Shown here: positions 1-56,734 of the stretch, one piece after another | How the letters are laid out: the number at the start of each line of letters is the position of its first letter | Numbering within the stretch: the first letter of the stretch is position 1 | Assembly: GCA_937912115.1 (NCBI GenBank) | Contig: CALDOI010000306.1 | Location: 1-56,734 of the forward strand | Source of the DNA: an uncultured Bacteroidota bacterium | GTDB lineage: Bacteria; Bacteroidota; Bacteroidia; Bacteroidales; F082 | Direction of reading: 5' to 3' | Length of the DNA: 56,734 nt | Position numbers and translations under genes: made by a program | Notes under the pieces: model-generated | Databases searched by the model: none | What the model saw: only the letters and a program-made list of their open reading frames with translations | What the model was told of the DNA's origin: nothing

Positions 1-1516
1 CACCAAGATTTAATCTAAACATATCGTTAATTTTGTATGCTCCACCAAAGGCCATTGTATTTGTGGTTAAGCTAAACCCTAAATTACTTTGGTAAGCTTG
101 TGTAACACCAGTTTGCGCACGTAAATAACCGCCACTCAATAAGAAATTATCAGTTATGCTATACTCTAGACCAACTGCAAACTCCCAGAAATTTTTGTCG
201 ATTTCAGGTTTCTTGTTATCTTCAGCTGTTTTAGCCCAACCGGTATTCTTATCAAAATATGTATGATAAGTAACCGAAACTTTCAGCGGCTCAATAATTC
301 TGTAGTCAACACCAATTGATGCCATTGCAGGTATATCTGCATTAGTTTTTGCGCCATCAGGGAACATATAAATAGGTGTTCCGTCAGGATTCATACCAAT
401 AGCAAAACCTTTGTTAGGATCCACTTTGTTTGTAAGATCCATTTTGGTTTGAAACTCATATTTTAAACCAATATTCAATTTATCTTCAAAAAAGGAAAGA
501 TTTGCTCCAATAATAGGTGTTATTCCACTACCTGTTTGAGTAATATCACCTTCCTGATCCCCCATTAATGCAGCACCACCCAATAATTGAGCTGCTTGAT
601 TATCAAGTGATGTGGCAACTCCTGAATAAGTGCCCATTGCAGTTTGTAAATCCATACCGGCAACTTGCTCAGCAGGTACGCCAAATTGAACTAACCCACC
701 TTGTAATTGAAGGCTTTGTAATTCAGTTAGTATGCCATTTTGAACAGCTTGCGCCCATGTTAAAGTGCCATAACCAGCAGTAACAGCCGGGGCAATGCTT
801 TCTGCAGCACCAGTTGCAACTAAAGCATAACCTTCGGCAACTCCGGCAGTGGCTACCATAAATTCGTCAGCACGTTGGTCGGGACCTTCAGCAAATTTTA
901 ATGTAATATCTCTTATATGTCCCTTATAAGTGTTTTTGGCCATAATATATCTGGCACCTGCAAATATCGAAACATTTTCATTAATCTCATAACTTACACC
1001 TGCTTGTAATCCCCAGTAAACAGATGTTCCGGCAAACTCCATGTTTACAGAATACCCTGTAACATTAGTTGGAGGTCCACCAAAAGCAGGAACTAGTGAT
1101 GCAATTGGAACTTCCATCATAGGTACGCCTTTATCAAAAGTAGCACCACCACCACCACCGATGGCTAAAAAACCAGCTGAGAATACAAATTTACCTGTTT
1201 TGTATGCAAGGTAAACAGAAGGAAACACAGGGGCTGAAATTTTTCCTGTGTATTTCTCTTCATTCAGGAAAGGAAATGTTGATGTAATTGTTTGGGTTTG
1301 AAAAATACTTTGGCTTGATATACCTATGTGAAAACCATCACCTAATTTCGTTAACCCTGCCGGATTAAAGTATACAGCATCAATTTCAACAGATGCTCCT
1401 CGCGATAGCATGCGTGACCACGCAGCACTTTGATTAGTGTTATGAACTAATCCCCCAGCCATAAGGAAGCTGGTGCTAAGAATAATTCCAAGAGTAAGTA
1501 GCGTAAATTTTTTCAT
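1..1516 (-). CDS. OmpP1/FadL-family outer membrane protein (3' end cut off by the window)
   Basis: The frame is open from an ATG at 1516 to the window edge (505 codons, no stop), so the C-terminus is missing. The product starts with a signal peptide (about residues 1-20, MKKFTLLTLGIILSTSFLMA). The FadL-family signature follows: an N-terminal stretch ending in AVYFNPAG at residues 47-54. After it come alternating strands such as SVYLAYKTGKFVFSAGF and SIFAGARYIMAKNTYKG, typical of a beta-barrel. FadL proteins take up hydrophobic molecules such as long-chain fatty acids across the outer membrane; the substrate here cannot be told. An insertion around residues 200-290 is rich in Ala, Gly and Gln and is probably an extracellular or plug segment. 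The neighbouring genes do not suggest a specific role. Confidence 0.85.
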   Translation of the reverse strand, partial: MKKFTLLTLGIILSTSFLMAGGLVHNTNQSAAWSRMLSRGASVEIDAVYFNPAGLTKLGDGFHIGISSQSIFQTQTITSTFPFLNEEKYTGKISAPVFPSVYLAYKTGKFVFSAGFLAIGGGGGATFDKGVPMMEVPIASLVPAFGGPPTNVTGYSVNMEFAGTSVYWGLQAGVSYEINENVSIFAGARYIMAKNTYKGHIRDITLKFAEGPDQRADEFMVATAGVAEGYALVATGAAESIAPAVTAGYGTLTWAQAVQNGILTELQSLQLQGGLVQFGVPAEQVAGMDLQTAMGTYSGVATSLDNQAAQLLGGAALMGDQEGDITQTGSGITPIIGANLSFFEDKLNIGLKYEFQTKMDLTNKVDPNKGFAIGMNPDGTPIYMFPDGAKTNADIPAMASIGVDYRIIEPLKVSVTYHTYFDKNTGWAKTAEDNKKPEIDKNFWEFAVGLEYSITDNFLLSGGYLRAQTGVTQAYQSNLGFSLTTNTMAFGGAYKINDMFRLNLG

Positions 1517-1706
1517 ATTTTCATTTTTTGATTTATAACTAATTCGCTAAAATATGTAAAACATTTCATATATCAATATTTTTCAATTTTTTGAATTTAT
1601 GATATTGATCATTAATTTTTTGAGTAACTAAGTAACGGACAAAATTTTATCAAAATAAATGCGTTCAATTATATCAGACACATTTATTGATAGTGTTTTA
1701 TTACTA

Positions 1707-1991
1707 TTACCATGTATAATCACACGATTCCCATAATTTCCTTTCTTCTTCCTCAGTAATTTTAGCAGCTTCTTCGGGAGTGTAGTTTTGCGAAGTTTTT
1801 TCAAGCATACAATCACAGTAGTCAACAGCATTTTTTTCTTCAACACCGTTTGTTTCCATAAATGTTTTGCAACTCTTTGTCCATTCTGCTTTTTGTTCAG
1901 CACTCCATGTGTCGGCTTTCGAATCACAGTTGCATCCGCTTATAAACAATAATAAACCGAGCGGTACAAATAATAATCTGATAATCTTCAT
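1707..1991 (-). CDS. small Cys-rich lipoprotein of unknown function
   Basis: 94 residues. A lipoprotein signal peptide ends in LFISGC, with the lipidated Cys at position 20. The mature part has Cys at 22, 41, 59, 61 and 90, and a WSAEQKAEW...C / YCDCMLEK / WESCDYTW pattern. Small lipoproteins with this spaced Cys-plus-Trp pattern are common in Bacteroidota and lack a known function. A -7-like element (TAACTTTG on the minus strand, 2045-2052) lies about 50 bases upstream of the ATG, without a clear -33 partner. The gene stands alone between the FadL-like gene and rdgB. An overlapping frame at 1628-1927 is a shadow. Confidence 0.75.
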   Translation of the reverse strand: MKIIRLLFVPLGLLLFISGCNCDSKADTWSAEQKAEWTKSCKTFMETNGVEEKNAVDYCDCMLEKTSQNYTPEEAAKITEEEERKLWESCDYTW

Positions 1992-2138
1992 TTTAATAGA
2001 TTTTAAGTTTCCAATAATTAGTATTGATAATGTGTGATAAAAAACAAAGTTACGTAATATTTCAGGAAACCGACTATTTTTGTTTTAACAGTTTAGAGTA
2101 TAATAGACTTGGTAAATGTGAATATCAAAAAAAATAAT

Positions 2139-2720
2139 ATGAAAAAGATTGTATGTGCAACAAATAATAAACATAAGTTGGAAGAAATCAGACATATACT
2201 ACGTGAGGAATTCGAAGTGCTAGGCCTGTTAGATATTGGATTTGATGAAGATATTCCAGAAACGGGAGCAACTCTGGAAGAAAATGCATCAATCAAGTCG
2301 TATACTATATATAATAGGTATGGCATTGATTGTTTTTCGGACGACACAGGTCTTGAAATTGATGCGTTGAATGGTGATCCTGGGGTTTATTCGGCACGGT
2401 ATGCTGGTGAGAACTCCAGTTATGAGGAAAATGTTGATAAAGTACTTAAAAAATTAAATGGGAAGGATAATCGTAGTGCTGCATTCTCCACAATTATATC
2501 ACTTATTATTAAGGGAGAAGAACATCTTTTTGAAGGTAGAATATCAGGACAAATTTCTACCCATAAATCTGGCGAGGGTGGTTTTGGTTATGATCCTGTA
2601 TTTATACCCGATGGTTATGATATTACCTTTGCCGAAATGTCGGCAGAAATCAAAAACACAATTAGCCATCGTGCCTTGGCAACTGAAAAGCTGGTAGCAT
2701 TTTTGAAGACATTGGAATAA
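2139..2720 (+). CDS. rdgB: RdgB/HAM1 family XTP/dITP diphosphatase
   Basis: 193 residues from the ATG at 2139. The frame extends upstream to a TTG at 2109, but the family begins with the MKKIVCATNNKHKLEEI segment, so 2139 is chosen. The enzyme hydrolyses non-canonical purine nucleoside triphosphates (ITP, dITP, XTP) to monophosphate and pyrophosphate, cleaning the nucleotide pool in the cytoplasm. Visible family motifs are the TNN near the start, TLEENA at 46-51, FSDDTGLEIDALNGDPGVYSARYAG around 66-90, GGFGYDPVF and the C-terminal SHRALA. Length is normal for the family. A -7-like TATTTTTG sits at 2085-2092. Confidence 0.95.
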   Translation: MKKIVCATNNKHKLEEIRHILREEFEVLGLLDIGFDEDIPETGATLEENASIKSYTIYNRYGIDCFSDDTGLEIDALNGDPGVYSARYAGENSSYEENVDKVLKKLNGKDNRSAAFSTIISLIIKGEEHLFEGRISGQISTHKSGEGGFGYDPVFIPDGYDITFAEMSAEIKNTISHRALATEKLVAFLKTLE

Positions 2721-2784
2721 ATTGGAATATTTATCTCACTAAAAACCTTGTAATTATGAATGCAGTGAAGAATCTTATATCAAT

Positions 2785-3762
2785 CTAAATAAACATATTC
2801 TCAACAGTAATATTAAACAATTCGGAAATTTGGATTCCCATTGCCTCAGCCTGTTGTGGAACTAAGCTGGCTTTTGTTACACCAGGAACGGTATTAATCT
2901 CAACAAAGTATAAACACGAATCAGTTAATATATAATCAATACGAACAATCCCTTTACAGCCAAGTTTATTATATAATAAAGATGATACAGCTTTAATGTC
3001 AGTTTCCTGTTCAATATCAAGGTTAATGGGAGGAGTTACTTCATTCGCCTTTCCCTTGGTGTACTTTGCTTCATAATCGAAAAACTCATTTTCAGTTGTG
3101 ATTTCTATTAACGGTAGAATATTTAACTCTTTTCCATTTAAAAAAAGGCCACAATCAATTTCACGACCATCAATAAACTCTTCAATTATTATTCGGGTAT
3201 CAGCTCTATATGCATCCTCAACTGCTTTTTCGAAATCTTCAATGTTACTAACCTTCGAAACACCAACACTAGACCCACTACGCGCGGGTTTAATAAAAAC
3301 AGGGAGGCCAAGTGATTCTATTACTTCTTTTTTATTGATATTTTCCCCTGTTACAAATGAATATGAATCGGCAACATTTATTCCCAACGACCTTACGAAA
3401 TTGTTACACAAGTACTTGTTAAAAGTAAGTGCCGAAACATCCATATCGCATGAAGTGTAAGGAATTCCTAACATATTAAAATAACCCAAAATTTTCCCGT
3501 CTTCACCAGGAGTTCCATGAATAGCATTGAAAACGCCATCAAATTTTATAATGTTATGACCCAGGTCAAGACTAAAATCATTTTTGTTAATCTGATACTT
3601 TTGGTTAAGTTTATCTTGATAATACCAACTGTTTTGTTCAATAACAATTACATATGCTTTGTATTTGGCAGGATCTAAACTATTCTTTACCATAGTGCCA
3701 CTTTGAACTGATATCTGATACTCACCTGAGTATCCTCCACAAACAATAGCAATGTTTTTCAT
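2785..3762 (-). CDS. ddl: D-alanine--D-alanine ligase
   Basis: 325 residues, an ATP-grasp enzyme joining two D-alanines for the peptidoglycan stem peptide. Motifs in order: the N-terminal IAIVCGGYSGEYQISVQSG substrate loop, HGTPGEDG at 82-89, GLPVFIKPARSGSSVGVSKV around 152-171 (ATP-binding), EEFIDGREI, and EINTVPG near 295 (Mg2+ ligands). Length and start match the family. It is transcribed away from the PASTA gene at 3944; PASTA proteins also relate to the cell wall. A -7-like TAAATTTG (minus strand) lies within 40 bases upstream of the ATG. It reads as ordinary D-Ala-D-Ala ligase; specificity for another second substrate was not tested. Confidence 0.95.
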   Translation of the reverse strand: MKNIAIVCGGYSGEYQISVQSGTMVKNSLDPAKYKAYVIVIEQNSWYYQDKLNQKYQINKNDFSLDLGHNIIKFDGVFNAIHGTPGEDGKILGYFNMLGIPYTSCDMDVSALTFNKYLCNNFVRSLGINVADSYSFVTGENINKKEVIESLGLPVFIKPARSGSSVGVSKVSNIEDFEKAVEDAYRADTRIIIEEFIDGREIDCGLFLNGKELNILPLIEITTENEFFDYEAKYTKGKANEVTPPINLDIEQETDIKAVSSLLYNKLGCKGIVRIDYILTDSCLYFVEINTVPGVTKASLVPQQAEAMGIQISELFNITVENMFI

Positions 3763-3943
3763 TTTGTATCAATTAATAATAATGATCTTAGAATACAAAT
3801 TTAATGTCTTTTTTCGATCGTAAAATAAAGTATCTGAATAACCTCAATAATTTTTACCTTTGCCAATATTATACAATAATTTCAATTGATTGAAGTTATG
3901 CAAATGTAAGCCAAGCTAAATAGGGTACAAACAATAAACGGAG

Positions 3944-4801
3944 ATGAGTTTTTTTTATTTTTTAGGACGAAGAAAGTTCTATTTGCATTTTCTAATTGCC
4001 ATAGGTTTATCCTTGTTATTGATATGGATTGTACTTAAATCGATGGATGTTTTTACTCAACATGGTGATGTTTTTATTGTACCTGATTTTAATGGATATA
4101 CAATTGAGCAGTTGGCAGAAAAGGGTTATAATGATTATTTCACATTTGAAATAATCGATTCGGTATATTATAGGAAAAAAGAAAAAGGGACTGTTGTGAT
4201 ACAGCATCCTTTGTCAGGAGCCAGAGTTAAGCAGGGGCGCCATATTTATCTTACAATTGTAGCCCAATCTCCTGAGAAGGTAATGATGCCAAACTTAAAA
4301 AACCTGTCTCTTCGCCAGGCGTTAGTAACACTTGAGTCAGTTGAATTAATTGTTGGCTATCTTGATTACGTTCAGTACTTTGCTCGCAATGCCGTTGTTG
4401 ATCAGTTGATTAATGAGGAGCCCGTAGAGCCTGAGACCGAATTAATGAAAGGGTCGGTTGTGGATCTTGTACTTGGAAAAGGAGACTTAACGGAAATGAT
4501 ACCCATGCCTTTTTTAATTGCATATAAACAAGCTGAAGTTAGAAAAAAACTGCATTACTATTCGTTGAATGTAGGCAGAGAATACTTTCTTGATGGTGAT
4601 GATACAACACATGCAAGAGTATATAAAACAGATCCGGAAACACTTACTGAGGATGGTTTAATGCTCGGACAGCCTGTGAACATATGGTATCGATCGGATG
4701 AATTGATTGATTTTCAAGAGTATTTAAAGCAATTTGAACCTGATACAATTGCTGAAAATACTGAATATATTCAAAATAAATTATTGGATGATGAATTTTA
4801 A
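3944..4801 (+). CDS. membrane-anchored PASTA-domain protein
   Basis: 285 residues. A short basic cytoplasmic N-terminus is followed by one membrane helix (about 14-33) and then three tandem PASTA-like repeats (roughly 44-108, 112-178 and 180-252). Each repeat has the VxxPxFxGxxxxxA opening and a GxxVxxxxxI/LxV ending, for example VPDFNGYTIEQLAEKGY and MPNLKNLSLRQALVTLESV. PASTA modules bind peptidoglycan or beta-lactams in other bacteria. Here there is no kinase or transpeptidase domain attached, so the protein looks like a stand-alone periplasmic anchor. The start is preceded by a purine-rich AACGGAG. Its 3' end overlaps the next gene by 11 bases, and that gene in turn overlaps rluD, so the three are probably co-transcribed. 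Confidence 0.88.
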   Translation: MSFFYFLGRRKFYLHFLIAIGLSLLLIWIVLKSMDVFTQHGDVFIVPDFNGYTIEQLAEKGYNDYFTFEIIDSVYYRKKEKGTVVIQHPLSGARVKQGRHIYLTIVAQSPEKVMMPNLKNLSLRQALVTLESVELIVGYLDYVQYFARNAVVDQLINEEPVEPETELMKGSVVDLVLGKGDLTEMIPMPFLIAYKQAEVRKKLHYYSLNVGREYFLDGDDTTHARVYKTDPETLTEDGLMLGQPVNIWYRSDELIDFQEYLKQFEPDTIAENTEYIQNKLLDDEF

Positions 4802-6938
4802 GATAATAATAGCAACATTGCTAATAGGTATGTGTTATTCGGTATTTGCACAAGAATATATTACAGGTATTCAGGTAAATGAAGCAGTTGAATTAGAGTA
4901 TAGAAAGATAGCTCTTGAGGAAGAGTCAGGTATTAGATCATTTGATAGTAATGAAGAACATTTATTGTTACCTTTTTTTGATGATTTTTCTACAACAACA
5001 ATATTTCCCAATCAAAAATTGTGGGATGGCCGATCATCATTTGTGAATAAGGATTTTCCATACATGCCAGTTAATTTGGGTGTAGCAACCCTGGATGCAA
5101 TAGATAGTTCAGGAAGAGTTTACAAAGATGCCTCATGGGTGCCATTTAAGGCTGATCAATTAATGTCGCAACCAATCAGACTGGATTCAATTTTTAGTCC
5201 TGTGGCCAGGAAATTAACCCCGGAAGACTCATTGTATCTCAGTTTTTATTATCAACCGCAAGGTGTTGGTGATGCACCGGAATCTCATGATTCGCTATTA
5301 CTCGAATATTCAAGATTTACGGGGAATATGGTTTTTTCGCATATGGATTCTGTTTTGGTAAGTGCAGATCTTTATATGCAAAATCCTTCAGATACCATTT
5401 GGCCACTTGATACACTATGGGCGCCAACCGGGTGTAATCCAATTATTTTCACTATTAATTATAAAATTTTGATTTGGGGCGATTTAGTGGAAGTTGCTTG
5501 CGATTCAGTATTTGTACCTGAAGTTGTTTGGGATCCAATTTGGAACTCTGAAGGTATGAGCCTTTCCGAATTTAAAGAAAAATATGGTAGGGATATGGTT
5601 CAGGTAACTATACCGATACTTGACACAAACTATTTTAATAGTGAATTTAGATTTAGATTTAGAAATTTAGCAAGTATTTCAAATGATAACTATCCACCAT
5701 CATGGAAAAGCAATGGCGACCAATGGAATATTGACTATGTATATTTGAATAATAATCGGTTCATTGGGGATACCACTTACAGAGTATTATCATTCTCACA
5801 ACGCGCTCCTTCATTTTTAAGAAATTATGAAGTTATGCCCTACCGTCAATACAGAAATAACCCGACGGTAAATATGCGTCAAGAATTTAGAATGTATATT
5901 ACCAATTTGGATAATATAGAGCATAATACTAAATATTCTTACCATGTTAAACAAGTTAATGCTGGTTTTGGATTCAACTATTTCGGAGGAAGCTGTAATC
6001 TGAAACCATTCTATGAGGTAGGGTTTCAGGAATGTGTGGATTGTGGCAAAGCACACGCTTGCCCTCCGGTTATGTCAAACTTTGCCATTGATGATAACAT
6101 TGATTCTGCTTCCTTTATTATTACACATTATATAAGTGATTCGTCCGACCAATACTCAATTGTTGATTCAGCAATTTACCGTCAGGGATTTTACAATTAT
6201 TATGCCTACGATGATGGAGTTCCTGAACTTGGTTGGGGAGTGGATGGTGCTGGAGGTGCTCAGGTAGCATATCAGTTTACACTTAGCACACCCGACACTT
6301 TGTGGGGAGTTCAAATGTATTTTAACCGGACACTTAATGATGCTAATGAGTTTTATTTCGATTTGATAGTTTGGGATGATAATGATGGAGAACCAGGTGA
6401 AATATTTCATAGGCTTGAAGGGCAAAAAATAAGTTGGGCAGAGGGGCTCTATTCCTTTTATCCATATATGTTTGATGATCCATTGTTTATGGTTGGTACA
6501 TTTTATGTTGGATGGGAGAAAGATGAAAAAGATAACTTCAATATTGGTATGGATGCCAATAATAACCGACAAGACAAGATATTCTATAAAACAAATATTG
6601 ATTGGTTCAATGCATCATACCCGGGAGCATTACTTATACGACCAATTGTTGGGTCAAGCCTTATTTTATCAGAAAGTGAAGTTAATACTGCTGATGGAAA
6701 TCAAAACATAAAGATATATCCAAATCCTGCTTCCACCTATTTTTCAATTGGCAATAATGATATTAGTAATAATCCAAAGGCAGAGCTAACAATTTTAAAT
6801 ATGTTTGGCCAAAAAGTTCATTATCAAAAGGGTATTGAAACAAAAGTTAGTACAAGCAGTTTAACACCAGGAATATATATTGTAAAAGTAGTTAGTGGCA
6901 GCAAGCAATATTCTGAAAAATTATTAATATACAGATGA
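4791..6938 (+). CDS. secreted protein with T9SS type A sorting domain, function unknown
   Basis: 715 residues from the ATG at 4791 (a second ATG is directly upstream at 4788). These starts place a signal peptide (MNFKIIIATLLIGMCYSVFAQ) at the N-terminus, so longer forms beginning at 4734 are rejected. The C-terminal 75 residues are a typical T9SS cargo tail: IKIYPNPASTYFSI, then LTILNMFGQKV and LTPGIYIVKVVSG with a basic end. The middle contains large beta-rich regions without a recognised catalytic motif, and a short Cys cluster (CGKAHACPP). It should be exported by Sec, then across the outer membrane by T9SS, and stay attached to the surface or be released. It overlaps the PASTA gene and shares an ATGA overlap with rluD. 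Confidence 0.85.
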   Translation: MNFKIIIATLLIGMCYSVFAQEYITGIQVNEAVELEYRKIALEEESGIRSFDSNEEHLLLPFFDDFSTTTIFPNQKLWDGRSSFVNKDFPYMPVNLGVATLDAIDSSGRVYKDASWVPFKADQLMSQPIRLDSIFSPVARKLTPEDSLYLSFYYQPQGVGDAPESHDSLLLEYSRFTGNMVFSHMDSVLVSADLYMQNPSDTIWPLDTLWAPTGCNPIIFTINYKILIWGDLVEVACDSVFVPEVVWDPIWNSEGMSLSEFKEKYGRDMVQVTIPILDTNYFNSEFRFRFRNLASISNDNYPPSWKSNGDQWNIDYVYLNNNRFIGDTTYRVLSFSQRAPSFLRNYEVMPYRQYRNNPTVNMRQEFRMYITNLDNIEHNTKYSYHVKQVNAGFGFNYFGGSCNLKPFYEVGFQECVDCGKAHACPPVMSNFAIDDNIDSASFIITHYISDSSDQYSIVDSAIYRQGFYNYYAYDDGVPELGWGVDGAGGAQVAYQFTLSTPDTLWGVQMYFNRTLNDANEFYFDLIVWDDNDGEPGEIFHRLEGQKISWAEGLYSFYPYMFDDPLFMVGTFYVGWEKDEKDNFNIGMDANNNRQDKIFYKTNIDWFNASYPGALLIRPIVGSSLILSESEVNTADGNQNIKIYPNPASTYFSIGNNDISNNPKAELTILNMFGQKVHYQKGIETKVSTSSLTPGIYIVKVVSGSKQYSEKLLIYR

Positions 6939-7987
6939 GCGAAGAACCAATAGCAGATACTTCTGAGGACTATGATTTATATGAACATCATAATGTTGTA
7001 GTAGATCCCGGCCAATCACCCACCAGAATAGATAAATTTCTTTTCGGAAAGATAATAAATGTTAGCCGTAATAAGATTCAGCAAGCGGCTACAGCAGGTA
7101 ATATACTGGTTAACAAAAAGCCTGTTAAATCAAATTACAAAGTCAGACCAAATGATGAGATTTCTGTAGTTATGACATATCCCCCAAGGGACGTGGAAAT
7201 ACTACCTGAGGAAATTCCGTTAGTTATCGTTTATGAAGATGATGATGTTATATTAATAAATAAGCAAGCAGGTCTTGTTGTTCATCCTGGTCACGCAAAT
7301 TATACCGGTACTTTGTTAAATGGATTAATGCATTATTTTTCCAGCACAGGCCAAACAAATGTTGAAAATGGATTTGGTTACATGGTTCATAGGATTGATA
7401 AGGATACTACAGGTCTTCTGTTAGTTACAAAAAATGAAATGGCTCAAACAAAGCTTGCAAAGCAATTTTTTGATCATACTGTTGAAAGAGCCTATGAAGC
7501 ATTAGTATGGGGTGACATTGAAAGTGAGGAAGGTGTTATTGAAGGACACATTGGGCGAAGCCTTAAGGATCGTCGTGTTATGACAGTTTTTCCAGATGGA
7601 GAGTATGGAAAGGAAGCAATTTCTCATTATAGAGTGCTGAAAAGATACGGCTATCTAACTCAGGTTGAGTGCAGGCTTGAAACAGGAAGAACACATCAGA
7701 TTAGAGCCCATTTTACTTTTTTGGGTCATCCACTTTTTAACGATGAACGTTATGGTGGGAACAAAATCTTAAAAGGTACAACGTTTACTAAATACAAGCA
7801 ATTTGTTCAAAATTGTTTTAAAGTTATACCACGTCAGGCATTACATGCACGCTCACTCGGTTTTATTCACCCAAGCACAGGTAAAAAAATGTTTTTCGAA
7901 TCAGAATTACCTGCCGATATGAAGGAGGTTATTGAAAAATGGGATGGTTATGTTTCTTATCGTGGACTTGAGCAAGGTGAATACTAA
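6935..7987 (+). CDS. rluD: RluA/RluD-family 23S rRNA pseudouridine synthase
   Basis: 350 residues. An S4 RNA-binding domain (about 28-85, with RIDKFLF and NKIQQAATAGNILVNKKPVK) is followed by the catalytic domain. The motif HRIDKDTTGLLLVTKN holds the catalytic Asp at residue 155. RTHQIRAHF and GHPLFNDERYGG are further family blocks. The enzyme isomerises uridine in large-subunit rRNA; the exact target is inferred from RluD similarity and could be another RluA-type site. The ATG overlaps the stop of the T9SS gene (ATGA), suggesting translational coupling. Its 3' end overlaps the convergent protease gene by 4 bases. Confidence 0.93.
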   Translation: MSEEPIADTSEDYDLYEHHNVVVDPGQSPTRIDKFLFGKIINVSRNKIQQAATAGNILVNKKPVKSNYKVRPNDEISVVMTYPPRDVEILPEEIPLVIVYEDDDVILINKQAGLVVHPGHANYTGTLLNGLMHYFSSTGQTNVENGFGYMVHRIDKDTTGLLLVTKNEMAQTKLAKQFFDHTVERAYEALVWGDIESEEGVIEGHIGRSLKDRRVMTVFPDGEYGKEAISHYRVLKRYGYLTQVECRLETGRTHQIRAHFTFLGHPLFNDERYGGNKILKGTTFTKYKQFVQNCFKVIPRQALHARSLGFIHPSTGKKMFFESELPADMKEVIEKWDGYVSYRGLEQGEY

Positions 7988-9822
7988 TTTCCAATAATTA
8001 TTACTTTATAGGTATTATTTATTTGTGATGAAGATAGCTTTATCAAGTATGTTCCTTTTTTATTTGGGAATATATCGATTATTAAATAATTGTCAGATAT
8101 TTCATCAATGATATAATTGGTTTCTTGCCCCATCGTATTAAAAATTCTGATTGCATAATCGGAGGGTATTTTACTTCCAAATGCTAATTTTATTTTTCCC
8201 TTACTTGGATTAGGAGAAATATTTGGCAGAACTGTTATATAGTCATTACTAGTTAGCGTATCACTTCCATTGGCTGATGAAACAATCAGTTGTACATCGA
8301 ATGCGCCGGCTGAAAGATATTTAATATTTCCGGGTTCTTCCAGTTCCGAATATTCAGGAATACCACCTTCAAAATGCCAGCTATATCCACTAATATTTCC
8401 AAAGGATGTGTTTATAAATGAGACTGATCCACCAACAATTATTGAGTTTGGTTCGCCTGAAAAACCAGCATAAATATTAGTTGAATCCAGATTCGTACCC
8501 TTTAGTTTGTTTGTTCCCGTATTCATCGGATCAAGCCAATAACCCAGATTACTTGATGGGTCATTATTATTCGATTCCCATGAATAACTGATTTTGCCAT
8601 AATAGTCAGGTTCGTTTACAAAAGAGCATGAAGCAGAACCACCGGTTAAAGCCCCAACAATGTTACCTTCATTATTAAAAATAGGACATCCCGATGATCC
8701 CCCTTCGGTAACTCCATGACCACTTTGTGTTTCAGACCAATGCACCTGCCAATACATGCCATTAGGATCTTCGTTGTTATTGTTGTATTTTGTTGATACT
8801 AATTGGTTGGTATAGGTAGAAATCATTTTAACATCACCTTGTGGATGATGAATTGTAACGCCAGTTGGTGATGCAAGACCACTTCTGTCCCATCCATTGT
8901 AATAGGGCATGTAAGATGATGGAATATTCTCATCCAATAACAGTAATTTAAAGTCGGATCCGGCATTTGTTCCCGGTAGGCTATTTGCCAATAGAGTGGA
9001 CCCTGAAATTGTATTATGTTCAGGTTCAATAGTAGGTTGGGTGCAATTTTCCGACTCATAATCGAAATAGAATAACCACTTTGAATAATCGGTTGAATCA
9101 GCTAACTCGCCACAATGATTTGCAGTTAGGAAATAAGGAGTTCCATCATTTCGGGTGTTGTTAATTAACGATCCTGTACACCAAAACGTAAGGTTGTCTT
9201 GCTTAACAAGTATACGGGCAACTCCTTTTTTCTCATTCTGCCAATCTTCTCCCTCAATACAATTAATATGAACCTCGCAATCGCCGGCTCCACCAAATCC
9301 TCTTACACGATCATTGCTTGGGGTAAATCTAACACCTATTTCTTCAATAAAAATTGGGATGTGATTAGATCTTGATTTTGTGTTAAACTCAATTATTATT
9401 CTGTCACCTTCAATAAAATCAGTACATGTTGCTCCATAATATATCTCCGTCACATCACTTTTGTTGGGGTTGTAAATGAACAGTTTTTCATCGCTAGCAA
9501 TCTTTAATTTGTGGAGATAAATATTTAATGCGTTGGCATTTGGAGCAAATATTTCTAATCGCCACAAGTGAATTCCGCTAACTTTTACCCACTCACCCAT
9601 TTTTAACAGTTCTTGGTTAAAAGGTAAAGTATAACCAGCCTGAACAGGAAGCTTACTTTCGTTGGTGAGCAATCGGTAGTTTTGATTCTCTATTTCTACA
9701 ATAGGTATTTTTGAATCAATTTGAACATTAAAACTTGCAGGAGTATTGATGTCAGATACTTGTGCATAAACTATGAAGCAAACCGTTACTATTGTTACTA
9801 TTAGTACAATCCTTTTAATCAT
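7984..9822 (-). CDS. secreted trypsin-fold serine protease with PKD domain and T9SS tail
   Basis: 612 residues. Signal peptide about 1-20 (ends IVYAQ). An N-terminal beta domain is followed by a lysyl-endopeptidase-like S1 protease domain. Proposed catalytic triad: His236 in FLTANHCGE, Asp290 in NAGSDFKLLLLD, and Ser377 in VTEGGSSGCPIF. Cys residues (182, 188, 215, 237, 260 and 379) suggest disulfides. A PKD-like domain lies at roughly 455-540 (SVSFINTSFGNISGYSWHFE, then YLSAGAFDVQLIV). The last 75 residues (NISPNPSKGKIKLAF ... YLIKLSS) form a T9SS sorting tail. The substrate preference cannot be read with certainty. It is the shorter paralogue of the gene at 9917-12097, pointing to tandem duplication. 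A lone -7-like element (TAACTTTG, minus) is at 9845-9852. Confidence 0.9.
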   Translation of the reverse strand: MIKRIVLIVTIVTVCFIVYAQVSDINTPASFNVQIDSKIPIVEIENQNYRLLTNESKLPVQAGYTLPFNQELLKMGEWVKVSGIHLWRLEIFAPNANALNIYLHKLKIASDEKLFIYNPNKSDVTEIYYGATCTDFIEGDRIIIEFNTKSRSNHIPIFIEEIGVRFTPSNDRVRGFGGAGDCEVHINCIEGEDWQNEKKGVARILVKQDNLTFWCTGSLINNTRNDGTPYFLTANHCGELADSTDYSKWLFYFDYESENCTQPTIEPEHNTISGSTLLANSLPGTNAGSDFKLLLLDENIPSSYMPYYNGWDRSGLASPTGVTIHHPQGDVKMISTYTNQLVSTKYNNNNEDPNGMYWQVHWSETQSGHGVTEGGSSGCPIFNNEGNIVGALTGGSASCSFVNEPDYYGKISYSWESNNNDPSSNLGYWLDPMNTGTNKLKGTNLDSTNIYAGFSGEPNSIIVGGSVSFINTSFGNISGYSWHFEGGIPEYSELEEPGNIKYLSAGAFDVQLIVSSANGSDTLTSNDYITVLPNISPNPSKGKIKLAFGSKIPSDYAIRIFNTMGQETNYIIDEISDNYLIIDIFPNKKGTYLIKLSSSQINNTYKVIIIGN

Positions 9823-9916
9823 TTATCGCTATTATATTTTGATACAAAGTTATGGAACTTAACACCTACATTTACAATAATAGAAATATACGAATGCAAT
9901 TTATATAAAAGAATCA

Positions 9917-12097
9917 TTATTTTATCAGAGTTATTTTTTTTGAAATGTGGTTTTCACCATCGTAGATATTAACTATATATAGTCCTTCATCATGTAAATG
10001 TAGATCAAGGATAAATTCATTTGTACCCATTGTTATAGTTTCTCGTTTAATGGTTTTACCCACATTGTCCGAAACTTCAATTCTAATTTCATTACTATGG
10101 ATATCAGTAAATTGGATTATAAATATTCCATTGCCGGGATTAGGAAAAAGAACCACTTTGCTATCATCATTTTTATCTCCTACCCCAACACTTCCAACTA
10201 CTATATACCCTTCTTTAATCAATGTATCCGACCCTCCAAGATTAGTTGCAACTAAAGTTACATCAAACACACCTTCAGTACTATAACGAACTGTGGGGTT
10301 TTGATTGGAAGAAGAACTTGGTGAGCCGCCTTCAAATGTCCATTCCCATTCAATTGGGTTACCTGTGGATAGATCGCTAAAGCGAACATTTTCTCCCGGC
10401 AATACATTTGTATTATCGGCTTCAAACTCTGTATTTGGAAGCGCCATTTGTGATACATGGATATAATCGAATTTGGTTTCTGTATCAGTACCATCAGCGT
10501 TAACTACGGTTAAACTAACATCAAAAAAGCCTGTATCTGTATAGATAACATAGGGATTTTTTTCAATAGATGTTTCAGGTTGTCCATTTTCGAAAGCCCA
10601 GTCCCATTCTAATATTCCGGGTGCTGATAAATCTGTAAAAAAAACTGTATCACCCTGTGTTATTTCTGTTGAACTTGATTCATAATCTGCAGTAGGTTGA
10701 ATTATTTGCCATGAAATTCCAGGTAGTTTTTCAATTCCCGTATTATCAGGATCTAACCAATCTACTAAGCGATAGGCAGCCGTACTTCCATTTTGATCCC
10801 ATGAATATGATAGTTTTCCGTAATAGGCCGGAGACGGTGTTGCGCAGGAGTTTGATTCATAGCCACCCGTAAGATCACCCATTATGAGGCCGTTGCTGTC
10901 AAAAACTGGAGAACCGGAGGAACCTCCTTGCATTATTGATTTCCCGTTTACGGTTTCAGCCCAAATTAATTTCCAATGTGTGGGAAGTCCGTTCCAGAAT
11001 GTTGATGGGCTAAGAGGAGTATCATATGTTGAAATTTTCTTAATATCGCCTGCAGGGTGGTGTATCCCAACACCATTACCGGCGTCATCAGCAGAATTTG
11101 TTCTATTCCAGCCATTATAGAATACATCAAAAGAATTGGGGATTGAGTTGTTAAATTCTACAAGGTAAAAGTCGGAGCCGGCATCTGCAAAGCTAGGATC
11201 GTTTGCTCGCAACTGACATCCTGTAGTAGAGTTATAACTGCTATTTGTGCCATTACATGTAGGTGCCTGATAATTAAAATAAAAAATCCATTGATTTCTA
11301 TCACTTGAACTGGAACCTTCACCGCAATGAGCGGCAGAAAGAAAATATGGAGTTCTGTCATTGTTGGTATTATTGATTAGTGAGCCTGAACACCAATAGT
11401 AACTTCCTCCAATTTTAATTGACATGCGTGCAGCACCCTTAATTTGATTTTGCCAATCATCACCTTCCTCACAAGCAACATCAATCATACAGTACCATGA
11501 GTCTCTTTGGTTATTGTACATAAATTCTATATCCCTATAAGCAAAAGCTAATTCGCTGATGCTAATCCTTGCTTCTGTTATAATATCCTTAGGTTGAAAA
11601 TATTCAATAGTAACAATATCACCTTCAATAAATTCAGTAGAGAAGAGGTTTCCCTTGGGATTATTATTTGCTGTAAAGGCTCCTATTATTTGGCTCTTAT
11701 CATGATTGTATAAAAATAATTCGCCTCCTTCTGGAATGAAAAAATCATCATAATAAACTCCCAGAGCCAAAGCTCCATCAATTATTAATCTTAGTCTCCA
11801 TATTTTACCAACCTCAGGTATTATAGTCCATGATCCTGAATTAGACATATTTTTGTTAATTTTAACAGAGGTTCCCATTCGCCGTGGAGCAACTGGATTT
11901 GATGCTTCATTAATTTGGTCTTCTTCAGAGATACTTTTAATATCCGGTGAATCAAATTTTATACTTTGATAATTATTTTCAGCCTGAAACATAATACTAT
12001 AAGGTGTTCCACCGTTACTTATCTGTGCGAAACAAACTTTATTGTTCACCGAAAGAATAATTATTAGGGATATAAGAAATAGATTTATCTTTTTCAT
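9917..12097 (-). CDS. secreted trypsin-fold serine protease with two PKD domains and T9SS tail
   Basis: 726 residues. Signal peptide about 1-24 (ends VCFAQ). Same layout as its downstream paralogue: N-terminal beta domain, S1 protease domain, PKD, T9SS tail, but with two PKD repeats (about 475-555 and 560-640, each with an FxDLS...W.W.FE.G.P block). Proposed triad: His257 in FLSAAHCGE, Asp309 in DAGSDFYLVEF, and Ser394 in MQGGSSGSPVF. The tail starts at VLFPNPGNGIFIIQF and ends in KKITLIK. The protein is probably an extracellular or surface endopeptidase similar to lysyl endopeptidases; cleavage specificity is unknown. A well-formed promoter and a 5' UTR hairpin lie upstream. The 94-base gap to the next gene leaves open whether both proteases are one transcript. 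Confidence 0.9.
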   Translation of the reverse strand: MKKINLFLISLIIILSVNNKVCFAQISNGGTPYSIMFQAENNYQSIKFDSPDIKSISEEDQINEASNPVAPRRMGTSVKINKNMSNSGSWTIIPEVGKIWRLRLIIDGALALGVYYDDFFIPEGGELFLYNHDKSQIIGAFTANNNPKGNLFSTEFIEGDIVTIEYFQPKDIITEARISISELAFAYRDIEFMYNNQRDSWYCMIDVACEEGDDWQNQIKGAARMSIKIGGSYYWCSGSLINNTNNDRTPYFLSAAHCGEGSSSSDRNQWIFYFNYQAPTCNGTNSSYNSTTGCQLRANDPSFADAGSDFYLVEFNNSIPNSFDVFYNGWNRTNSADDAGNGVGIHHPAGDIKKISTYDTPLSPSTFWNGLPTHWKLIWAETVNGKSIMQGGSSGSPVFDSNGLIMGDLTGGYESNSCATPSPAYYGKLSYSWDQNGSTAAYRLVDWLDPDNTGIEKLPGISWQIIQPTADYESSSTEITQGDTVFFTDLSAPGILEWDWAFENGQPETSIEKNPYVIYTDTGFFDVSLTVVNADGTDTETKFDYIHVSQMALPNTEFEADNTNVLPGENVRFSDLSTGNPIEWEWTFEGGSPSSSSNQNPTVRYSTEGVFDVTLVATNLGGSDTLIKEGYIVVGSVGVGDKNDDSKVVLFPNPGNGIFIIQFTDIHSNEIRIEVSDNVGKTIKRETITMGTNEFILDLHLHDEGLYIVNIYDGENHISKKITLIK

Positions 12098-12116
12098 AGC
12101 TGTTTTATTTTAAGGA

Positions 12117-12135
12117 TGGCATATTTTATATGCCA
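12117..12135 (-). promoter_or_regulatory. perfect hairpin in the 5' UTR of the two-PKD protease gene
   Basis: TGGCATAT at 12117-12124 and ATATGCCA at 12128-12135 pair perfectly around a 3-base loop. The element lies between the predicted -7 box (12146-12153) and the ATG at 12097, so it would sit within the first few bases of the mRNA. It could protect the 5' end of the transcript or be a binding site for a dimeric regulator in DNA form. The sequence does not distinguish these. Confidence 0.55.
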
Positions 12136-12145
12136 ACAGTTAATA

Positions 12146-12176
12146 CAAAAATAAGTATAATAGTAGATAAAGGCAA
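12146..12176 (-). promoter_or_regulatory. predicted Bacteroidota-type promoter for the two-PKD protease gene
   Basis: Read on the minus strand: TTGC at 12176-12173, a 19-nt spacer, then TATTTTTG at 12153-12146. This fits the -33 TTTG / 19 nt / -7 TAnnTTTG pattern known for the Bacteroidota primary sigma factor. Transcription would begin near 12140, giving a 5' UTR of about 40 bases that includes the hairpin at 12117-12135. Confidence 0.6.
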
Positions 12177-12254
12177 GTAACTATGTAAACGCATGAGAAT
12201 TAGTATCGTGGATTATTGGATTAATTAGTATATTTTTGAGAAAAAATTAATAGT

Positions 12255-13220
12255 ATGATTGTAATTACTGGCGCAGCTGGCTTCATTGGAAGTGTATTAG
12301 TTGAGCAATTAAATAAAGAAGGTTATGGTAATCTTATTCTTATTGATGATTTTACTAATATTAACAAGGATAGAAACTTAGCTGAAAAGCAATTTATTAA
12401 GAAGGTTCACAGGGATGATTTTTTCGAGTGGTTTGATAAATATAGCACTAATGTAGATATCGTATTGCATATTGGAGCACGCACTGATACTACCGAGTTT
12501 AATAAGGATATATTAACTGTGCTAAATCTGGAGTATACTAAGCAGATATGGGAAAGATGTAGCGATTATCAAATACCCTTAATATATGCCTCATCTGCCG
12601 CAACATACGGGCTTGGTGAGTTTGGTTATAATGATGATCACGACATTGTGGAAAAACTTGTGCCACTTAACCCTTATGGAGAATCGAAGAATGATTTTGA
12701 TAAGTGGGCATTAAAGTCAAAGAAGCAGCCTCCACGATGGGCAGGATTAAAGTTCTTTAACGTTTATGGCCCAAATGAATATCATAAAGGACGTATGGCA
12801 TCAGTAATGCTACATGCTTACGGACAGATTAAAGATACGGGAAAAGTAAAATTGTTTAAATCACACAATCCTAAATATAAACATGGGGAACAACTTCGTG
12901 ATTTTGTTTATGTAAAAGATGTTGTTGATGTAATTCTTTTTTTGATGAAAGATGGCCCTGGGTCAGGGTTATACAATTTGGGAACGGGGAAGGCACGCAC
13001 TTTTGTTGATCTTGCAAATGCTACGTTTGCTGCTCTTGAACTTGAGCCTAATATTGAATTTATTGATACTCCTGAAGATATTCGTGATAAATACCAATAT
13101 TTCACCGAAGCAAATATGGATAAACTTCGGAGTATTGGTTACGATAAGGATTTTACTTCTCTAGAATTGGGGGTAAATGATTACGTAAGAAATTATTTAA
13201 TCAAGAAAAATTATTACTAA
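12255..13220 (+). CDS. hldD: ADP-L-glycero-D-manno-heptose 6-epimerase
   Basis: 321 residues, an NAD(P)-dependent short-chain dehydrogenase/epimerase. It converts ADP-D-glycero- to ADP-L-glycero-D-manno-heptose for the lipopolysaccharide inner core. The N-terminal MIVITGAAGFIGSVLVEQL is the nucleotide-binding Gly motif. IGARTDTTEFNKD and the SSAATYG and NPYGESKNDFD segments hold the Ser and the Tyr-x-x-x-Lys catalytic residues. LKFFNVYGPNEYHKGRMASV is the HldD-type substrate-binding block. Length is that of the family. Upstream (12098-12254) are the divergent protease promoter and AT-rich sequence. It fits the lipid A genes further along the window, although it is not in the same transcript. 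Confidence 0.95.
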   Translation: MIVITGAAGFIGSVLVEQLNKEGYGNLILIDDFTNINKDRNLAEKQFIKKVHRDDFFEWFDKYSTNVDIVLHIGARTDTTEFNKDILTVLNLEYTKQIWERCSDYQIPLIYASSAATYGLGEFGYNDDHDIVEKLVPLNPYGESKNDFDKWALKSKKQPPRWAGLKFFNVYGPNEYHKGRMASVMLHAYGQIKDTGKVKLFKSHNPKYKHGEQLRDFVYVKDVVDVILFLMKDGPGSGLYNLGTGKARTFVDLANATFAALELEPNIEFIDTPEDIRDKYQYFTEANMDKLRSIGYDKDFTSLELGVNDYVRNYLIKKNYY

Positions 13221-13223
13221 TAA

Positions 13224-13253
13224 TTGTGAAAGAGAATAACTTTAATATATTTG
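13224..13253 (+). promoter_or_regulatory. predicted promoter of the trp leader-trpB unit
   Basis: TTG at 13224-13226, a 19-nt spacer, and TATATTTG at 13246-13253 match the -33/-7 pattern of Bacteroidota promoters exactly. The leader ATG follows only 5 bases after the -7 box, so transcription would start at or within a few bases of it. The leader mRNA would then be leaderless or nearly so, unless a GTG at 13226 or another promoter is used. Confidence 0.6.
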
Positions 13254-13258
13254 CGCAG

Positions 13259-13330
13259 ATGAATTTTGTAACAAATAACAATTATTGGTGGCACAATAGG
13301 TTTATCCTTAGGGAAAATTTTGTTGTGTAG
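13259..13330 (+). CDS. trpL: trp leader peptide with tandem Trp codons
   Basis: A 23-codon frame runs ATG (13259) to TAG (13328-13330). It begins MNFVTNNNYWWHNRF, with consecutive TGG TGG at 13286-13291. A strong intrinsic terminator starts 26 bases after the stop, and trpB follows. Tandem Trp codons in a short frame ahead of a terminator and a trp gene are the hallmark of ribosome-mediated transcription attenuation: when charged tRNA-Trp is scarce the ribosome stalls and the terminator does not form. That the peptide exists is a direct reading; the mechanism is inferred from known trp leaders. I could not identify a convincing antiterminator by eye. No ribosome-binding site is visible. Confidence 0.75.
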   Translation: MNFVTNNNYWWHNRFILRENFVV

Positions 13331-13356
13331 TTCACTTATAGTTAAAACTAATAGTA

Positions 13357-13390
13357 AGCCGTCTCATTTCAAAATGGGACGGCTTTTTTT
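13357..13390 (+). terminator. intrinsic terminator (attenuator) between trp leader and trpB
   Basis: The stem AGCCGTCTCATT (13357-13368) pairs with AATGGGACGGCT (13373-13384) over 12 bp with one G-U pair, around a 4-base loop. It ends in seven T's (13384-13390). It is placed after the leader peptide stop and 145 bases before trpB, so it would end transcription before the gene unless prevented. It could also terminate hldD read-through, but its position right after a Trp-rich leader favours an attenuator. Confidence 0.85.
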
Positions 13391-13410
13391 ATTCAAAAAA
13401 AGTTAGAAAA

Positions 13411-13500
13411 ATGATTAATGAAATTCAAATTTGGATTGGTCGAACAATTTTTCGATGGCGCAGTTATCGTAAACACTCATTATTATTTAACCTGCTATAA
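13411..13500 (+). CDS. possible second small ORF between attenuator and trpB
   Basis: ATG to TAA, 29 codons, starting MINEIQIWIGRTIFRWRSYR. It contains two separate TGG codons (residues 8 and 16) and is basic. It lies downstream of the attenuator and ends 35 bases before the trpB start. A small hairpin (TCGAA 13440-13444 / TTCGA 13451-13455) lies inside it. It may be a second control peptide or a chance frame; no ribosome-binding site is clear. The rest of the gap 13221-13535 holds only the promoter, leader and terminator listed separately. Confidence 0.25.
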   Translation: MINEIQIWIGRTIFRWRSYRKHSLLFNLL

Positions 13501-13535
13501 TTATTTGAAAAATTAATATTTTAAAATGAACTGAA

Positions 13536-14735
13536 ATGAATACAACAATAATTGAACACGAAATTAAAACTAAACAATTTGACTCAATAGATGGCAGATA
13601 TGGCGAATATGGTGGTATGTATGTTCCTCCAATACTTGAAGACAAACTATTAAATCTTGCCGGGTTTTTTATGGAAACAAAATCGAAACCTGATTTTGAA
13701 ACTGAATACTTATATTATTTGAAAACATTTGTAGGACGACCATCTCCATTGTATTATGCGAACAATTTATCCAAAATAGCCGGCTCAAAAATTTATCTTA
13801 AGCGGGAGGATTTAAACCATACGGGATCCCATAAAATTAATAATACCATCGGGCAAATTTTACTTGCCAAAAGAATGGGAGCAAGCGAAATTGTTGCCGA
13901 AACAGGTGCCGGACAACATGGTGTTGCAACTGCAACGGCAGCAGCATTATTTGGGATGAAGTGCAAAATATTCATGGGTACACGGGATGCCGAAAGACAA
14001 AAAATGAATGTGAGTAGAATTAAGCTGCTTGGCGCAGATATTATTCTTACAAATGAGGGGCGTGGCACATTAAAAGATGCTGTTGATGCTGCTTTAGGTT
14101 ACTACATTGAAAATCCTGATGTTTTCTACCTTCTTGGATCGCAAGTTGGTCCACATCCCTATCCAACCATGGTTGGACATTTTCAGAGTATTATTGGTAA
14201 AGAAGCTAAAAAACAAATAATTGAGACAGAAGGCCGATTGCCGGATAATCTTTTTGCTTGCATAGGTGGAGGTTCAAATGCAATAGGATTATTTACTGAT
14301 TTTCTTTACGATCAGAATGTTGCAATTTACGCAGCTGAAGGTGGTGGTGATGGACCAATACTGGGGAGCACCGCCGCTACTTTAAGTTTAGGAAAGCCTG
14401 GTGTTTTTCAAGGGACATTTTCCTATGCATTAACCGATGAAAATGATAATATATATCCAACACATTCCATTGCTGCCGGACTTGATTATCCGGGAATAAG
14501 CCCACAACATGCGTTATTAAAAGACACAAATAGAGCTAGCTATTATTTGATTACAGATGCAGAAGCCATTGAATCTTTTAAATTATTGTCGAAGGTTGAG
14601 GGAATAATTCCAGCCATTGAATCATCGCATGCTGTGGCTTTGGCATTAAGAGTGCTGAAAAATAAACCAAATGACATTAGTATTATCAATCTTTCAGGAC
14701 GTGGTGATAAAGATGTGGAGCGTGATTTGATGTAG
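13536..14735 (+). CDS. trpB: tryptophan synthase beta chain
   Basis: 399 residues, PLP enzyme that joins indole and L-serine to make L-tryptophan, normally with TrpA. The N-terminal FDSIDGRYGEYGGMYVPPILE block is the TrpB1 type. KREDLNHTGSHKINN holds the PLP Lys at position 100, ETGAGQHGVATATAAALFG holds the catalytic Glu, and GGGSNAIG binds the phosphate of PLP. Length is normal. It is not followed by trpA or any other trp gene: a terminator and the convergent htpG come next. A Trp leader and attenuator precede it. In Bacteroides-type operons trpB comes first, so this may be a cut-down or split operon, or an indole-salvage copy; the other trp genes are not in this window. Confidence 0.95.
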   Translation: MNTTIIEHEIKTKQFDSIDGRYGEYGGMYVPPILEDKLLNLAGFFMETKSKPDFETEYLYYLKTFVGRPSPLYYANNLSKIAGSKIYLKREDLNHTGSHKINNTIGQILLAKRMGASEIVAETGAGQHGVATATAAALFGMKCKIFMGTRDAERQKMNVSRIKLLGADIILTNEGRGTLKDAVDAALGYYIENPDVFYLLGSQVGPHPYPTMVGHFQSIIGKEAKKQIIETEGRLPDNLFACIGGGSNAIGLFTDFLYDQNVAIYAAEGGGDGPILGSTAATLSLGKPGVFQGTFSYALTDENDNIYPTHSIAAGLDYPGISPQHALLKDTNRASYYLITDAEAIESFKLLSKVEGIIPAIESSHAVALALRVLKNKPNDISIINLSGRGDKDVERDLM

Positions 14736-14751
14736 GATTATTGATTGTAAA

Positions 14752-14788
14752 AAAAAAGGAGAGCTCTATAATTAAGCTCTCCTTTTTT
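14752..14788. terminator. bidirectional terminator between trpB and htpG
   Basis: GGAGAGCT (14758-14765) and AGCTCTCC (14775-14782) pair perfectly around a 9-base loop, flanked by an A run on the left and a T run on the right that extend the stem to 14 bp. It can serve both convergent genes: a T tract follows the stem on either strand. Confidence 0.88.
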
Positions 14789-14809
14789 AGTTTTGTTGCA
14801 ATGAAAGTT

Positions 14810-16726
14810 TTATATTTCGCTAACATTTCTTTTTACAAAATCATTAAGCTCTTTACCCACAAGTAAATTTTTAGCTAGTCGGGCAAGATCGTAAAGTTGT
14901 TTTACAATAGCATCTTGCTTATCAGCTTCTTTTTCGTCCATAACTTTTGTAATAAGTGGATTGTTTGTGTTTACAATTAACTCAAATGATTCAGGAAGGC
15001 TTCCCATTCCCATCATCATTCCACCACCGCCACCAACTTTTTCCATATCTTTCATGCGTCGCATAAACTCATTTTGAGTTATAGTTACAGGCATGTCAGT
15101 TTCGCTGAGGTTTTCAAAAATTACATTAAATTTTTCTTTATTTATGCTACGTTCAATAACTTCCTTTAAAGTTTCTTTTTGCTTATCATCAAGTTTAGAA
15201 GGTGCTTCATCATCCTTTTCAATTATTTTATCGATGGTATTTGAATCAACACGTGCAAAAGTAGAATCCTTAAGTTTTTGTTCTAAACTATTAATAAAAT
15301 GATTGTCAAGAACTCCGTCCATTATTAACACATCATAACCGCGTTCGGTCGCAGTTTCAATGTAACTATATTGGTCTTCTTTATTAGTCGCATACAGATA
15401 AATCAGCTTTTTATCTTTGTTTTTCTGAGTCTTCTCAATATGTTTTTGATATTCATCAAGAGTAAAATATTTGCCTTCAACATTTTTAAGAAGTGCAAAT
15501 TTTTCGGCCTTTTCGTAGAATTTCTCTTCGGAGATCATTCCGTACTCAATAAAAATCTTAATATCATCCCATTTTTTCTCAAATGCTTCACGATCTTTTT
15601 TGAAAAGTTCGTCAAGTTTGTCAGCTACCTTACGTGTGATATAATTTGAAATTTTCTTAACGTTACCATCACTTTGCAAATACGAACGACTTACGTTAAG
15701 TGGAATATCGGGTGAGTCGATTACACCATGTAATAAAGTTAAAAAGTCAGGAACAATTCCTTCAACCGAATCAGTAACAAAAACCTGATTGCTATATAGT
15801 TGAATTTTATTTCTCTGCATTTCATAATCCTTTTTCACCTTTGGAAAATAAAGAATACCGGTTAGGTTAAAAGGATAGTCTACATTTAAGTGGATGTGAA
15901 ACAATGGCTCCTCAAATGAATAAGGATATAATTCACGATAGAATTTTTTGTAGTCTTCATCGGTGACCTCAGTTGGTTTTTTCTTCCAAAGGGGATTTGT
16001 ATTGTTGATAATTTTTGGCTTCTCAACTTCTTTGGTTTCCTGATTACCGTCTTTATCTTTCTTACCTTCAATTGGTTCTTGAATCTTTTCTGTTCCAAAT
16101 TGAATGGGGACAGGAAGGAATTTACAATACTTGTTTAGAAGCTCATTTATTTTATAATCTTCTAAAAACTCTTTATTCTCGTCATCAATATGAAGAATTA
16201 CTTCAGTTCCACGATCATTTTTCTCTATTTCTTCCAATGAGTAGTTCGGACTTCCATCACATTCCCAGCGCACAGCTTTGGTTGATCCACCTTTTTTATA
16301 AGTTTTGGTTTTTATCTCAACCAAATCGCTTACCATAAATGAAGAGTAGAATCCTAATCCAAAGTGGCCAATAATATTATTTTGCTCGGCTTCACTTTTG
16401 GTTTTGAATTTTTTCACAAATTCTTCGGCACTTGAAAAAGCAATCTGGTTAATGTATTTTTTAACCTCATCTTCTGTCATACCGATTCCACGGTCGCGAA
16501 TGGTGATGGTTTTTTTCTTTTTATCAACTTCAACATGAATGGTAAGGTCACCCAAATCACCTGTAAATTTACCCATCGACGCAAGTGTCTTCAGTTTTGA
16601 AGTAGCATCAGTAGCGTTTGAAATAAGCTCTCGTAAAAATATTTCATGATCCGAATAGAGGAATTTCTTAATTATCGGGAATATATCTTCCGTTTTAATA
16701 TCAATTTTGCCTTTTTGTAATGTCAT
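14810..16726 (-). CDS. htpG: chaperone HtpG (Hsp90 family)
   Basis: 638 residues. ATP-dependent cytoplasmic chaperone that helps late folding and stress survival. The GHKL ATPase domain shows FLRELISNATDATSKL, the DRGIGMT nucleotide-binding loop, and IGHFGLGFYSSFMVSD. The middle domain includes SLEEIEKNDRGTEV-type blocks and LNVSRSYLQSDGNVKKI. A C-terminal dimerisation domain with a GGGGGMMMGMG-type Gly/Met linker near 560 completes it. There is a charged linker at about 225-240 (EGKKDKDGNQETKEVEKPK). The length is full. It ends at the shared terminator with trpB. The start ATG at 16726 is the usual family start (MTLQKGKIDIKTEDIFPII). Confidence 0.96.
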   Translation of the reverse strand: MTLQKGKIDIKTEDIFPIIKKFLYSDHEIFLRELISNATDATSKLKTLASMGKFTGDLGDLTIHVEVDKKKKTITIRDRGIGMTEDEVKKYINQIAFSSAEEFVKKFKTKSEAEQNNIIGHFGLGFYSSFMVSDLVEIKTKTYKKGGSTKAVRWECDGSPNYSLEEIEKNDRGTEVILHIDDENKEFLEDYKINELLNKYCKFLPVPIQFGTEKIQEPIEGKKDKDGNQETKEVEKPKIINNTNPLWKKKPTEVTDEDYKKFYRELYPYSFEEPLFHIHLNVDYPFNLTGILYFPKVKKDYEMQRNKIQLYSNQVFVTDSVEGIVPDFLTLLHGVIDSPDIPLNVSRSYLQSDGNVKKISNYITRKVADKLDELFKKDREAFEKKWDDIKIFIEYGMISEEKFYEKAEKFALLKNVEGKYFTLDEYQKHIEKTQKNKDKKLIYLYATNKEDQYSYIETATERGYDVLIMDGVLDNHFINSLEQKLKDSTFARVDSNTIDKIIEKDDEAPSKLDDKQKETLKEVIERSINKEKFNVIFENLSETDMPVTITQNEFMRRMKDMEKVGGGGGMMMGMGSLPESFELIVNTNNPLITKVMDEKEADKQDAIVKQLYDLARLAKNLLVGKELNDFVKRNVSEI

Positions 16727-16798
16727 AGTAATAAATATTTAATATTTGATAAGCCAAATATCAAAGCTTGTGCCAATGCAATGTGGGTGACAAAATGT

Positions 16799-17866
16799 CT
16801 AGTCAACTTTTTTAGGTGCTTTATACCTTCTCCAAAACTTATATGAGGTAAGGGATGTTGTTTTGATTATTTTGTTAAATATACTGAATTTCATCAGTTT
16901 ATGCATAATTCGATAACTTCCAAATATTATGGATATACTTAAGATTAATAAAAGAATATCGTAGGTGATTTTAGAAGTCAATCCCTTAAAATCAATAATT
17001 TGGGGAATCAAAATAATGAGTACTATTGGTAACAATGAAAAGCTAATCCACCATATTAAAGCTATGAAACCATGTGGGGTTTCGATTGCACGGGTTGGAC
17101 AATTATTCAAGCATTGCATACAGCTTTCGCATTTGTATGACCATATTGGTTTTCCATCTTTCATCGAAATGGCAGTTACCGGACAACTATTAACACATAA
17201 GCCACATTCATTACAATCATTGGTCGCAATATAAGTTTTTGAAAGCACGAATCTTCCATAAAAGTAATATCCAATTGATATTGGAACTAAGGCCAGATCA
17301 ATGGGGAGCCACCAAAATCCAGTATATACAGGTTTGCCTGATAGAATTTTTGAGGAGAAACCAACTGTAATTCGTTTGCATCTTTTAAATATTGAGTTTA
17401 TAACCTTTTCTTTTAATCCCGGATGCAGGGAAATCCAGTTTGAAGGTAGGTCGATGGAGCGATAACCTATCAAAGTAAAGTCTTTTACCCAAAGCATTAT
17501 AGCTGGAAGTAACAATGCAAGTCCGCTTAATCCGGGAATAAATACCTTACTAATTTTCATTCCCGCACGCGTGTTAACTACGAAAAACTCATTGTTATTT
17601 TTTGATCTCGATAGTTTCCATAAATATTTAAGTACAATTGGTGGAGCATTAAATCCATGAGTGGGATAGCAAAATCCAAATAGAGTGTTCTCGATTATAT
17701 CTTTTTCATTCGCTTTTTCATCTCTGCCAACATTTACAATTTGAACCTTCATATCCATATCGGTGGCAATATCACCTATCCAATGAGCAACACTTTTGGC
17801 ATTTCCTGTACCAGAAAAATAATGAATTATTACTTTGTCGAATTTTGGCTTTGTAGAATCCGTCAT
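16799..17866 (-). CDS. EFR1-family flavodoxin/ferredoxin membrane protein
   Basis: 355 residues from the ATG at 17866; the frame extends to 17902, but MTDSTKPKFDKVIIHYFSGTG is the likelier start. The N-terminal half resembles a flavodoxin domain (HYFSGTGNAKSVAHWIGD, GFCYPTHGFNAPP). Two 4Fe-4S ferredoxin motifs follow: CNECGLCVNSCP and CESCMQCLNNCP. Hydrophobic segments lie between and after them (IALIWWISFSLLPIVLIILIP and ILLLILSISIIFGSYRI). The order flavodoxin - Fe-S - membrane suggests an electron-transfer protein of the inner membrane; partners are not visible nearby. It is common in anaerobes. Confidence 0.85.
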   Translation of the reverse strand: MTDSTKPKFDKVIIHYFSGTGNAKSVAHWIGDIATDMDMKVQIVNVGRDEKANEKDIIENTLFGFCYPTHGFNAPPIVLKYLWKLSRSKNNNEFFVVNTRAGMKISKVFIPGLSGLALLLPAIMLWVKDFTLIGYRSIDLPSNWISLHPGLKEKVINSIFKRCKRITVGFSSKILSGKPVYTGFWWLPIDLALVPISIGYYFYGRFVLSKTYIATNDCNECGLCVNSCPVTAISMKDGKPIWSYKCESCMQCLNNCPTRAIETPHGFIALIWWISFSLLPIVLIILIPQIIDFKGLTSKITYDILLLILSISIIFGSYRIMHKLMKFSIFNKIIKTTSLTSYKFWRRYKAPKKVD

Positions 17867-18065
17867 AAACGTTAATTTATTTTGTAAATATATGAAAATC
17901 ATAAATTAATAACCGATTAGTCATTGGCCAATTAACTACTATGATATACAAGAATGGAATGTTGAAGTGATTGAAGGTTTGGATGGTTGGATTATTATTA
18001 CATGACTAATAAAAACCAATGACCAATTCTCAAATTTCAATTTCATTTGTATCTTAGCCCCAATT

Positions 18066-18755
18066 ATGATTGGAACAATAGTTAATATTCTGGCAATAAT
18101 TGTTGGAAGCTCATTGGGGTTATTTCTAAATAAGAGATTACCCAACCGGTTTATCAAAACCTTTTTTCAGGTAATTGGATTATTTACCATTTTCCTGGGC
18201 ATTTCGATGGCACTCGAAACAACTCATATATTGCATATGATAATGGCATTAATTACCGGAGCAATTATAGGTGAGGCATTAAAGATTCAGCAAGGAGTTG
18301 AAAGAATGGGTGATTTTTTGAAACGAAAGCTAAAAATTCGTAATGGTAAATTTACCGAGGGCTTAGTAACTGCATTCTTACTTTATTGTATTGGGTCGTT
18401 AACAATCCTAGGTGCTATTGAAGCTGGCCTTACCGGCGATCAGGAATTAATTTACATTAAGTCGTTAATGGATGGAGTATCATCCATTGCTTTGGCTGCC
18501 GGTCTTGGAATAGGAGTGATGTTTTCGGTAGTTCCTCTATTAATTTTTCAGGGAGGAATAACTCTATTGGCATCACTGTTTGGCGATTTTATTCCGCAAA
18601 TTATGGTTATCGAAATGTCGGCGGTTGGTGGAATATTATTGATTGGAATGGGGATTAGTATACTCGATATTAAGAAAATCAACGTGATGAATATGTTACC
18701 GGCATTGGTTACAATAATATTATTACTATGGCTTTTTCCGGCAGTTGGGATATAG
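18066..18755 (+). CDS. DUF554 family membrane protein
   Basis: 229 residues with about seven hydrophobic segments, beginning MIGTIVNILAIIVGSSLGLFLNKRLP. The conserved pattern GxxGxxxxxxEAGLTGDQ and the central IKSLMDGVSSIALAAGLGIGVMFSVVPLLIFQGGITL are typical of the DUF554 (YdfK/YqgA-like) family of inner-membrane proteins with unclear function, possibly transporters. The gene is preceded by an AT-rich 160-base stretch (17903-18065) that holds a few CCAATGAC-like repeats and no gene. Confidence 0.88.
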   Translation: MIGTIVNILAIIVGSSLGLFLNKRLPNRFIKTFFQVIGLFTIFLGISMALETTHILHMIMALITGAIIGEALKIQQGVERMGDFLKRKLKIRNGKFTEGLVTAFLLYCIGSLTILGAIEAGLTGDQELIYIKSLMDGVSSIALAAGLGIGVMFSVVPLLIFQGGITLLASLFGDFIPQIMVIEMSAVGGILLIGMGISILDIKKINVMNMLPALVTIILLLWLFPAVGI

Positions 18756-18771
18756 ATTAAACTTATTTCAT

Positions 18772-18909
18772 ATGGATCATGTCTCTAATGAAATTTGCCC
18801 AAATTGTTACAAAGAATATGATGGAATATTCAACTTTTGTCCTCATTGTGGTCAGCCAAAAATAATCGCTGATTTATCCATTAAATTTTTTGTTGTAACT
18901 ATTATTTGA
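18772..18909 (+). CDS. possible 45-aa zinc-ribbon mini-protein or remnant
   Basis: A short frame from ATG to TGA starts MDHVSNEICPNCYKEYDGIF. It contains CPNC and CPHCG 14 residues apart, the pattern of a zinc ribbon, then a hydrophobic end (IKFFVVTII). It resembles the N-terminus of Bacteroidota zinc-ribbon membrane proteins such as DUF3667 proteins, and may be a truncated remnant. It lies 17 bases after the DUF554 stop and could be co-transcribed with it. Confidence 0.4.
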   Translation: MDHVSNEICPNCYKEYDGIFNFCPHCGQPKIIADLSIKFFVVTII

Positions 18910-18970
18910 AATTTTAAAGTTTATAGGAATTAATATTAACTTTGTTTCGATAATGTGTAAACTAGGTTTA

Positions 18971-19246
18971 ATGGCAACAAAGGAAAAAACATCTGTTACT
19001 CCTGATTTAGATGAGAAACAAGAAACTATCAGGAATTTAATCCTTTTTAATGATGATTATAATACATTTGATTTTATCATTGATGCACTTGTAGAGGTTT
19101 GTAAGCATAGCTTCGAACAAGCTGAAAATTGTGCATTAATTGCACATTACAATGGTAAATGTAAAATAAAGAAAGGGACGATGGATATCGTTAGGCCAAT
19201 ATATGTTGAAATGACGAACAGACAGATTACAGTAGAAATAGTTTAA
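18971..19246 (+). CDS. clpS: ClpS-like ATP-dependent Clp protease adaptor
   Basis: 91 residues from the ATG at 18971. An in-frame ATG at 18953 would give a longer form, but it lies only 8 bases after a -7-like TAACTTTG (18937-18944), so the second ATG is more likely. The core LFNDDYNTFDFIIDALVEVCKHSFEQAENCALIAHYNGKC has the ND..T...V/I...L pattern of ClpS, which delivers N-end-rule substrates to ClpAP. The conserved Met-rich binding site is only partly visible. It belongs to the divergent ClpS-like group common in Bacteroidota. Confidence 0.85.
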   Translation: MATKEKTSVTPDLDEKQETIRNLILFNDDYNTFDFIIDALVEVCKHSFEQAENCALIAHYNGKCKIKKGTMDIVRPIYVEMTNRQITVEIV

Positions 19247-19264
19247 TAGATAAAATTATCACTT

Positions 19265-19732
19265 ATGTGGACAGTAATAGCAATACTAATTATTATAGGA
19301 TTACTAATGATGATTCTTGAGATTATTGTAATACCGGGAGCCGGGTTTGCTGGCATAATTGGTTTTATTTTAATGGCTGCCGGAATATGGCTGGCATATT
19401 CGAAAGTGGGTATCATGGCCGGTAATATTACTCTTGCTTCTACTCTTGCAATTAATGTACTTGGACTGATTTTAACTCTGCGATCGAAGACTTGGAAACG
19501 AGCAAAATTGAAAACTGTTAACTCGGGCAAAGTAAACGAAATTGATTTGAATAAGATAAAAATTGGTGAAATTGGAACAACAATTTCCAGATGTGCACCA
19601 ATGGGGAAGGCGAATTTCAATAATATATATTATGAAGTAAGCACATTATCGGAATTTATTAACGAGAATCAAAAAGTTGAAATTATAAGAATATCAGGAA
19701 ATAAAATTTATATAAAAACAATTAATAATTAA
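19265..19732 (+). CDS. NfeD-like membrane protein
   Basis: 155 residues. Two to three N-terminal hydrophobic segments ([40 protein letters not shown] and [17 protein letters not shown]) are followed by a soluble C-terminal OB-fold part, beginning [19 protein letters not shown] and ending [16 protein letters not shown]. This is the short NfeD type that pairs with a flotillin-like SPFH protein. It ends 2 bases before floA, so the two are almost certainly one operon. Confidence 0.88.
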
Positions 19733-19734
19733 TC

Positions 19735-20724
19735 ATGGAAAGTGTTTATTTACTACTAGCAATAGGTTTAGGGTCAATCTTTTTACTCTGGATACTATTT
19801 TATTTTGTACCGGTAGGATTGTGGTTTACTGCTCTTGTATCTGATGTACGAATTTCTTTATTACAACTTGTACTTATGCGTTGGAGGAAGGTGCCACCAC
19901 GTATAATCGTAAATAGTTTAATTACATCTACAAAAGCAGGACTTCGTTTACAGCGTGATGATTTAGAGGCACATTACCTTGCTGGAGGACATGTTCAGCA
20001 AGTAGTAAATGCACTTATTTCAGCTGATAAAGCAAATATTGCCCTAGATTTTAAAACGGCTACAGCAATTGACCTTGCTGGACGTGATGTTCTGGAAGCT
20101 GTACAAATGTCAGTAAATCCAAAAGTTATTGACACAAAAAAAATTGCTGCAGTAGCAAAGGATGGTATTCAGTTATTAGCTATGGCACGAGTTACTGTAA
20201 GAGCTAACATTGCTCAACTAGTTGGAGGGGCAGGTGAAGAAACTGTACTTGCTCGCGTTGGTGAAGGTATTGTTTCATCCATTGGATCGGCTCATTCCCA
20301 CAAGGCCGTGCTGGAGAATCCAGATAGTATTTCTAAAGTCGTTCTTGCCAAAGGTCTGGATTCAGGTACTGCTTTTGAAATTCTCTCAATTGATATTGCT
20401 GATATTGATATTGGAAAAAATATTGGTGCTGAACTACAAATGGATCAGGCAAATGCCGATAAAAATATTGCTCAGGCTAAAGCCGAGGAAAGAAGAGCCA
20501 TGGCTGTTGCACATGAACAGGAAATGAAAGCTAAAGCACAGGAATCACGTGCAAATGTTATTCAGGCAGAGGCAGAAATTCCAAAAGCAATTGCTGAAGC
20601 CTTCCGCTCAGGCAATTTAGGTATTATGGATTATTATAAGTTTAGAAACATCCAGGCTGATACCACGATGCGTGAATCAATTGCTGAAAATCCTTCAGTT
20701 GATGATACAAATAAAGAATTGTAG
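19735..20724 (+). CDS. floA: flotillin-like protein FloA (SPFH domain)
   Basis: 329 residues. An N-terminal hydrophobic hairpin ([21 protein letters not shown] and onward) anchors it to the inner face of the membrane. It is followed by the SPFH core around 55-215 ([67 protein letters not shown]). A long Ala/Glu/Lys-rich coiled coil (about 235-290) then has [20 protein letters not shown]. Bacterial FloA forms membrane microdomains and acts with NfeD. Length matches the family (about 330). A strong hairpin at 20751-20789 follows the stop. Confidence 0.93.
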
Positions 20725-20750
20725 TAAGTATTATTTTTACTACTAATTTA

Positions 20751-20789
20751 AATTCCGGCTTAGTTACTTTATGTAATTAAGCCGGAATT
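20751..20789 (+). terminator. long perfect hairpin after floA, probable terminator or processing element
   Basis: AATTCCGGCTTA (20751-20762) pairs with TAAGCCGGAATT (20778-20789). The stem extends inward through a G-U pair and TTAC/GTAA (20764-20767 with 20773-20776). This gives a 17-bp stem with a 5-base TTTAT loop. Unlike the other terminators here it lacks a strong T tract (GTTATAATTAC follows), so it may end the transcript inefficiently or act as an mRNA 3' stabiliser. Confidence 0.65.
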
Positions 20790-20877
20790 GTTATAATTAC
20801 AATAATTTATATAATTGCATCTCGAATCGATGATCAGAATTAATTCGAATTGAGTATCTTGCGACAAATTTTTTAGT

Positions 20878-21903
20878 ATGAAATTTACTGCCCAACAAAT
20901 CGCCTCCGCCCTTAATGGTACAGTAGACGGTGATCCAAATGCTGAAGTAAGCAATCTGTCAAAAATTGAAGAAGGCTTACCCGGAACTTTAAGTTTTCTG
21001 GCTAATCCTAAATACACAAGTTATATTTATGATACCAAGGCAACATTGGTAATTGTTAATAATAATTTTAAACCTGATAAACCAATTACAGCTACACTTA
21101 TTCGGGTTGAAGATGCATATTCCTCATTTGCAACACTTCTCGAAATGTATAATGAAGCGAAGGGAAAAAGAACAGGAATCTCATCCAAAGCAAGTATTAC
21201 TGAGTCGGCAACCATCGGAAAAAATGTTTTTGTTGGTGATTTTGCTACAATAGGTGAAAACACAATAATTGGTGATAATTGTATCATTTATCCAAATACA
21301 ACTATTGGTTATAAGTGTGTGTTAGGAAATAATACGATTATTTATCCGGGTGTTACAATTTATGATGATTGTATTGTTGGTAATGATTGTACATTGCATG
21401 CTGGCGTGGTAATTGGAGCAGATGGGTTTGGTTTTGCTCCTCAAAGTGATAATAACTATAAAAAAATACCTCAGATTGGTAATGTTATCCTTGAAGATAA
21501 TGTTGAGATTGGGGCAAATACTACCATCGACCGTGCAACTATTGGATCCACTATTATCCGTAAAGGTGCTAAAATAGATAACCTTATTCAAATTGCACAT
21601 AATGTTATTGTTGGCGAAAACACAATTATTGCAGCACAAACCGGTATTTCAGGCTCAACAAAAATTGGCAAAAATTGCTTGATAGGAGGTCAGGTGGGAA
21701 TTATTGGTCACCTGGAAATAGCAGATGGAGTAATGATAGCTGCCCAATCAGGAATTGGAAAGAGTATTTCAGAAGAAAATTCAGTTCATGAAGGATCTCC
21801 ATCATTTTTAAAGCGTGATTTTCAGAGGTCTTATATACACTTTCGTCGACTCGATAGTACAATAAAGCGAATAAATGAGCTTGAGCGAAAATTAAAAGAA
21901 TAA
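20878..21903 (+). CDS. lpxD: UDP-3-O-(3-hydroxyacyl)glucosamine N-acyltransferase
   Basis: 341 residues. Third step of lipid A synthesis: transfer of a 3-hydroxyacyl chain from ACP to the amino group of UDP-3-O-acylglucosamine. N-terminal uridine-binding domain ([33 protein letters not shown]), then left-handed beta-helix hexapeptide repeats from about 100 to 310. A catalytic His is expected in the [12 protein letters not shown] ... [23 protein letters not shown] region and in [17 protein letters not shown] coiled C-terminal helix ends the protein. Full length. First gene of the lipid A cluster; a 216-base gap without a gene separates it from lpxC-fabZ. Confidence 0.95.
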
Positions 21904-22119
21904 GAGTATTTACTCCAGCTTTTAATTAAATGGGCACTAAACCCTATTCCAAATATGCATTATTAAGTCAGTTTTAGCAGGATTGTACAAGAGGTAATTT
22001 ACTATATATAATAACATTTAGGGATAAATAATTCAATTAAAAAACGGTTCTGGCAAAATTGATTATTTTTGCGAAATTCTGACCATATCAATATCGGGAT
22101 GAACAATTCAAATTTTTAA

Positions 22120-23517
22120 ATGGCTGATAAACAAAAGACGATAGGCAAATCCGTAACAATAAGTGGTACAGGACTTCATACTGGACAACTTGGGGAAATG
22201 ACTTTTCATAGTGCTCCGGTAAATCATGGAATTAAATTTAGAAGAGTGGACATTGAATCAAATCCAATTATTGATGCCGATGTTAGCCTTGTGGTTAATA
22301 CTGAAAGAGGGACAACACTTGCCAAGAATAGTGTATTTATTTATACTCCCGAACATGTGTTGGCTGCCTTTATGGGTATGGGTATCGATAATGTGCTTAT
22401 TGATTTGGATATGGAGGAGATTCCAATTAAAGATGGCTCTTCAAAGTATTTTATTGAAGCTGTTAAAGAGGCAGGAATAGTTGAGCAAAATGCCTTACGG
22501 AAGTATCTTGTTATTAAGGAACCTATTTCATATGAAATACCCGAAAGTCGAGTTAAATTGCTAATTGAACCTGCTGAAGAATTTTCGATTTCTGTTGTGA
22601 TAGATTATGAAACAGATGTATTGGGACAGCAGGAGGCACATTTGGATAGCATCCACAATTTTGAGGATGAGATTGCTTCTTGCAGGACTTTTGTGTTTCT
22701 TCATGAACTTGAATTTTTATTGAGTAATAACCTCATAAAAGGAGGCGATCTTAATAATGCAATTGTCTTTGTTAACAGGGAAGTTTCACAGGAAGATTTG
22801 GATAAACTTGCAGAGTTGTTTAACAAACCCAAAGTTAAAGTTAAGCCTAATGGGATACTCAATAATCTTGACTTAATCTACCAAAACGAACCAGCACGAC
22901 ATAAATTATTAGACATTATTGGTGATATTTCTTTATTGGGAATGCCAATAAAGGGTAGAATTACGGCTACCAGACCAGGTCATCAGGCTAATACTGAATT
23001 TGCAAAAAAAATAAGAAACCATAAAATAAATAAAGCTATGCTGAAGAAACCTCCTTTTGACATTTATGCCAAACCATATTACGACATAAATGATATAAAA
23101 AAGATACTTCCCCATCGACCCCCATTTTTGTTGGTTGATAAGGTGCTGCAGATGAGTGATGACCATATTGTAGCAATGAAAAGTGTTTCGTTGAATGAGC
23201 CCTATTTTGTTGGCCATTTTCCAGATGAACCGATAATGCCAGGTGTACTTCAAGTTGAGGCAATGGCTCAGGCTGGCGGTATATTTGTACTCAATTCGGT
23301 TGATCAACCTGAATTGTATTCCACATACTTCTTAAAGATCAATGATGTAAGATTTAGATCGAAAGTAGTTCCTGGTGATGTCCTTGTTTTTTCAATCGAA
23401 TTAACCGCTCCCATAAAAAGGGGTATATGCTCTATGCATGGTAAAGCTTATGTGGGAGATAAGCTGGTTATGGAGGGCCATTTAGTTGCTCAAATAATTA
23501 AGAATAAAGAAAAATAG
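22120..23517 (+). CDS. lpxC-fabZ: fused UDP-3-O-acyl-GlcNAc deacetylase / 3-hydroxyacyl-ACP dehydratase
   Basis: 465 residues with two enzymes in one chain. The LpxC half (about 1-305) shows SVTISGTGLHTG, YTPEHVLAAFMGMGIDN (zinc His near 78) and ARHKLLDIIGDISLLG (zinc His and catalytic Asp/His region). It removes acetate from UDP-3-O-acyl-GlcNAc, the committed step of lipid A. The FabZ half (about 320-460) shows DIKKILPHRPPFLLVDKV, GHFPDEPIMPGVLQVEAMAQAGG (catalytic His and Glu) and dehydrates 3-hydroxyacyl-ACP. The fusion is characteristic of Bacteroidota and puts the acyl-ACP competitor for LpxA/LpxD together with LpxC. A -7-like TATTTTTG is at 22064-22071. Confidence 0.96.
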   Translation: MADKQKTIGKSVTISGTGLHTGQLGEMTFHSAPVNHGIKFRRVDIESNPIIDADVSLVVNTERGTTLAKNSVFIYTPEHVLAAFMGMGIDNVLIDLDMEEIPIKDGSSKYFIEAVKEAGIVEQNALRKYLVIKEPISYEIPESRVKLLIEPAEEFSISVVIDYETDVLGQQEAHLDSIHNFEDEIASCRTFVFLHELEFLLSNNLIKGGDLNNAIVFVNREVSQEDLDKLAELFNKPKVKVKPNGILNNLDLIYQNEPARHKLLDIIGDISLLGMPIKGRITATRPGHQANTEFAKKIRNHKINKAMLKKPPFDIYAKPYYDINDIKKILPHRPPFLLVDKVLQMSDDHIVAMKSVSLNEPYFVGHFPDEPIMPGVLQVEAMAQAGGIFVLNSVDQPELYSTYFLKINDVRFRSKVVPGDVLVFSIELTAPIKRGICSMHGKAYVGDKLVMEGHLVAQIIKNKEK

Positions 23518-23528
23518 AACCAAAGAAC

Positions 23529-24326
23529 ATGAATCAACCACTAGCATATGTTCATCCTCAGGCAAAAATTGCACCTAATGTTGTAATCGAACCTTTTGTG
23601 AATATCGAAAAAAATGTAGTTATTGAAGAAGGAACCTGGATAGGATCGAATGTAACTATAATGGAAGGAGCTCGAATTGGAAAGAACTGTAGGATTTTTC
23701 CAGGAGCTGTTATTTCCGCAATACCCCAAGACCTTAAGTTTGATGGAGAAGAAACCATAGTAAAGATTGGTAACAACGTAACTATTAGAGAGTTTGTTAC
23801 CATTAACCGAGGAACTAAGGCCAGTATGGAAACTGTAATTGGAAATAATTGTCTGTTAATGGCCTATGTTCATATTGCACACGATTGTATTCTTGGTAAT
23901 AATGTAATTCTGGCAAATGCAGCTACCCTTGCTGGCCATATTGATATTGGTGAATGGGCAATTGTAGGAGGCCTGGCAGCTGTTCATCAATTTGTACATA
24001 TTGGAACGCATTCAATGATTTCGGGTGGTAGCATGGTTCGTAAGGATGTGCCACCATATGTTAAAGCAGGCAGAGAACCTCTTTCATTTGCCGGAGTAAA
24101 TTCAATTGGATTAAGAAGGCGAGGGTTTCCAAATGAAAGAATAAATGACATTCAAGATATATACCGTATTCTTTTTCTTAAAGGACAAAACGTTACTCAA
24201 GCCGTTCGCTATATTGAACGAAATTTAGCTGCAACTGATGAAAGAGATGAAATACTTAGCTTTATAGCCAATTCTCAACGTGGGTTAATGAAAGGCTATA
24301 CCAGAATGAGAGATAGAAATTTATAG
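23529..24326 (+). CDS. lpxA: acyl-ACP--UDP-N-acetylglucosamine O-acyltransferase
   Basis: 265 residues. First acylation of lipid A: transfer of a 3-hydroxyacyl chain to O-3 of UDP-GlcNAc. Left-handed beta-helix repeats run from residue 10 to about 190. The catalytic His lies in the LLMAYVHIAHDCILGNNVI block, and GLAAVHQFVHIGTHSMISGGSMV and NSIGLRRRGFP are LpxA-specific. A C-terminal alpha-helical domain ends the chain. It begins 11 bases after the LpxC-FabZ stop, so it is co-transcribed and perhaps translationally linked. Confidence 0.96.
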   Translation: MNQPLAYVHPQAKIAPNVVIEPFVNIEKNVVIEEGTWIGSNVTIMEGARIGKNCRIFPGAVISAIPQDLKFDGEETIVKIGNNVTIREFVTINRGTKASMETVIGNNCLLMAYVHIAHDCILGNNVILANAATLAGHIDIGEWAIVGGLAAVHQFVHIGTHSMISGGSMVRKDVPPYVKAGREPLSFAGVNSIGLRRRGFPNERINDIQDIYRILFLKGQNVTQAVRYIERNLAATDERDEILSFIANSQRGLMKGYTRMRDRNL

Positions 24327-24355
24327 TAATTCCGATTTAATTATTAAAAAATATT

Positions 24356-24922
24356 ATGGCAACAACAGCTGATTTTAGAAACGGACTATGCATAATGCAC
24401 AATGGTGATCTTTTTACCATTTCTGAGTTTCAACATGTTAAACCCGGAAAAGGCCCTGCCTTTGTACGTACAAAACTTAAAAATGTTAAAACGGGAAGAC
24501 TTCTAACTAACACATTTACTTCTGGATTTAAGATTGATATTCAAAGGGTTGAAAGAAGAACATATCAATATTTATACAATGAGGGTGATACTTTTCATTT
24601 TATGAATACAGAGGATTATGAGCAAACATTTATTGATAGATCTTTAGTTCCTGCACCCGATTTATTAAAAGAAGGTCAAGAAGTAATCATCGCATATCAT
24701 GGTGAAACAGATTCGGCAATTTTATGTGAGATGCCCACATACGTGGTACTTGAAGTTACATATACAGAGCCTGGTGATAGAGGAAACACTGCAACAAACA
24801 CATTTAAGGATGCTACAGTTGAAACCAATACTACCGTTAAAGTTCCTCTTTTTATAAATGAGGGCGATAAAATTAAAGTAGATACAAGAACCGGTCATTA
24901 TTCGGAACGGGTTAAGTCGTAA
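24356..24922 (+). CDS. efp: elongation factor P
   Basis: 188 residues, three beta-barrel domains. EF-P rescues ribosomes stalled at proline runs. The N-terminal loop [17 protein letters not shown] carries the Lys at the tip that is modified in many bacteria. The second domain has [25 protein letters not shown]-type sequence and the third ends with [25 protein letters not shown], the family signature. Length is standard. It sits inside the lipid A cluster 29 bases after lpxA and 5 bases before the second lpxD-like gene, an arrangement common in Bacteroidota. Confidence 0.96.
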
Positions 24923-24927
24923 TTCTT

Positions 24928-25860
24928 ATGGATTTTAATAAACCGCTTAATTTAAGTGAGATTGCTAATATTGTTAATGGAAAAGTAATTGGCGATCCAA
25001 ATGCAAGTGTAACCGGACTTAACGAATTACATGTTGTTAGATATGGTGATATAACATTTGTAGATCATCCCAAATATTATAAAAAAGTTCTCGAGTCGAA
25101 AGCTACTTATATAATAATAAATAAGGATGTTGAGGCTCCTGAGGGTAAATCATTAATTTTGCACGATGCACCTATGGATGCATTTAATTTGTTGATAACC
25201 CATTCTAGACCAATGGTGCCTGCTATAAGCATGATAAGTGAGACAGCTCACATTGGCAAAGGAACTATTGTTCAACCTGGAGTATTTGTTGGTAATAATG
25301 TTAAAATTGGTAGTAATTGTATTATCCATGCAAATGTGAGTATTTATGATAATACTATTATCGGCGATAACGTAATACTACATTCCAATACTGTAATTGG
25401 TGGAGATGCATTTTATTTTCAGAAACGCGAAAGTGGATATGTAAAGTTTTTATCAGCGGGTAGAGTTATTATTAATAGCAATGTTGAAATTGGTGCTTCT
25501 TGCTCAATTGATAAAGGAGTAACAGGTGACACTATTATTGGAGAAGGAACAAAAATGGATAATCAATGCCAGATTGGACATGATACTGTAATAGGTAAAC
25601 ATTGTTTAATTGGTGCTTTTGCTGCTATTGCAGGCGTTACCATTATTGAAGATGAAGTACTCATTTGGGCACGCGTTGCAATTAATAAGGATATTGTAAT
25701 CGGAAAGAAAGCCGTTATATTAGCTACATCAGCAGTTGATAAATCGATTGAAGGTGGAAAGGTATATATGGGATCACCGGTAATGGAGGTTCGACAATAC
25801 TGGAAATATTTTGCGTCTTTAAGGAAGGTCCCAGAGTTAATAAAGAAAATGAACCTTTAG
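24928..25860 (+). CDS. second LpxD-like hexapeptide acyltransferase
   Basis: 310 residues. Same domain order as LpxD at 20878: N-terminal uridine-binding-like domain ([41 protein letters not shown]) then beta-helix repeats (from about 105 to 265) with [23 protein letters not shown]-type sequence. The active-site region reads [12 protein letters not shown] ... [33 protein letters not shown], which differs from canonical LpxD ([16 protein letters not shown]). It is shorter than lpxD and probably acts on a different sugar or acyl donor. It starts 5 bases after efp. The paralogous pair is usual in the phylum, but the second copy has no proven reaction. Confidence 0.85.
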
Positions 25861-25870
25861 CACAAGAATT

Positions 25871-27331
25871 CTAAACCACATCATTTTCTGGTAAGGAGGT
25901 ATTCTTTAATCTTGCTATTCCGGGTAAGTGATATACATCAAGGGCAACAAGAATGGCGATAAATCCCCATACTGGTACCGATAATTTATCAGTATCAAGG
26001 AAATTATTAAGAAAGCCATGCGAAAAATATGTAATCAGTCCCAATAAAGCCATTAAACTTAAGAATTTAATATTTTTATCTCCATACTTATAAACCCGTA
26101 GTCCGGTTATTATTATGAATACCACCAACAGAATTATAATTAGCATGCCTGGTATTCCCATTTCGGCGAGTGGTCCGAGATATTCACTGTGAGCATTACC
26201 CTTATCACCAAGGTTCGTGCTAATTACTGTTTTTTCTTGTGAGCTTTGAAATGGGGAATAAACAAACTGATAAGTACCAGGACCCCATCCAAGTATTGGT
26301 TTTTCCTTATATAATCGAAGTGCGGCTTGCCATCTGTTAATTCTTTCCAGATTAGAAGCATCAGATGAAATATTCGTTATTGACTGAATATGCTCGACGA
26401 AATTAGCGGATGAATCTTGTTTATTCTTAGATAGCCTATCAAGTATCTGATGTTGAAATGTAAGGAAAGTACCTACAACCACTATAAATGAAATTGCAAT
26501 AATGTAAAACTTAACACGAAAAAAAATAAAAACCAGAACGGCAACAGACAAGATAATGCTAATCCATGCAGCACGTCCATATGAAAAAATAGTGCCAGTG
26601 ATTAATATTACAGTTGCTATAAAAGCATAAACTCTGTTTGTTGTTGTGGATTTTGGATAAAACAGAAATCCTGTGGCAACAGGTAAAAACATAGCTAAAG
26701 CAGCACCGTATGCTGTATGGTCGTTATAGAATGGTGACATGACCCAATGGCCAGCATCTTCCTCAAATCCATATTGCGAATGTTGAATAAGAGTATAGAT
26801 AACAACAATACATAAAGCCGCCATATATAGCCACATAAACTTTTTTATGTTAGAAATCTTCTTAAACATTATAGCAGCAACAAAATAAAATGGTACTACA
26901 AACCATAATCGTGAAAGAATAAATTTTAAGGAAACTATAGGTAATTCACTGGTGAACGATGTGAATAACATCCAGAGTAACGATATATATATTATATAAG
27001 ATATTGGGTGTGTTGCTATTTTTTTGTCGTAGCGTTGTTCAAATATTAAATTTGCTACAAAAAGCAGTAGTACTCCAAACATAAGGGGTTCGGTAGGTAA
27101 AGAAACACCTAAACCTCCTTCCATATCCCTGATCTCTACAGCAAAAGGGGTTAGAAATGTTATGAATAATAGGATTTTATCAAGTGAAATTAGATAATAA
27201 ACAAATATTACCAGTACTATTGGAAGTAAAAAAAACCAATATGCATTTTTTTCCAGTACAAGATAGAAATTAACAACCAGAAATATGGCCGTAATTATAT
27301 ATACCCAAACTATTTTAGATTTTTCAGTCAA
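25871..27331 (-). CDS. O-antigen ligase / Wzy-family membrane protein
   Basis: 486 residues with about 11-12 hydrophobic segments. A large periplasmic loop near 320-390 carries the Wzy_C/WaaL-type block RINRWQAALRLYKEKPILGWGPGTYQFVY, followed by NAHSEYLGPLAEMGIPGML with the conserved His. Such proteins join polysaccharide to lipid A core or polymerise O-units; ligase and polymerase roles cannot be separated from sequence alone. It faces the lpxD-like gene tail to tail (10-base gap). It is the last gene of a minus-strand cluster flippase - Wzz - Wzz - ligase without glycosyltransferases. Confidence 0.85.
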   Translation of the reverse strand: MTEKSKIVWVYIITAIFLVVNFYLVLEKNAYWFFLLPIVLVIFVYYLISLDKILLFITFLTPFAVEIRDMEGGLGVSLPTEPLMFGVLLLFVANLIFEQRYDKKIATHPISYIIYISLLWMLFTSFTSELPIVSLKFILSRLWFVVPFYFVAAIMFKKISNIKKFMWLYMAALCIVVIYTLIQHSQYGFEEDAGHWVMSPFYNDHTAYGAALAMFLPVATGFLFYPKSTTTNRVYAFIATVILITGTIFSYGRAAWISIILSVAVLVFIFFRVKFYIIAISFIVVVGTFLTFQHQILDRLSKNKQDSSANFVEHIQSITNISSDASNLERINRWQAALRLYKEKPILGWGPGTYQFVYSPFQSSQEKTVISTNLGDKGNAHSEYLGPLAEMGIPGMLIIILLVVFIIITGLRVYKYGDKNIKFLSLMALLGLITYFSHGFLNNFLDTDKLSVPVWGFIAILVALDVYHLPGIARLKNTSLPENDVV

Positions 27332-27354
27332 ATTAAAAATTGTTGGATTAGTAT

Positions 27355-28368
27355 TTATACTACAGATTCTTTCTTTTTGTTTTCAAGAAAGAATATAGTT
27401 AACACCGACATAATGAATGATGCTAATGACACAAGAGCAACAATAAGCCATCTTACCGGGTAACTCTTTTTATCCGATGGGTATGGAGGACTTATAATAT
27501 TACTGTAACTTAAGTTGGCGTTAAAGAACCTAACAGCCATCTCATAATCAAGTTTTACCTCTACGTATGATGCAGCTTCAAACTCAATCATTTGTACAAT
27601 CTCAATAAGTTGACCACTCCCTTTTTCCATGCTTTTACGTAATCTATCAACTTCTTTTTTGTTAATCTGTGAACCATTATTTCCATCAACAGTTCCCAGA
27701 TATCCTTTCATAATCTCTTGAGATTGTGATTCGTATTCCAGCAAGCCTTCCTCTGTTCCCAGTTTGTACAATACTTGTTTTAGTGAATCAAGTCCTGCAC
27801 GTTTATGTTGAAGTTGTAATTCATACATCTTAATAACTTCCCAGGATTTTGATTTATGCAGATGAGCAATTTTTTTGTCATAAAAATTAAGTAATGCATT
27901 TACCATCATCGATGCCGTGTCAGGGTTTCTGTCAGATACTTCAATACGAACTGATTCATATGGAGTCTTACTTATTGAAACACGTTCGTTATAAGTATCG
28001 TAAAGGGCTGTTTTAAAGTATTTATAATCAGGATTGATTTCATAATGAGCAGGTAAATCAAAATGTACTACCATGCTATCGATTATGTCCTGAGAATTAA
28101 GTATCTGTAACATTTGTTCAGTCTCACTTTCATCTGAATAAGGTTCAACATTGGCAGGGTAAGCAATGGCATGCGACTCGTATAACGGAGTTATAAAAGT
28201 TGGGCCTGAAAAAATCATGGCTAGTACTGCAGAGACTACCACAATTGCTAATAAATGAAATCTCCATTTTGCAATTAGGTTAATTAAGTGAGCGCTATTA
28301 AAAAGTTTGTCCATGTCTATTTTATTAATATCCCAAAAGTATTCTTCATTATTATCTTCATCAGCCAA
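27355..28368 (-). CDS. Wzz-family chain-length-determinant-like protein, downstream copy
   Basis: 337 residues as read from a TTG at 28368. N-terminal membrane helix (FHLLAIVVVSAVLAMIFSG, about 37-55), a periplasmic region with coiled-coil parts (YELQLQHKRAGLDSLKQVLYKLGTEEG; KKEVDRLRKSMEKG), and a C-terminal helix (YPVRWLIVALVSLASFIMSVLTIF). No kinase domain. It should modulate polysaccharide chain length. The start is uncertain: no ATG is in frame before residue 19 (28314). Upstream of 28368 the same frame is open for 41 more codons, right up to the A10 tract near the end of the other wzz gene. Possibilities are a non-ATG start, a start at 28314, or fusion to the upstream Wzz. Confidence 0.78.
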   Translation of the reverse strand: MADEDNNEEYFWDINKIDMDKLFNSAHLINLIAKWRFHLLAIVVVSAVLAMIFSGPTFITPLYESHAIAYPANVEPYSDESETEQMLQILNSQDIIDSMVVHFDLPAHYEINPDYKYFKTALYDTYNERVSISKTPYESVRIEVSDRNPDTASMMVNALLNFYDKKIAHLHKSKSWEVIKMYELQLQHKRAGLDSLKQVLYKLGTEEGLLEYESQSQEIMKGYLGTVDGNNGSQINKKEVDRLRKSMEKGSGQLIEIVQMIEFEAASYVEVKLDYEMAVRFFNANLSYSNIISPPYPSDKKSYPVRWLIVALVSLASFIMSVLTIFFLENKKKESVV

Positions 28369-28472
28369 TATAATATGGCTTTCTGGTTTATTTAATATCT
28401 TATCTTTTCTTTCCTTGGTCTTATTGTAATTAATTAAATTCAGTTTAGGGAAAGCAATAAAGTTAGTTGCAT

Positions 28473-29525
28473 CTAAGCTACGACCGAACTTTTTTTTTTA
28501 ATATCCTCTCCCAATTTACCTGAGAACATATCTATTAAACTGAAGATTATTACAGCAAGTAATAAGGTGGTAAATGTTGAAATCACTACGATTAACCATC
28601 TTATTGGATATGTTTTTTTCTCAGCTTTATATGCAGTATTAATAACAAAAGTATGCGGTAAACTTTCTTGTGCATCAACTTTTGCTTCTTCGTACTTGGC
28701 TTTTAGTTGACTTAATTGCTTTTTGTCATGTTCCAAAGCATCGCGTAATGATACATAAGGACCTCCATATTTTGCTAGTATGTCCAGTTTATTTTCAAGA
28801 CGTTTAATGCTTTCTCTATTGCCTCCTGCCATTTCAATGGCTAATTGTCGATTAAACATTTCCGACTGGCTTTCATAATCATGTACCCCAAATACACGAA
28901 GAACAGTTAACGAATCTTCTTTTATCTTTATCTCGTTCTTAAGTTTATTATATTCGCCCTCTACAATATTAAACGCTTTTAAGGCAATTTTCTTTTGCAT
29001 TTGATTGATTGTAGAATCTACTAGTTCACCTACATCGTTTGCCATGTCGGCAGCCAACTTAGGATTTCTATCAAAAACCGTAATCTTAACCGCCATAAAT
29101 TCGGTCCTTCTAAAAACAAAATTGCTCTCATATTCATCATAGAGCTGAGTCATTTTGAATTTTGAATTGGCAGGAATATTATAATGTTCCAGTAGATGAT
29201 ATTTACTAATAATCCTATCACGAATTTTATTGGAGTTTAATACCTGAAGCATCTGCTCTGTTTGCTCAATTTCACCAAACTCAAGAATATCCTTTGAATT
29301 ATTGAAATTATTGCTTAAAAGCACTTTTGAAATTGAATTACTTGCGGTAGGATAAAGTATTACGGTTGATTTGAACAAGGGAGTAATAAAATATGATCCA
29401 GAAAATACTGCAGAAAGTATAATTGCAATTAATCCAATTATGGTAAGATGCTTTTTGTAAGCATAAACTACCTGCATCAATACACCTGATAAAAATGGTT
29501 TATGAATTTGGTTTTGCGAACTCAT
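28473..29525 (-). CDS. Wzz-family chain-length-determinant-like protein, upstream copy
   Basis: 350 residues. Membrane helix at about 29-50 (LTIIGLIAIILSAVFSGSYFI), then the periplasmic part with a coiled coil (EGEYNKLKNEIKIKEDSLTVLRVFGVHDYESQ, LEHDKKQLSQLKAKYEEAKV), and a C-terminal helix (YPIRWLIVVISTFTTLLLAVII). It ends in DIKKKSSVVA; the KKK and following Ser codon come from a run of ten A's on the coding strand (28499-28490). The two Wzz-like proteins share the layout YPI/VRWLIV... and are paralogues. Adding one A to the run would join this frame to the downstream wzz frame. A promoter is predicted at 29549-29577. Confidence 0.85.
   Translation of the reverse strand: MSSQNQIHKPFLSGVLMQVVYAYKKHLTIIGLIAIILSAVFSGSYFITPLFKSTVILYPTASNSISKVLLSNNFNNSKDILEFGEIEQTEQMLQVLNSNKIRDRIISKYHLLEHYNIPANSKFKMTQLYDEYESNFVFRRTEFMAVKITVFDRNPKLAADMANDVGELVDSTINQMQKKIALKAFNIVEGEYNKLKNEIKIKEDSLTVLRVFGVHDYESQSEMFNRQLAIEMAGGNRESIKRLENKLDILAKYGGPYVSLRDALEHDKKQLSQLKAKYEEAKVDAQESLPHTFVINTAYKAEKKTYPIRWLIVVISTFTTLLLAVIIFSLIDMFSGKLGEDIKKKSSVVA
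28490..28499 (-). repeat. A10 homopolymer at the wzz-wzz junction
   Basis: Ten consecutive A's on the coding (minus) strand lie five codons before the stop of the upstream wzz. In the frame of the downstream wzz a TAA (28500-28498) lies at the very start of the run, and from the AAG at 28491-28489 onward this frame has no stop to the end of the downstream wzz. One extra A, or a -1 slip on the run, would therefore give a fused protein of about 723 residues. Confidence 0.9.
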
Positions 29526-29548
29526 TTAGTCTTCTAATTTTAAGCGAT

Positions 29549-29577
29549 CAAAAATAAGAAATTTTTTCAGGTAACAA
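29549..29577 (-). promoter_or_regulatory. predicted promoter upstream of the wzz pair
   Basis: On the minus strand TTG at 29577-29575, an 18-nt spacer, and TATTTTTG at 29556-29549. This fits the Bacteroidota -33/-7 pattern with a spacer one base short. The wzz start codon (29525) lies 23 bases downstream of the -7 box. Confidence 0.5.
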
Positions 29578-29695
29578 GGGTGTTTTCGAATCTGATTAAA
29601 CAAAAATATTGAAATACATTTTGTTCAATGACAATAAGTGATAGTTAAATACTATTACCAGCGTTTTGTTCAACAATAACAAAAAATAATATTGT

Positions 29696-31180
29696 CTACT
29701 TCTCGTCTTTTATTATTGCAATAAACTCTCTAACATGGACTAATTTTAAAATTACTGATAATATTAGTCCGAATACAAGCATAGTTATTAGAGATAATTC
29801 CCATTTTAATGTTGAAAATTCCACAAGCATATAACCCAAAGAAAGCAAAGTAACGATAAGAATAATGAAATTTAAAATCAATCTATAGTTTATTCTTAAT
29901 TTGAAGATTCGATAAACCATGTACAATTGTAGTGTTGCGGTTACACCTTGTGTTGTTAAACTGGCATAAGCGGATCCAACCGATTGTAAGTAAGGAATAA
30001 GTATCAAGTTTAAGGAAAGGTTGATTAATAATCCTCCTCCTGCGATTAGATTTAATTGCATTAAGTTGTTATTTGCTGTAAGTAATGTTCCAAAAATGTA
30101 GTTAGCCGAAATGGCAACAAAACTAAACATAAGTAACCTGTATATTTTTGCAGATTGTTCAATCCGTAACACAAAATGGGCTTCGGTTTCCCCATTATTA
30201 ATAGTGTACATTAGATTCATGATTTCTTCAGCGAAGAAAAGTGAAGAAATGGCAATTACTATTGAACCGGAAATTATTATTGATGCTGATAGCTTAACAA
30301 GTTTTACGATTGATTCTTTTTGATTTAGCATCTTTGAAAATAATGGCAATAGCAAAACTGCAAAAAGTAAGGCGAAATTTTGACCTGCATCCAATAATCT
30401 AAAAGCTTGGGCATAAACTCCGGCTTGTTCCTCACCTAGTGGAGATGGTAGAAGTTTTTTTAGCAATACCGGATCAATCCTGTTGTAAAAACTCATTAGT
30501 AAAACCAGCAATGCAAAAGGTAAACTCTTTTTTGCAATTAGTATAACGAAGGGCAGATTCCAATTTAACTTGAGCTTACCTGATTTATTAATTACCGCTA
30601 CTACAGCTATTAATAAGGTAATAGTATATGCGCCGGTTTGAGCGTAGACAAACCATTCAATAGTGAATAATCCTTCAAAAAAGTTAAACCACAATAGGAA
30701 TCCACATATTAATATCATTATCAATCTATCGAGTACAGAAAGAAAGCTATCTGTTTTAAACAATAGTAAGCCAGATAAATTTGATCTTACATATAGTATT
30801 AATGAAAGTAAAAACTGGTTCGCACCAACCCATGCCAATAAATATAATTCTCTTCCCCTATATCCCCATGCTACTCCTGCTGAGAAAATTATTATTGCAT
30901 AAAAAATACCCAGCAATAACTTCATAGTCCCAATACCCGCCAGATGCTTGCTTAATAACTGATTATTTTGTGCAATATTTCTATTGTTGAAATTTGTTAT
31001 TCCAAGGTCAAGAAAAATATAAAATAGATAAGAAAAATTGAATATTGCGAAATACAGGCCATACTCTTCAGTTCCAACAACATTTTGAACCTGTCTATCA
31101 ACGCCTAATATCCAAAAGGGTTTAACTAATAGATTAAGGAATAATAGCAGTCCAAGATTTTTTAAAAACTTCTTTTGCAT
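29696..31180 (-). CDS. polysaccharide flippase (Wzx/MATE-like)
   Basis: 494 residues with about 14 hydrophobic segments and few polar loops. The N-terminal part reads KPFWILGVDRQVQNVVGTEEYGLYFAIFNFSYLFYIFLDLGITNFNNRNIAQN; the EYGLYFAIFNF...LDLGI pattern is typical of Wzx-type exporters. It should flip lipid-linked oligosaccharide units across the inner membrane. It is the first gene of the minus-strand cluster with the two Wzz proteins and the ligase. A -7-like TACATTTG lies only 5 bases upstream of its ATG (31193-31186), so its mRNA may be leaderless if that box is used. Confidence 0.88.
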   Translation of the reverse strand: MQKKFLKNLGLLLFLNLLVKPFWILGVDRQVQNVVGTEEYGLYFAIFNFSYLFYIFLDLGITNFNNRNIAQNNQLLSKHLAGIGTMKLLLGIFYAIIIFSAGVAWGYRGRELYLLAWVGANQFLLSLILYVRSNLSGLLLFKTDSFLSVLDRLIMILICGFLLWFNFFEGLFTIEWFVYAQTGAYTITLLIAVVAVINKSGKLKLNWNLPFVILIAKKSLPFALLVLLMSFYNRIDPVLLKKLLPSPLGEEQAGVYAQAFRLLDAGQNFALLFAVLLLPLFSKMLNQKESIVKLVKLSASIIISGSIVIAISSLFFAEEIMNLMYTINNGETEAHFVLRIEQSAKIYRLLMFSFVAISANYIFGTLLTANNNLMQLNLIAGGGLLINLSLNLILIPYLQSVGSAYASLTTQGVTATLQLYMVYRIFKLRINYRLILNFIILIVTLLSLGYMLVEFSTLKWELSLITMLVFGLILSVILKLVHVREFIAIIKDEK

Positions 31181-31273
31181 CAGTGCAAATGTAATTTATT
31201 TGTTCGATGGCTCATCTATTTCTTAGCTCAATTGTTGGATACTATTTTGATATAATCAATCCCGTAAATAGTA

Positions 31274-31297
31274 AAACAATCAAACAATCAAACAAAC
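31274..31297 (+). repeat. three tandem 8-base repeats upstream of tyrS
   Basis: AAACAATC occurs twice in a row (31274-31281, 31282-31289), followed by an imperfect third copy AAACAAAC (31290-31297). A -7-like TATCTTTG (31309-31316) follows. The repeat may be low-complexity sequence or a weak binding site. Confidence 0.35.
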
Positions 31298-31338
31298 ATA
31301 CATTTCCATATCTTTGCATAAATTTTTAAAAGAAAGCA

Positions 31339-32634
31339 ATGCATAATTTTGTCGAAGAGCTTAAGTGGCGGGGAATGATTCATGATATGACACCCGAAGC
31401 AGAGGAACAATTACTAAAAGAAATGACTTCAGGTTATGTTGGCATCGATCCAACAGCTGATTCTTTACATATTGGGCATCTTGTTGGTGTTATGATGTTG
31501 GTTCATTTACAACTTGCAGGTCATCGTCCAATAGCTTTGGTTGGAGGGGCTACCGGAATGATTGGTGACCCGTCAGGTAAATCACAGGAACGAAACTTAT
31601 TATCTGAAGAAACACTACGCCAGAATGAGTCCGGTATTAAAGCGCAATTAGCTAAATTCCTTGATTTTGAAAACGGAGATAATAAAGCTCTGCTGGTGAA
31701 TAATTACGATTGGATGAAAGAATTTAGTTTTCTGGATTTCATACGAGACGTTGGCAAGCACCTTACAGTGAACTATATGATGGCCAAGGATTCGGTTAAA
31801 AAAAGGATAAGCCCAGACAGTAAATCAGGAATGTCGTTCACAGAGTTTTCATACCAGCTTGTTCAGGGTTATGATTTTTTGCACTTATACCAAAATGAGG
31901 GTTGTAAACTACAAATGGGGGGTAGCGATCAATGGGGTAATATTATTACTGGTACCGAGTTAATCCGACGCAAACTTGGGCATGAGAGTAATGCTTTTGC
32001 TATTACCTGCCCGTTGATTACAAAAGCTGACGGAACTAAGTTTGGGAAAACCGAAAGTGGAAATGTTTGGTTAGATTCTGAAAAAACGTCACCATATGAG
32101 TTTTATCAATTTTGGCTGAATGTATCGGATGAGGATGCTGGAAAATATATCAGGATATTTACTCTACATACGCAACAGTTTATTAATCAGCTTATTGCTG
32201 AGCACATGAAAGAACCGCATTTACGGCTACTCCAAAAAGAACTTGCTAAAGACATTACAGCCCGTGTTCATTCAGTTCAGGCATACTGCTCAGCCATCGA
32301 AGCCTCTGAAATACTATTTGGGAAAGGTACAACCGATATGCTTAAAAATATGGACGAAAGAACTCTGTTGAGCGTATTTAAAGGAGTTCCACAATCAGAA
32401 GTGAGTCGAGATGAATTTGTGGCAGGAATAGGTATCCTTGATTTTTTATCTGAAAAGGCCGGAGCATTTAAATCAAATGGAGAAGCTCGACGAATGATTA
32501 AGGACAATGCCGTTTCGATTAATAAGGTTAAGATAAGCGATAATTATATTCTAACTTCCGATAGCCTGCTTAATAAAAAATATGTGCTAGTTCAAAAAGG
32601 AAAGAAAAATTATTTCCTTGTCAAAGTTGTATAA
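31339..32634 (+). CDS. tyrS: tyrosyl-tRNA synthetase
   Basis: 431 residues, class I aminoacyl-tRNA synthetase that charges tRNA-Tyr. The HIGH motif is in [20 protein letters not shown], the KMSKS-like loop is KFGKTESG, and the tyrosine-binding block [29 protein letters not shown] is clear. A C-terminal S4 domain (about 365-431, [16 protein letters not shown]...) binds the tRNA. Length and motifs are those of the bacterial TyrS1 group. The leader of about 20 bases after the -7-like box shows no T-box. Confidence 0.96.
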
Positions 32635-32815
32635 AACTGCTGAAAACATAACATACCTTATTATTATAGCGCTAGTTGTTAGTATTGTATGGATTAGCTA
32701 ATAATTTATGTACATTACTAGTTACTAACAATTTCCTGTGATTAATTTCCCTATTGATATCATTTTTCAGTAATAGATTGAAGTATTTTTATCTTACTTA
32801 TTTGTGTGTTATGAT

Positions 32816-33694
32816 ATGTCGCATGTAGATGAAATAAAAGAGCTTGATGCACTTGTTAGATTGATGGATGAACCAAACGAAGCTATGTTTGTGGAAATTC
32901 GCGATAAAGTGCTAAGCTATGGAAAACAGGCTATACCATTACTCGAGGAAGCATGGGTTAACACTATGGTTGACAATGACTCTGATAGAATAGAAGGGAT
33001 TATTGATGAGATTAGACAAAATGAACTCCTTAATGAATTTACGAAGTGGATTGCAGATAGCGATAATGAAATTGTTAACGGATTAATTATTATTTCAAAG
33101 TATTTTCAGCCTGAATTTGATGAAGCATATTATATTGCTAGTTTCGATAAACTATATCGTGAAATATGGCTTGAGCTTAACGATAACCTAACGGCACTTG
33201 AGAAAATTAAGGTTATTAACCATGTATTGTATAGTGTTTACAAGTTTAGCAGTGAATCTTCAAATATTGTGAAATCTGACACATTCTTTATTAATAAGCT
33301 GCTTGATACAAAAAAAGGAAATTCGTTGAGTATTGGCATACTGTATATTGCAATGGCACAAAAACTTGGTATACCTATTTTTGGTGTTAACCTGACAAGT
33401 CATTTTGTTTTGGGATATATGGACGATTTTATTGAACCCAAATTACCACATGATTATACCGAAGATGATGCTTTGTTTTATTTAAACCCTGCCAATAGTG
33501 GAGCTATTTTTACTCACAATGAAATAAGTCATTATTTACTACAGGCAAAGATTAGTTCAAAACCGGAATATTTTTTGCCATGTAGTAACTTAACAGTGAT
33601 TAGAAGATTTATTAACGAATTAATTATTTCCTTTGAAAAGGAAAACAGGCACACAAAAACAATAGTACTTAACCGTTTGCTTACACTTTTTTAG
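32816..33694 (+). CDS. SirB1/transglutaminase-like domain protein
   Basis: 292 residues from the ATG at 32816 (the frame also has a GTG at 32804). The N-terminal half is helical and acidic (DALVRLMDEPNEAMFVEIRDKVLSYGKQAIPLLEEAW), resembling HEAT-like repeats. The C-terminal half fits the SirB1 transglutaminase-like fold: FFINKLLDTKKGNSLSIGILYIAMAQKLGIPIFGVNLTSHFVLGYMD, with G-N-P/S-x-S-hxhGhLY and the HF motif. The usual Cys is Ser here (KGNSLSIG), so it is probably not an active thiol enzyme. Its function is not established; similar genes occur singly in many genomes. Confidence 0.75.
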   Translation: MSHVDEIKELDALVRLMDEPNEAMFVEIRDKVLSYGKQAIPLLEEAWVNTMVDNDSDRIEGIIDEIRQNELLNEFTKWIADSDNEIVNGLIIISKYFQPEFDEAYYIASFDKLYREIWLELNDNLTALEKIKVINHVLYSVYKFSSESSNIVKSDTFFINKLLDTKKGNSLSIGILYIAMAQKLGIPIFGVNLTSHFVLGYMDDFIEPKLPHDYTEDDALFYLNPANSGAIFTHNEISHYLLQAKISSKPEYFLPCSNLTVIRRFINELIISFEKENRHTKTIVLNRLLTLF

Positions 33695-33824
33695 TTATTG
33701 ATTTATAGGTGATCAAACCATATTAGATGATGACTATCACAAATACTAGTTCAATACTAGTAAGTAGAAAATTTATCTAAGCACTACCAATTTAATATTC
33801 TAATAATCAAGTCGTTTAAATCAC

Positions 33825-34409
33825 CTAAGTCCGTTTTATTGCATAGTTTTTACCGGCAGCTAAAGCCTTAAGGTTTAGGTTTATCATATCATCACCTTTT
33901 TTAGCAAAAACAGTCCTGATTGCAACTTCCAGCGATTCATATTTAAGTCCCATATATGGTGATGCTGCCCCAAGAGCTACAATATTTGCTGCTTTTATTG
34001 ATCCTTGTTCTTTAGCAACTTTTTCAGCATCAATAGTTACATTTCGAGGTACATTCCAAATGGTACTAAGTACATCTTCAATTGGAGGATAATTGGGAAT
34101 ATTAACAAATGGATTCATACTAGTTACTAACCATCCTTCTTTTTTGTTAAGCATGTTTATGTATCTCAATGATTCCATTGGTTCAACGGAAATAATTAAG
34201 TCAGCTTTTCCTTCAGGGATAAGATCGGAAGCTATATGATTTGAAGAAATTCGTAAATTAGAGTGTACATCTCCACCACGTTGACTCATCCCATGAACTT
34301 CTGCTTGCTTAAGCTGTAGTCCTTCAATTAAAGCTGCAGTACCAATTATGGTAGCAATGGTTAATATGCCCTGTCCACCAACACCCGCAAGTATTATATC
34401 TTTTTTCAT
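33825..34409 (-). CDS. iorB: indolepyruvate oxidoreductase subunit beta
   Basis: 194 residues, the gamma-type subunit of 2-oxoacid:ferredoxin oxidoreductases. It begins MKKDIILAGVGGQGILTIATIIGTAALIEGLQLKQAEVHGMSQRGGDVHSNLRIS, with the GVGGQG and HGMSQRGG motifs of the family. With IorA it oxidises aryl pyruvates (from Trp, Phe, Tyr transamination) to aryl-acetyl-CoA and reduces ferredoxin. It lies 38 bases downstream of iorA on the same strand, so the two form one operon. Confidence 0.93.
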   Translation of the reverse strand: MKKDIILAGVGGQGILTIATIIGTAALIEGLQLKQAEVHGMSQRGGDVHSNLRISSNHIASDLIPEGKADLIISVEPMESLRYINMLNKKEGWLVTSMNPFVNIPNYPPIEDVLSTIWNVPRNVTIDAEKVAKEQGSIKAANIVALGAASPYMGLKYESLEVAIRTVFAKKGDDMINLNLKALAAGKNYAIKRT

Positions 34410-34447
34410 TTTTCGTTTATTTTTTCAATACCACAATTTATCACTCA

Positions 34448-36076
34448 CTATTTTTTTGCTGTATCAGCTTCACGATTTTGTAGTGATTTGAGCTTCATTC
34501 TACGGCCAAGTGTTTGGATACATTCTCTTTTTGCAATAATCACCGACACTCCTTTGTACTCTAACTCTTCTTTTATAATCCTTAAGTTTTCTTCATGAAA
34601 TCTGCGTAATGGTTTAATAATTCTGATGTGTTCTTCTTCAACACCAACACCTTTGCATATATCTTCAACTTTACCAAGGGCAGAAGAATCTTGTCCACCT
34701 GTCATTCCGGTAGTTGAATTATCGTTTATAACAACGGTTATTGGAGATTTTGTATTAACAGCATCAAGTAATCCTGTCATACCTGAGTGTGTAAATGTTG
34801 AATCACCAATTGCAGCAACCGAAGGTATCAAGCCTGCGTCAGCTGCTCCAATTGCCATAGTAATCGAGGCTCCCATATCAACACATGAATTAATCGATTC
34901 CAATGGAGCCAATGCACTTAGTGTGTAGCATCCAATATCTGAAAATACTCTTCCAGGCGAGTAATCAAGCATAGCTTCATTAAGTGCCGTAAATGTGTCA
35001 GTATGCGAACATCCTTCGCACAATGACGGTGGTCTTCCTTGAACGATATCAGGTGTTAGATGGCCACTTTCAATATTGAGATGTAATGCAGAAGCAACAA
35101 TATTTGGGTTTAATTCTCCTGCTGCTGGAATGCTTCCATCCATTCTTCCTCTAATTTTTTTTCCTTTATTTAATATGCCTCTTAATAATTCCTCAATTAT
35201 TGGATACCCATCTTCAAGTACCAAAATCTCATCAACCGATTCATAAAGGTTATTAACCAATTGCTTAGGAATTGGATATTGACCCACTTTTAGAACTGGA
35301 AAATTTATTTCGTTGTCATGATAATTCTCCATTAAATAATTATATGCTAAACCACATGCAATTATACCAATTGATTTATCGGTGCCATCAATATATGTGT
35401 TGTATCCAGAATTTAATGCATCAGCTTCGAATTCAGGCTGTTTACTAAGTAATATATTGTATTGTTTACGAGCAATTGAGGGTAGAAGTATAAACTGTTT
35501 TGGGTTTTTTGGAAGGTTTATTTCATTTTGATCGAGGATTTCCTTGCATTCTACGCCCGCCCTTGAATGAGCTAATCTGGTTGTTACTCTGATAAGAACA
35601 GGGGTACCGAACCTTTCACTTAAATCAAAAGCGTATCTTGTCATATCATATGCTTCCTGTTGGTTAGATGGCTCCATAATTGGTATCATGGAAAACTTAC
35701 CGTAGAAACGTGAATCCTGTTCATTTTGTGATGAGTGCATCGATGGATCATCAGCCGAAAGAACAACAAGTCCGCCATTTGCACCGGTAATAGCAGAATT
35801 AATAAATGCATCGGCAGCTACATTTAACCCAACATGTTTCATGCAAACCAGCGACTTTTTACCAGCATATGACATGCCTATAGCACTTTCCATTGCTGTT
35901 TTTTCATTGGCCGACCAGCTTGATCTAATATTTCTTTCTTTCGCATCTTTCGACGCTTGGATATATTCGGTAATTTCTGTTGAGGGTGTGCCTGGATATG
36001 CATAAACACCAGAAATTCCAGCATCAATGGCTCCTTGGGCTATTGCTTCGTCACCTAATAATAATAGTTTTTGCAT
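34448..36076 (-). CDS. iorA: indolepyruvate oxidoreductase subunit alpha, without ferredoxin domain
   Basis: 542 residues from the ATG at 36076. Pyr domain first (MQKLLLLGDEAIAQGAIDAGISGVYAYPGTPSTEI; QNEQDSRFYGKFS), then the TPP-binding domain (PPSLCEGCSHTDTF, DIGCYTLSALAPL, AIGDSTFTHSGMTGLLDAVN, VINDNSTTGMTGGQ). It ends shortly after SVIIAKRECIQTLGRRMKL. In archaeal IorA two 4Fe-4S clusters follow this point (about 60-100 extra residues); they are absent here. This may be the normal Bacteroidota form, in which another protein carries electrons. The enzyme is oxygen-sensitive, hinting at anaerobic life. A -7-like TATTTTTG is upstream (36132-36125, minus). Confidence 0.93.
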   Translation of the reverse strand: MQKLLLLGDEAIAQGAIDAGISGVYAYPGTPSTEITEYIQASKDAKERNIRSSWSANEKTAMESAIGMSYAGKKSLVCMKHVGLNVAADAFINSAITGANGGLVVLSADDPSMHSSQNEQDSRFYGKFSMIPIMEPSNQQEAYDMTRYAFDLSERFGTPVLIRVTTRLAHSRAGVECKEILDQNEINLPKNPKQFILLPSIARKQYNILLSKQPEFEADALNSGYNTYIDGTDKSIGIIACGLAYNYLMENYHDNEINFPVLKVGQYPIPKQLVNNLYESVDEILVLEDGYPIIEELLRGILNKGKKIRGRMDGSIPAAGELNPNIVASALHLNIESGHLTPDIVQGRPPSLCEGCSHTDTFTALNEAMLDYSPGRVFSDIGCYTLSALAPLESINSCVDMGASITMAIGAADAGLIPSVAAIGDSTFTHSGMTGLLDAVNTKSPITVVINDNSTTGMTGGQDSSALGKVEDICKGVGVEEEHIRIIKPLRRFHEENLRIIKEELEYKGVSVIIAKRECIQTLGRRMKLKSLQNREADTAKK

Positions 36077-36281
36077 CACGATATATAGAGTTTTCTATTG
36101 TTTAATTTATGGCTGCTAAATTATCAAAAATACGAGTATTGTAGAGGCAGTTTAATTAATCTATAACGATTATAAATTGAATATTTGAGTAGTTTTGTTG
36201 TTCTAACTTTGTATTGTTACAAGTCTTGTGTTAGTTCTCAACTTAGCATAAGTATACTCTACGCTTATTAGTCAACTTGAT

Positions 36282-36884
36282 ATGAATTTTCTGGCACACG
36301 CACATCTTTCAGGTGATAATGATAATATTGTTTTTGGCAATTTTATAGCTGATTCCGTTAAGGGTAAATCATATAATGGTTTTCATAAGGAGATAATGAT
36401 TGGTATACTTCTACATCGTGAAATTGATACATTTACCGACCACCATCCAATAGCCAGAAACAGTAGGGAGTTAATAAGAGATAATTATGGCAAATATTCA
36501 GGGATTGTTGTAGATATCTACTATGATCATTTCCTGGCACGTAATTGGGAAGACTACTATGAAACCGAACTTTCCAAGTATTCAGCGCAAGTTTATTTAA
36601 TTCTGGCCAAAAGATTCCTAATACTGCCAAAGAGGATTAAAAGGCTATTGCCTTTCCTTATCGGTCAGAACTGGTTGTCGGGATATGCAAATTTTATTGA
36701 TCTTAATCGAGTATTTAAGGGAATGGATCGTAGAACCGAATATTTATCAGGAATGGGTAATGCAGTGAATATTCTTGAGGACAATTATGATATGTTGTAC
36801 AATGATTTCAGATTATTTTATAAGGAGCTTGAAAGTTTTTCTAAAACAAGACTAGCTGAAATAATTGTTGAAAATAGTGAGTAA
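36282..36884 (+). CDS. acpH: acyl carrier protein phosphodiesterase
   Basis: 200 residues. Begins MNFLAHAHLSGDNDNIVFGNFIADSVKGK, the family start. HREIDTFTDHHPI and DIYYDHFLARNWEDY carry the conserved His/Asp cluster of AcpH, an HD-like hydrolase that removes the 4'-phosphopantetheine group from acyl carrier protein. Length matches. It stands alone, divergent from iorA and facing cheB. A -7-like TAACTTTG lies at 36204-36211. Confidence 0.9.
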   Translation: MNFLAHAHLSGDNDNIVFGNFIADSVKGKSYNGFHKEIMIGILLHREIDTFTDHHPIARNSRELIRDNYGKYSGIVVDIYYDHFLARNWEDYYETELSKYSAQVYLILAKRFLILPKRIKRLLPFLIGQNWLSGYANFIDLNRVFKGMDRRTEYLSGMGNAVNILEDNYDMLYNDFRLFYKELESFSKTRLAEIIVENSE

Positions 36885-36891
36885 TTAAAGT

Positions 36892-37506
36892 CTAGAATGA
36901 TTCATCTTTTTCTCCATCTATCGGTTTATTCTCTTTTTTTACTTTATTGTCAAGTTCAATCAAAAGCTTACCAATCTCTTCAATTTTAAGTATTTTATGG
37001 GGATCGGAACTTTTGATAGCAGCTAATGGCATTGCTTCAGCCTCAGCTTCTGATGGATCCTGAACAATACAAAAGCCTCCTGCTTTTTTTATTGATAATA
37101 AACCATTAGCACCATCACTATTTGCCCCGGTTAGTACTATTCCAATTAAATCTTCACCATATGCATAAGTAGCAGTTTCGAAAAGTATATCAATCGAAGG
37201 TCGTGAATAATTTTTCTTTTCATCGGTAGATAAAGAAATTGAAAGGTCTTCCTCAATTAATAGGTGATAATTTGGAGGGGCAATATATACATAACCGGAT
37301 GTAATAATCTCTTTTTCATCTGCTTCTTTAACCGTTAGGTTTGCAAGATTATCAAGGAACTTAGCCATGTAATTATCTGATGTGGGACTAATATGCTGGA
37401 CAATAAAAACAGGAAATGAAAAATCTTCAGGTAGCATAGGTATTAACTTCTTGAGAGCAAAAAACCCCCCTGCAGATGCTCCTATTACTATTGCCTTGTA
37501 CGACAT
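36892..37506 (-). CDS. cheB: stand-alone CheB methylesterase
   Basis: 204 residues, only the catalytic domain, with no receiver domain. Proposed triad: Ser11 in IGASAGG, His38 in IVQHISP, Asp131 in TGANSDGANG. CheB removes methyl groups from glutamates of chemoreceptors or deamidates them. A charged Lys/Glu tail (NKVKKENKPIDGEKDES) ends the protein. It is the last gene of a minus-strand run with cheR and hybrid kinases. Without a receiver domain, activity may be controlled by interaction with one of the neighbouring receiver domains. Confidence 0.9.
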   Translation of the reverse strand: MSYKAIVIGASAGGFFALKKLIPMLPEDFSFPVFIVQHISPTSDNYMAKFLDNLANLTVKEADEKEIITSGYVYIAPPNYHLLIEEDLSISLSTDEKKNYSRPSIDILFETATYAYGEDLIGIVLTGANSDGANGLLSIKKAGGFCIVQDPSEAEAEAMPLAAIKSSDPHKILKIEEIGKLLIELDNKVKKENKPIDGEKDESF

Positions 37507-37548
37507 AATATTTAGTTAATCTAGTTGTGATAGTAAAAAATAGTATTT

Positions 37549-38397
37549 TTATGCTTTTACTATTTTCATTTTATAGATTTTTTCATTACCATTTACGATA
37601 TCAAATTTTGTTGCCTTTGATGTAAATTGCAGAGTTTCTTTCGATCCCAAACCTAAGTAACCACCATTAATCAAACTGTCATGGAAGAGGTTTATAACTC
37701 TGTTTTGCAATTCTTTATTAAAATAAATTAATACATTTCTGCAAATAATAAGATTCACTTCAGCGAAAACACTATCCGTAACAAGATTGTGCTGGGCAAA
37801 CACTAAATTCTTTTTTAAGGATTGATCATAAATTACGGAGTTGTAGTTTGCCATATAATAATCGGAAAACGATTGAGTTCCACCTGCAGCCTGATAATTG
37901 GATGTATATTCTTTAATTCGATCGATGGGATATATTCCCTTTTTTGCAACATCGAGTACATCATGATTAAAATCGGTTGCATATATTTGGGCTCGGTCGT
38001 ATATTCCCTCTTCTTTAAGGACAACAGCAAACGAATAAACTTCCTCACCGGTTGCGCATCCAGCATGCCAAACTTTAAAAAAGGGATAAGTTTTAAGTAT
38101 GGGAATCACTTCTTTTCGTAATGCAAGGTAGAAACCGGGGTCACGAAACATTTCAGTAACATTAATTGATAAATCGCGCAGGAGTATTTCAAAATATTTT
38201 GGGTCATGAAGTACTTTGTGTTGCATTTCGCTAATACTATTTAATTTAGAAGCACTAAGCCGATTTAACAACCGCCTTTTAACATGAGCCTTGCTATAAT
38301 TCCTAAAATCGTATCCATACTTATTGTATATACCTTCAAGAATTAAATCAATTTCTATATTAATTGTATGATTATAATTATCTATTTTGTTAATCAT
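37549..38397 (-). CDS. cheR: CheR-type protein-glutamate methyltransferase
   Basis: 282 residues. The N-terminal helical domain (YNKYGYDFRNYSKAHVKRRLLNRL) is followed by an S-adenosylmethionine-binding domain: VWHAGCATGEEVYSFAVVL, YATDFNHDVLDVAKKGIY, and NLIICRNVLIYFNKELQNRVINLFHDSL. CheR methylates receptor glutamates. No receptor, CheA or CheW is in the window, so the substrate is unknown; it may act with the hybrid kinases upstream. Its start lies 11 bases after the final stop of the interrupted kinase (38409) and 42 bases separate it from cheB. Confidence 0.92.
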   Translation of the reverse strand: MINKIDNYNHTINIEIDLILEGIYNKYGYDFRNYSKAHVKRRLLNRLSASKLNSISEMQHKVLHDPKYFEILLRDLSINVTEMFRDPGFYLALRKEVIPILKTYPFFKVWHAGCATGEEVYSFAVVLKEEGIYDRAQIYATDFNHDVLDVAKKGIYPIDRIKEYTSNYQAAGGTQSFSDYYMANYNSVIYDQSLKKNLVFAQHNLVTDSVFAEVNLIICRNVLIYFNKELQNRVINLFHDSLINGGYLGLGSKETLQFTSKATKFDIVNGNEKIYKMKIVKA

Positions 38398-38408
38398 TTA
38401 ATACAAAG

Positions 38409-38576
38409 TTATTTGTAAAGTATCTTTAGTGCTTTTAGTACGTCTAACATTCTAAGGGGTTTGCTAAGGTAATAATCCATACCGCTACTAAGATATTTTT
38501 TTATATCCTCTTTAAATGCATTTGCGGTTAATGCAATTATTATAGATTCTTTTTCAACATTATTCTCCAGCTCCTA
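38409..38576 (-). other. in-frame continuation of the interrupted hybrid kinase after a TAG
   Basis: After the TAG at 38576-38574, the same frame runs on for 54 codons to TAA (38411-38409). The reading starts ELENNVEKESIIIALTANAF and includes SSGMDYYLSKPLRMLDVL. This is precisely the missing C-terminal half of a receiver domain, with the conserved Thr (ALTANAF) and Lys (SKP). There is no frameshift, and only the single TAG separates the two parts. The data cannot separate a recent nonsense mutation, a sequencing error and stop-codon read-through. Confidence 0.85.
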
Positions 38577-39998
38577 TTTTCTAATTTGCGAAGTAGCTTC
38601 TAAACCATCCATAACGGGCATTAGGATATCCATAAAAATTAAATCGTAATTATTTTTCTGATGCATTTTTAATGCTATTTCACCATTTTCAGCAATATCA
38701 CAGTCAAAACCAATCTGTTTTAACATAATTGAGCTTACCTTTTGGTTAATCAAATTATCTTCAGCAAGTAGAATTTTAATGTTACTAGGAAGTGAAATAT
38801 TTTCAGTATCCTTAGCTATCTCCTTTGGTTTTTTAGTCTTTTTTGTTTTTACTGTAAACCAAAAAGTAGAACCTTCGCCCAATCTACTATGCAATCCAAT
38901 TTCACCGCCCATGAGTTCCGAAAGTTTTTTTGAGATGGTAAGCCCTAGTCCGGTTCCGCCATGTTTGCGAGTGGTTGAAGAGTCGGCTTGTGTAAATTCC
39001 TCAAACATTTTACCAATATTTTCCTCACTAATACCAATACCGGTATCAACAACCTCAAACCTTATTATAATGTTATCCTCGGATACAATATTGCAAGTAA
39101 TAACTAGTTTAACATTTCCTTTTTCAGTAAACTTTATTGCATTATTTAGAAGATTAATCAATATTTGCTTAATTCGTAAAGGGTCGGAACTAATATATTC
39201 AGGGACACTTTTTTCAATATCCAACTCCAGCTTAATTCTCTTTTCGTCGGCCTTAAGTTGTAAAACTTTGAATACATTGTTTATTTGTTCAAAAAGGGAG
39301 AAAGGAATTTCTTCTATTTGTAATTGACCAGCCTCAATCTTCGAAAAATCAAGGATGTCGTTAATAATTATTAGTAGGTCTTCACCTGAGACTTTAATTG
39401 AATTAAGATATTCTTGTTGCAGTTTTGTAAGTGGCGTTTTAGATAGAATCTCACTCATACCAATAATTCCATTTAAGGGAGTGCGTATTTCATGAGACAT
39501 ATTTGCCAAAAAGATTGATTTTGAATATGTAGCATATTCAGCTTTTTGTTTTGCTAACAATAGTTCTTGTGAAGTTATCTCCTTTTCTATAATCAGATTT
39601 TTTAGTTTTATCTGTTGATTATATAATTCAACAAAAATGCGAACTTTTCCTAAAAGCAATGGTGGTTTGATAGGTTTTGTTATAAAATCGAGTGCGCCAG
39701 CATCAATGCCCTTTTTTATATAAAACTCATCAGAATATATCGCGGAAACTAAGATTATAGGTAGAAACCTTGTCCGTTTCGCATTTCTAAGTATTTCAAT
39801 CAGCTCGTAACCATCCATTTGTGGCATTTGTACATCAATAATTGCAAGAGCAAATTCGTGATGTAAACTATTCTCCAATGCATCATTTCCTGATAGTGCA
39901 CGAATGAATTCAACCTCCATATCACCTAGGATTTCTTCAACTGATATTATGTTGTCAAGCCTATCATCAACAATTAATATCTTAGGTTTTTTATTCAT
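38574..39998 (-). CDS. hybrid histidine kinase, truncated in its C-terminal receiver by a TAG
   Basis: 474 residues from the ATG at 39998 (the frame extends upstream to 40028, but the receiver starts at MNKKPKILIVDDRLDN). Domains: receiver 1 (5-118, Asp55 in IIDVQMPQMDG), coiled-coil linker, HisKA with His169 in [13 protein letters not shown], HATPase_c (about 270-390: NLLNNAIKFTEKG, DTGIGISEENIGKMFEEF, GGTGLGLTISKKL), and receiver 2 with Asp457 in FMDILMPVMDG. The chain ends 17 residues after Asp457; the rest of the domain is readable after the TAG. No membrane segment: a cytoplasmic kinase. It lies between the 1464-residue kinase and cheR. Confidence 0.88.
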   Translation of the reverse strand: MNKKPKILIVDDRLDNIISVEEILGDMEVEFIRALSGNDALENSLHHEFALAIIDVQMPQMDGYELIEILRNAKRTRFLPIILVSAIYSDEFYIKKGIDAGALDFITKPIKPPLLLGKVRIFVELYNQQIKLKNLIIEKEITSQELLLAKQKAEYATYSKSIFLANMSHEIRTPLNGIIGMSEILSKTPLTKLQQEYLNSIKVSGEDLLIIINDILDFSKIEAGQLQIEEIPFSLFEQINNVFKVLQLKADEKRIKLELDIEKSVPEYISSDPLRIKQILINLLNNAIKFTEKGNVKLVITCNIVSEDNIIIRFEVVDTGIGISEENIGKMFEEFTQADSSTTRKHGGTGLGLTISKKLSELMGGEIGLHSRLGEGSTFWFTVKTKKTKKPKEIAKDTENISLPSNIKILLAEDNLINQKVSSIMLKQIGFDCDIAENGEIALKMHQKNNYDLIFMDILMPVMDGLEATSQIRK

Positions 39999-40142
39999 GT
40001 GTTTACGATTAATTTTTCGTGCATTCAATTATGAAATAAATACAGTGCAAGTAAATTGTCCACTTGGTGCAACCAATAGTTTCGATTAATATTATCTAAA
40101 ATTGCTATTATCATTTATTAGCTATGTATTAAGTCTTTGTGG

Positions 40143-43100
40143 TTAATATAACCAAACACGCAGTAATGATAATAGTTTATCTTTTTCAACAGGTTTTGAA
40201 AGATATTCATTAGCTCCAGCCGCGATGCACTTTTCTCTATCTTCCTTCATGGCTTTAGCCGTTAGTGCAATAATTGGAAGCGATTCGTATTTTTTCTCCA
40301 AACGTATATTTCGCATAGCTTCATAGCCATCCATTTCAGGCATCATAATATCCATTAATATAAGGTCGATATCGCTGTGAACATGTAGTTTTTCTATTCC
40401 TTCAATACCATTCTTACCAACAACTACTTTTATCTTATAACTCTCGAGAAGACTACTTATAGCAAAAACATTTCTCATATCATCATCAACAACCAAAATT
40501 GTTTTTCCTTCCAATACATCACCTTTACCATGTATTTTTTCAAGCATCTTTTTTTTGTCCTCAGGTAATTTTGATTCAACCTGGTGAAGGAACAGTGTTG
40601 TTTCAGCTAGCAATCTTTCAAACGATCTGGCGCCTTTAAGAATAATGCTTTGTGAATATTTTTTTAATTTATCATTTTCTTCTAGAGTTAGTTCTCTTCC
40701 TGTGTAGATAACTATTGGTAGATTAGTTGCTACTTGATTCTTTTCAAACATATCAAGTAACTCAAATCCTGACATATCTTCAAGTCCAAGATCAAGTATC
40801 ATACAATCAAATTCTTCGTTCGTAACTCTGTCGAACGCTTCTTTTCCAGTTTCAACATCAGTTATTAGTATATTCTCACCCTTCATTAAATTTATTATAC
40901 TTTTTCTCATTATTTCTTCATCTTCAACTACGATGAGTTTTTTAATGGGCTTTGAGATAATCTTCTCAATCTTATCAAATACACTATCAATTTGCTCTTT
41001 TTCAACAGGTTTTGTTAAATATCCAATAGCACCCATTTTAAATGCCTTAATGTCTGAATCAACAGCAGATATAAAATGAACAGGAATGTGTCGGGTTTTT
41101 GGGTTAATTTTTAGTCTTTTCATTACTTCATACCCGTCCATGCCCGGAAGCCCAATATCTAATATTATGGCTTTGGGTAGATGATAGTCTGCAAAATGTA
41201 AACCCGATTCACCATCTAAAGCAACTATTGCTTTAAAATCATGGTCATGCGCAAGGTTGTATAGTACGGAAGCAAAATTATAATCATCCTCAATTATTAG
41301 AACTACCCTGTCGTTTTCGAAGATATTGTTTATGTCATCAACAATATTACGATTGGTTTGCCTAATGATTGGCGAGTTTTTGTCTACAATGGCATCTGTA
41401 CGTTCGTAGTTAAATTTGGCTTGATCATCATTATAGTCAGGAACTATTTCATCATCATCATATAGTTGTGATTCCTCTGATTCGCTGATTTCTAACTGAT
41501 ACGGCAGGTATAAGGTGAATGTAGAACCTTCTCCTTCAGCACTTTTTAACTGCATCTCTCCTCCAAGAAGCTTGGAGAAGTTTTTAGAAATGCTTAATCC
41601 AAGACCAGTTCCTCCATATTTTCTGCTAGTAGTTCCATCGGCTTGTTTAAAAGCTTCAAAAATTACCATCTGTTTTTTTTCAGGTATTCCTATACCAGTA
41701 TCAACAACAGAAATGGCAACTGTGCTACCTATCTTTAACTCAGGGTTATTAAGTTTTGTATTTTTTGAAGGCTTACTTACTATTAAACTTATCTCGCCCG
41801 AAGTGGTAAATTTAATGGCATTGGAAAATAGATTTTTAATAACCTGATAAACTCTTTGAGTATCGCTTAAGATGCTTTCTGGTACGTTTTTGTTTATCTT
41901 AACACTTAATTTGAGTCCTTTTTCCTTCATAATTTCACTGAAGGTAGAATCAATAAATGCTTTAAGATCATCAAAATAGAGCCGTTCAATATTGAGGTCA
42001 ATCTTACCTGACTCAACTTTAGATAAATCGAGTATATCATTAATTAGATTTAACAAATCTATTCCTGATGAGTTAATGGTTTTTGCAAATTGTTTCTCTT
42101 TGTCGTCAAGATGCTCTTTCTTATCCTCAGCCATTAGTTGCGACAGGACAATTATACTATTGAGGGGTGTTCTTAGCTCATGTGACATATTTGCCAGAAA
42201 TTCCGATTTATACTTACTAGCCAATTCCACATCCTTCGCTTTTAACTCAATTTCTTTTCTGGCAATCTCAAGTTCCTTATTTTTACTCCTAATGGCATCC
42301 CTCTGTAATTCAAGAGTTTTACTTCTCACTTCAAGCTCTTCATTGGTTACCTTAAGTTCTTCCTTTTGTGATTGAAGGTTTTCTTCAGATGTTTTTAATG
42401 CATTGGTTTGTTCCTGAAGTTCTTCGTTTGTTTGTCGGAGTTCTTCCTGCTGAACTTCAAGTTCCTTTGCCTGTTCCTGAGTACGCTCAAGTAGCTCAAG
42501 TACTTTAATATGTGATTGCAATGTAATTATTGATAATGCAATATCGTTGGCGGCAATATCTAGGAATCTAAATTCATTGTCGGATAGTCTGTTCAATATT
42601 CCCAACTCCATTATTGCAATAACCTTATCTGAATTAACAAACGGTACAATTACAAATTGACGAAGTTCATGTTCACCTATTCCGTAATTAAATATGGGAA
42701 GTTCACCATTTGAATTATCAGAGACAATGATTGGCTTTTGTTCTTTAAAGGATTGGCCAACGGCTCCCTCTCCAATTTTTAGAGTTTTAAGCCGTAATTT
42801 ATCATCATTTTTTAAGGCATAGGATGAACTCAAGTGCAGTTCATCACCATCAACCAAATACATTAATCCCATCTGAGCTCCAAGATAGGAGCAAAAAAAT
42901 GTGATAATATTACTTGTTAACTCCTCAATTTCAAAATTACCTTTTATGGTAGATTGAAGTTTGTTTAAGCCAGTTTTCAACCAATCCTGTTGTTCAATTT
43001 CGATGGCATTATTACGCAATGTTTCGGTCATTGAATAAAGTGACTTGCCCAGACTGTCGTTTTCGCTTCTGGGAACAATTACAGTTGAATAGTCTCCTTG

Positions 43101-44537
43101 TGCAATGGTATTTGCTTGTTTTACAACCGACTTGAGGCTGGATATCATTTGGTTTAGTGAATTACCAAGAATGTCGTCTTTGCTTCGGATTTCTACATTC
43201 TCGCTGTAATCACCTTTTGCCATTAATTTAGTTACATTGGCGTACGATGTTAATGAAGTTACCAACCTGTTGAATGTTGTGCTCATATCACCAACCTCGT
43301 TTGGTGGTGCCTTAATGGTTTTTGGAGCAAGTATACCAATTGCTACTTCTTTACCCCAAGATGATAACTGTTTAATTGGGTTTACAAACCAGCGTGTAAC
43401 CAACAATGATATGAAGAAAACAACGAGGATGGTAATAATAAACGAGATTTTCACAATATCACTAAGTCGTCGTGCGTATGCAAATGCTTCGCTGTGTTCA
43501 ATTTCTTCAAATAGAGCCCAGTTAACACCTAATGGTCGCAGTTCCTCGATGGTTCTGTAAATTCCCATCACATAATTTCCATTACCATCTACATCATAAT
43601 TTGATACCTTATCGTCGTCGAGTTTTTTAGCTATTAAATAATCTAAATCGTTGATGTGTAATAAATAGTCTTTCCAGTCTCTGGTTTTGTTATTGTAAAT
43701 TTTCTTAGTGAGTATATCTGATTTTCCACCAAATCGAGTCTCTGATCTTAAAATAAGGTCTTCTCCAATGAGAAATGCCTGTCCTGTTTCACCATAACCA
43801 GCCTCTTGCTGAATCATTTGGTTAAGTCCATCAACAGTAATTTGAAGTGCAAGTAATCCAATAGTTTTACCACTATCATTGATAGCCGATTTAATAAAAA
43901 AGCCAGAAATATTATTGTAGCTGGGTTCGAAATAATCAAGATCTGAAAATTGAATTTTTCCAGTCTCAAGTGATTTTCGTGCAGTTGCACTTAGCAAACT
44001 TGCCCGTAAATCTCCTGTAAAAATATTTCTGCCAAGGATATCTTCCTTTTTAACGGAAAATAGCACATTACCATCAGTATCAATAAATAAGAAATTGTAA
44101 TATTCATTTTCCTTAATTATCTTTTCAAATTCTCTCCTTAATTTTAATGTGGTTTCTTTCCAAATGTCTGTTTTAACAAAATCAACTAACGGAAGTTTAC
44201 TGTCGATTAACTCCTTGTCAATTTTTTCAAACACAGTGAGCCTTGCATGCGAAGAAGCTGTTATTTCCAGTATATCAATCGCGCCATCGAAGTATGTACT
44301 AAGGTATTTTAAGCGTAATTGTGATGATGAACTCAACGATTTATCAGCAACAATTGTAAGCCCTTGATAAGCATTCAGGTAGTTAATATAGCTAACCGTA
44401 GCGAGAGGTACTATTGATATTGCTAAGAACCATATTAGCAGTGATTTACCAACCCCAATGTATTTCCATGATTTAAGGGAAAACTTAAGCTTCTCCCAGG
44501 TGGAGGATTCATTATAATTAAGAAAGTGGTTACTCAT
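40143..44537 (-). CDS. large membrane hybrid histidine kinase with GAF and three receiver domains
   Basis: 1464 residues. TM1 (about 29-51), periplasmic sensor domain (52-360; resembles dCache, with YYNFLFIDTDGNVLFSVKKED and GYGETGQAFLIGEDLILRSE), TM2 (about 365-385), HAMP-like repeats to about 530, GAF domain (about 550-690), a long coiled coil (about 690-780, repeated Q/E/L-rich heptads), HisKA with His786 in ANMSHELRTPLNS, HATPase_c ([37 protein letters not shown]), then three receivers (phospho-Asp in ILDIGLPGMDG, ILDLGLEDMSG and LMDIMMPEMDG). No histidine phosphotransfer domain is present, so output must pass to another protein. It is 37 bases downstream of the next kinase gene. Confidence 0.93.
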   Translation of the reverse strand: MSNHFLNYNESSTWEKLKFSLKSWKYIGVGKSLLIWFLAISIVPLATVSYINYLNAYQGLTIVADKSLSSSSQLRLKYLSTYFDGAIDILEITASSHARLTVFEKIDKELIDSKLPLVDFVKTDIWKETTLKLRREFEKIIKENEYYNFLFIDTDGNVLFSVKKEDILGRNIFTGDLRASLLSATARKSLETGKIQFSDLDYFEPSYNNISGFFIKSAINDSGKTIGLLALQITVDGLNQMIQQEAGYGETGQAFLIGEDLILRSETRFGGKSDILTKKIYNNKTRDWKDYLLHINDLDYLIAKKLDDDKVSNYDVDGNGNYVMGIYRTIEELRPLGVNWALFEEIEHSEAFAYARRLSDIVKISFIITILVVFFISLLVTRWFVNPIKQLSSWGKEVAIGILAPKTIKAPPNEVGDMSTTFNRLVTSLTSYANVTKLMAKGDYSENVEIRSKDDILGNSLNQMISSLKSVVKQANTIAQGDYSTVIVPRSENDSLGKSLYSMTETLRNNAIEIEQQDWLKTGLNKLQSTIKGNFEIEELTSNIITFFCSYLGAQMGLMYLVDGDELHLSSSYALKNDDKLRLKTLKIGEGAVGQSFKEQKPIIVSDNSNGELPIFNYGIGEHELRQFVIVPFVNSDKVIAIMELGILNRLSDNEFRFLDIAANDIALSIITLQSHIKVLELLERTQEQAKELEVQQEELRQTNEELQEQTNALKTSEENLQSQKEELKVTNEELEVRSKTLELQRDAIRSKNKELEIARKEIELKAKDVELASKYKSEFLANMSHELRTPLNSIIVLSQLMAEDKKEHLDDKEKQFAKTINSSGIDLLNLINDILDLSKVESGKIDLNIERLYFDDLKAFIDSTFSEIMKEKGLKLSVKINKNVPESILSDTQRVYQVIKNLFSNAIKFTTSGEISLIVSKPSKNTKLNNPELKIGSTVAISVVDTGIGIPEKKQMVIFEAFKQADGTTSRKYGGTGLGLSISKNFSKLLGGEMQLKSAEGEGSTFTLYLPYQLEISESEESQLYDDDEIVPDYNDDQAKFNYERTDAIVDKNSPIIRQTNRNIVDDINNIFENDRVVLIIEDDYNFASVLYNLAHDHDFKAIVALDGESGLHFADYHLPKAIILDIGLPGMDGYEVMKRLKINPKTRHIPVHFISAVDSDIKAFKMGAIGYLTKPVEKEQIDSVFDKIEKIISKPIKKLIVVEDEEIMRKSIINLMKGENILITDVETGKEAFDRVTNEEFDCMILDLGLEDMSGFELLDMFEKNQVATNLPIVIYTGRELTLEENDKLKKYSQSIILKGARSFERLLAETTLFLHQVESKLPEDKKKMLEKIHGKGDVLEGKTILVVDDDMRNVFAISSLLESYKIKVVVGKNGIEGIEKLHVHSDIDLILMDIMMPEMDGYEAMRNIRLEKKYESLPIIALTAKAMKEDREKCIAAGANEYLSKPVEKDKLLSLLRVWLY

Positions 44538-44574
44538 GTTTTATCAAAAAAGATTATTTATTTAAATCTTAGCT

Positions 44575-46596
44575 TTAACTATTGCTGTACTTTTCTATTA
44601 TTTCATACATCTCCACTGGTTTAATAGGTTTGCTTATGTAATAATCCATTCCAACTGCAAGACACTTTTCCTTATCTCCTTTCATGGCAAAGGCTGTCAT
44701 GGCTATTATTGGTATGTGCCTGGAACTTCCCTTCTCATATTCACGTATGCTTTCTGTTGCTGTAAATCCATCCATTTCAGGCATTTGGACATCCATTAAT
44801 ACCAGAGTTAAGCTATCTTGAAATTCCTTATACTTCTCAAGTGCAATTTTTCCATTTACAGCGGGTAGAACCTCCCATCCTTTTTTCTGGAGTAATTGAG
44901 TAACAATTTTCATATTAATAACTTGATCTTCAGCAACAAGAATCTTAATAGTATCAGAATAAGAATTTATTTTAGCAACTTCTTTAGCATTAGACTCTAC
45001 TTTTTCCTCCAATTGATCTCCATATTTCTTATCAAAAAAAGCTTTAATTTTCGTTCGTAGTACTGGCTTCGTTATAAAATCGTAGCTCTTTGTTTTCTGT
45101 AGTTTGTTTACTTCAATTGATGATTTTATTTGTGAAAGAAAAACAATATCAAATTTATTTTTAACGAACTGTTTATTAAGTTCATCAACTATTTTGTCAC
45201 CTGTCATTTCATTTAGCATAAAATCGATGAAGAGCAGATTGTATTTTGCTTTTTTAAGTAACTTAATGCCTTCTTCGAAAGAACTGGCACTTGTGCTCGA
45301 TAATCCAAAACTGGTTAATATGTTTGATAATACTTTGGCAGCTGCAATATTATTATCAATTATTAGAATTTTAAAATCCTTCGACTTAATTATTTCTCCA
45401 ATTAGTGGCTTTTCAATTGGTTGATCACCAGATATTAGATTGAGGGTAAAACTAAATTCACTTCCCTTATCTACTTCACTTTTGGCATCAATAGTACCTC
45501 CCATAAGTTTAACTAACTTTTGTGAAATATTAAGTCCAAGACCAGTTCCCCCATGGGTACGTGTAGTAGAAGCATCGGCCTGAGTATAAGTTGCAAATAA
45601 TCTTTCAATAACCTCTTCAGGAATACCTATACCTGTGTCTTTAACGCAGAATTTAAGTCGTATTTGTTCTTCAATATTATCAATTAACTTAATTGATAAT
45701 GTAATTACTCCATTATTAGTAAACTTACTAGAGTTAGTTAATAAATTAATGAGTATTTGTTTTAACCTTAAAGGATCACCAATAATTATATCTGGAATTT
45801 CTTCGTCAATATCACAAATCAACTCATTTTGCCCATCCAGTGCCTTAATACTAATAGTATTAAATATTCTTTCAATTAATTCTCGAAGGCTAAATTCTAT
45901 TTCTTCTAATTCAAAGGCATCGGCCTCTACTTTAGATATATCAAGAATATCATTTATTATTTCCAACAAGGTTTCGCCTGATTTTTTAATATCCTCTAAT
46001 CTTTCTTTTTGTAATCCGGAAAGGTCAGAGTCCATTAATCCAAGATCGGCCATACCGATAATACCGTTTAAAGGTGTTCTTATTTCATGACTCATAGATG
46101 CCAGAAATAAACTTTTAGTATTGGTAGCATTTTCAGCAACATTTTTAGCTTCGTTTAGCTCCTGAACAGTTTTTTGTAATTCTTTTGTAGTTTCCTGTAA
46201 TGCTGTTCGGTGCTTAAAAAATTCAATAAAAGCCGACATCTTACTCTTAAGGATTTCAAGGTCAAGTGGTTTGTATAAATAATCAACAGCACCAGCTCTG
46301 TATCCTCTAAAAATGTGTTTACGTTGCTTGCTAATGGCAGTAACAAAAATTATTGGAATTTGTTTAGTTCTATCATTACTGCGCATTATTTCAGCCGTTT
46401 CAAAACCATCCATTCCTGGCATTTGAACATCCATTAATACTAAAGCAAATTCATGTTCAAGTAGTTTGCCCAAAGCTTCGTTACCCGAAGTTGCTGTGTG
46501 TATAATCAGTTCGGGACTATCTAGTATACCCTCAAGAGTAATCAGATTTTCCGGCCTGTCGTCAACCAAAAGGATATTGTACTTTTCGATGTGCAT
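44575..46596 (-). CDS. cytoplasmic hybrid histidine kinase (REC-HisKA-HATPase-REC-REC)
   Basis: 673 residues from the ATG at 46596; the open frame continues upstream to 46869, but that part is hydrophobic, Cys-rich and low in sense. Domains: receiver (about 6-122; Asp56 in [11 protein letters not shown]), HisKA with His170 in [13 protein letters not shown], HATPase_c ([41 protein letters not shown]), a divergent receiver ([13 protein letters not shown]) and a final receiver ([33 protein letters not shown]). It is the first gene of the signalling run. It resembles the truncated kinase at 38574-39998, suggesting duplication. Confidence 0.9.
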
Positions 46597-46705
46597 AGTA
46601 AGGTGGCATTTGTATGACAACAAAATGTTGTAATAGCAAAAATAATTTTTTTTACCGATAAAAAAAAATGGAGATAGATTATTTATGCACCAGATAATTT
46701 TATAA

Positions 46706-49537
46706 CTATCGATTACAGATTGATTTGTAATCACACCATGTACAGCGTTTATTATCTGGGGTTTGAACAAATGGAATATCAGGATCTGATATTTCACGAA
46801 TGAGGTTGAAAATTGAATTCTCAAATTCACCAAAGTATTCATTAACACTACTAAATTGCTTAAGTACAAGAGGTATAAATCCCCTTGAAATGTTACGAGT
46901 ACTTATGATTCCTGTTTCAATATTATCATTTATGTTTTGCGGATTAAATAGCCATGCATAATAAGTTACCTGAAAAGCTTTTGCAAACTTTGGATCGATA
47001 AACAAATCTTGAGTACTATTAATTATAAGATCTTTAGTTTCCACACCTCCGGTTTTGTAATCAATAATTTTAATAGTTCCCGTGGAAATAATACTGTCAA
47101 CCCTATCAATAACACCCTTGAATTTTATTGCATTTCCTTTTACAATAATATCTTTTGATATTTTTTTCTCAGCACTTAATAAAATTGATGGCACTTTTTT
47201 GAGATTTTTAATATCCCAATTAACGAAATTGTTAATGGTGTTATTTGCAACTTCAAATATTAGTAAATTTTTACCATAACTTATATTACCATTTTTATAG
47301 TACTTATTAAATATTGAGGTTATCACCTTGCGATTATTTAGAGATTTTCTGACAGATGCAACATCGATTTCTTTTCCTAAAAATGGCTTGTAAATAATCT
47401 CCAGAGCTTCGTGTACAATGGTTCCAAAAGTGTTTGCTTCTATTGATTGTTCAGTTGATGCAGTTGTATTTAATCGTAATAATTGTGAAAAATAAAACTT
47501 CAGTGGACAAGTGATAAAACTATTAAAAAGTGAAGCAGAATATCCTGTTTTTGATATATCTTCAATCCTTTTGAGAATTTCTTGGGTTTTTACTATTTCA
47601 ATCGACGATTCTTTATTTACTGATTTTGAGATATTGGTACTTATTGTTTTACAGATTAAATCTAACTTAGGATTTATTTTTGATAACTCATTTTCAATTT
47701 GAAGGATGAACCTGCTTTTTTCACCTCCCCCAAGTTTGTCAGTATCAGAGTTATAAACTAAGGTTATATTTGTGCCTCGTTGCAAGAGTCTGAAAAAGTG
47801 ATATGCATAAATATCTGAGTTATCGGATGGTAAGGGAAGCTTATTTTCTCTCCTGATATCAAAAGGTATAAATGAGTCAATATTAGATGTTTTGGGAAGT
47901 ACCCCTTCATTAACTGATAAGATATATATATTATCAAAATCAAGAGTTCGTGTTTCAAGCATACCCATAATTTGGATTCCACGCAAGGGTTCACCAACTA
48001 GGTCGATATTACTCTGTCCAATTAGTTGCTTTCCCACTTTTTTTAATGCTGTGAAATTTAAGATGTTCTCATTATTTTTAGCAAGATCAGTTAATTTCCC
48101 TAGAATTTTAATTAGGGTTTGAAGCTGTTCATGTATCAGGATGTTTTTGTTTTTTGTTTCTTTAACGCCTTCTATGAGTGTTATTTTCAACTCATCCAGT
48201 GTTGTCGAAATAGAATTTGTACTATTATAGCTAATAATATTTAATAACTTTTGGTATAGATCTCTTTTTTCGATACTTAATAATTCTTTTAAATCCTCAA
48301 ATGTTACAAAAGAAATATTATTGGTAATCAGGTTTTTGATTATTACTTCACATAGCCAAGAATCATTATGTAATAAATGTTTAACGAAAGGGCTGCTTAG
48401 CATATTAATAAGCTCATTCGTTTTAATCCCTTTATTATTATTTAGAGATATAATTATGTCGGCCCATGTGCTGAAAAAATGATCAATCTGGCTGTTTTTT
48501 AGCGGATATCCCAGGGTTAAATTATATGGAATAGGAGTGTTGTTATTTAAAGTTGAAAATGGAAGTGAATGGAGTAACGGAATAACAAGTTGTTCATTAC
48601 CAAGGACTATAGCTGTGTTTAGGTTCTCAGATTTATTATCCTGATTTATATAATTACGGCTGTTTCGTGATAGTTCCTGACCTATGAATTTTACTTGCCC
48701 AATACTTTTAGGAACTCCTAAAATTCGAATATTTTTTTTTGTTTCGGTAAGCCGCTTTTCCACTATCTCTGGGGGTGGTATTTTTAACCTGTTTATAATA
48801 TGTTGGATATGTTTTCCCGCCTCATGTTGTAAAACTGTTTTGCCAAAATAGAAGTCATCAACATCCCAAATAAAATCTGTATTGTAAATTTGATTTATAT
48901 GATCAATAATTTGAAGTTCAGCCTCACTTAATGCATTAATTCCAACAAATAAGTAGTTATTCCATTTTAGATTGTGTGAAAGTGATGAAATGTTTTCCAA
49001 AAGGTATTTACTAATTAATCCTTGATAGCCAATGCCCTTGGGTATTAAAACTGAGCTTAACTCAATATAATATTGATACATTGAATTAAAAAAGTGAAGG
49101 TAGTTTCGTTGAAGCTCGGTTAAAGGTCGGCCATCAGGGTTCCAGGCTTGAATAGCTTTAATGGCAGATAATTGTTCATATATCGCTTTTGCATCTGCCA
49201 ATGAGTTATCAATGTCATTGAAATCGGATAAAATAACCGGAGCCCATGTTAAGAAGTCATCAATGGTTTTTGCTTTATTTCCTTCTATTTTGGCATAAAC
49301 ATTATATAATTCGAAGCTAGTTGTAATATTATCGGCTTTTTTTAATCCCGAAACTTTTTGGATGAACTCATCTACAGGGTAAAACTCGGGAAGCCAAATA
49401 TTTGTTTTATTTAAATTCTTAATTTCTTCCTTAAGAAAAACTTCTGATCTCCTATTTGGAAGTATGACAACGGAATTTATACCTGTAAAGCCATTATTAA
49501 TTATTGTTTCAGCAGCTTGTTTAAGAAATTTTTTCAC
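46706..49537 (-). CDS. AddB/RexB-like PD-(D/E)XK nuclease family protein
   Basis: 943 residues. The N-terminus ([20 protein letters not shown]) and middle show degenerate UvrD-like helicase sequence ([30 protein letters not shown]), as in AddB. The C-terminal nuclease domain reads [53 protein letters not shown] (nuclease Asp and Lys) and ends [12 protein letters not shown]. Cys in CPLKF and in the C-terminal CTWC/C are placed like the AddB iron-sulfur cluster. It probably works with an AddA-like helicase, not in this window, in double-strand break repair. Its start overlaps the nucleotidyltransferase gene by 17 bases. Confidence 0.85.
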
Positions 49538-50258
49538 GACTATTTAATTTTTTTTCAGCATCACTAATCTTATCCATTGTGCCCAAATCATGCCATATTG
49601 ATGAAGTATCAATATAACCTGAAATAGGATGATTTTTGGCAATATCAAGCCATGTGTCAATTATTGAAAATATACCGGTTTGAGTAATGTGGTTCACAAA
49701 GTCAGGATTGATTAAGTAAATGCCGCTAAATGCAAAAAGGCTATAATCAGTACAGCTATGGGTAACCCACCTATATTTTTTGTCAACAAGATTAGTCCAT
49801 CCAATTAAGAGATTTTTGTTGTTAAATAATAAACCTCGTTGCGAATCTCGTTGTCTGACACATAGAGTTGCTATGCTTCTTTTTTCAGTATGGTACATAA
49901 GAAGCTCCTTTATATTAACATTGGAAATAACATCAACATTGTGTACTAAAACAGGTTCGTTACCAAGTATGAAATTTTTTGCCCTTAGGATGGCTCCCCC
50001 GGTATTAAGAAGAAGATCACGTTCATCAGAAATAGTAATGTCAACTCCGAAGTTGTTTTTGGTGTCTAGAAAGTCAATAATACTTTGTCCGAAATGATGA
50101 ATATTAATTAGTAGCTCATTAATACCTTGTGACTTTAATTTTAGTATAACAGATTCCAGCATAGGTATTCCATCCACCTCAACAAGAGCCTTTGGTTTAT
50201 CATGTGTAACATGTTTTAGTCTGGATCCCAATCCAGCCGCCAATATTATCGCTTTCAT
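49521..50258 (-). CDS. murU: sugar-1-phosphate nucleotidyltransferase, MurU-like
   Basis: 245 residues. NTP-transferase fold: MKAIILAAGLGSRLKHVTHDKPKALVEVDGIPMLE has the GxGxRL and KPK motifs; VLVHNVDVISN carries the metal-binding Asp. In the AmgK/MurU cell-wall recycling route, MurU converts N-acetylmuramic acid 1-phosphate into UDP-MurNAc. The call rests on both fold and its neighbour: an AmgK-like kinase 25 bases upstream. Other sugar nucleotidyltransferases share this fold. Overlaps the AddB-like gene. Confidence 0.75.
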   Translation of the reverse strand: MKAIILAAGLGSRLKHVTHDKPKALVEVDGIPMLESVILKLKSQGINELLINIHHFGQSIIDFLDTKNNFGVDITISDERDLLLNTGGAILRAKNFILGNEPVLVHNVDVISNVNIKELLMYHTEKRSIATLCVRQRDSQRGLLFNNKNLLIGWTNLVDKKYRWVTHSCTDYSLFAFSGIYLINPDFVNHITQTGIFSIIDTWLDIAKNHPISGYIDTSSIWHDLGTMDKISDAEKKLNSREKIS

Positions 50259-50283
50259 TTGCTTACAGTTTTGGGGTGATATA

Positions 50284-51705
50284 CTAATCTAGTTCGTGAT
50301 GTTTAATGATAACAACTATTTTTGGATATTTTGCCATTAGATATTCCCCAATTTTTGATGCACTATAAACAGATCTATGTCTGCCCCCCGTACAACCAAA
50401 ATTAATTTGAAGATTATTGAATCCTCTTTTTATATAGTTTTCCGTACTCTGATTAATGATTTTTTTTGTGTTGATAATGAATTCATTAATTTCTTCATGA
50501 CGCTCAAGATATTGGATTATCTGGTCATCGAGTCCTGTAAAATCTCTAAGTTCAGCTAGTCGACCTGGATTTGGAAGACTACGGCAGTCAAATACATGCC
50601 CGCCTCCATTCCCTGTAACATCAATGGGGATTCCTTTTTTCTTAAACGAAAAACTATTAACATTGATAGTAAATCCTGTTGTACTATTATCCCGGATATC
50701 ATACTCTAGTGACACTATCTGATTAAAAACCTTGCTAAGTTCTTTAAGATCATCAAAGATTGGATTTTCTTGCAATAACTTTTTTAGAGCCGAAATAGCC
50801 ATTGGTATACTTTGTAGGAAATGGGCTTTGCGTTGCACAATCCCCCTAAATCCATAAGCGCCCATTACCTGCATCAATCTGAAGTAAACGAAGTTGTAAT
50901 AATATTTTTCAAACATAACCTGTTTGCCAGGAATAATCTTGTTTAGTTCATCTATATAGTGGCTGTAAAGTTTACTTCTGATATCAGCAGATAGATTCGC
51001 TTTTACCTGATAAAGTAATGAAACTAAATCGTATTGGAGTGGCCCCTGCCTGCCCCCTTGAAAATCAATATACCAAGGTTGATCCCCATAAATTAATATA
51101 TTTCGTGCTTGAAAATCACGATAGTTAAAATATTTATTTTCAGCACTAAGAAGGATGTTGGCAAACTTAATGAAATCATCCTCAAGTAAGTTTTCATTAA
51201 ACTCAATATTGTGAGGCTTTACAAAATAATATTTGAAGTAATTTAAATCCCACATAATTGAACGTTGGTTGAATTCCTTTACAGGGTATGCAACATCCAG
51301 ATCCAGATTCTTAATTCCTATTACTTGAAATTTTACTAAATCAGAAATAACTTTTTTATAATATTTTTCAGCCAGGATTTTTTCGCTGGAAAGGAGATCC
51401 AAAAGTGTCGTCTTCCCAAGATCTTGAATTAAAAAATATTTGTAGCTACTATCATGAGTATAAATTTCGGGTACAGCAAACCCAAGTGATCTAAAATGAA
51501 AAGTATAGGAGTTATGTGCTATGTTTTCGCTTACATCCCCATTATATGAAGCTATAATTGAGTGTGGATTAATATGTTCATTAAATATAACCCTGTAGTA
51601 TAACCTGTTTGATCCCGAAAAGGGTAATGGCACTATTTGACAATCATTCGGAAAACCTACTTTTATTAGCAGTGATCGTACGTTGGTGATATGATTGTTT
51701 GACAT
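50284..51705 (-). CDS. AmgK-like anomeric sugar kinase fused to a RapZ C-terminal domain
   Basis: 473 residues in two parts. Residues about 1-330 are an aminoglycoside-phosphotransferase fold: FSGSNRLYYRV, FLIQDLGKTTLLDLL, FNYRDFQARNILI (catalytic Asp197) and YIDFQGGRQGPLQYDLVSLLYQ (metal Asp214), as in AmgK kinases for MurNAc/GlcNAc at the anomeric carbon. Residues 344-473 match the RapZ C-terminal domain: FSFKKKGIPID, HVFDCRSLPNPG, FTGLDDQIIQYLERH and NFGCTGGRHRSVYSASKIGEYL. In E. coli RapZ this domain binds glucosamine-6-phosphate and small RNA. The RapZ N-terminal P-loop domain is absent. Inference: kinase activity or output may respond to amino-sugar level. Confidence 0.88.
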   Translation of the reverse strand: MSNNHITNVRSLLIKVGFPNDCQIVPLPFSGSNRLYYRVIFNEHINPHSIIASYNGDVSENIAHNSYTFHFRSLGFAVPEIYTHDSSYKYFLIQDLGKTTLLDLLSSEKILAEKYYKKVISDLVKFQVIGIKNLDLDVAYPVKEFNQRSIMWDLNYFKYYFVKPHNIEFNENLLEDDFIKFANILLSAENKYFNYRDFQARNILIYGDQPWYIDFQGGRQGPLQYDLVSLLYQVKANLSADIRSKLYSHYIDELNKIIPGKQVMFEKYYYNFVYFRLMQVMGAYGFRGIVQRKAHFLQSIPMAISALKKLLQENPIFDDLKELSKVFNQIVSLEYDIRDNSTTGFTINVNSFSFKKKGIPIDVTGNGGGHVFDCRSLPNPGRLAELRDFTGLDDQIIQYLERHEEINEFIINTKKIINQSTENYIKRGFNNLQINFGCTGGRHRSVYSASKIGEYLMAKYPKIVVIIKHHELD

Positions 51706-51838
51706 ATTAATTTCATTTTATACAAATGTACATATTTGATCTAATTAACTATCAAATGAAATTGATTAAAAAGATCATGTATTAAGTCAGAGTTTTTGTT
51801 AAAAGTCCTAAATTTGTCCGAAATTAATTAAAAACGCT

Positions 51839-52342
51839 ATGGAAGAAAGTAAAATGGCACTTGATGTGCTAAAAACAGCAATATTGTTAGAGCGCAGAGG
51901 TAAAGCATTTTATACAAATGCAGCACGTCAGAGCGAGAGCAAATCAGCTCAAAAGATATTTGAGATGATGGCTGAAGAGGAAGACGCACATATTGAGTTT
52001 TTAGTAAAGCAATTCAAAAGTTATACAAATAGTAATCAATTTCTTAAAATTGATGAGCATCCAGAAGAAGATGACGCCGCTGTTGAAATTTTAACCGAAA
52101 AGGTAAAGAGTGAAATTTCAGCTGCTGGTTTTGAAGCGTCTGCAATTTCAGCAGCCATTGATTTTGAAAATCGTGCCATCGAAGTATATTCAAACCGTGC
52201 CGATTCTGCCACCGATCCAAACGAGAAAGAAATGTATCAAATGCTTGCTGATTGGGAAAAAACTCATCATAAATTACTACATGATCTTAACGAAGACTTA
52301 AAAGCACAAATTTGGAACGACAATAATTTTTGGCCGTTTTAA
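51839..52342 (+). CDS. ferritin-like/rubrerythrin-family protein
   Basis: 167 residues, helical. The repeated ExxH-type iron ligands are visible: LLERRGKAFYTNAARQ, MMAEEEDAHIEFL, AAIDFENRAIEVY and MLADWEKTHHKLL. It lacks the C-terminal rubredoxin Cys4 domain of classic rubrerythrins. A diiron oxidase or peroxidase role in oxidative stress is likely from the fold; the electron donor is unknown. The end NDNNFWPF is unusual. It is preceded by a -7-like TAAATTTG and transcribed away from the AmgK operon. Confidence 0.85.
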   Translation: MEESKMALDVLKTAILLERRGKAFYTNAARQSESKSAQKIFEMMAEEEDAHIEFLVKQFKSYTNSNQFLKIDEHPEEDDAAVEILTEKVKSEISAAGFEASAISAAIDFENRAIEVYSNRADSATDPNEKEMYQMLADWEKTHHKLLHDLNEDLKAQIWNDNNFWPF

Positions 52343-52436
52343 TTATAAATCCAATATATTTTTGACGTTTTTTTTCTCCAACATTCAATCTAAATTTTTG
52401 GATAAAAATTGCTTGATGTTTTTGTGCCCATAATAC

Positions 52437-52467
52437 TTGCATATTGAACATTTGTTCAATACATTTG
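52437..52467 (+). promoter_or_regulatory. promoter of the DUF134-NifX pair with palindrome in its spacer
   Basis: TTGC at 52437-52440, a 19-nt spacer and TACATTTG at 52460-52467 fit the Bacteroidota pattern. The spacer holds a perfect palindrome, TTGAACA-TT-TGTTCAA (52444-52459), which ends one base before the -7 box. A repressor bound there would block polymerase. Predicted start of transcription is near 52472-52476, leaving a short 5' UTR before the ATG at 52488. Confidence 0.7.
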
Positions 52468-52487
52468 CAGGCTAATATTAATTATAC

Positions 52488-53117
52488 ATGTCACCGCGTC
52501 CAAAGCTTAACAGGCAACTTAAAGAACCCCCATCAGTTACAGGATTCGTCCCAATAAATGGCGATTATAATTTAGCTGAAAAAGTTATTCTGTTATTTGA
52601 AGAATATGAATCAATCAGACTGATGGATTATGAAAATCTTACTCAACTTGAAGCTTCAAATAAACTAAATGTATCGCGACCAACCTTAACCAGGATTTAT
52701 GATTCTGCACGAAAGAAAGTTGCAAAAGCATTTGTTGAGAATAAGCCTATATCGATTGAGGGAGGAGACGTATCATTTAATGAGTTTTGGTATTATTGCA
52801 ATTCTTGTTACTCATCGTATAAAACTGTAAAACAGATTTCTATTGATGAAATTTCTTGTCCCGTTTGTAATAGCCGAGATGTATCTTTCATTCAGGATTC
52901 GGGTGATTGGCCATATCATAAGGTGGGTAAAAATTTCAATTATGGTAAAAAACAGGGAATTGAAGGAAACTGTATATGTCCTAAGTGTGATTTAAAGATA
53001 GCTCATGAAGCAGGAATACCTTGTAGTAGCAAACTTTGCCCTAAGTGTAGTATTAGAATGATTAGAGAAAACACAGAACATCATAAAGTAATAATAAAAA
53101 AACGAAAATTAATATGA
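52488..53117 (+). CDS. DUF134 family helix-turn-helix protein with zinc-ribbon Cys motifs
   Basis: 209 residues. MSPRPKLNRQLKEPPSVTGFVP is the DUF134 start. The HTH (about 40-85) reads EKVILLFEEYESIRLMDYENLTQLEASNKLNVSRPTLTRIYDSARKKVA, the sigma70-region-4-like form of the family. C-terminal part: YYCNSCYSS, ISCPVCNSR, CICPKCDLK and LCPKCSIRM, four CxxC pairs suited to bind zinc or Fe-S. Family members commonly sit beside NifX-like proteins and are assumed to regulate iron-sulfur or molybdenum cofactor proteins; no target is proven. The next gene starts with an ATGA overlap. The palindrome in its own promoter makes autoregulation plausible. Confidence 0.87.
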   Translation: MSPRPKLNRQLKEPPSVTGFVPINGDYNLAEKVILLFEEYESIRLMDYENLTQLEASNKLNVSRPTLTRIYDSARKKVAKAFVENKPISIEGGDVSFNEFWYYCNSCYSSYKTVKQISIDEISCPVCNSRDVSFIQDSGDWPYHKVGKNFNYGKKQGIEGNCICPKCDLKIAHEAGIPCSSKLCPKCSIRMIRENTEHHKVIIKKRKLI

Positions 53118-53449
53118 AAAAGCTGGCAATGCCTGTTGAAAATGGAAAACTATCTCATCATTTTGGACATAGCAGGGAATTTATGTTTTTTGAGATTGAG
53201 AACAACAAGGTAATTAGTAAAGTAAGTAAAGAACCTCCGCCACATGCCGAAGGGACAATACCAAGATGGTTGGTTGCAGAAAAAGTAACCGACTTATTAG
53301 TTGGAGGTATTGGGCCAAAGGCTATCGAAATTCTTAATTCTGCAGCTATCGACGTTTGCATTGGAGTTGAGGTTGATACACCTGAGAATATTGCCAACAG
53401 TTACATACTTGGTAGCCTAAAATATGGTCAAAATTATTGTCATCATTAA
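53114..53449 (+). CDS. NifX/NifB-C-like dinitrogenase cofactor-binding domain protein
   Basis: 111 residues, a single Nitro_FeMo-Co domain. It begins MKKLAMPVENGKLSHHFGHSREFMFFEIENNK and contains HHFGHS, HAEGTIPRWL and LLVGGIGPKAIEIL, all typical of the family. It ends in YGQNYCHH, a His/Cys tail that could bind metal. Nitrogenase genes are absent; such proteins also occur in non-fixing anaerobes, with Mrp/NBP35 ATPases. Overlaps the DUF134 gene by 4 bases, so translation is coupled. Confidence 0.88.
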   Translation: MKKLAMPVENGKLSHHFGHSREFMFFEIENNKVISKVSKEPPPHAEGTIPRWLVAEKVTDLLVGGIGPKAIEILNSAAIDVCIGVEVDTPENIANSYILGSLKYGQNYCHH

Positions 53450-53479
53450 TAACAAAAAATAAATAGTAAATACAAAGAT

Positions 53480-54661
53480 ATGGATACAAAAAATTCAGGA
53501 TTTACATCCAAACTTGTACATGCAGGTAGTATAGCTGATGAAAAAGGGAGTGCAGTAACACCAATTTATCAAACATCAACATTTAGTTTTAGAGATGCCG
53601 ATCACGGTGCCCGTTGTTTTTCTGGAGAGGAAAAAGGATATATTTATACTCGGTTGGGGAATCCCAATATTGAAGAACTTGAAGTAGCTATTGCAGAGCT
53701 TGAAAATGGTTTTGGTGGAATTGCAGCTTCATCAGGAATGGCTGCAGTAAATATTGTATATCTCACAATGTTGGCAAAGGGCGACCATATGGTAGGACAT
53801 AATGCTCTTTATGGCCCTTCACGTGGCATAATGGAAAAGCTTTATCCAAAATATGGTGTGGAGTATGATTTTGTTGATTGCACTGATGTAAAAAACATTG
53901 AAAATGCGATTAAACCAAATACTAAATTACTATACCTTGAAACACCTGCGAACCCAACCATGGGAATTACCGACCTTACAGCTGCGTGTGAATTAGCACA
54001 TAAGCATAACATTATAGTATGTGTTGATAATACCTTTTGTAGTCCTTATTTACAGAAACCGTTAGATTTTGGAGCTGATATTGTTTTGCATTCAATGACA
54101 AAGTTTATTAATGGTCATGCTGATATTGTTGGTGGAATTATTGTTGCTAAAGACCAAACTCTTTACAAAGAGCTTAAATATATTATGACGAATGTTGGAT
54201 TCAATATGGATCCTCATCAGGCATGGTTGGTTAGAAGAGGGTTGAAAACACTATCGATTAGAATTGATAAAGCTCAGGAAAATTCAATTAAGGTGGCTGA
54301 TTTTCTTGAGTCTCACCCAAAGGTTGACTGGGTGCTTTATCCTGGATTAAAATCTCATCCACAGTATGAGCTTGGTTTAAAACAAATGGATGGTCCTGGT
54401 GCCATGATTTCATTTGGAGTAGTTGGTGGTATTGAAGCTGGTAAAAAAGTGATGAATAATGTGCATTTAGCATTATTGGCAGTTTCCCTTGGCGGAATTG
54501 AAACACTTATTCAACACCCTGCCTCAATGACACACTCAAAATTATCAAAAGATGCTCGTGAAAAAGCTGGTATATCAGATGGCTTAGTTCGTTTATCAAT
54601 TGGAATTGAAAATATTGAAGACATCATTGCCGACTTGGATCATGCATTATCATTTGCATAA
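53480..54661 (+). CDS. trans-sulfuration family PLP enzyme, probably methionine gamma-lyase
   Basis: 393 residues. PLP Lys208 in HSMTKFINGHADIVGG; YTRLGNPN (56-63) from the partner subunit; SSGMAAVN at 84-91; VDNTFCSPYLQKPLDFGAD; and a C-terminal SLGGIETLIQHPASMTHSKL. The last block and DGLVRLSIGIENIEDIIADL are close to methionine gamma-lyases. The Cys often found in their active site (YGCT) is replaced here: YGPSRG at 111-116. Cystathionine gamma-synthase or gamma-lyase activity remains possible. It is followed by a strong terminator and starts 30 bases after the NifX-like gene, so it may be part of the same transcript. Confidence 0.85.
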   Translation: MDTKNSGFTSKLVHAGSIADEKGSAVTPIYQTSTFSFRDADHGARCFSGEEKGYIYTRLGNPNIEELEVAIAELENGFGGIAASSGMAAVNIVYLTMLAKGDHMVGHNALYGPSRGIMEKLYPKYGVEYDFVDCTDVKNIENAIKPNTKLLYLETPANPTMGITDLTAACELAHKHNIIVCVDNTFCSPYLQKPLDFGADIVLHSMTKFINGHADIVGGIIVAKDQTLYKELKYIMTNVGFNMDPHQAWLVRRGLKTLSIRIDKAQENSIKVADFLESHPKVDWVLYPGLKSHPQYELGLKQMDGPGAMISFGVVGGIEAGKKVMNNVHLALLAVSLGGIETLIQHPASMTHSKLSKDAREKAGISDGLVRLSIGIENIEDIIADLDHALSFA

Positions 54662-54680
54662 GGTCAGCAATAAATTAGTT

Positions 54681-54714
54681 AAAAGCCTGTTATTTTCATA
54701 GCAGGCTTTTTTTT
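54681..54714 (+). terminator. intrinsic terminator after the gamma-lyase gene
   Basis: AGCCTGT (54684-54690) pairs with GCAGGCT (54701-54707) through 6 Watson-Crick pairs and one G-U, around a 10-base loop. Eight T's follow (54707-54714), and A's on the left extend the stem. A clear rho-independent terminator. Confidence 0.88.
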
Positions 54715-54776
54715 GCCCTAATTATTGCTAAATTCGTGTTCTCAATTACCCAAAGTTTTAAAAAGAAGAGTAGTTT

Positions 54777-56734
54777 ATGTGGTACTATAACAAAACTATA
54801 ATTGTATTAACTATGATGATTTTGCCATTATGGCTTACATCACAGAGTGTTGCTCTTGTGCTTAGTGGTGGAGGGGCTAAGGCTTACTCACATATTGGTG
54901 TACTAAAGGCACTTGAAGAAAATAATATTCCAATTGATTTTGTTGTTGGAAACTCGATGGGTGCTTTAATTGGGGCGATGTACGTATCAGGATACACTCC
55001 TGATGAGATAACAATTTTGCTAACAAACCCCGATTTTTTACATTTCTCAAAGGAGAATAATGTAGTTAATTCGTGTTTCTTTCAGGTAAATGAATCTGAT
55101 GCTGCATTGGCAAGTTTTCCTTTTAATGTAGATAAAGGGTTTAATATTCAATTGCCCATTAGTGTTTACAATTTTAAAGAAATCGACTACGGTTTAATGG
55201 AGTATTTTGCAGGAGCTTCGGCTGCATCACATAATAATTTTGATAATCTAATGATTCCATTTAGATGCGTGGCTGCAGATATTGATTCGAGCAGAATAGT
55301 TGTTTTTGAAAATGGCAATCTTGCAAAGGCCGTTCGCGCATCCATTACATTCCCATTTTTTGTGCGACCAATAAAGATTGACAGTGTTGTGTATTTTGAT
55401 GGTGGTATGTATGATAATTTTCCGGTGGATGTTGCCATTAGTGAGTTTAGCCCTGATTTTATAATTGGTAGCAAAGCAGTAAATAATTATTTAGCTCCAA
55501 ACCCCGACAATGCAATTTCGTTGATGCAAAGTATGTTGATGACCAAGGCGGATTTTAAAATTGATTCAACAATTGGTGTTGTTATTGAAAGCAAATCAGG
55601 TAACGAGTCGATATTTAATTTCTCTAATGTTTACGGTTATATCGATAGTGGTTATGTGGCAACTCAAAGGATGATAAAAGTAATTAATAGCAGATTAGAT
55701 ACTAATAAAAACAGTACTACATCCAATGAAAAACGGAACAATTTTAATTCGGGAATGCCTAAAAAATCTCTGAATAATATTGGGATTTCTGGCATTAAAA
55801 CTAAGCAGAAAAAATATTTTTTAAATCTCATTGGCAATCAAAAACGCTTTGATGATACTCAGCAATTTCATAACTTTTATAACTGTTTGGCATCAAACGA
55901 AAATATCACAAATATCTATCCCGAAATAGATTATGATAGTATAGAAAAAAAATACAATTTAAATTTGGTCATAAAAAAGGCAGAGCCATTTAACTTAAAG
56001 GTTGGGGGTTATATTTCTTCTTCTGGTGTAAATGAGGGTTTTATAAATCTAGGGTATCGTTATCTTGGAAAAACAGCCAAAAACTTTAGTGTTGGGGCTT
56101 ACTTTGGTACCTTCTACAACAGTTTCTCAACCATGGGAAAAATTGAGTTTCCTAACAGGATTCCAATCTATTTAAAACTCAACTTTCTAATTTCGCGAAA
56201 AAATTATTTTAGTAACGCACGTTATTTCTTCGAGGATAATTTTCCGGCTTATATTATAAATGATGAGAATTATTTAGAATTGGCAATTGGCATCCCTGCT
56301 GGTAATTCAGGGGTAGTTGTTTCAGGTCTTAGTAATATCAATGCATATTATCAGTATTATCAGGATAACTATTTTACTAGAACCGACACTGCCGATGTTT
56401 CAAATTTTTATTTTCTAGCACCGTTTATTGAGTATGAATCAAATACACTAAACAGAAAACAATATCCAACAAAAGGTTACCACATTTATACTGGTTTTAG
56501 TTATTTCACAGGTAGCGAAAAATACACTCAAGGTTCAGGTAAATCGGCTGAAAATGAAATTACTTCAAAGCTCAACATCCATAAATTTACATTACGGTTT
56601 TTAAAATACTTTGATTTGACCTCAAATTTATCATTAGGAATGTCGAGCGAAATTGGACTATCTAATAAACCTTTATTGAATAATTATGTTTCAAGCTTAT
56701 TGCTGGCAACGCCATACGAGCCTCTTCCTGTAAT
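54777..56734 (+). CDS. patatin-like phospholipase with C-terminal beta-barrel (3' end outside window)
   Basis: 652 codons to the window edge with no stop. Signal peptide about 1-22 (MWYYNKTIIVLTMMILPLWL). Patatin domain: oxyanion GGGAKA (31-36), nucleophile Ser60 in GNSMG, catalytic Asp208 in YFDGGMYDN. After about residue 350 come POTRA-like and beta-strand stretches: KLNFLISRKNYFSNARYFF, LAPFIEYESNTLNRKQYP, TKGYHIYTGFSYFTG, typical of Omp85-type barrels. The layout fits PlpD-like (type Vd) proteins: a secreted phospholipase joined to an outer-membrane barrel. The start ATG is chosen because a signal peptide follows directly. Confidence 0.88.
   Translation, partial: MWYYNKTIIVLTMMILPLWLTSQSVALVLSGGGAKAYSHIGVLKALEENNIPIDFVVGNSMGALIGAMYVSGYTPDEITILLTNPDFLHFSKENNVVNSCFFQVNESDAALASFPFNVDKGFNIQLPISVYNFKEIDYGLMEYFAGASAASHNNFDNLMIPFRCVAADIDSSRIVVFENGNLAKAVRASITFPFFVRPIKIDSVVYFDGGMYDNFPVDVAISEFSPDFIIGSKAVNNYLAPNPDNAISLMQSMLMTKADFKIDSTIGVVIESKSGNESIFNFSNVYGYIDSGYVATQRMIKVINSRLDTNKNSTTSNEKRNNFNSGMPKKSLNNIGISGIKTKQKKYFLNLIGNQKRFDDTQQFHNFYNCLASNENITNIYPEIDYDSIEKKYNLNLVIKKAEPFNLKVGGYISSSGVNEGFINLGYRYLGKTAKNFSVGAYFGTFYNSFSTMGKIEFPNRIPIYLKLNFLISRKNYFSNARYFFEDNFPAYIINDENYLELAIGIPAGNSGVVVSGLSNINAYYQYYQDNYFTRTDTADVSNFYFLAPFIEYESNTLNRKQYPTKGYHIYTGFSYFTGSEKYTQGSGKSAENEITSKLNIHKFTLRFLKYFDLTSNLSLGMSSEIGLSNKPLLNNYVSSLLLATPYEPLPV

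Follow-up and report, generated by a model that had tools for sequence, protein, structure and literature searches.

Attenuation has been predicted before in Bacteroidetes. Its classical scheme is that of the Trp leader (PMC1183508). In Escherichia coli, a short leader frame carries Trp codons, and the transcript can adopt mutually exclusive protector, antiterminator, and terminator pairings (PMC1183508). Tryptophan synthase is also known to work on indole without a full pathway, as in the trpRBA system of Chlamydia trachomatis (PMC6635532, PMC6302012). TrpB2, which occurs in bacteria (PMC1854888), and the stand-alone TrpB of Pelodictyon luteolum (plTrpB) act, or are thought to act, without TrpA (PMC11917138). 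Small leader frames with other modes of action have been described as well. TnaC, a short frame that includes Trp, precedes the gene of an indole/Trp enzyme, tryptophanase, and a Trp of its nascent chain (W12) matters (PMC8429421). Two leader frames precede the single gene ermB, where translational attenuation is induced by erythromycin (PMC8274638). Among gut bacteria, partial Trp pathways have been listed only down to TrpA plus TrpB in the text available of an amino-acid survey (PMC9026213).

The locus described here resembles each of these systems in part. It lies in the window, i.e., the whole stretch of 56,734 nucleotides analysed from an uncultured bacterium of the Bacteroidales (GTDB lineage F082; GCA_937912115.1, contig CALDOI010000306.1). 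A ribosome-mediated transcription attenuator very probably controls there a lone TrpB making tryptophan from indole and serine. The Trp response, the direction of regulation, and the activity of the enzyme are predicted from the observed anatomy and conservation of the locus and from the gene content of the genomes, as far as searched.

In the preliminary description, a promoter was placed just before a 23-codon frame with tandem TGG TGG, followed by a 12-bp terminator stem with seven T's and then by trpB, a layout read as that of ribosome-mediated attenuation. All elements from the promoter to trpB are located on the + strand. The promoter-like element TTG-N19-TATATTTG (13224..13253), judged by its motif, ends 5 nt before the leader ATG. 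The leader frame, uORF1 (MNFVTNNNYWWHNRFILRENFVV, 13259..13330), comprises 23 codons and a TAG stop, has a Trp-rich counterpart in relatives, and carries the tandem control codons at 13286..13291. The terminator scan identified an intrinsic terminator (13356..13390) with a loop of 4 and a stem of 13 pairs (13356-13385), and the seven T's run from 13384 to 13390. A second small frame, uORF2 (MINEIQIWIGRTIFRWRSYRKHSLLFNLL, 13411..13500), which was missing from the preliminary description, follows the terminator and is conserved in relatives. Thereafter comes trpB (13536..14735), coding for a tryptophan synthase beta chain of 399 aa. The upstream neighbour (12255-13220) encodes an ADP-heptose epimerase (376 bits, cut-off 275). 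The convergent neighbour encodes HtpG (658 bits, cut-off 371), and a terminator-like hairpin seen by eye at 14755..14788, with a loop too long for the scan and no strand assigned, separates it from trpB, in agreement with the gene order first reported.

None of 2000 dinucleotide shuffles of 13221-13535 reproduced the TGGTGG leader together with the terminator; in the window, scanned on both strands, the pair was unique to this 300-nt tile. The combination is thus beyond chance, and the order of frame, seven-T terminator, and trpB stands. The hairpin alone is not beyond chance, because one terminator was observed in 13000-15000 and the shuffles gave 1.2. The transcript of 13259-13400, terminator included, folds 5.3 sd below its shuffles. 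Rfam covariance models, whose known leader families include the Trp leader and the T-box, gave no match at gathering score in the window. The promoter consensus in Bacteroidetes is TAnnTTTG. It was found at most 75 nt upstream of 35 of the 58 homologous leaders, compared with a mean of 5.0 and a maximum of 8 in 40 shuffle sets. The distance from this motif to the ATG of the leader is 4-7 nt in 15 of the 58 loci, which suggests that the mRNA may begin almost at the ATG. A leader ATG so close to the presumed start of the transcript distinguishes the locus from the trp leader of E. coli.

Relatives were searched in a family set of 149 genomes and an order set of 295, with 400-480 nt read upstream of the genes; loci at a contig edge (L002, L099) or with only 37 nt upstream (L059) were excluded. 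In the family, every lone-trpB locus with upstream DNA (21 of 21) has a leader. These leaders carry WW or WWW, with the exceptions of WRWR (L015) and WQWR (L022), and L041 has a Trp leader too. In the order, leader and terminator precede 25 of 28 lone trpB genes; the remaining three (L086, L093, L098) show no leader within about 450-480 nt upstream. A hairpin with a T run lies behind the leader in 58 of 59 loci, a count in which loci without a leader are not entered. One locus, L003, was left out of the pairing, protector, post-terminator frame, and uORF2 fold tests on account of its imperfect terminator. The Trp codons and the terminator are therefore conserved in related genomes; a lack of this conservation was one of the outcomes that the preliminary description would have taken as a refutation.

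Similar leaders are not restricted to lone trpB. Three of the four trp operons read (L079, L080, L081) have both leader and terminator ahead of their trpE-like first gene, and none was found in the fourth (L078). For these trpE-like genes TIGR00564 is the best model, with 415-426 bits, below its cut-off of 518. Genes of the TrpB2 type, about 33% identical to the window TrpB and passing TIGR01415 in the three cases tested, carry a Trp-rich leader at all 12 loci with upstream DNA, and at 8 of these a terminator as well. No leader was detected within 500 nt of seven operon-type trpB genes. In L067-L070, of the TrpB2 type, leaders with SWSWWWP end about 100-230 nt before the gene, and no intrinsic terminator was seen by eye; perhaps they represent another mode of Trp control. 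Small frames ending in WRWRS or WRWRWRS before other TrpBs (L027, L030) are possibly another leader type.

The window TrpB scores 523 bits with TIGR00263 (cut-off 392) and is TrpB1-like. Lys100 lies in its PLP-site motif, and the catalytic Lys is kept in 52 of 52 lone TrpBs. Among solved structures its best match is the beta chain of the ancestral LBCA enzyme. Six residues (Res6: E36, E42, T53, S187, A279, M280) shared by LBCA TrpB and plTrpB have been tied to the stand-alone activity of the former (PMC11917138). By alignment, the window TrpB keeps S187 only, in which it departs from plTrpB, as its TrpB1-like character sets it apart from TrpB2. The Res6 set as a signature of lone TrpBs was accordingly rejected. 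In 21 lone TrpBs, S53, S187, and T279 were found in all and Y or F at 280 in 20; S187 is also present in 15 of 15 TrpBs of the other type. That one residue out of six is kept speaks against an easy stand-alone activity of the window enzyme. The trpB genes of L003 and L015 contain one internal stop codon each, either as pseudogenes or through assembly error.

A split or shortened operon had been put forward at first for the isolated trpB. In this explanation, the gene and its attenuator are the remnant of a trp operon whose other genes were lost or lie elsewhere, and the same type of attenuator before the trpE-like gene of relatives' operons would agree with it. In a tree rooted on LBCA, however, the 52 lone TrpBs form one clade (support 0.907) separate from 15 others that are of operon type by identity; for L023-L030 and L071-L077 this label denotes 46-51% identity, with the neighbourhood read for a few. 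Identity to the window TrpB is 58-100% within the clade and at most 55% outside it. The lone gene appears by sequence comparison to be a member of a separate TrpB clade and not an operon remnant.

Gene content points in the same direction. The models for trpA and IGPS (trpC) both match all 14 control genomes. The genome of the window, 90% complete, has one trpB match and no match to either model, so that the trpA sought elsewhere, as had been advised, was not encountered and canonical trp operon membership, judged by trpA and trpC, was not found. Of the trp genes, this search covered trpA, trpB, and trpC and not trpE, trpD, or trpF, which leaves some room for a remnant. The locus is set apart from that of E. 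coli in this respect: here the leader precedes trpB as the one gene, and the search of the genome yielded neither trpA nor trpC. C. trachomatis differs too: it keeps trpA, and its system is controlled by TrpR and YtgR (PMC7755916) and not through a leader peptide on a lone trpB. The family set holds 22 TrpBs of the lone type, window included, at 66-100% identity, the next TrpBs being at 51% or less. In the 21 family genomes with only the lone TrpB, no trpA exceeded the cut-off and no trpC was found (26 genomes tested); G047 and G050 gave weak partial matches to the trpA model of about 19 bits. Both genes are present in four controls with other TrpBs and in G063, which has both TrpB types. In the order set, where the trpA model was applied and the trpC test belonged to the family set, the lone type occurs in 30 of 295 genomes at 58-100% identity, the next TrpBs being at 55% or less. 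Out of 29 new order genomes, 17 match the trpA model at E 0.001 and only 4 exceed the cut-off (G172, G206, G311, G403), with another TrpB adjoining trpA in each. Lone and trpA-linked types thus occur together in five genomes, G063 and these four. This co-occurrence and the separation in the tree led to the rejection of the operon remnant, which is also opposed by uORF2, encountered solely before genes of the lone type, and is considered very unlikely.

Candidates can be proposed for the alternative stems that the preliminary description suggested folding. In the window, a protector hairpin (13287..13336, arms about 13287-13307 and 13312-13336) pairs the Trp-codon region with the end of the leader and the bases just past its stop. 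The fold was taken over the stretch that begins with the first Trp codon and ends 17 nt beyond the leader stop; compared with shuffles, its z is -2.69 (rank 3 of 200). Among 58 leaders, z is below 0 in 45 and in the lowest 5% in 26, with a mean of -1.61, and 13 do no better than shuffled sequence; a pairing of the Trp codons with bases at the stop or beyond it is common among these folds. The competing pairing between leader end and terminator gave z below 0 in 51 of 58 loci in a duplex test (mean -1.22, lowest 5% in 16), seven being no better than shuffled, and z below 0 in 26 of 29 leaders in an alternate pairing test (L013, L014, and L017 above 0); the loci are related, and the tests are not independent. 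The complementary letters vary by lineage while pairing is kept, as seen by eye with GCAGGAGGG/CCCUCCUGC in L111, GAAAAAGC/GCUUUUUC in L087, and CAGGGAG/CUCCCUG in L110. For the window, the proposed antiterminator (13305..13379) consists of 13317-13322 (AUUUUG) with 13370-13375 (CAAAAU) and of 13305-13308 with 13376-13379. It reached a z of -2.03 in one test (2 of 60 shuffles as good) but +0.46 in the duplex test (rank 129 of 200), which indicates that the window's own antiterminator is weak. A candidate can be proposed for the antiterminator that could not be found by eye at first, though in the window itself the pairing is weak or absent. Unlike in E. coli, the proposed antiterminator often uses the terminator loop and 3' arm.

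The segment engaged in this pairing starts between -27 and +7 nt of the leader stop. It would be masked by a ribosome that has reached the stop, but left accessible by one that stalls at the Trp codons. The start of transcription is probably located a few bases upstream of the leader ATG. When Trp-tRNA is plentiful, the ribosome would reach the leader stop and leave, the Trp-codon region would pair with the leader end as the protector, the terminator would form, and trpB would be silent. When Trp is scarce, the ribosome would stall on the Trp codons and cover the 5' arm of the protector, so that the freed leader end could pair with the terminator and transcription could continue into trpB. The weakness of the window's antiterminator, and the fact that a terminator-like site alone is not beyond chance, would be expected if leader and terminator were unregulated, a constitutive terminator or processing site with incidental Trp codons. 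That explanation is highly improbable, since WW or WWW before a terminator is kept in dozens of divergent loci, the protector and the competing pairing are mostly conserved, and the shuffles did not reproduce the combination.

Indole salvage under Trp control had been offered as the other explanation of the isolated gene, and it gains support from the failure to find trpA and trpC, the lone TrpB clade, and the conserved attenuator layout. The genome of the window contains tryptophanase (TnaA, 821 bits, cut-off 750). TnaA was found in 27 of the 30 order genomes with lone TrpB (missing in G206, G237, and G395), in 41 of 110 with the other, operon-type TrpB only, and in 118 of 155 without a TrpB match. 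Fisher tests gave 1.9e-7 for lone versus operon type and 0.001 for lone versus all others, values uncorrected for kinship. A model of the E. coli type matched 47 of 51 lone-TrpB genomes, none over its cut-off. As TnaA is common in genomes without a TrpB match, it marks the missing pathway and not the lone TrpB as such. Lone trpB and tnaA are convergent neighbours in L114 and L115. Since the host has tryptophanase and trpA and trpC were not found, the TrpB step would recapture indole, its own or that of its neighbours. Given the predicted enzyme activity and Trp response, recapture of indole under Trp shortage is the simplest reading.

The second frame is outside what the attenuation mechanism explains and constitutes, with its position behind the terminator, a further difference from the E. 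coli leader, as does the absence of an Rfam match. It was counted in 47 lone-trpB loci with a leader and sequence to trpB, L003 being included and L021 and L082 being one. In six of them (L022, L090, L091, L092, L096, L106) there is no second frame, and trpB begins 30-40 nt behind the terminator. Among the other 41, a small frame with W-x7-W starts 14-37 nt after the terminator in 33, of which 31 come from the frame listing, besides L003 and L094, which that listing gives as fused in frame. The exceptions are L015, with TGA for the second TGG; L021, L085, and L101, with one Trp; L095 and L097, with WWW; L108, with no Trp; and L109, with no clear frame. In L095 and L097, APWWWRG takes the place of W-x7-W. 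In the window, the two Trp codons are located at 13432-13434 and 13456-13458, exactly 8 codons apart. In the frame listing, made without a criterion of Trp spacing, every post-terminator frame with two non-adjacent Trp has the pair 8 codons apart. In 31 frames aligned on the second Trp, with Trp at -8 and 0 (31 of 31) as the selection criterion, I is found at -11 in 22, F at -2 in 25, R at -1 in 25, and the start Met at -15 in 22, while the residues behind the second Trp vary.

Scanning the GTDB species collection with a sequence pattern gave 18 records. In 12, trpB lies behind the frame (11 lone, one TrpB2-like, L043); L044 ends too early for trpB, and five records without trpB were taken as chance. 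Eleven of these 13 were family genomes already counted, L041 and L043 being the only new ones. No uORF2 was found in the TrpB2 loci L058-L066 or before the three trpE-like genes, so that, save for the TrpB2-like L043, the frame was seen only before genes of the lone trpB type.

This restriction, and conservation at the peptide level, would be consistent with a functional micropeptide without regulatory role, e.g., a TrpB partner replacing TrpA or a membrane peptide. The 81 close pairs of uORF2 differ 207, 152, and 288 times at codon positions 1, 2, and 3, a modest third-position excess. Pfam gave no match for four small peptides, uORF2 of the window among them. Between 0 and 22 residues follow the second Trp, six of 46 lone-trpB leaders run directly into trpB without the frame, and L043 has it before a TrpB2-like gene, all of which makes a micropeptide unlikely. 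Another candidate role is to assist trpB translation by coupling or reinitiation, with Trp codons that carry no signal. Arguments have been made for reinitiation after leader genes, the distances of which peak at 11-14 bp in Bacteroidetes (PMC4833913), and uORF2 ends between 4 nt inside and 163 nt before the gene start (290 nt in L043). Such an assistance is doubtful: the distances are mostly 24-124 nt, far from that peak, and the fixed spacing of the two Trp would be unexplained.

Control of trpB by an RNA structure of uORF2 was considered and rejected (mean fold z -0.32 over 31 sequences, 19 below 0). Whether or not a ribosome is stalled, the trpB start stays 40-95% unpaired; the value rises on stalling in some loci (L008, L010) but not in the window. 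A spacer of the Rho type is weak: C/G is 290/115 in the pooled spacers, with C above G in 24 of 31, compared with 234/217 and 16 of 29 upstream of window ORFs, but L010-L012 carry much of the excess, and in the spacer of the window there are 1 C and 3 G. The codon before the second Trp is CGA in 19 of 20 family frames (CGC in L021; CGA TGA in L015), compared with 11 of the 69 Arg codons of five window ORFs. It is CGA in L041 and L043 too, which were retrieved, however, with a pattern that includes CGATGG. CGA as a fixed slow codon is not general, given AGA, CGT, CTG, TTT, and others in the order. The TnaC arrangement, with Trp 12 residues before a terminal Pro-stop, was not found either. In comparison with TnaC, uORF2 carries its two Trp 8 codons apart, lacks a conserved Pro-stop, and sits between an intrinsic terminator and trpB. 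In comparison with ermB, the first frame is here placed to control termination, and the second came without any RNA structure found.

As the constraint on the peptide reaches to the second Trp and is slight beyond it, and as no RNA structure in the direction of trpB was seen, an action of uORF2 during its own translation is favoured, as a guess from sequence. It is tentatively suggested, as a possibility, that uORF2 is a second Trp sensor behind the attenuator, in which the two Trp codons exactly 24 nt apart (W8, W16) hold the ribosome at codon 16 and set trpB output. With F-R before the second Trp in most frames, the nascent chain or a slow-codon pair might hold the ribosome, which could, for instance, keep Rho off the unstructured, G-poor spacer, as it does at tnaC.

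As far as the literature was searched, through titles and abstract openings and with few subscription journals, neither a Trp leader on a lone trpB nor a W-x7-W frame was found. The available text on TrpB2 and plTrpB describes no Trp leader for them (PMC11917138, PMC1854888). A word search of the main text of PMC2965389 returned no trpB, Bacteroid-, tryptophan, or trpE. Within the literature covered, Trp attenuation on a lone trpB, in genomes with tryptophanase and without trpA or trpC, appears to be new, and so does the conserved W-x7-W second frame. TrpB without TrpA or TrpC, together with tryptophanase, is a gene-content state spread through one order (30 of 295 genomes) with a predicted Trp control of its own. 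If the proposed reading is true, these bacteria produce indole as well as recapturing it, a point of relevance to the exchange of indole in communities. The second frame is a short candidate for a new translation-based amino-acid sensor. If it does sense Trp, the lone trpB would be read through two serial Trp checks, one transcriptional and one during the translation of uORF2.
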